Shown: in pieces, positions 1-27,209 of the stretch
How positions within the stretch are numbered: the stretch's first letter is position 1
Layout of the letters: each line of letters opens with the position of its first letter
DNA from: a virus
Virus record (IMG/VR): IMGVR_UViG_3300012919_000031
Coordinates: 1 to 27,209 of that record
Length of the DNA stretch: 27,209 nt
Direction: 5' to 3' (one strand)
Made by a program: the position numbers and the translations under genes
Notes under the pieces: model-generated
What the model was told of the DNA's origin: nothing
Seen by the model: the letters and a program-made list of their open reading frames with translations, nothing else
Databases searched by the model: none

Positions 1-1145
1 ATATTGTTTCCAACATTTGCTACAGCTGTTGCGTTACTAGCAACTGTAGTTACCTCTGTAGCTTTAGGTACTAATCTATGAAATGTATATGTATGTAATG
101 TCGTTGTAGATTCTACTAAAAATCCAAAGCCTTGAGCGATTGTACTAGGTACACCAGTAATCGTAATATTTGCATTATTAGCTAAGTTACCATTAGTTAT
201 AGTAACTGTCGTTCCACTAGGTACTAAATCTGTAGTTGCTGCTTTTATACTTAAAACAGCTGCTTGTCCTGTTGTGCCTCCAGGATTTGTATCAGGGAAA
301 CTTTGTTCATCGTTGACAATATCAAAACCACCAACTTCATCAACTAAGTCAATAATACGTGCATCAATAGCAGCTGTAGTAGCTATATGAGTATCACCGG
401 CTGACCAAGTTTGTCCACTAGCTATAGTTTCACTACTATCTTGTCTAAAATATAAAGGGTCAAGAGCACCAGCATCCAGTTCAGTTTCGGTATAATATCT
501 ATTATCTAATTGTCCAGCGTCTAATTCAGTTTCTGTGTAATATCTATTATCTAAAGCTCCACTAGCTATATGTGCAGTTTGGATACTTCCATCAACATAG
601 TGTTGTGAGTTGATTGCATCATTAGCAATCATTCCACCAGTAACTGTTCCTGTGTCACCTGTAGTAATCAAAGTTCCAGTAGCATCAGGTAGGGTAATAG
701 TCCTATCAGCTGTTGGATCAGCTACAGTTAATTTTGTTTCGTTTGCATCATCTGTTGCACCTTCAAAAATAATGTCGGCATTTTCTCCTATTTGAAGATC
801 ACCAACCATGGTTCCTCCAAGGTTACTCAGATATCTTGCGTTTACTTCTTGTGTTGTATATAAGTTTTGAGTGAAGTTATCATTTAAATCAGATGACCTG
901 ATTGCTGAACCCGCATAAAAGGTTGCATTTAAATCTGAGTCATCTGTTACACGAAATATTTTTATCTTAGCTCCATTGGCTGGTGCAGTATTAAATTGTA
1001 TTGTGGTGGCATTAGCTAATGTAAATGCTGTTGTTTCGGTGGCATCAATTGAACACTTAACATCAGCTGTCTGTAAATATGGAAATGTAAATGAATAGTT
1101 CGTTTGAGAACCATTCCCTATGTATGAAGTTTGTGTGACAGCCAT
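1..1145 (-). CDS. Tail fiber protein, T7 gp17-like (partial, C-terminus beyond the window)
   Basis: The reading frame opens with ATG at 1145 (MAVTQTSYIGNGSQTNY) and stays open for 381 codons to the left edge, so the 3' end is missing. The first ~150 residues look like the T7 gp17 N-terminal domain that anchors fibers to the tail: an S-FTFPYLQ strand pattern, then SAIRSSDLNDNFTQNLYTTQE followed by YLSNLGGTMVGDL. In the family this domain attaches to the tail while the C-terminal part binds the host. The middle holds a tandem 15-residue repeat (separate entry), then low-complexity Thr/Ala/Asn-rich sequence typical of trimeric fiber shafts. It lies 13 bases after the gp16-like gene, with no clear Shine-Dalgarno sequence. 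The fold assignment is confident; receptor specificity cannot be judged because the tip is absent. Confidence 0.9.
   Translation of the reverse strand, partial: MAVTQTSYIGNGSQTNYSFTFPYLQTADVKCSIDATETTAFTLANATTIQFNTAPANGAKIKIFRVTDDSDLNATFYAGSAIRSSDLNDNFTQNLYTTQEVNARYLSNLGGTMVGDLQIGENADIIFEGATDDANETKLTVADPTADRTITLPDATGTLITTGDTGTVTGGMIANDAINSQHYVDGSIQTAHIASGALDNRYYTETELDAGQLDNRYYTETELDAGALDPLYFRQDSSETIASGQTWSAGDTHIATTAAIDARIIDLVDEVGGFDIVNDEQSFPDTNPGGTTGQAAVLSIKAATTDLVPSGTTVTITNGNLANNANITITGVPSTIAQGFGFLVESTTTLHTYTFHRLVPKATEVTTVASNATAVANVGNN
465..554 (-). repeat. Two tandem 45-bp units inside the tail fiber gene
   Basis: Positions 510-554 and 465-509 encode LDNRYYTETELDAGQ and LDNRYYTETELDAGA, two nearly identical 15-residue units; a degenerate third may follow (LDPLYFRQ). 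Codons differ at several third positions, so the protein repeat is conserved while the DNA has drifted. This is the register expected of a repetitive trimeric fiber shaft. Confidence 0.9.
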
Positions 1146-1158
1146 TGTTCATGGATAA

Positions 1159-4100
1159 TTAATTTTGCAGTAAGTTTCTTATTTGTGTCTCCTTAATATT
1201 TCTATTGGTGGTTTGATTTAATATTTTTCTTGCTTCTAGATCTCGTTTGATCTTTTCTCCTCTTAATTTTCTAACTTCTGGATGGTTTTGTATTTTGGCA
1301 TAAGCATTTTTTCTGGCTTTATCAAATAAACCTTTAATCAGTTTGTTGTGGTGATAAGCCTTCATAGGATCTATATGTTTTTTACCAGCTCTTAAATCAG
1401 CTTGCATTTGTCGAATTGATAAAATAACCTTTTTATTTTTGGCTAACTTATTTAATTCCCTTTCTAAATTTTGTTCACCTATTGCCTTCTGGAACATTGA
1501 TCTAACATTTGGTGATCTACTGAAGTCAATGCCATCATATGAATATGTAGAAAGTCTTATATCGTAGTTACTATCAAACAAAAGTTTTCTTCCTGGACCT
1601 TGATCTAAATTAATATGGAAAGGACTTATCATATTAAACATACGAGTTGGAAAATCCCAGTCACGTATAGGTTTACCAGTTAACAGGTCGTATTTAGTAG
1701 ACAAAGCCATGTCAGTCATTTCAGTTGGGAACCATAAGTTTCTATTTCGTATTGAGTCACCTATTCCAGAATTAATTTCTTTCATATAAGGATTAAACAA
1801 CTTACCTAATTCGTTCCTTGCAGAAGACATAGGTATTTGATTATTAATTAATCCAGCTACAATTCTGTTAAATCCTCCTTCTTGTCCAGCAAATAAATCA
1901 ACAAACTGCTGTAGTCCAGCTATGTATGATTTACTTGTTAAACCTTGTGCTATGACAGTAGCTACTCTTTGAAACTGTTTTTCACTCCACTCTGGACCCA
2001 TTAACTGTGAATATTCACCAATGTCTGCAATAGTAGAAAGTATTAAGTTAAATGGTTCAAAGGAGTCATAACTAACCCAAGTACCACCTATTTTTACACT
2101 TCTAGGTTTCCAGCCAGAATCAATCCATAATCGTCTTTTTTGTCTATCAACTGGTCCATTACCATGTAAGCCTCCATTCATAAAATGAATATTAGCCATT
2201 ATTACTATTCCAGCACCAATAGCCTGTCTACCTTTAATTAGTGCTTTGGCGTTAGCAAGTTCATCGGCATTATTAATACCATATTTAATTACATCACCTA
2301 AGTTATCAGAGGTAGCTCTAAGAATTGCTCTATCCTCTTTAACTATTCTGTTTAATAATGGTAAATGCTTTGCTGTAAGTTCTAATCCGTTAAGTCCAGT
2401 TCTTGCAAATAAAAAGAATGGTTTAGCCCAAGGAGTTTTATCAAACAACTCGTCCATCCCTTTAACGAATCCTGTTAATTCATTAGTTAATGTCACTTCT
2501 TTTTTGGCATATAAAGCAGCGTCATCTACTATGTTTCCATCAGCATCCATTATCTGACCATAAAATCTATTCTCGTATTCCTTTAATAACTGTGGAGTAA
2601 TTTCAGTAACCTTGCCGGTATTATATAAATCCATTGCTTCACGCATGGCTTTTTCTTTACCTTTAGCTCTAGCTATAAGTAATCCAAAAGCATCATCCGT
2701 TGCACCCATTATTTTTGTTGAATAAGTTAGGAAGTTACTGTCGTTCCACGATCTTATGATATTTGCAATTCTAAATACGAACTTATCTCCATCAGTTGCG
2801 TTATCACTGTTTTCCACCCAGTCTTGATATAAATTCCATTGCTCATCGCCTTTTGTTATTACGTTATATCTAGATTTAACTGTTGCAACATCTCCAGACC
2901 AGTAGGCATTTAGATTTTTTTTAAATAGTGTATAAGCTTCCGGTATAGCTTCAATCATTGCACTAAAACCAGCCATAGAAGCTCGCATAGTTGCGCCATC
3001 TCCTTTAAGTCCAGCACCTAATGCTGTAGACAATGGACGTAAAAACGCAGCAGTTCCAGTACCCATCATTGCTCTTACTGGAGTTTTAGGACCACTAAGT
3101 ACACTATTTTGATATACTCTTTGTAAACCTTTTACTAATAGACCGGTTTGTTTACCACCTTTTTTAAACTCACCACCTAAAACTTTTTTTCTAATGTAAT
3201 TATCGTAGTCAGTTAAATTATGAATCTCACCTGACATTGATATAGTTTCGTGGATAGCTCTAAATAAATCATCATTAGCGTCATCACCAGCAATTTTCAT
3301 TGCTAGTGCATGAGCATTAACAGACTCATTAACTTGTTCATTAACAGCATCAATAATTGCTCTTCTACTTTCTTTCTGTTTTAAAGGTCTAGCACCTAAA
3401 TTTCTAAAAGAATTAGATTGAGTCATTTTAGAAAGTTTAATTTGCGTTAAACCCGCAATTATTTTGTCATACATTGCTTTAGCTGGACCATCTATATCGG
3501 CTAAATCAGCTATGTCATATAACTCTCTGTTTGCTATTCCTTGATCTCTAATTTCTTTTAAAAGAGATCCAATAACTAAATCAGCAGCAACAACGTTATT
3601 TGAATCCCAAATATCGATACCTTGTAATGTTGCATTTTTTTCTAATACTCCCCAAAATTGTTGAGGTGTTAAATCACTTGTATTTCTACCTTCATATATC
3701 TTTTGTGCTGTGATTATTGAATCTTCCCATATTTCACTTAAAGGTATATTTTTTGCCTTAGCATCAGCTATTTCTTTTTGAACTCTGGCATCACTCATAA
3801 AGTTACGCATAACTCCAATAAGCTGCTCTTCTGCTAATCCACTAGATATAGCTGTACGTTCTAATTGAACAGGTGTATATAAAGAATCTGTAGATCCCTC
3901 AGCTGCTCCCCATTCTGTTCTAGTTCTTCTTAACTGTCTTCTGACATCATAAGGAGAACCATTAGAGGTAGGGGCTGCTTGCCATTTGTTAGCTAGTGGT
4001 TTGTTTTTGTACGCACCAAATTCTGGACTAGCTAATTGATCTTGAGCTTTTTCTATAATCTGTCCTCTACGGCTTTCTGCTCGTAAAGCTATCTTTTCTA

Positions 4101-4899
4101 CTTCTTCTGGAATAGCATCTTCGATAATCGGCTTCTTAGTTTTAGGATCAATTCCTCTAACTTTTTTTACACCTTTACCAATCGCAAGACTTAAGCCATC
4201 AAACACTGCACCAATTCCCATACCTTCTACAACATTTTTCAATGTCTTCATAGCTGGGTGATCAGTATCTTTTGTGGAAATAGGAGTATCTATAAAGTTA
4301 AATCTATCTCTAAGAACTGCAAGACCATTGTCTTCTTGACTGTATTTAGATGTTAAATCTGAAACAGCACCAATTGCAGCCCCACGAACTAATGAACTCC
4401 AACCAGCTGTTGCAGCTGCTATACCAGATACTTTTGCAGCGGGAATTATTGCAGCTGCCATTGATCCGAAATGAACCAGACCTCGTAAGGCTGATCCCCA
4501 CCATGTTTTTGTTTCTATGGGGTTTTCATCTTTAACAAACCAATCATCCCATTCTGCTTTATAGCCTTCTTTAGTTTTACCTTCTTCAACCATTTCACCA
4601 CTGAACATATCAATGGCTCTTTCTGGAAGAGTGACAACAGAGGAAGCTGTATCTTGTAGTCCACCACCAATTGCGGCTCCTAATTCTTTACCTATTCCTC
4701 TAATGCCTCCAAAGTTTTTTTGGTTACGGACATCTTTTAGTTCAGCTTGAGCTTGTACCTCTTCCGCTTCCATTTTAGATTGCTCTTCAGCATCTCTCTG
4801 TCTTTTCTTTTCTTCTAATTCTCTGTACTGAGCATCCTGAGCAGCTGATTCAAGCAATGCATCTCTATCTACAGAGTTAGGATCATATCCTGAGTACAT
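1159..4899 (-). CDS. Internal core protein D, T7 gp16-like (DNA ejection)
   Basis: This 1246-residue protein is close in size to T7 gp16 (about 1318) and sits in the gp16 slot between gp15-like and gp17-like genes. In T7, gp16 is ejected first and forms part of the channel that carries DNA across the cell envelope. The N-terminus is a charged coiled coil (residues ~15-60, rich in E, K, Q). A Gly/Ala-rich hydrophobic stretch follows at ~135-182 and another near ~890-915, both candidate membrane-interacting segments. I see no lytic transglycosylase motif at the N-terminus, unlike T7 gp16. Start ATG 4899 is preceded by AAGGT. The assignment rests on position, length and composition rather than on a catalytic motif. 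Confidence 0.85.
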
Positions 4900-4916
4900 T
4901 CTATTACCTTAGTAAT

Positions 4917-7265
4917 TTAAAGTTTTCTTCTAACTAGATCTCGATCTAGGTATTCTGTTGCTGGAAATTCATACTCTTTTCTACCTGTAAAAAAGACTCC
5001 AGTTTCAATCCATTGAGCACCATCCCATTTAATAAATGTTCCTTGAGGCAATCGTTTCCAATCTCCTATTCGTGGTCGTACCATACCTAATTCAGGTGTT
5101 ACGTAACCCTTGTCTCCTAATTGATCGGTAACAGCTTCATCTATTAAATAGCCAATCTCGTTGTATGTAATATTGCCATCTTCTTTAAGCAATTCTATTT
5201 TTGCTCTTTCTACTCTTGGTTTATCAGGATGTAAGGTCAACAAATGTTTTACATTAGGTGCTAACTTTTCTAATTCTTCATCAGCTTCTGTTTTTATTGG
5301 TTTTTCCCCAACTGCTTCTAATTGATAATTAGCAAGTTGAGTAGGAGACAAAGCAAGGTTATTAGCTAAATCCTCATATATTTTTGGAACTATTGTTCCA
5401 CCACTATTTTTATATTCTTTTAAAGCCTCTTCAGTTCCAGGAATTACACTTGTAGTAACTATTTCTGGAGTGAGTGCAATAGACTCTTTTGCTATTTGTC
5501 TATTTTCTAGATAAACCTGATTGCTAGATGAAGTCGGATAAGAATCATATTTTCCTTTTTCTATATTTTTTTCTACTTGTTCTATAGCTTTTAAATATGC
5601 ATTTCTAGCACTACCTTCATTTTTTATAAAATCCTTATAAAACAAATGAAGATCAGCTGTTGCTTGTTGTTTGTTTGCTATCCATGAAGGAGTCTTAGCT
5701 GTATTAGCTTCTTTAATATCTTTATATGCATCAACAGCAGCAACTATTCTTTCTTTAGATAGATCTTCATACTCTTTAGGTAGTGCGTTTTTTTGTGAAT
5801 CTATAGCATATTGGGCATATGATTTAAAAAGCTCTTGGTCATCAATATTGTAAAGGTCTTCTTTATATATAGGTTGATTAAGCCTAATTTTTTCGTTTAA
5901 TAATTCCTGTATATCTTCGTCAGAAACCTCTTCAGTCGTAACCATATTTGTAAGATGTGGAGGAATTGGACCCCATTTATTATCTTTCCACTGTCTTATA
6001 AACTCTTTTTGTTGATCTCTACTGTATCTTTTACCTTGGGCAAATAATAGATCTTCATCATTTTTTAATTTCTGAAGCCACTGTTTACCTTCAAATTCGT
6101 GTTCTGCTTGTCTGTTTGCAAATCTGCTACGTGCGTCTTCTTTTCTTGCCTCTACAATTTGTTCATACCACAAAGGATGTCTTTCAGCCCATGTTTTACT
6201 TGGTTGATCAGTAGTAGGAGAGTTTATTAAAGATTCAAATACTTCATCTGAAAATACATCTGTGTTAGATAAATCCTTTTTAAGTTCTTCTTTAAAAAGT
6301 CCTTTATAACGAACGCCATTTTGATCAAAACTTTTCATGCCATCAGCAAAATATCTATTCATACTTTCGACATCTTTGTTTTGATAAAACTGATTACGCA
6401 AAACCGCAACCATATCTTGACTATCTACGTGATCTTTCCCTGATTGTGCTTTAGCTAATAACCTCCTACTAGCATCACCCATTTTCTTTAAAGTTGGATT
6501 TAAGAAATCTGAACTATAACCATATAGGTTATTCATTTTTAAAAATTTCTCTCTGCCTTTTTCTAAGGCTTCTTGTACTTCATGTGGTTGTATAGCTCCA
6601 GAATCTCTTACATAATTCTGTATCCAAAATGAAAAAGCATCACCAGCTGCTTCAGCTCTGTATAGTGCAGCTCCATATTCCCACCAAGCACTACTTCTTT
6701 TTACATTATTAACAACATTAACTGGTGAACCTTGTTTCCACAAAGCTTCTCCAATATCTTGTATATCTAAGTGTTGTTCATAAAGTTTATTACTACCTTC
6801 TACTTGATCAGCTACAGAATCACTAGGCAACCCTTCCATTGCAGCTGCATTATATCCAGCTTTCATTTGATTGTTTTTCCATTTTTCATGGAATTTACCT
6901 AAGCTATCTGTAAGTGATTGACTAAATTGCATAAGGTCTTCCGCCTTTTTGCGGTCCTCCGCTGCAAGAGCTCTATAGCTTTGTTCTTCAATTTGTTTAT
7001 TGGTTTTAATAGCCTGAACTCTATTGTCGTAAGAAATGTTTTCAACAAAGTTATAATTCTTAAGTCTTTGTTCTTCCTCTTTAGTTAATTTTTTTTCTAG
7101 TTGACGTTCAGACTTATCTGCTCGTTTATCTAGTTCAGCTTTTTGTTTTTCTAAAGCTTCAATTTTTCTATTGTCTTGCTCTTGCTGCCTTACTAATTCA
7201 GCATTAGTTGCTGTGAGTTCTTGAAAGCCAGTAGGACGAGCGTACCCTTGATAACTACTTGCCAT
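4917..7265 (-). CDS. Internal core protein C, T7 gp15-like
   Basis: This 782-residue, highly charged and mostly helical protein fills the gp15 position between gp14-like and gp16-like genes; T7 gp15 is about 747 residues. In T7, gp15 is part of the internal core and of the periplasmic tunnel used for genome ejection. Residues ~20-110 form a long Lys/Glu/Gln-rich coiled coil beginning ELVRQQEQDNRKIEALEKQ. The remainder alternates charged helices with few hydrophobic runs and has no membrane segment. Start ATG 7265 has no convincing Shine-Dalgarno sequence (the upstream 20 bases are almost all A/T). I recognise no enzyme motif. The call is by synteny, size and composition. Confidence 0.82.
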   Translation of the reverse strand: MASSYQGYARPTGFQELTATNAELVRQQEQDNRKIEALEKQKAELDKRADKSERQLEKKLTKEEEQRLKNYNFVENISYDNRVQAIKTNKQIEEQSYRALAAEDRKKAEDLMQFSQSLTDSLGKFHEKWKNNQMKAGYNAAAMEGLPSDSVADQVEGSNKLYEQHLDIQDIGEALWKQGSPVNVVNNVKRSSAWWEYGAALYRAEAAGDAFSFWIQNYVRDSGAIQPHEVQEALEKGREKFLKMNNLYGYSSDFLNPTLKKMGDASRRLLAKAQSGKDHVDSQDMVAVLRNQFYQNKDVESMNRYFADGMKSFDQNGVRYKGLFKEELKKDLSNTDVFSDEVFESLINSPTTDQPSKTWAERHPLWYEQIVEARKEDARSRFANRQAEHEFEGKQWLQKLKNDEDLLFAQGKRYSRDQQKEFIRQWKDNKWGPIPPHLTNMVTTEEVSDEDIQELLNEKIRLNQPIYKEDLYNIDDQELFKSYAQYAIDSQKNALPKEYEDLSKERIVAAVDAYKDIKEANTAKTPSWIANKQQATADLHLFYKDFIKNEGSARNAYLKAIEQVEKNIEKGKYDSYPTSSSNQVYLENRQIAKESIALTPEIVTTSVIPGTEEALKEYKNSGGTIVPKIYEDLANNLALSPTQLANYQLEAVGEKPIKTEADEELEKLAPNVKHLLTLHPDKPRVERAKIELLKEDGNITYNEIGYLIDEAVTDQLGDKGYVTPELGMVRPRIGDWKRLPQGTFIKWDGAQWIETGVFFTGRKEYEFPATEYLDRDLVRRKL

Positions 7266-7286
7266 TGTTTTTTATTATTTAGGTTT

Positions 7287-8309
7287 TTAAAAATCTGCAC
7301 CTGTAAAATCTATTTCCAAGCCAGCCGTTAAACTTGAATAATCTCCTATACCATTAGTCCAATCAGCTCCAGAGAAATCTCCCATTCCGCCACTAAACTC
7401 ATAATTTGTACTTGGATTTATGAAATCGCTAGCACTAAAAGATCCCAAAGCACTACCAGTATTCACAATTGGAGAGGTTGCACTAGCTAAAGAATTTAAA
7501 ACTCCAGCACCTAAGTTAGCCCATGATCCTGTGTAGGTCATTTGTGCTCCTTTAATTGGTTCTGGACCAAAATCAAAATCTTCTAATTCTCTAGGTAAAT
7601 CATATTCAGTGACTAAAGTTTTATATGGTACAGGCGGCACTGGTAGAGTTCCAGGATCTAGCATTAAGTTTGCATCAGCATTTTTATCTGCTATTGCTTT
7701 CTTCAAATCTATATTTAAATTTGCAGCTCTAGTATTAGTCTGAGCACTCATTAATGATTCTGCTAAAGCAGATTGTGTTCTACCTAAATCAGCTATGGTA
7801 GCCTGTACCACTTTACCAGCAGTTCTACCGCTACCACCTTTTACTATAGCTTCACCTTTAGCTGCCATCTGTTTCAATATGGCATCTTGGTTTTGAAATA
7901 TTAATCTCTGTGTCGCTTCTCTTAATGCTTTTTGTTGACTTTTTTTTGCAAGTGATGCACCGATTGTGTTAAATGCTCTTTGTTTTTTATGTAATTCCTG
8001 TGATTTTAAAAACTGCTTATTTAAAGAATCTTGTTTCATATTCCTTATTTGCATTCCATAATTATAGGAATCCAAAGCATTAGCATCTTTATATGCAGCT
8101 AGTTTTAACTCATCTTCTTGCTTCTTCGTAATATTTCGTACAACTTCATCCCAATCAGCTTGAGATTTCTCCTTCTGCATATCATACAGTTGGGTATTGT
8201 ACTCATATTGCTTTTCGATCATCTCGTTGTGCCTTGCATTAGCAGCACTCTGAGCTGATTTTTGTCCCATATGACCAAGAAATGCACCTACTATCCCAGC
8301 TATTGGCAT
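7287..8309 (-). CDS. Internal core protein B, T7 gp14-like
   Basis: This 340-residue protein opens with a short Gly/Ala-rich hydrophobic segment (MPIAGIVGAFLGHMGQKSAQ), followed by a long helical, Gln/Lys-rich region to ~residue 200 and a Gly/Ser/Phe-rich C-terminal third. T7 gp14 (~196 residues) is the internal core protein that inserts in the outer membrane; this one is longer, as in cyanopodoviruses. A textbook AGGAGG lies about 8 bases before ATG 8309, the strongest ribosome binding site seen in the late genes. It starts 2 bases after the gp12-like stop. No separate gp13-like gene is visible between gp12 and gp14. Assignment is by position and N-terminal character. Confidence 0.8.
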   Translation of the reverse strand: MPIAGIVGAFLGHMGQKSAQSAANARHNEMIEKQYEYNTQLYDMQKEKSQADWDEVVRNITKKQEDELKLAAYKDANALDSYNYGMQIRNMKQDSLNKQFLKSQELHKKQRAFNTIGASLAKKSQQKALREATQRLIFQNQDAILKQMAAKGEAIVKGGSGRTAGKVVQATIADLGRTQSALAESLMSAQTNTRAANLNIDLKKAIADKNADANLMLDPGTLPVPPVPYKTLVTEYDLPRELEDFDFGPEPIKGAQMTYTGSWANLGAGVLNSLASATSPIVNTGSALGSFSASDFINPSTNYEFSGGMGDFSGADWTNGIGDYSSLTAGLEIDFTGADF

Positions 8310-8311
8310 AT

Positions 8312-10987
8312 TTATGTCCTCCTATAAAAACGTGGTGTGTAATGTCCTTCCCACATCATTGAATTTAAAGAGACAGGATATGGTGAGTCATTAAAAATTC
8401 TTAATTGGAAATTCTTTGATCTTTGATGTATTGGAATTGTAAATATTGATTGCTCTTCAAGCGGTACATCATCCGCTAAATAAAAGTCAGCTTCTTGAAT
8501 TGGGTTTAAGTTATACCACTCATCTGTATAGATAACAATTACATCTCCACTAGCTGGAGCTGTAGCAAATCTAATTTCTGTATCACTTAAAAAAGTAAAA
8601 GCTGTAGTAACAACATTATTTATTTTTATTTTTATTTCGTCTCTATCAATATTATTTATATCCCCTTTAGTCCAGTTGTAATCTGTAGTAGATCCATCTC
8701 CTGTATAAGATCTAGAACCAGTTAATCTACCTTTTGACAATAATTTAAATGCCATTAAACCTGATAAGCCTACAGCAAACTTCATTCTTGATATTACTAA
8801 TGAAGCAGTAAAATCACTTCTAGATCCAGCCTCATTTAATTGCATGTAAATCCTAGGTAAAACAATATCAAAATCATATTTAAAACCTACAATTACATTA
8901 CTTGCAACACTGGTTAAATCTTGATTAGGAACTTTAAAGTAAGCTTGAAAACCATCAATTACATATTCAGGTGTCATAGTGAAACCTGATTGAACAAATG
9001 TACCGGCAGCCGTACTACCAGAAATAACTAATACTGGAGTTAAGTCATTTAAATCTGACCATTGTGTAAGGTTATAAGGTAAATAACATTTACTAAACTT
9101 TCCAGCAGAATCGTATGTAACTGAACTAGCAGTCGCATACAAATCTATACATGGATTAACTTTTTGACCTTGGTTATTAACTATAATTGCTTGTTCTGGA
9201 CTTTGACTTAACGCAGCTTGAAGTAAGACAGCATTGTTGTTTAAAAAACAAACTGCATACATATCATCTTCATCAATGGCAGAAGTTTGTACAGTTCCTG
9301 GAAGTTCCCAATTAAACCAAGACTCCATTAAATTTTGTTGACCATCACTATATGTTCTAAAAAAATAAATATATTTAGATTCATTACCACTTAATGTAAG
9401 TAATTTATTTTGAACACTAGTATTTAGACTGGTCATATTAGCTGGTATCCATTCTTTAACAACCCTACTAACGTCTATAACCAAAGGTTGTTGTTGAACA
9501 CCTTTCGGTTGCATTGAAAAAACTCTGGTATAACTAGGAGTTTTAGTAAGAAAATTTATAATATCTCCAGTTTGTACAGGATTAATAACAGGGTCCATTT
9601 CATAGTTACTAATACTCTTAATAACCGTTAAACCTGGAGTTAACACGCCAGTATCAGAAAACATTAGAAACTGTTCTTTACCACTAAACAGGAATAATCC
9701 AGCAGCCGTAGGTATAACTGCATGCAATGCAGCTGGTCTTATAGACGAACAACTTAAATCAACAGGATCTGCTTGAGTAATTATTTGTGCAGAAGTATGG
9801 TAAAAATTAAAAAAATCCCCAGCCTGACTCATAGAAACATTATCAGTTGCTAAGAATCCAAGTCTGTTGTTATAGAAAAAGGCATCTTGTATTTCTTTAC
9901 CTACAAAACTAGGATGGCTATTTGTTGAATCATCACCTACTAATCTCTCTTTGTAATCAACTCTTCTAAAAACAAATGAATTTGGAGCGTTATTAATTAA
10001 TTCATGTGGCATTGTTGAGGCATCTAAACCTGATGAACCACTTGGATCTCTACCTTCTTCCCAATGTCCTCTACCTGATACACCATCGTCAGCTGCAAAT
10101 TTTGCAAAATATGTATCAGCTGAAGAATTTGTATTCAATACTTTTACTACATGATTATGAAATGCTTGTGCTGGTAACTGTGAAACATTATCCACTTGAT
10201 CTTGGAACACTGCTAATTTGTTATTAGCTGCACCACCTTTACATGTAATAGTAAAAGGAGTTCTTGTACCATTTACTTCTCTTTCAATCTGTAGTCCACC
10301 AAGAAATTTGGTAACAACTACACCTGATATACCAAAACTATCAATACCATTTTTAAGGGTAGTTAATAAACCATCATAAGTTTCTGTAGAACTTGTAGTT
10401 GTAGTAAATGTTTGATCGTTAGCACCTCCTCCAGCATTCATCGTTACTGAATATGTTGAAGAAATTGCAGTATCTGTAAGAATTAATGTAGCTCTCGTAT
10501 TTGCTATAAAATCAGGATCAGGATTTTTAGCAACAGTCTTTGCTATGTTAGTGACTATTGTAGTGTCCTGAATTGTTGTAAGTTTATATTTATTTATTGG
10601 TAAAAGCTGGTCTAAATATGTTTGACAAGATGTCCCACTATAACTGGTATAACTTACAGTACATGCGGTTCCATCAGCTGCGTTCCAAATATAAATACTT
10701 CCATTTGTATTACCTACTTTTTTAGTTACGCATCCTACATATTTTTCATCTTCATCTCTAGCAATAAAGAACCATTTTGCATTTTCTAATGTTGTTTTAG
10801 ATAAATTATTGCCACTTGTATCTTGTAAGGTTTGTAAAAATTTAAATCCTGGACGTTTAGTTAAGCCAAAAGTAGGATCAGGAAAACCATTCAGACACTC
10901 ACGAACTTGCCCAGGAAGTTTTTTATCGTCAGTTTGTCTGGATACGCCACCTAGAAAATTGTCAATTCGTTGAGTAACTGAAGCCAT
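8312..10987 (-). CDS. Tail tubular protein B, T7 gp12-like
   Basis: This 891-residue protein begins MASVTQRIDNFLGGVSRQTD and continues with LPGQVRECLNGFPDPTFGLTKRPG, the same pattern as T7 gp12 (small start, GG-SxQ, then RxxxNG...GLxKRP). In T7, gp12 forms the nozzle of the tail tube below gp11. The protein is rich in beta-type sequence and Asn/Thr/Ser, slightly longer than T7 gp12 (~794), and ends MMWEGHYTPRFYRRT. Its ATG overlaps the gp11-like stop as TAATG, which suggests translational coupling and fits their joint assembly. Confidence is high from the N-terminal signature plus gene order. Confidence 0.93.
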   Translation of the reverse strand: MASVTQRIDNFLGGVSRQTDDKKLPGQVRECLNGFPDPTFGLTKRPGFKFLQTLQDTSGNNLSKTTLENAKWFFIARDEDEKYVGCVTKKVGNTNGSIYIWNAADGTACTVSYTSYSGTSCQTYLDQLLPINKYKLTTIQDTTIVTNIAKTVAKNPDPDFIANTRATLILTDTAISSTYSVTMNAGGGANDQTFTTTTSSTETYDGLLTTLKNGIDSFGISGVVVTKFLGGLQIEREVNGTRTPFTITCKGGAANNKLAVFQDQVDNVSQLPAQAFHNHVVKVLNTNSSADTYFAKFAADDGVSGRGHWEEGRDPSGSSGLDASTMPHELINNAPNSFVFRRVDYKERLVGDDSTNSHPSFVGKEIQDAFFYNNRLGFLATDNVSMSQAGDFFNFYHTSAQIITQADPVDLSCSSIRPAALHAVIPTAAGLFLFSGKEQFLMFSDTGVLTPGLTVIKSISNYEMDPVINPVQTGDIINFLTKTPSYTRVFSMQPKGVQQQPLVIDVSRVVKEWIPANMTSLNTSVQNKLLTLSGNESKYIYFFRTYSDGQQNLMESWFNWELPGTVQTSAIDEDDMYAVCFLNNNAVLLQAALSQSPEQAIIVNNQGQKVNPCIDLYATASSVTYDSAGKFSKCYLPYNLTQWSDLNDLTPVLVISGSTAAGTFVQSGFTMTPEYVIDGFQAYFKVPNQDLTSVASNVIVGFKYDFDIVLPRIYMQLNEAGSRSDFTASLVISRMKFAVGLSGLMAFKLLSKGRLTGSRSYTGDGSTTDYNWTKGDINNIDRDEIKIKINNVVTTAFTFLSDTEIRFATAPASGDVIVIYTDEWYNLNPIQEADFYLADDVPLEEQSIFTIPIHQRSKNFQLRIFNDSPYPVSLNSMMWEGHYTPRFYRRT

Positions 10988-11604
10988 TATCGTATTAAAG
11001 CTGTGTGAGGTTTGTAGCTGTTATATTTGCTGTTATTACTTGTAGTACCAAAGAATGTATAGTCACCTTGATTGCATTCATACTCCACTGCCATAGCTCT
11101 CATGTAAGACTCTTTTTGTTGCAACATCTTATATTGAGTACTATCTCCAATAATTCTGGTTGAAGTTATCCCAGCAGCTCTAGCTGTTATGTAATCTTTT
11201 ATAGGTTGTGGTAAATCTACCCAGTCAAAGAACCAAGTAACATCACACTCAACGCTACCATCTGTAAATTTATAAGTATGATTTTGTTTGTCATACAATT
11301 TTCCATTTCTTCTTACAACATCTTTAGTTGCATTAGCAGAGTTCTCTGTTAAGTCTATTTGTAAGATATTATTTGGTATTAGTATTTCGTTATTAGTGTC
11401 AGGTGTAAATTCGTAGTGGTATTCCTTATTAAAACTCCAGCCTTCAGATTGGATTTCTCTAGATACTTCTAATAAAGTACTATATGCAATCGCAACGTCA
11501 GGGTTGGTTTGATCCAAAGTGGTCGCTGGAGCTTGACCACAAGACGCTAATATTTGGTTTACTGCTGGCAGTTCAGTAACTGCGTTAGTGGTAGGAAAAG
11601 CCAT
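10987..11604 (-). CDS. Tail tubular protein A, T7 gp11-like (gatekeeper)
   Basis: This 205-residue protein matches T7 gp11 (~196 residues) in size and pattern: AVNQILASCGQAP near the start, a central EGWSFNKEYHYEF, then a helix LPQPIKDYITARAAGITSTRIIGD. In T7, gp11 forms the ring joining the portal to the gp12 nozzle. It is the first gene after the intrinsic terminator that follows the capsid gene, so its expression depends on read-through of that terminator, as for T7 genes beyond T-phi. The ATG at 11604 is preceded only by A/T-rich sequence with no Shine-Dalgarno match. Confidence 0.93.
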   Translation of the reverse strand: MAFPTTNAVTELPAVNQILASCGQAPATTLDQTNPDVAIAYSTLLEVSREIQSEGWSFNKEYHYEFTPDTNNEILIPNNILQIDLTENSANATKDVVRRNGKLYDKQNHTYKFTDGSVECDVTWFFDWVDLPQPIKDYITARAAGITSTRIIGDSTQYKMLQQKESYMRAMAVEYECNQGDYTFFGTTSNNSKYNSYKPHTALIR

Positions 11605-11616
11605 AAATATATAAAT

Positions 11617-11640
11617 AAAAAAAAGGGGTCCGAAGACCCC
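11617..11640 (-). terminator. Intrinsic terminator after the capsid gene
   Basis: On the minus strand a perfect 6-bp stem GGGGTC/GACCCC with a UUCG loop is followed directly by eight T residues. It lies 12 bases beyond the capsid stop codon and before the gp11-like gene. This is the position of T-phi in T7, where partial termination makes capsid transcripts more abundant than tail transcripts. Confidence 0.95.
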
Positions 11641-11652
11641 ATTGAACTATTT

Positions 11653-12777
11653 TTAGAATGCAGAAGGAGCAGAAGCACCAACATATAATTCTACAGCCGC
11701 AGCTGGGTTTAGGTAATCAGCACCCATTGCAAGACGACCTAAGATAACATCACCCTGATAAATCACGGATACGTCACCTGAAGTTACTTGTACTTGAGGA
11801 CCGATTGCTTCAACGCAACCAGCAGCTTCTTTCTGGAATATCAAACCACATGATTTGGCTCCTAACTCTGTGTTAGTACCGTAGTCGTTTTTAATTCCTG
11901 TTTCTGAATCAGAAGCATCTTCTGGAGTAGGTCCAACGAAAGAACCTAAGTTTGAAGGAGCAGTTTCTCCTGTTGTGCCACCATAAGCGACACCATATTT
12001 GCCAAGGAATGGAATATTCATTGACTTGTAGATCTTGATACCAGCGATCTCGATGACTCCGTTACCACCTTGTAAAGCAGTACCTTGTGAGTCACGGTTC
12101 ACTAGACCATTAGATCCGACAGCTTGAATTAAGCTGTAGTATTGTCTTGGGTTAAGAACACCAATTCTTCCATCACTAGAAACGCCTTTCTCATCCATTG
12201 CAGCGGCTGCATCGTAGAAAGCGTTGACGAGATTTGCAGAAGCATAAGCATCAGAATCATTAGTTGTTGAACCAACTCTGATCTGAGTACCGCCTGGTTC
12301 TACAAAACCAGTTTTTGTAATTGGTGAGGCAGCTCTTGCTCCTCGTGTAATTGCACGGAATACAAGTCTGTCATATTTCTCAGCAAGTGCGAAACCAATC
12401 TTTCTTGAGATTTCTGATCTCAAATCATAGTGAGCAAGTGTCTCATCTAATTCATAGACAAATGCTGAACTGATTAGTAGTTCATCACAAGTGATTGTTT
12501 TCTCAGCTACTGGAGGTGTTCCATCTGAGTTACCAAGAATGCTATTTCCAGGAGTATGGAACTCAGCACCGGTGCGACCTGTATAGATGAACTGCATGCT
12601 CTGACCGTTGGTTAGAGTACGCTTCATTACAAGATCTCTAGCAATTGTTTCGTGCTGGAATCCTTTAAACATCTCTCCTGAGAACAGCTTTAAGTAAAGG
12701 GCGCGTCTATCTCCAGCACTATTACTAGCACCTGGCATAGTAACGCTGGATTGCATCCCTGTAGACTGTTGAGCCAT
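11653..12777 (-). CDS. Major capsid protein, T7 gp10-like
   Basis: This 374-residue HK97-fold-type capsid protein starts MAQQSTGMQSSVTMPGAS. Recognisable gp10 elements are the N-arm LYLKLFSGEMFKGFQHETIARDLVMKRT, the phrase ITCDELLISSAFVYELDE, and the long spine helix region IGFALAEKYDRLVFRAITRGA. It builds the icosahedral shell around the scaffold. The C-terminus ends in ELYVGASAPSAF with no sign of a frameshifted 10B extension: the stop is followed almost at once by the terminator. The gene has its own ~300-base leader, so it is probably controlled separately from the upstream genes. The immediate upstream sequence lacks a good Shine-Dalgarno sequence. Confidence 0.95.
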   Translation of the reverse strand: MAQQSTGMQSSVTMPGASNSAGDRRALYLKLFSGEMFKGFQHETIARDLVMKRTLTNGQSMQFIYTGRTGAEFHTPGNSILGNSDGTPPVAEKTITCDELLISSAFVYELDETLAHYDLRSEISRKIGFALAEKYDRLVFRAITRGARAASPITKTGFVEPGGTQIRVGSTTNDSDAYASANLVNAFYDAAAAMDEKGVSSDGRIGVLNPRQYYSLIQAVGSNGLVNRDSQGTALQGGNGVIEIAGIKIYKSMNIPFLGKYGVAYGGTTGETAPSNLGSFVGPTPEDASDSETGIKNDYGTNTELGAKSCGLIFQKEAAGCVEAIGPQVQVTSGDVSVIYQGDVILGRLAMGADYLNPAAAVELYVGASAPSAF

Positions 12778-12812
12778 TTTTCAGTTAAAAATCGAAGGTA
12801 TAAATAATCGTC

Positions 12813-12847
12813 TTCACGCGTGAAAAGTTACGAGACTTATGTGTCTC
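12813..12847 (-). promoter_or_regulatory. Two adjacent inverted repeats in the capsid 5' leader
   Basis: GAGAC-ACATAA-GTCTC (12847-12832) can form a 5-bp hairpin, and TTCACGCGTGAA (12824-12813) is a perfect 12-base palindrome. They lie 36-70 bases before the capsid start. They could be transcript processing or stabilising hairpins, or protein binding sites. No T-run follows either, so neither looks like an intrinsic terminator. Confidence 0.45.
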
Positions 12848-12862
12848 ATTAATGTTTGTGGT

Positions 12863-12882
12863 CTATCCCACCGTAATTACGG
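12863..12882 (-). promoter_or_regulatory. Palindrome with a weakly T7-promoter-like string
   Basis: CCGTAATTACGG (12882-12871) is a perfect palindrome. Read further, TAATTACGGTGGGATAG shares TAAT, ACG and ATAG with the T7 promoter consensus TAATACGACTCACTATAG, though with different spacing. It lies 86 bases upstream of the capsid gene, where a late phage promoter is expected. There is no second copy in this window to compare, so this is only a candidate. Confidence 0.25.
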
Positions 12883-12892
12883 CTGATGGTAT

Positions 12893-12900
12893 CCTCCTTA
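12893..12900 (-). promoter_or_regulatory. Perfect Shine-Dalgarno sequence without an obvious start codon
   Basis: TAAGGAGG matches the 16S anti-Shine-Dalgarno sequence fully, but no ATG, GTG or TTG lies at normal spacing; the next bases are ATACCATCAGCC. Its GGAGG could also pair with the CCTCC of the tRNA-like hairpin just upstream. It may be a ribosome standby site, part of a switching helix, or a relic. Confidence 0.5.
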
Positions 12901-12917
12901 GAGGGCAAAAGCCAAAT

Positions 12918-12964
12918 TGAGTAGGGAGGACTCGAACCTCCCTGACCGCCTAACCGATTACTCT
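12918..12964 (-). ncRNA. tRNA-like hairpin resembling a T-arm plus acceptor 3' strand
   Basis: The minus strand has GGGAGG-TTCGAGT-CCTCCC, an exact T-arm pattern (GGAGG stem, seven-base TTCGAGT loop), followed by CTACTCA. GAGTA at 12963-12959 can pair with TACTC at 12923-12919, giving an outer stem around the T-arm. There is no anticodon arm and no upstream 7-base acceptor partner, so it is not a complete tRNA. It may be a remnant of a tRNA 3' half, an old attachment site core, or a structural mimic. The 5' side overlaps the last codons of the 17-codon ORF. Confidence 0.45.
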
Positions 12965-13003
12965 TGTGTAAGCAACGCCACGATATACGAAAGTAACTTT
13001 CAT
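12950..13003 (-). CDS. 17-residue downstream peptide under the riboswitch
   Basis: ATG at 13003 begins MKVTFVYRGVAYTRVIG and ends at TAG 12950. GGAG at 13014-13011 stands 7 bases before the ATG, good Shine-Dalgarno spacing, and begins 5 bases past the riboswitch pseudoknot strand. The YRGVAY core resembles the start of short cyanobacterial DUF4278 proteins (pattern TYRGVxY). Known Downstream-peptide RNAs precede ORFs of about 17-100 codons, so the size fits the lower limit. After the TAG the same frame stays open for 28 more codons to another TAG at 12863, so this could be a truncated longer gene. The function is unknown. Confidence 0.6.
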   Translation of the reverse strand: MKVTFVYRGVAYTRVIG

Positions 13004-13019
13004 GTGTCATCTCCATATA

Positions 13020-13072
13020 CCTAAGCCCCGTTCCATGCTTAGGAGTCATGCGTCCCGTAAGGGATGAACGGA
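13020..13072 (-). ncRNA. Glutamine-II riboswitch (Downstream-peptide motif), predicted
   Basis: The minus strand folds as P1 CCGTTC (13071-13066) with GAACGG (13033-13028), P2 TCCC-TTAC-GGGA (13064-13053), and a 7-bp pseudoknot between CCTAAGC (13043-13037), inside the P1 loop, and GCTTAGG (13026-13020), just after P1. CGTTCA after the helix start and the pseudoknot topology are the hallmarks, as I recall them, of the Downstream-peptide/glnA family found in Synechococcus, Prochlorococcus and marine phage and shown to bind L-glutamine. The 3' pseudoknot strand lies next to the Shine-Dalgarno sequence of a 17-codon ORF, the typical arrangement. The covariance model was not run; the call rests on helices, order and context. 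Confidence 0.8.
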
Positions 13073-13080
13073 CGTGGTTG

Positions 13081-13242
13081 CTAGTTTTCTGTAAGAGCTT
13101 CCTCTAATGATTCAGGCTCTTTATTTTTTATATAGCGTCCTTTGTTGTCACGCTTTTTTCCTACTGGTTTAATTTCTTCTTCTACTTCTACAGGATTTTT
13201 TCTACCTGTTGTAGCTTTCCAGTGTCTTACGTTTGCAGTCAT
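13081..13242 (-). CDS. Small basic/acidic protein of unknown function (53 aa)
   Basis: I place the start at ATG 13242 (MTANVRHWKATTGRKNPVE) rather than 13287 because AAGGAG stands 12 bases upstream and the preceding ORF stops 2 bases away. The protein is hydrophilic: a basic first part (RHWKATTGRKN), an acidic VEVEEEIK, a basic GKKRDNKGRYIKNK and an acidic tail. No membrane segment or enzyme motif is visible. It sits between psbA and the capsid leader with a tight two-gene arrangement. I do not recognise its family; small genes at this place are common in cyanopodoviruses. Confidence 0.6.
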   Translation of the reverse strand: MTANVRHWKATTGRKNPVEVEEEIKPVGKKRDNKGRYIKNKEPESLEEALTEN

Positions 13243-13243
13243 A

Positions 13244-13378
13244 TTAATACGAAGGATCTCCTTCAGGTTCTTTGTATTGAGCTTCAAGCTTTTCCTTAGT
13301 TTCTTTATCAGATTTTTTTTCTGGTTCTATAACGTAAGGACAAGCCCCTGCTCTCATGGTTGAATTTTGGTGTGGCAT
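13244..13378 (-). CDS. Small hypothetical protein downstream of psbA (44 aa or longer)
   Basis: From ATG 13378 the protein is MPHQNSTMRAGACPYVIEPE followed by a Lys/Glu-rich tail ending EGDPSY. The frame is open further upstream, through the psbA stop codon. A TTG at 13459, overlapping that stop, would add a strongly hydrophobic helix ([21 protein letters not shown]), giving a ~71-residue single-pass membrane protein. Neither start has a convincing ribosome binding site (GGAA only 4 bases before the ATG). The membrane version would be unusual next to psbA; the short version is the conservative choice. Family not recognised. Confidence 0.45.
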   Translation of the reverse strand: MPHQNSTMRAGACPYVIEPEKKSDKETKEKLEAQYKEPEGDPSY

Positions 13379-13451
13379 GTTATTCCAATGTCTGATTACC
13401 CCAGAACATATAAATAAATTAGTTAATAAAGTTAAATAGATTAAAAATTTT

Positions 13452-14531
13452 TCAACCAATTTCTGGGGCTGTAAGGGCGATTTTTGTGGATTCAGCACTT
13501 GCTAAGTCAAGTGGAAAGTTGTGAGCGTTACGTTCGTGCATTACTTCAAAACCAAGGTTTTGTCTGTTTACAATATCAGCCCAAGTAGGAATAACTTTTC
13601 CGTTACTATCAACTATTGATTGGTTAAAATTGAAACCATTAAGGTTGAAAGCCATTGTGCAGATTCCCATTGAGGTGAGCCATATGCCAACCACGGGCCA
13701 AGTAGCAAGAAAGAAATGTAAAGAACGAGAATTATTGAAAGAAGCATATTGAAAAATTAATCTACCGAAGTAGCCATGAGCTGCAACGATGTTATATGTC
13801 TCTTCGTCTTGACCAAATTTATAGCCATAGTTTTGTGATACCTCTTCTGTCGTCTCTTTAATAATCGAGGAAGTAACGAGACTTCCGTGCATAGCAGAGA
13901 AAAGAGATCCACCGAATACCCCAGCAACACCGAGCATGTGGAACGGGTGCATAAGGATATTGTGTTCTGCTTGGAATACAAACATGAAGTTAAAAGTACC
14001 AGAAATACCAAGAGGCATACCATCACTAAAACTCCCTTGTCCAAATGGATATACAAGGAACACCGCAAGAGCTGCGGATAGTGGGGCTGTGTATGCAACA
14101 AATATCCATGGTCTCATTCCTAGTCTGTATGAAAGTTCCCATTGTCTTCCAGCGTATGCAGCTACTCCTATTAAGAAGTGGAAGATAACGAGTTGATACG
14201 GGCCGCCGTTGTATAACCATTCGTCTAAAGTTCCGGCTTCCCAAATGGGATAAAAATGTAGTCCGATTGCGTTAGAGGAGGGGACAACCGCTCCTGAAAT
14301 AATATTGTTTCCGTATATTAACGAGCCGGAAACTGGCTCACGTATGCCATCGATGTCCACTGGGGGAGCAGCGATAAAGGCGAGTATGAAACATGTAGCA
14401 GCGGCTAGCAAGCAAGGGATCATTAACACGCCGAACCAACCTACGTAAAGGCGGTTCTGTGTGCTAGTAACCCACTCGCAAAACTTCTGCCAGTTATTGG
14501 TTGTTTCTCTTTGTACTGAGACAGCAGCCAT
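13452..14531 (-). CDS. psbA: Photosystem II reaction-centre protein D1
   Basis: This 359-residue, full-length D1 has every functional residue at canonical numbering: TyrZ Y161, manganese-cluster ligands D170, E189, H332, E333, H337, D342 and A344, H190 partnering TyrZ, H198 for P680, H215 and H272 for iron/quinone, and S264 in the QB pocket. The C-terminal extension [15 protein letters not shown] follows A344, so normal CtpA processing is expected. Residue 130 is Gln, the form found in D1:1 rather than the E130 of D1:2. In cyanophages, D1 replaces photodamaged host D1 so photosynthesis continues during infection. AGGA lies about 11 bases before the ATG, and the gene abuts hli with no gap. No intron or frameshift is present. 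Confidence 0.98.
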
Positions 14532-14729
14532 TTAAAAAATTCCTGGGATAATTTGTCCTGTTAGTGCGTATGCACCTAGTGCAGCAATAACGCCGATCAT
14601 GGCAAGCCTGCCATTTGTTTCCTCGGCGATATGCCATTGATCATTGTCGTGGTTGTGGTTTGTCATAACTCTGATTGGTGGTTCGTATGGGTAATAGTTA
14701 AGAAGATTATCTAAATCTTTTGTTTTCAT
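14532..14729 (-). CDS. hli: High-light-inducible protein (Hli)
   Basis: This 65-residue single-helix chlorophyll-binding-type protein carries the signature EETNGRLAMIGVIAALGAYALTG, in which E, N and R are the chlorophyll-ligand and salt-bridge residues of the ExxNGRxAMIG motif. The N-terminal ~30 residues are hydrophilic (NYYPYEPPIRVMTNHNHDND), and one membrane helix occupies ~40-58. Hli proteins protect photosystems and assist D1 assembly and chlorophyll recycling, so its place directly before psbA makes a functional pair. Its start overlaps the stop of the 20-residue ORF (ATGA) and its stop abuts the psbA start. Confidence 0.97.
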   Translation of the reverse strand: MKTKDLDNLLNYYPYEPPIRVMTNHNHDNDQWHIAEETNGRLAMIGVIAALGAYALTGQIIPGIF

Positions 14730-14788
14730 TTTCCTTTTTTGGGTGGTCTACCTTTTTTAGTTCCGTAGGTTCCTTTTCCTCTAGGCAT
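14726..14788 (-). CDS. 20-residue conserved micro-protein, MPRGKGTYG type
   Basis: ATG 14788 to TGA 14726 encodes MPRGKGTYGTKKGRPPKKGK. It fits exactly between the scaffold stop (2-base gap) and hli, whose ATG overlaps its TGA. The sequence is extremely basic and contains GRPP, an AT-hook-like core that often binds the DNA minor groove. I recall similar MPxxKGTYG...GRPPKK peptides near capsid genes of marine phages, but could not search. No clear Shine-Dalgarno sequence precedes it. Too short for standard gene callers, hence often missed. Confidence 0.65.
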   Translation of the reverse strand: MPRGKGTYGTKKGRPPKKGK

Positions 14789-14790
14789 AA

Positions 14791-15576
14791 TTAAAATTCG
14801 ATATTTGAACGTTCAAGTTTTTGCTGTACCTCTTGTCTATAGGCTGGATCTTTGTCATATCTTGGATCACCCATAGCCTGTACAACTTGTGCTTGGCTTT
14901 TAAAAACATCGCCAGATGGTGATGGAGCCTTACCAGTAATCATTTGTCCATCTTTACCTGATGCATCTTGATACCGATAAGCTAAGGCTTGTACTGCAAA
15001 GTATGCAGCCAAGGGATTCCCTAGCTCCATCACTTTGTCGTACATCTGTATCTCGCCTTGTTTTAAATTTTGGGTTGCCCATTTCAACATGTTGTCGTAG
15101 TTTTCTGGACCACCTACTACACCTTTTAATTCGGTAATGTCTTGTTGACTCAATTCTCTTTGACCAACATTATCTTTACTAGCTTGTTGTCTATATGCCA
15201 AATGCATTTGTGCAAGTTCAGTCGCCTTCATTTCAGTTAACTGTTTTAAAGTTTCAGGTTTAAATTTTTCACCAGAACTTGCTTCATCCCAAAGTTTATC
15301 AAGAATATTAGTTTCTTTTTTTTGTTCCTCTTTAGGTTCTTCTTTAGGTTCTTCTTTATTTGCTTCAGGTTTATCTTCTGCTTTTTCTTTAGAGCCTAAT
15401 TTTTTTTCTAATTCTATATATGCTTTTTCTAATTGTTCAGCATTCTCATATTTGCCAGCAAGACGTTGGTCTTGGGCTTCCACAAGTTTCTCACCTACTT
15501 CTAAAGATTCTTGTTCTTGTGGACTTAGTTCACCAGCCGGAGTTTCCTCTGGTGTCATAGTTAATGTTTCGCTCAT
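14791..15576 (-). CDS. Capsid assembly scaffold, T7 gp9-like
   Basis: This 261-residue, acidic, Glu/Lys/Gln-rich, helical protein lies between portal and capsid. It contains low-complexity repeats EEPKEEPKEEQKKE (~residues 75-88) and the run QRLAGKYENAEQLEKAYIELEKKLG, which scaffold proteins of this group share. The C-terminal helix QEVQQKLERSNIEF is probably the capsid-binding part. In T7 the scaffold directs procapsid assembly and then exits. Its ATG overlaps the portal stop as ATGA, so the two are probably translated in series. No protease is evident nearby. The call is strong from position and composition. Confidence 0.9.
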   Translation of the reverse strand: MSETLTMTPEETPAGELSPQEQESLEVGEKLVEAQDQRLAGKYENAEQLEKAYIELEKKLGSKEKAEDKPEANKEEPKEEPKEEQKKETNILDKLWDEASSGEKFKPETLKQLTEMKATELAQMHLAYRQQASKDNVGQRELSQQDITELKGVVGGPENYDNMLKWATQNLKQGEIQMYDKVMELGNPLAAYFAVQALAYRYQDASGKDGQMITGKAPSPSGDVFKSQAQVVQAMGDPRYDKDPAYRQEVQQKLERSNIEF

Positions 15577-17144
15577 TGTGCTTGTTGGGTTGGATCGAGT
15601 TGTCTAGCTAGTTGTGGATTCTTAGATGGGTCAGCCATTGGTGTTTTCATACGTTCCGTCTGCTGTTGTTGTTGCATCATGGCTTGCTCACGTTGCATTG
15701 CTTGCTGTCTCTCTTGTTGAATTTCTTGCATTGTTCTTACAAGATTCAAGACCTCAATACCTTGAGCTGCCGCCAATCTCTTAATAACTTCTTCTGGATT
15801 TATATGTTGCAATATTGCTTCTGGACCCATTGTTTGTGCAATAGTTCCTAAGAAGGAAGCAAGGCTTTCTCTATCTTGTCCTCTACCTAGTGCATTTATA
15901 CCCGCAACTATAGTTGGTTTGACAACATCCTTTGGTAATCTGGGGATCTGTCCTGTTTTTTGAAACACATTTAATTTTCTATTTAAATATGGAATTAATA
16001 AATCCACAGTTAACAAGCTGAAGAGCCCGCCAAGCTGTTGTTCTAATTCCATCTGCGTCATACGGACCTCTTCAGCCGTTGTACGTTCAGACTGTCTAAC
16101 GTTAAGAATTAAAAATGCTTCGTTCAATCTTTTTTCAAGTTGTAATGCCATGTTATATGCAGTACCAAAGTCGGCTGTTTTACCTACTTGAACTACACCA
16201 ATATCGTCTGGTCTACCTTGAATGATTGCACCGTTGCCAGCAGAAGCTAGTGACGATGGTTTTGTTGTGGAAGATGGGCTGACTGTAAAAACTACTTTTG
16301 CTGCAGCTGCACTACCTTCAACAAGAGCTTGTGATAAAGCATCTAGAGATTTCAAGTCACCCATAAATTGACCGACTCTTCCTCTTCCGTAATCTTCACC
16401 ATCAACAGCATTGAACCTCAGTGCTATCCATGGATTAGCATCTAATGGAGCTTTACCGTGTGACTTAGGAAGTACATAATCATGAACTTCTTGATGCCAG
16501 ATAACTCTGTTGTTGTCTCTTGTTATGTGTGTATAAATATCACACTCTTCAGTGTCTTCCATTTGATCTTCCTCATTAGCGTACTTAACAAGGACTTCTT
16601 CAGGAAGCTCATCGTAAATTAATTTTTTTGCAATTGATTCTTTTGTAACTATTTCAATCACATTGCCGTTGCCGTCTCGTTCTATGACGTAGCGATTAAG
16701 AGGATATAACTTAAGATTTTCTTTACCCATAAATAGTAAAGCGTTGCCAGCTACCACCAAATGCTTTAAAGCCTGATGGACTACAACACGATCACTTGAT
16801 GCAGCTATTGCTTCAAGGATTGTTTTTTCTATTTTTGCAAAAGATAAATCTAATTCTGACTTTACTTCTGGACCAAAACTTTCTCCTAGCTGAGTATCAT
16901 CTACCTGTAATTTAAAGAAGCTGGTTTGAACTGGTAGCAGAGCTAACATCAATTTTGATGCCAGAGTAACTACACCTTTCGCGCCAACGCTTTGCCAAGG
17001 TTGAGGTAGATTTCTCATCCCACTAGAGTATTCTTCATGTCCACGAATTAAATAAGGCAGTGTTAAATCAGCTGCTTGTTTAGCTTCGTCTAGAAATTGA
17101 GCACGTTCTGATGACAAATAGTCATACCTAGATTTTGCTGTCAT
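15573..17144 (-). CDS. Portal (head-tail connector), T7 gp8-like
   Basis: This 523-residue protein is close to T7 gp8 (536) and starts MTAKSRYDYLSSERAQFLDEAKQAADLTLPYLI. Portal signatures follow: SVGAKGVVTLASKLMLALLPVQTSFFKL, then RWNAV-like LRFNAVDGEDYGRGRVGQFMGDLKSLDALSQ, and ERTTAEEVRMTQMELEQQLGG. Twelve copies form the vertex through which DNA is packaged and ejected. The C-terminal ~60 residues are a Gln/Met-rich tail with a run of five Gln, a feature that varies between portals. The start lies 4 bases after the preceding ORF stop. Confidence 0.96.
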   Translation of the reverse strand: MTAKSRYDYLSSERAQFLDEAKQAADLTLPYLIRGHEEYSSGMRNLPQPWQSVGAKGVVTLASKLMLALLPVQTSFFKLQVDDTQLGESFGPEVKSELDLSFAKIEKTILEAIAASSDRVVVHQALKHLVVAGNALLFMGKENLKLYPLNRYVIERDGNGNVIEIVTKESIAKKLIYDELPEEVLVKYANEEDQMEDTEECDIYTHITRDNNRVIWHQEVHDYVLPKSHGKAPLDANPWIALRFNAVDGEDYGRGRVGQFMGDLKSLDALSQALVEGSAAAAKVVFTVSPSSTTKPSSLASAGNGAIIQGRPDDIGVVQVGKTADFGTAYNMALQLEKRLNEAFLILNVRQSERTTAEEVRMTQMELEQQLGGLFSLLTVDLLIPYLNRKLNVFQKTGQIPRLPKDVVKPTIVAGINALGRGQDRESLASFLGTIAQTMGPEAILQHINPEEVIKRLAAAQGIEVLNLVRTMQEIQQERQQAMQREQAMMQQQQQTERMKTPMADPSKNPQLARQLDPTQQAQ

Positions 17145-17148
17145 TTTC

Positions 17149-18474
17149 TTATATGTTTAGTGATGATATTCTTAAACCGTCTCTACCAAAACTACCTGTA
17201 GCTCCAAGAGTTATTAATTCATCTTCATCATCAGCTTCTGATACACCAGTAACTGTTGCTCCAGTAATATTTCCAGGATTTCCATATGCAGCTTGTATTC
17301 TCATTTGTTCTTGAGCACGTAAAGCTTCTTCATTCATCATCCTTACTTGATTTTGATAGTTTGACATCATTGCATTCATAGATGACAATTGCATATCAAA
17401 CCCTGCCTGTTGGTTAGCAAAGGCAGTATCAAAACTAGTCTGTTGTGTTGCTAAAGCATTTTGTAAATTAGTAGCGTAACTATCTGCCTGATTAGACAAT
17501 GCGTTTTCTAGTTGAATTTGAAAACTACTATCTTGATCAGCTAAAGCGTTCGCTAAAAGTGAATCAAAATCACCCGTTGTCGGCCTTGATGCTAAAGCAT
17601 CTGCTAAATCAGTAGCGTAACCTTCTTGGATACCACTTATTTGACCAGATAATGTAGATTGTAATTCAGCTAACGCTGCATCATAATCAAATGGCTGAGT
17701 TTCATCTGCAAGACCAGCTGCGGCATCTTCTTGTGCTTGGTCAGTAACACCAAGTACTGGATCTATAAGTCCGTCACCATCATTATCACCTTCTATCGGT
17801 GTACTTCCTCCACCAATAGTTCCATCAATTTTTTCAAACTCATAATCATCATTTACTGGATCTGTTGCTTCTTCTTCAACAACTGGTGGAGACCATGTAC
17901 CCCGCATATAACCCATAGCTTGATGTACTTGATCTAGAGTTTCATACTTGTCAATACCCATAGCTTCAGCAGCTTGAGCGTAACCTACATCATTCATGTA
18001 TTGATCAAAGTTAATAACTTCGACAGCTCTACCTATATCTTCCCAAGTGTGTGCAGCTTTATTATCTTTTTCAACACGTTGAGTTGTAAGAGTTCTACCA
18101 GTAGTATCCTGACCAGAGTATTGGTCTTCTCCTATCCACTTAGTAAAGTATTGATTAGCTCTACTTAAAGTAGCGTCCGCACCATACTGCTGATTATAAC
18201 CAATAATATCTCTTGATATTTCATCAGTACTTACAGTACTACCATATTCATATGTGCCTGTACGATCTTGCGATGCGTCATACATACTTATATGGTCGTA
18301 ACCTGAGTTTGCTTTAAAGTAAGCTTTTTCATCCCAAGCACTAGACAGTACTCCATAATGGTGAGCTGAGTAACCTAAGTGACCATCAGTATCTTGATGT
18401 CTAGGACCATGATAAATTGGTTGACCCTTTTTATTGTAGGAGGTGGCATAATTCCAATATTTTTGTAATGACAT
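17149..18474 (-). CDS. Putative virion-associated protein with coiled-coil repeats (441 aa)
   Basis: I do not recognise a named family. Residues ~1-200 are Tyr/Asp/Gly-rich (KYWNYATSYNKKGQPIYHGPRH). A linker contains DNDGDGLIDP (~230), a DxDxDG calcium-binding-type loop as in dockerin or thrombospondin type-3 repeats. Residues ~265-390 form a Gln/Asn/Ala coiled coil with 15-residue units: NALADQDSSFQIQLE, NALSNQADSYATNLQ, NALATQQTSFDTAF. It ends LGATGSFGRDGLRISSLNI, a compact C-terminal motif. The gene immediately precedes the portal gene, where T7 has small virion genes 6.7/7.3, so a structural or tail assembly role is likely. Its ATG overlaps the upstream stop as TAATG. Confidence 0.75.
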   Translation of the reverse strand: MSLQKYWNYATSYNKKGQPIYHGPRHQDTDGHLGYSAHHYGVLSSAWDEKAYFKANSGYDHISMYDASQDRTGTYEYGSTVSTDEISRDIIGYNQQYGADATLSRANQYFTKWIGEDQYSGQDTTGRTLTTQRVEKDNKAAHTWEDIGRAVEVINFDQYMNDVGYAQAAEAMGIDKYETLDQVHQAMGYMRGTWSPPVVEEEATDPVNDDYEFEKIDGTIGGGSTPIEGDNDGDGLIDPVLGVTDQAQEDAAAGLADETQPFDYDAALAELQSTLSGQISGIQEGYATDLADALASRPTTGDFDSLLANALADQDSSFQIQLENALSNQADSYATNLQNALATQQTSFDTAFANQQAGFDMQLSSMNAMMSNYQNQVRMMNEEALRAQEQMRIQAAYGNPGNITGATVTGVSEADDEDELITLGATGSFGRDGLRISSLNI

Positions 18475-18644
18475 TATCTACTTTCCTTTAATCTATTCGT
18501 GTACCACTCGATTACTGAGCGTTGTCCAGCTCTAAACATGATGGGAGCTAGTTCTTCTTTTGGGTGGGGATTAGTTGGTGGAAATGTGTCCTCCATTTCA
18601 GCAAGGAGGGATTCAACAGTTGGACCTATTAAAGGTTCAAGCAT
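18474..18644 (-). CDS. Conserved small hypothetical protein (about 56 aa)
   Basis: The likely start is ATG 18644, whose bases overlap the beta-subunit stop (ATGCTTGA); an in-frame ATG at 18668 would give 64 residues. The protein reads MLEPLIGPTVESLLAEMEDTF, then PPTNPHPKEELAPIMFRAGQRSVIEWYTNRLKESR. The IMFRAGQRSVIEW stretch strikes me as a conserved element of small cyanophage proteins, but this is from memory. It is predicted helical and soluble with no catalytic motif. It lies between ribonucleotide reductase and the virion protein gene, coupled to both by overlaps. Function unknown. Confidence 0.65.
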   Translation of the reverse strand: MLEPLIGPTVESLLAEMEDTFPPTNPHPKEELAPIMFRAGQRSVIEWYTNRLKESR

Positions 18645-19350
18645 ATTGTGGGAGGTTGGTGTTCGCATGTTCAAAAAACGCTGGCATTCTTCCAGCTTTT
18701 GTAGAATTAAATTCTGGAGCTTTACCTTCATACATAAGACGATCACTAGCATCGAGCCAAAATTTTTTGCTCAAATATTTATCGTCATGTATCTCATTTA
18801 AAGGTTGCATTATCCAGTTAATAGTTGCCTTCCTTAACTTGTCTAATGACTGGCTAGGTTTTAAACCAAGCTCTGCACAAACAAGACTATTAGTAGCAAC
18901 ATGTATTTGTTCGTCTCTAGATATGTCAGCACTTACAGTACGCAAACCAGCATCACCATTAAACCTAAAGAAAGGCAATATCACAAAGAATATTGCTCTT
19001 TCAATTACTAGGGCTTTTAATATTGTGTGATCTGGATGAGCTATCCATGCGTCACGTAGGCGTAATGCCTCGGCTTCAGCTTTATCATCTACGCCTATTG
19101 CGTTAGCGATATATCCAAGTGCTAAGTCATGGTTGTCTTCGTCTTTTACGTTTGATTCCAAAAGTTTTCTACTTTTCTGAGGAATCTCAGAGAGTGAATC
19201 AGATATAAACGCGCCAACTGGACATTCCATTGAGCGTATAGCGAGAGCACGGTACACCGTTTCTTCTGCACCATATTTAAGTACTCCTTTGGTGGTTTGG
19301 ACAGGTGTCCATTTTCTTTTTCTAGTTAATAATTTTTCGTAGGGGTTCAT
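18637..19350 (-). CDS. Ribonucleotide reductase class I beta subunit (R2-like)
   Basis: This 237-residue ferritin-like protein is much shorter than E. coli NrdB (~375). It has the two metal motifs ExxH: E71-D-N-H74 and E147-Q-I-H150 (SRDEQIH, as in NrdB IARDEALH), plus E117 in ALVIER and a candidate first carboxylate at E29/E30. The tyrosyl-radical residue normally four positions after the first His is Leu78 here, so no classical Tyr radical can form at that site. The C-terminus ends NTNLPQYA, which may dock on the alpha subunit. Its ATG overlaps the alpha stop (ATGA), so the subunits are co-translated. It supplies the radical for dNTP synthesis. Such genes were long missed in cyanopodoviruses. 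Confidence 0.85.
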   Translation of the reverse strand: MNPYEKLLTRKRKWTPVQTTKGVLKYGAEETVYRALAIRSMECPVGAFISDSLSEIPQKSRKLLESNVKDEDNHDLALGYIANAIGVDDKAEAEALRLRDAWIAHPDHTILKALVIERAIFFVILPFFRFNGDAGLRTVSADISRDEQIHVATNSLVCAELGLKPSQSLDKLRKATINWIMQPLNEIHDDKYLSKKFWLDASDRLMYEGKAPEFNSTKAGRMPAFFEHANTNLPQYA

Positions 19351-20747
19351 TGTTGACAGTCACAAGCAATTTCATCAGGATTTTTGCTCATTATTTCTGC
19401 CAAGTAATCTTCAACTTCTGACTGATCTAATGCCGCATAAGCATCAGACTTATCTTGAGTGTCTCCCATTACTTGCAGAGAATAATAGAGAGAAGTCTGT
19501 GGACTTTTCAGCCACTCTTCGATAAATGCCTCATCGTAAATCACCATGTCACTCCAAGAATTGAAGCTATAGCCATGAAGCAAACCAGTTCTATCTAGCA
19601 TGATCATTATTTGATCTGCTACTTTTTTATAATTCTCCCATCCGACTTCAGATGCGATCTCAACGTTGCCATAGTCTACTTGTGTGACACCAAATTCACC
19701 TGAATCTCTGTCAACTACTCGACTGATTGGTGGTGCAATTTCTGGTGTAGCAGTAAAACCATTAAGGTCTCTACTTCTATAAGAACAACTAGCTGTAGGT
19801 GCAATGGCAAATGCTCTTTGCATGTTGTTCTCTCGTGCTATGTTAGCTGCCTCTTGTATGCCAAGATATAGTTCACGAGCAGCTAACCCCGCTCTATCTT
19901 CGTAAGGTTCAGCATTATTAGTTGCTTCAAGAGCCTTACCAAACTCGGCATAAGTAATATTATTATTTGATAGGAAGTTGGCTAGACCTAAGAGTCCGAA
20001 GCCGACTTGCCTGTCGATATCTGGCGCAAGATACTCTCCAGATTCTCCAACCCCTGTCCTACCATGTAACTCACACAGCGAGGACATGCCTTCACGGAAA
20101 CCTGTGCGTAAGTCGCCGATACGACAGGCAGACATATTAAGGTGCTGTAAGAGGCACGTTCCTCGTGAGGGCAAGTAAACTTCAAGACAGACGTTGGAGT
20201 AGATTCGTTTTCCATTTTTGTCATGTTTTATTTTGTTGAGCCAAATATCTCCTTTTGCAATTCCTCGTAAGATTGCTTCTTTTGTTCTAGTTTCTGTATT
20301 AGCCCATTGTTCTTCGGTGAGATCAATACATCTTTTAACCCATGGGAGTTCTTGTCGCGGACACTGCACGAAATCAAGAATATCGGAATGTGTAATATCG
20401 AGATGAATAACACACGCCCCATTCCTGTACGTGCCACCCCTCCTAAGAATTTCATTTAATGTTGAGTAAATTTTTGCGAAGGACACCGGACCGCTTGCAA
20501 CAAGCGTGTCAGGTCCTTTATTAGTAGTCGTTCCCGCTGGTCGTAGTTTCGACAAGTGGACTGCGACACCCGCTCCATATCTGAGAGCGTGTGATACAAA
20601 TCTCCATGATGCTTCGATTCCATTTGGTCCTTCCATTGAGTCTTCAACAACGAAGACGGTGCAAGATACGGGTAGACGTGAGTCTGGATTGTCAATCCAT
20701 TGCTGGACCCTGCCGGTCCTAGCTATGATGTTTGCTTCTGTATTCAA
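19347..20747 (-). CDS. Ribonucleotide reductase class I alpha subunit (R1-like)
   Basis: This 466-residue protein lacks the long N-terminal region of typical R1 (E. coli ~760), including any ATP cone. Catalytic residues are intact: redox Cys29 (LPVSCTVF), N185-x-C187-x-E189 (SNVCLE) with thiyl Cys187, and Cys198. The dyad Tyr421-Tyr422 matches Y730-Y731 of the class I radical path, and the C-terminal CDC (462-464) is the shuttle thiol pair. The YY dyad plus the adjacent beta gene argue for class I, not the class II label often given to P-SSP7-type proteins. The start is a TTG at 20747; the first ATG would remove Cys29. It overlaps the DUF3310 gene by 29 bases. It converts ribonucleotides to deoxyribonucleotides. 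Confidence 0.92.
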   Translation of the reverse strand: MNTEANIIARTGRVQQWIDNPDSRLPVSCTVFVVEDSMEGPNGIEASWRFVSHALRYGAGVAVHLSKLRPAGTTTNKGPDTLVASGPVSFAKIYSTLNEILRRGGTYRNGACVIHLDITHSDILDFVQCPRQELPWVKRCIDLTEEQWANTETRTKEAILRGIAKGDIWLNKIKHDKNGKRIYSNVCLEVYLPSRGTCLLQHLNMSACRIGDLRTGFREGMSSLCELHGRTGVGESGEYLAPDIDRQVGFGLLGLANFLSNNNITYAEFGKALEATNNAEPYEDRAGLAARELYLGIQEAANIARENNMQRAFAIAPTASCSYRSRDLNGFTATPEIAPPISRVVDRDSGEFGVTQVDYGNVEIASEVGWENYKKVADQIMIMLDRTGLLHGYSFNSWSDMVIYDEAFIEEWLKSPQTSLYYSLQVMGDTQDKSDAYAALDQSEVEDYLAEIMSKNPDEIACDCQQ

Positions 20748-20937
20748 TTTCGTTCTGTAAATAGTGGACAGCTTTTTTTAAATCTTCAATATCGTTATCT
20801 TTATGTCCGGCTCGACAAACGTATTTGATTACGTTTCCGAGGTGGAATCCAAGTTCTTTCGTTCTAATAAAATCCCAAACATCAATGGAACCTCGTCTGT
20901 AGTACGCGGGCCCTTGGTCGTTGGTGGTTTCGGCCAT
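20719..20937 (-). CDS. DUF3310 family protein (T7 gp1.7-related domain)
   Basis: This 72-residue protein shows the family pattern: YYRRGSIDVWDFIRTKELGF, FHLGNVIKYVCRAGHKD and IEDLKKAVHYLQNEIEY, equivalent to the GNAIKYI-RAG-K...DLKKA-WYL core. Such small domains are widespread in phages, and T7 gp1.7, which contains one, has nucleotide kinase activity; whether this short version is active is unknown. Position directly before ribonucleotide reductase suits a role in nucleotide metabolism. The N-terminal 36 codons overlap the previous gene in another frame. No Shine-Dalgarno sequence precedes ATG 20937. Confidence 0.85.
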   Translation of the reverse strand: MAETTNDQGPAYYRRGSIDVWDFIRTKELGFHLGNVIKYVCRAGHKDNDIEDLKKAVHYLQNEIEYRSKHHS

Positions 20938-21140
20938 TTTTCTATAAGATTTTTTATACAGTTTGATAAGACAAAGGCTTGTTCTTGTAATGCCAACATG
21001 ACTATTGCAAGATCTTCCTTTTTAGTCTCAGGTTTTTCTATTAACAGCTCAAGCTGGCGTAGCTTCAAGTCTTGCTCCAGTGTTAATTCTGTAATTGGAG
21101 GAGGCGGTCCAAAGGATTGGTTCTTTTTTTTCTGAGTCAT
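20829..21140 (-). CDS. Conserved hypothetical protein (103 aa)
   Basis: ATG 21140 gives MTQKKKNQSFGPPPPITELT, then a helical pair LEQDLKLRQLELLIEKPETKKEDL and IVMLALQEQAFVLSNCIKNLIEKWP. The ELLIEKPETKKEDL...LQEQAFVLSN pattern is one I associate with small cyanophage proteins near the exonuclease gene. After KWP the tail is Pro/Thr-rich (PKPPTTKGPRTTDEVP). The gene overlaps the exonuclease 3' end by 92 bases and the DUF3310 start by 109 bases, both unusually long. No catalytic residues or membrane segments are seen; function unknown. Confidence 0.65.
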   Translation of the reverse strand: MTQKKKNQSFGPPPPITELTLEQDLKLRQLELLIEKPETKKEDLAIVMLALQEQAFVLSNCIKNLIEKWPKPPTTKGPRTTDEVPLMFGILLERKNLDSTSET

Positions 21141-21813
21141 AATCATCAACAGTTAAAATTCTTGCAAGTCTTGCATTAGTCAACGCGTCATCTTCAGTCA
21201 TGCCTTTTTCTTCAAAGGTTTCAACCACGGCTTGCCATGTATATCCTTTTTCTTCAAAGATTTTTTGTGCACGTTTTACACCAATTCCTGGCACACCGCT
21301 GTAGCCATCAGTGTTATCACCGGCAAGCGTTTGTATTAAATGCCATTTTGCACCCTCTTCAGGTGTGATATCCACTGTTTCATTAAAGTCATATAGTTTT
21401 CCAGCAATTTGTCGCATGTCTTTGTCAGGACTAACAATAATGTTGCCTTCATACTTAGTTGCATAGATACCTAGACTATCGTCAGCTTCAAGGGTAGGTT
21501 TAACTATTACTCTGTAGTTTTTCTTGAGTTCATTTATAACTCTTTTAAATCCACAGGGCTTTTTTCTATTTCGATGACCCTTGTATTCCGGTAAAATTTT
21601 TTTCCTAAAATTATTAGGGCTTGTAAAGAAAAGAATTATTTCATCATGAAAAGGAAATTCCTTTTTGATTTTGTCTAAATCTCTTTCTACACATTTGTAA
21701 GCTTCACTAAATTGTGAAGTAACTACTATTACATCGTCACCAAAATCTAGTTCTGTTTCGGCGGCTGCACAGCACTTATATACTATGTAGTCGCAATCAA
21801 TCAATAATTTCAT
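21049..21813 (-). CDS. 5'-3' exonuclease, T7 gp6-like (FEN/RNase H fold)
   Basis: This 254-residue protein begins MKLLIDCDYIVYKCC, with the first metal-binding aspartates of the 5'-nuclease family. Further acidic metal sites follow in KPTLEADDSLGIYA and IIVSPDKDMRQ, then LAGDNTDGYSGVPGIGVKRAQKI, combining a metal-binding Asp cluster and the helix-hairpin-helix DNA-binding turn (GVPGIGVKRA). In T7, gp6 degrades host DNA, removes RNA primers and helps recombination. It follows the polymerase ORF by 4 bases. Length is close to T7 gp6 (~300, slightly shorter). Confidence 0.93.
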   Translation of the reverse strand: MKLLIDCDYIVYKCCAAAETELDFGDDVIVVTSQFSEAYKCVERDLDKIKKEFPFHDEIILFFTSPNNFRKKILPEYKGHRNRKKPCGFKRVINELKKNYRVIVKPTLEADDSLGIYATKYEGNIIVSPDKDMRQIAGKLYDFNETVDITPEEGAKWHLIQTLAGDNTDGYSGVPGIGVKRAQKIFEEKGYTWQAVVETFEEKGMTEDDALTNARLARILTVDDYDSEKKEPILWTASSNYRINTGARLEATPA

Positions 21814-21817
21814 ATAT

Positions 21818-23086
21818 TTAATGCACGTCAGCCCATGTCAGCCCAACTTTTGATTCAGCTGCAATTGGACAACGCAATTTGTAATATTCTCCAGCTTTTA
21901 CTGCTGATTCTTCCAAACATGCCATTAATTCGTCGGCATTTTCTGGTGTAGTCTCGTATTGAAGTTCGTCATGTACGAACGCTAGTTGATGAGTGTGAGC
22001 ATAAAAATTTAGTGCATCATTAGCTATAACCATCCATCGTTTAGCAACAATACCAGCACCACATTGAAGAAGATAATTTAATCCTTTGTGTGGGCTATCG
22101 ACCAACACCCTTCGTCCGTCACATGCCATGAGGTAACCATTAGCAGCCTTATTTGCAACCGCTGCCAATAAGTCGGCGAGTCCATCGATTGCAGATACGT
22201 AAGCCTTTCTAATCTCGGATCCTTTTTGACTGGCTTCCTTGGGTTGTAGAGAGTTATCATAACTCAGTCCTAATTTGAGGTTTCCCGCCCCGTAAAGAAA
22301 GGCATAAGTTACAGTCTTCACTTGTCGGCGGGTGATTCCTATTTTGTCAGCGTTAACTTGATGGATATCATCGTTCAGTAATATGTCGGCATATCGACCT
22401 CCGTCATATCGTCCTAAGTAATGAGCAAGCATTCTTAGTTCTATTCCGCTTAAATCCGCTCCAACCATAGTCATACCAGGGGATGCGGTAAATAGTTCTC
22501 TAAATTGTGCTTCTGCTGGTACTTGAGAAAGGTTCGGTTTTCTATGAGCACATCTAAATGTGTTAGTAGAAACTGAACAGTGATGATGTATTCGACTAGA
22601 GGTCGTAGATAGCTTGAGCCAAGCGTTCACGCCTTGCGATATCATTCCTAGCTTCTTTTTCAGATCCAAAGCTTTCGCACATAATTTGCAGAAGGGATTG
22701 TCTATCTCCTTCAATGTAATCTCGTCTATAATTGGTTTCCCAGTCGTTGTAGTCTGGGTCAACGTAATATTCAGACGATTCTTCAGAATCCATGCTATGT
22801 GATCTCTTGATGTAGGGTTAAATTCAATTAATCTTTGTGATTCGGCTCCTTCGATATAGCCTGTGGACTTGTTATTTCGTTTAGGAGTGAACATCTTTCC
22901 TCCAACGAAAGGGAATTGTCCTTGAAGTACTGCAACAGTGTTTTCCATCTCTCTTCTGAGATGTGATTCAAGTTGCTGACCTTTTGATTCATCAAAGTAC
23001 CATCCATGTATTTCTTGCTCTGTGAGTATTTTTGCGACCTGATGCTCTAACGAACACCAGTCAGGTAAGGGCGGAAGTGTTCGCAT
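21818..23086 (-). CDS. DNA polymerase, family A polymerase domain (T7 gp5-like C-terminal part)
   Basis: This 422-residue ORF carries the whole polymerase domain: motif A VGADLSGIELR (D211, E216), motif B RRQVKTVTYAFLYGAG (K257, Y261, Y265) and motif C VHDELQYE (H372-D373-E374). It starts SLEHQVAKILTEQEIHGWYFD, which aligns with the first polymerase-side helix of T7 gp5, so the proofreading domain is missing and is supplied by the upstream ORF. The region corresponding to the T7 thioredoxin-binding loop is only MFTPKRNNKSTGYIEG long. Tyr261 is at the E. coli F762 / T7 Y526 position. ATG 23086 overlaps the exonuclease ORF by 40 bases in the -1 frame, with a stop just upstream, so it needs its own start or a frameshift. 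Confidence 0.93.
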   Translation of the reverse strand: MRTLPPLPDWCSLEHQVAKILTEQEIHGWYFDESKGQQLESHLRREMENTVAVLQGQFPFVGGKMFTPKRNNKSTGYIEGAESQRLIEFNPTSRDHIAWILKNRLNITLTQTTTTGKPIIDEITLKEIDNPFCKLCAKALDLKKKLGMISQGVNAWLKLSTTSSRIHHHCSVSTNTFRCAHRKPNLSQVPAEAQFRELFTASPGMTMVGADLSGIELRMLAHYLGRYDGGRYADILLNDDIHQVNADKIGITRRQVKTVTYAFLYGAGNLKLGLSYDNSLQPKEASQKGSEIRKAYVSAIDGLADLLAAVANKAANGYLMACDGRRVLVDSPHKGLNYLLQCGAGIVAKRWMVIANDALNFYAHTHQLAFVHDELQYETTPENADELMACLEESAVKAGEYYKLRCPIAAESKVGLTWADVH

Positions 23087-23565
23087 AATTTAGTTGTTAC
23101 TTTTACGTCTTGTACGCAATAATCTTGCATTTCTTGTGACCATTCTTGCCAGTCACTTGTCTTACCAAATTCACCTTTATATTCACTTAATCTATATCCA
23201 TAAGCTTCTAAGGAATGTCTGCCATATAGTTGTAAAGGCATTCTTGCTATATTTCTTTTCTTGTCTATCTCCATCATATTTGGGTGATAATTGCGAGATA
23301 AAACAAGAGTATCAATAACATCGCCGTTATACTTAAACCAAGGATAAACTTTCCGAAGAACAGGTAAATCGTAGCCAATAACATTGTGACCAACAATGAC
23401 ATCAGCCTCACTGAGCCAATGCAAAGCTTCCGTGATCGGTCCGCAGTCACTACCTTGATGATTAAATACGAAGGTCTTTTCCTTTTGGGAGTCGTAAATG
23501 GCAATGCAGTGTATCTCAGAAACGTCATGTAATAATCCGTTAGTTTCGCAATCAAAGATCAGCAT
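23047..23565 (-). CDS. DNA polymerase 3'-5' proofreading exonuclease domain (T7 gp5-like N-terminal part)
   Basis: This 172-residue stand-alone DEDD exonuclease has ExoI FDCETNGLL (D5, E7), ExoII GHNVIGYDLPVL and ExoIII YCVQDVKVT. I choose ATG 23565 over 23580 because GGAAAG lies 6 bases upstream and because MLIFDCETNGLL then aligns residue-for-residue with T7 gp5 MIVSDIEANALL. It ends HFRPYLTGVR just where T7 gp5 passes to its polymerase half. Together the two ORFs total about 594 residues. They probably assemble into one enzyme, or are joined by an unrecognised frameshift; a sequencing error is also possible. Confidence 0.9.
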   Translation of the reverse strand: MLIFDCETNGLLHDVSEIHCIAIYDSQKEKTFVFNHQGSDCGPITEALHWLSEADVIVGHNVIGYDLPVLRKVYPWFKYNGDVIDTLVLSRNYHPNMMEIDKKRNIARMPLQLYGRHSLEAYGYRLSEYKGEFGKTSDWQEWSQEMQDYCVQDVKVTTKLCEHFRPYLTGVR

Positions 23566-23695
23566 TTGACTTTCCAACATAGGTTTTATCCTTAAACTTC
23601 GCTTTCTTTTTTGCTTGTTTACTTGGTGGATTTGGTTTTTTTAATTCAGTATCAGAAGTCTGTTGTGGGACTGAAAATTGTGTTCGTAGTTTCAT
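23552..23695 (-). CDS. Possible small basic protein (47 aa), uncertain
   Basis: From ATG 23695 the ORF encodes MKLRTQFSVPQQTSDTELKKP and then a Lys-rich run PSKQAKKKAKFKDKTYVGKS. It overlaps the primase-helicase 3' end by 44 bases and the exonuclease start by 14. It covers the otherwise empty 86 bases between those genes, which is the main argument for it. There is no ribosome binding site, and its composition could be chance in A-rich DNA. Function unknown. Confidence 0.35.
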   Translation of the reverse strand: MKLRTQFSVPQQTSDTELKKPNPPSKQAKKKAKFKDKTYVGKSNADL

Positions 23696-25220
23696 TAAAT
23701 TTACAGGTGGTTTTATCGTATTTAAGTTCAGCAGCCACACCTGTCTCTCCTGAGTATCTGTTCTTTAAAACTCTTAAAGTCGAGACATCATCTGGGTTTT
23801 GCTGATCGCGTTCTAAGGCGAGTACGGTGTCACTTAGTTGACTAATGCTGGCGGATCCGCGCAACATTCCAATTGAAACTTTCTGCCCGTCCTCTATTGC
23901 CTTATCACCTTGCGCTCTTCTTAAGTGAGAAACTAAAAATAATTTAATTCCTGTTCGTTCAACCAGACTCCTTAAGTCAGTCATGGTTTTATCTATCGTT
24001 CTTCTCTCATCCATATTTCCATCTAGTCCGGATAATAATATGGACAAATGATCGAGAAAAACTACTTTAATATCTAAGCCCAGAGCCATATATTCAATGC
24101 GACTGTAGATAATATCCGAAGATAAACTACCAAAATGATCGTATAAATAAAGGTTCCAACCATCGATAGTGGAATCGTAGGCATCTTTTAAGGTGGTGTA
24201 TTCGTGTTCGCCGAGGTGCAGGGCTTTACCCACAGCTACAGACATAAGTCCTAATGCTGTTCGCCTGTTAGATTCTTCTAATGCTATGTAGCCAACTTTT
24301 TCTCCTTTGTTTAATAACTCAGTAGCTAGTTGACGACAAAAAGTAGATTTACCCTGACCCGTTCCAGCGGTAATAGTTGTTAGCTCACCAAATCTTATCC
24401 CATGTGTCATAGATTGCAGTCCAGGAAAGGGATATGAGTGATTGCAAGGTGGACTGGGAGTCGTTACTTGTTCTAATAACGATTTCCCATCAACGATGCC
24501 ATCCGGTTGATAAGGTTTCGCATCCCAAATAGCCCTGCGGATAGCTTCCGCATCATTGGCTTGAAGCGCATCTGAAGCATCTTTATACTCTTCCAATCTT
24601 GCAATCTTGACTTTGCCAAGCGGTAATACCGATGCGGCTTGCTCGACAGCCTGTCTTCCGGCAGCGTCATTGTCGAAGAATAATACGATTTCCTCATAGC
24701 CTTGTAGTAAAGGTATTTGTTTTTTAAGATCCTTTCTGGCTCCCGCTGCGCCATGTGGTAGTGAAACCATCGGCCAGTTCTCCATCGCTTCATAACAGCT
24801 CGCAGCATCTAGTTCACCTTCAGTAATAACAATACGTTTACCAGTACTAGGGAATAAATGCTGACCAAATAAGGTGTCAGTGGAAATTCCTTCATATTTA
24901 AAGTTTTTTAATTTATCTTTTGTTTTGAATCCTCGAAGGCATCCAGAGCCATCGAAATAAGGGAAGCGTAAGTGTGTCTCATCTCGATAGATTTTATATT
25001 TTTCGCAGGTTTTTTCACTGATATTTCTTTTGTGCAGCCTTTGGGCTGACCCTTTAAACGTGACATTTTTTTGCATGTGATGAGTGTGTTGTTGCCCATC
25101 TCCAGCCTTCCTTGTTTGACAACTGAAACAGAAGGTATGACCATCCGTATACACTGCTAGTGCATCGGATGAGCCACAGTCTGGACATGGATCATGTCGT
25201 ATAAATTCGCTTTCTGTCAT
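23652..25220 (-). CDS. Primase-helicase, T7 gp4-like
   Basis: This 522-residue protein, starting at ATG 25220 in an ATGA overlap with the endonuclease stop, has all gp4 modules. A zinc-binding domain has C12-x2-C15 and C31-x2-C34. A TOPRIM primase core has ITEGELDA (E134, E136, D138) and FFDNDAAG (D183-D185). A RecA-type helicase has Walker A AGTGQGKST (~286-293) and Walker B VVFLDHLSI (D390). It ends in SPTTDF, an aromatic C-terminus like that used by T7 gp4 to touch the polymerase, though only weakly acidic. It unwinds the fork and makes primers. An internal Met after the zinc domain could give a helicase-only form, as T7 gp4B, but no good ribosome site is obvious. Confidence 0.96.
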   Translation of the reverse strand: MTESEFIRHDPCPDCGSSDALAVYTDGHTFCFSCQTRKAGDGQQHTHHMQKNVTFKGSAQRLHKRNISEKTCEKYKIYRDETHLRFPYFDGSGCLRGFKTKDKLKNFKYEGISTDTLFGQHLFPSTGKRIVITEGELDAASCYEAMENWPMVSLPHGAAGARKDLKKQIPLLQGYEEIVLFFDNDAAGRQAVEQAASVLPLGKVKIARLEEYKDASDALQANDAEAIRRAIWDAKPYQPDGIVDGKSLLEQVTTPSPPCNHSYPFPGLQSMTHGIRFGELTTITAGTGQGKSTFCRQLATELLNKGEKVGYIALEESNRRTALGLMSVAVGKALHLGEHEYTTLKDAYDSTIDGWNLYLYDHFGSLSSDIIYSRIEYMALGLDIKVVFLDHLSILLSGLDGNMDERRTIDKTMTDLRSLVERTGIKLFLVSHLRRAQGDKAIEDGQKVSIGMLRGSASISQLSDTVLALERDQQNPDDVSTLRVLKNRYSGETGVAAELKYDKTTCKFNETTNTIFSPTTDF

Positions 25221-25567
25221 GTAAGCCAATCAATAGGTATGGCGTGAAATGCACACCATTTAATTCCATATCTCTGACACCATTTTGCGTAGGTTGTCTT
25301 TGATTTTTTATTTATTTTTTTATATGGGTCCTGAAAGACCATTCTTAAGTCAATATCTGGATTATCTTCGATAACCTTTTTGATCTTACGTCTATCTTCA
25401 GGTCGCCAAAAACCTTTAGTTTCTAAGCAAACTCCCGATGGTAAGACAAAATCAGGTGTGTATTGATGTTGAATTGTATAGGAAAAACTAATACCTTCAT
25501 ATTCATAATCCACACCTAACTCACATAAAAGATCAGAGACTTTTTCCTCTAATCCTGATTTGAACAT
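25217..25567 (-). CDS. Endonuclease I, T7 gp3-like (Holliday junction resolvase)
   Basis: This 116-residue protein (T7 gp3 is 149) has the PD-(D/E)xK catalytic set: an N-terminal Glu in FKSGLEEKV, D39 in YTPDFVLPSG, and E49-x-K51 in CLETKGFW. A basic stretch RRKIKK and KKINKKSKTTYAKWCQRYG follows. In T7 it breaks down host DNA and resolves branched phage DNA. It is linked to both neighbours by overlaps (TAATG with the ssDNA-binding gene, ATGA with the primase-helicase). It is a short version lacking the T7 C-terminal ~30 residues. Confidence 0.93.
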   Translation of the reverse strand: MFKSGLEEKVSDLLCELGVDYEYEGISFSYTIQHQYTPDFVLPSGVCLETKGFWRPEDRRKIKKVIEDNPDIDLRMVFQDPYKKINKKSKTTYAKWCQRYGIKWCAFHAIPIDWLT

Positions 25568-26139
25568 TAGAAATCATCATCAACGACAACTTCTTCTTCA
25601 GCTGGTGTAACGTTTGGTTCGTCAGCCTTAAAGCCTTGTGTCTTACCAAATAGTTCTGCTACACCATCTTCATCCAAGTCACCAGTGTCGACACCAGCTC
25701 CGGTTTGGACTGATATAACTTGTACGCCCGATAACTTAAGACTAGTACCATAGGTATTGCCATCACGCAGTATATAAGGCTTTTGAATAAAGCCAATTTT
25801 AACCTTACTACCTTCATATACTGGGACATCTGTATTTGTTATTGGTGTTCCTTCTGTATCTACAACAGGTGGTTTTTTATCTTCAGCCCATGAAAATTTA
25901 ATAGTAAATTTCCCATCAGCAACCTCTTCCCAAGGAGTAGGTTTTAATGTAGCTCTCCTTGGATTTTTTAGCTTTGCTTCTGCCCATTTCAGACATTCAG
26001 CTCTTTCTATTTCAAGCTTGTCAACTAAATCACTATCGACAACAGCCTTAAGTGAATAGCCAAACTTGCTTGGCTTCAGTACAGCCTGATAACCAGATAA
26101 AGTTACAGGCTCTTGTGTTATGTGTATGTTTCTTGCCAT
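25567..26139 (-). CDS. Single-stranded DNA-binding protein, T7 gp2.5-like
   Basis: This 190-residue protein starts at ATG 26139 (MARNIHITQEPVTLSGYQ), overlapping the RNA polymerase stop as TAATG; a TTG two codons earlier is less likely. The body is beta-rich, as expected of an OB fold, with GSKVKIGFIQKPYILRDGNTYGTSLKLSGVQV as a characteristic strand region. The C-terminus is acidic and ends EEEVVVDDDF: the terminal Phe after an acidic tail is the hallmark of T7 gp2.5, where it contacts polymerase and helicase. It coats ssDNA and coordinates the fork. Confidence 0.92.
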   Translation of the reverse strand: MARNIHITQEPVTLSGYQAVLKPSKFGYSLKAVVDSDLVDKLEIERAECLKWAEAKLKNPRRATLKPTPWEEVADGKFTIKFSWAEDKKPPVVDTEGTPITNTDVPVYEGSKVKIGFIQKPYILRDGNTYGTSLKLSGVQVISVQTGAGVDTGDLDEDGVAELFGKTQGFKADEPNVTPAEEEVVVDDDF

Positions 26140-27209
26140 TAACAAAAAAAATAAGTGGATTTAATAACCGACTCAGGCTCAAGATCGCCAATAATCGGTG
26201 GTTCAGTCTTTGCATTAATTGCTTTAGCAAAGTCTTTTAAGAAATCATGCTCCGCAAATAGGTGCATGTATGTATCTCGTACTAATGTGGATAGGTTGGT
26301 CATATCTGTAGCTCTACATAGCACTGAATCATGTATAAGAGCTATAGGTGCATTAAATTTAGTAGCACTTAGATGTAACAAGCTGGCATCCAATGAGTGG
26401 ATTAAGTTTGGAGCTGTCGCATTCTTGTGATGTCTAAGGTCTACGCCTTTCTCTCCATCAATAACCTTTATTCGACAACGACCCATTAAATGTAATTCAA
26501 CGTTTTTGTGATCGTATTTCATAAGGCGTTGATTCACTCTGAAACCAGAGGGAGTTACCCAAGTTATTTCTTCAGCTCCTTCCTTAATTGCATTAGAAAC
26601 CTCTGACTCTATCCATCGCATAACTCTCATAGGGCCTGGTACGACTAGCTCCATGGCATCTCGTACTGCTTTTACTATTTGAGTTAGCTCGTCTTTATCA
26701 ACCTCGACATCAATATCATTAAATGCATCTCTTATATACTGCCTATTGCTAAAGGGTTTAGCATTGTAGGGTATTGTCATCGTAGTCCTTTTGGTTTTTT
26801 TTCTATCCCAATAAGGTTTTAAACGATCAGGTATATTTGGACGACTTACATCAGCTATAACTTGATATGCATCTTGAGGTTTATTGCTTGGCATTACATT
26901 GACCAAACATGCTGTGGACTTATCCCTTGCTAGACCAGCCAGTATCTGTAGACCTGAGCATGTAGCATCAGTTGCCACTGGTAGACCAGTAGTTGGTTTA
27001 CCAGTCATTACTACGTCATAGTATTCCTTACACGCAGCTAAGAATTGCCAAGGTTCGTCAGCTGCTTCCCAGTCTCCAATATTATTAATTGGATCTGTAG
27101 CAACTCTGATAATTAATTGTATATTCTCTACTTTAGCGACCCAATCAAGTCGCTCCTCCATAGTCGCTTTATCAAGACCATAAGTAGTAGATACTTGAAA
27201 AGCTAACCA
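26139..27209 (-). CDS. Single-subunit (T7-type) RNA polymerase, C-terminal part; N-terminus beyond the window
   Basis: The frame is open to the right edge (WLAFQVSTTYGLDKATM), giving 356 residues of the palm and fingers. Catalytic signatures are LPVATDATCSGLQ (T7 D537), TKRTTMTIPYNAKPFSNRQ (K631 and Tyr639, which selects ribonucleotides) and IALIHDSV (H811-D812). PNLIHSLDASLLH corresponds to T7 PNFVHSQDGSH. It ends STYFFC, whereas T7 ends FAFA. The enzyme transcribes phage genes from phage promoters. Because it heads the replication block it is made early, and its stop overlaps the next gene start (TAATG). Confidence 0.96.
   Translation of the reverse strand, partial: WLAFQVSTTYGLDKATMEERLDWVAKVENIQLIIRVATDPINNIGDWEAADEPWQFLAACKEYYDVVMTGKPTTGLPVATDATCSGLQILAGLARDKSTACLVNVMPSNKPQDAYQVIADVSRPNIPDRLKPYWDRKKTKRTTMTIPYNAKPFSNRQYIRDAFNDIDVEVDKDELTQIVKAVRDAMELVVPGPMRVMRWIESEVSNAIKEGAEEITWVTPSGFRVNQRLMKYDHKNVELHLMGRCRIKVIDGEKGVDLRHHKNATAPNLIHSLDASLLHLSATKFNAPIALIHDSVLCRATDMTNLSTLVRDTYMHLFAEHDFLKDFAKAINAKTEPPIIGDLEPESVIKSTYFFC

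Follow-up and report, generated by a model that had tools for sequence, protein, structure and literature searches.

Gene setting of the riboswitch locus

The window, i.e. the whole stretch of DNA analysed here (27.2 kb; IMG/VR virus record IMGVR_UViG_3300012919_000031), is a fragment of a T7-like cyanophage. Its minus strand encodes RNA polymerase, primase/helicase, DNA polymerase, exonuclease and ribonucleotide reductase, followed by the head-tail adaptor, scaffold, hli, psbA, small ORFs, the capsid protein, the tail and internal virion proteins. Upstream of the capsid gene lie a glutamine-II aptamer, a micro-ORF, a tRNA-like mini-structure and a further structured leader element (Table 1), the stop codon of the micro-ORF being separated from the capsid ATG by about 170 nt. 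The closest named relatives at the riboswitch locus are P-SSP7, P-SSP3/P-SSP2 and P-GSP1 with identities of 82-89%. A 66-aa ORF running across the riboswitch region (13049-12849) was dismissed as a mechanical ORF without support. A scan for sigma-70-type promoters near the riboswitch unit returned two matches compared to 1.9 expected. A Syn5-type phage promoter (ATTGGGCACCCGTAA; PMC3950665) in the capsid leader was rejected as well, the window containing no match at up to three mismatches and the leader covarying as RNA.

Table 1. Features of the capsid-upstream region, ordered along the window
Feature	Position	Strand	Remarks
Major capsid gene	11653..12777	-	PHROG major head protein, E=9.1e-83; downstream landmark
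Second perfect palindrome TTCACGCGTGAA, near capsid start	12813..12824	-	Conserved palindrome in relatives
Capsid leader element: P1 hairpin with AUAC bulge and 4-nt loop, palindrome, P4 hairpin	12856..12915	-	Covariation; not in Rfam
Perfect palindrome CCGTAATTACGG in leader element	12871..12882	-	Variants in relatives: CCGTCTAGACGG, CCGTCATGACGG, CCGTCGACGG, CCGTATATACGG
tRNA-like mini-structure: acceptor GAGTA/TACTC, T-arm GGAGG-TTCGAGT-CCTCC	12918..12963	-	Overlaps last codons and stop of micro-ORF
17-codon micro-ORF MKVTFVYRGVAYTRVIG, stop TAG	12950..13003	-	One-repeat DUF4278-like (YRGxxY); conserved core; third-position and synonymous excess
Shine-Dalgarno-like GGAG	13011..13014	-	7 bases before micro-ORF ATG; predicted mostly base-paired
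Glutamine-II aptamer (type 2 glutamine riboswitch, Downstream-peptide)	13020..13073	-	RF01704, 48.1 bits, gathering cut-off 33, E=5.7e-9
P2 stem CCTAAGC/GCTTAGG	13020..13043 (strands 13043-13037 / 13026-13020)	-	4/7 pairs changed on both sides; 96.2% paired
Pseudoknot 3' strand GAACG, within P2 loop	13029..13033	-	Assigned after crystal structure PMC6698751
P1 hairpin TCCC-TTAC-GGGA	13053..13064	-	RF01704 alignment; 3/4 pairs changed on both sides
Pseudoknot 5' strand CGTTC	13066..13070	-	Pairs with 13029-13033; invariant in 15-aptamer alignment

Identity and anatomy of the aptamer

At the gathering threshold of Rfam, RF01704 (Downstream-peptide) is the sole family that cmscan reports for the whole window, its match covering the full length of the model (positions 1-60), while the glnA-type glutamine riboswitch (RF01739) stays at 17.9 bits, below its cut-off of 35. 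A glutamine-II-like riboswitch on the minus strand, as the sequence-only reading had it, is thereby borne out, as are the GGAG, the 7-base spacer and the 17-codon ORF directly following the aptamer. The interval proposed for the unit, 12950-13072, is right in its coordinates except that the model match reaches 13073, one base further. The helix CCTAAGC/GCTTAGG had been taken for the pseudoknot but constitutes the P2 stem; the pseudoknot is formed by CGTTC and GAACG, which create the glutamine site in the crystal structure of the family (PMC6698751).

Covariation was analysed for 15 distinct aptamers of one length, in which 98.4% of the cells are paired compared to 88.3% in shuffled and at most 60.4% in slid versions. 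Double-change cells amount to 23, a number reached by none of 500 shuffles (mean 4.7), and to at most five in slid versions, and both helices, P1 and P2, are kept through compensatory change. The H-type pseudoknot CGUUC/GAACG and a long-range C-G pair are present, invariant and 100% paired in this alignment, as expected for a ligand site, and the ligand-site nucleotides (linking strand CGC, GGAACGGG; alignment columns 18-23 and 34-45) are invariant as well. A compensatory change within the pseudoknot is found in the related phage SS120-1, in which CGTTC..GGAACG is replaced by CGTTT..GAAACG and which is still matched by RF01704. The sequence-only reading had named a lack of such changes in related phages as counter-evidence, an objection that the SS120-1 sequence removes. 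Judged by covariance model, covariation, ligand-site nucleotides and context, we assign the window element to the glutamine-II riboswitches, and its copy presumably binds L-glutamine.

A gap of 13-22 nt separates the aptamer from the micro-ORF start in most contigs, a spacing in line with a translational switch. Folding predictions leave most of the Shine-Dalgarno region base-paired, its partner being early codons of the ORF in the window subgroup and upstream sequence in other phages, so that the expression platform is not uniform. In S-TIP37, S-RIP1 and C24 the sequence GTACGAA preceding the start codon is complementary to TTCGTAC at the 5' edge of the aptamer, a plausible alternative helix as judged by this complementarity. 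Nested-only folding of the window gives no switch, the mean unpaired probability of the ribosome binding site being 0.36 with the aptamer engaged or not; the polarity assigned here therefore follows the published family members. These act as ON switches, probably at the translational level (PMC6698751, PMC6316151), for which reason glutamine would raise rather than block translation of the peptide.

The micro-ORF encodes a conserved YRGxxY peptide

Among 60 distinct cores of the micro-ORF, the Tyr, Arg, Gly and Tyr residues of the YRGxxY motif are invariant. Pairwise differences accumulate at the third codon position (9670, compared to 4984 and 5432 at the first and second position), and codon pairs with a single change are synonymous in 4381 and non-synonymous in 1127 cases, i.e. 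the signature of protein-type purifying selection, by which the micro-ORF reads as a genuine micropeptide gene. The first Tyr of the core is encoded by TAT in 54/60 and the second by TAC in 51/60 cores; RNA pairing may act as an extra constraint on these codons, and not all of the conservation is necessarily at the protein level. The phage ORFs encode 13-43 aa, with S-RIP2 (79 aa) as the exception.

The pairing of aptamer and peptide is nearly strict. Sequence of 330 nt or more ahead of the capsid gene is available in 151 contigs; 94 of them carry the aptamer core within 700 nt, and a short YRG/FRG ORF accompanies it in 93 of these 94. Selection by the aptamer pattern alone gave 80 contigs, of which 79 likewise have a YRG ORF, the remaining one having only 24 nt after the aptamer. 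Most other cases in which one partner seemed to be missing come down to GTG starts or to variant aptamers that the pattern did not cover. S-CBP3 retains an intact peptide (MSIQVTYTYRGVKYTKTVNR) while its aptamer has lost conserved ligand-site bases, which argues that the micropeptide itself matters as a product in its own right. The degenerate S-CBP3 aptamer (L289, about 1160-1290) retains P1/P2-like pairing with changed ligand-site bases and has possibly lost or altered its ligand.

The phage ORFs do not reach the gathering cut-off of the DUF4278 family (PF14105; 25.3 bits), giving 13-22 bits for the last repeat or no match; the 17-aa peptide of the window is too short for this Pfam scan.

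Distribution in phages and relation to host units

Of 47 related T7-like cyanophage records, 32 match RF01704 at E<=0.001 and 30 exceed the cut-off. These 32 include all twelve isolates of the first set, from P-SSP7 to S-RIP1 and NATL1A-7 (S-SBP1 with a half match below the cut-off). In a second isolate set, S-TIP28, SS120-1 and S-CBP4 match as well, while no match was obtained in the fetched stretch of Syn5, P60, S-CBP2, S-CBP3, S-SRP01, DSL-LC07 and 7B11-B. Aptamer and peptide occur as a pair upstream of the capsid gene in most T7-like isolates examined (P-SSP7, S-TIP37, S-RIP1/2, S-CBP1, SS120-1 and others) and in about two thirds of the related contigs, being absent from about one third. 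We also observed the phage-type riboswitch, the peptide and the capsid leader on QCFJ01000008.1 (L228) from the Prochlorococcus single-cell genome AG-363-G03, which therefore probably stems from a phage infecting the sequenced cell.

The presence of the family in marine cyanobacteria, which the sequence-only reading had stated together with phages, was confirmed in 41 of 41 genomes of the genus Prochlorococcus with 2-8 copies each, compared to none of 97 other cyanobacteria across the phylum. The peptides encoded after the recovered host copies are 33-58 aa long and contain two or three YRG-type units, examples being MSLTYRGLKY..VQLTYRGKSYQS and MSLTYRGLKYNQ...VQLTYRGKSYQS; according to Pfam they belong to DUF4278 (36-39 bits, cut-off 25.3). 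This agrees with the description of the type 2 glutamine riboswitch as confined to marine picocyanobacteria, multi-copy, linked to DUF4278 and activating expression upon glutamine binding (review PMC6316151). Since RF01704 and DUF4278 are paired in the hosts and the phage ORF resembles the last repeat, the phage unit is best read, on sequence grounds, as a reduced copy of the host riboswitch-peptide unit.

Structured RNA upstream of the capsid gene

That the capsid gene is headed by a separate structured RNA leader, with or without the riboswitch and undescribed in Rfam, is well supported. Pairing in the 60-nt leader element amounts to 92.1% of the cells across 22 distinct sequences compared to 78.7% in shuffled and at most 56.5% in slid versions, and 53 double-change cells stand against 17.9 in shuffled sequences (0/500). 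The model built for the element scores 57.4 bits in the window and matches strongly at a single site in each genome, that of the capsid gene. With E<1e-3, 24 of 29 T7-like cyanophage records are matched; the match is weak in P60 and S-TIP28, and Syn5, S-CBP2 and SS120-1 of this set have none. In the 41 Prochlorococcus genomes it finds one place only, on a phage-like contig of a single-cell assembly. The element is seen in L002-L013 and L287-L296 independently of the riboswitch, and scanning the window and its relatives against Rfam returned no family matching it. A search for a leader 17-mer in bacterial genomes was discarded, as its 39 exact matches in 257 Gb are near the number estimated by chance (about 30) and fall mostly into unrelated organisms.

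Between the riboswitch and this element, a canonical T-arm loop, T[TG]C[AG]A, is present in 61 distinct contigs compared to 0.1% of shuffled stretches. The acceptor strands pair over at least 5 bp with their own partner in 74% of cases and in 22% when swapped between loci; the sequence varies and complementarity is kept. At the window site ARAGORN calls no tRNA gene and the Rfam tRNA model (RF00005) yields no match up to E=5. NATL1A-7 (L009, 1152-1222) and L050 carry a real tRNA-Gly(TCC) at the same place, which suggests that the mini-structure is a decayed captured tRNA; L179 and L180 have another full tRNA call at this site. tRNAs and T-arm/acceptor minihelices serve as processing signals, and the phage structure shares with them the acceptor pairing, the canonical T-arm and, in some relatives, the full tRNA-Gly at the same place, but differs in that most copies have no D or anticodon arm. 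In about 40% of the contigs a hairpin with the loop CACCTCAGAGTCGGA, belonging to no known family, takes the place of the tRNA-like part about 150-190 nt before the capsid start (L007, L010, L012, L137-L145 and many more).

The micro-ORF runs into the tRNA-like structure: of the 46 contigs with both features, 44 have 8-18 nt between its stop codon and the T-arm that follows. In the window, the acceptor strand GAGTA falls within the codons AGA GTA, and the T-arm follows 8 nt after the stop codon TAG. Part of the tRNA-like structure would be covered by a ribosome that terminates on the micro-ORF.

Discussion

The riboswitch family itself is known already, and what is new, as far as the open literature goes, is its position in T7-like cyanophages: open-access papers, the only ones searchable, place glutamine riboswitches in T4-like cyanophages and other marine phages, and we found in them no description of one at this position. 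Our data support a model, which we regard as likely, in which the phage carries a host-type riboswitch that turns on translation of a DUF4278-like micropeptide with a single repeat, and this peptide would in turn act on the host. According to this model, a T7-like cyanophage has taken over and reduced the host unit of a type 2 glutamine riboswitch joined to a DUF4278-type gene. Plentiful glutamine would bind at the pseudoknot and favour the folded aptamer, which would free the ribosome binding site and allow the micropeptide to be made. The peptide may then target host nitrogen metabolism or another host function, the unit representing a small auxiliary regulatory gene within the psbA/hli cassette.

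Compared to the glutamine-II/DUF4278 units of Prochlorococcus and marine Synechococcus, the phage unit has the same aptamer fold, the same ligand-site nucleotides and the same placement of the aptamer 13-22 nt ahead of a short YRG-type ORF. It differs by a compact P2 and linker (host linkers being longer), by lower RF01704 scores (36-59 bits, up to 71 in hosts), by a peptide cut to one YRGxxY unit and by its setting in the late-gene region of a lytic phage. Yfr6 of Prochlorococcus MED4 and SS120 (PMC1242208, PMC2518516) is similar in that a Downstream-peptide aptamer leads a 33-aa peptide (PMC2864571), and the 33-aa host peptides recovered here carry two YRGxxY units; Yfr6, however, is a host RNA of about 244 nt, whereas the phage unit belongs to a cluster of phage genes and its ORF mostly encodes 13-43 aa. 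The riboswitch of the tmRNA gene in methylophage Melnitz (PMC9004378) is likewise a glutamine riboswitch of a marine phage, but it is glnA-like (glutamine-I), found in a myovirus, tied to ssrA and has no DUF4278-like peptide.

The overlap of the micro-ORF with the tRNA-like structure raises the alternative that glutamine, via translation of the micro-ORF, gates folding and processing of the leader: ribosomes on the micro-ORF would block folding of the tRNA-like structure and its cleavage by RNase P/RNase Z, altering the 5' end and the lifetime of the capsid mRNA and thereby tying its maturation to host nitrogen. The position of the stop codon relative to the T-arm, the locus-specific acceptor pairing and the canonical T-loops are in line with such gating, and infection by P-SSP7 raises host RNase E (PMC9692554), so that protection of late mRNAs would matter. 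We nevertheless consider it unlikely, since a sizeable share of the riboswitch-bearing capsid contigs has no T-arm, many of them carrying the unrelated hairpin, and the ORF is hundreds of nucleotides away in some contigs.

Control of the capsid gene itself, as proposed by the sequence-only reading, would require that the riboswitch senses host nitrogen and acts via read-through, translational coupling or a common transcript. Its position upstream of the capsid gene is conserved, the capsid gene following within 3 kb in 66 of the 69 aptamer-selected contigs that extend far enough downstream, and the gap between ORF stop and capsid ATG is short in the window. This stable position leaves room for a capsid-related role, but the synteny may also reflect descent, and the unit adjoins psbA in many contigs. 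Against capsid control, the distance between aptamer and capsid varies from 254 to 1373 nt in the 46 aptamer-bearing contigs with up to two ORFs (at least 45 aa) in between, and several annotated genes intervene in 9515-10a and P-SSP10. Capsids without the riboswitch are common: in 67 distinct contigs that cover 1.7 kb or more ahead of this capsid gene, such an aptamer is present in 46 and absent from 21. The capsid gene also possesses a conserved leader of its own. The micro-ORF stop and the capsid start do not overlap, which makes classical translational coupling unlikely. Capsid control by the riboswitch is thus not supported and in our view quite improbable, the capsid is probably not its direct target, and the riboswitch most likely controls the peptide.

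That the unit is a hitch-hiking host cassette, gained with psbA and kept without a function of its own, would fit its location in the psbA/hli cassette region, its absence from about one third of the relatives and its occurrence with psbA in 34 and without psbA in 12 contigs, but is very hard to reconcile with strong covariation and protein-type selection across wide divergence and with its retention in most genera sampled.

Taking the unit as a reduced, peptide-directed ON switch, the selected YRGxxY micropeptide offers a route to the role of DUF4278 peptides in marine picocyanobacteria, in which regulation of glutamine synthetase is described as unclear (PMC6316151). As S-TIP37 is engineerable (PMC8776855), it provides a phage system for asking whether a lytic virus reads host glutamine. 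The conserved RNA leader of the capsid gene, absent from Rfam, is a by-product of this analysis more unusual than the riboswitch. Of 148 distinct contigs, 144 have a perfect palindrome of 8-16 nt no further than 70 nt from the capsid start, compared to 32% of shuffled sequences. In both leader palindromes the centre bases vary and mostly remain palindromic, which an RNA hairpin would not require; the pattern may stem from dimerisation of the RNA, from a dyad in the DNA or from a mutational process.
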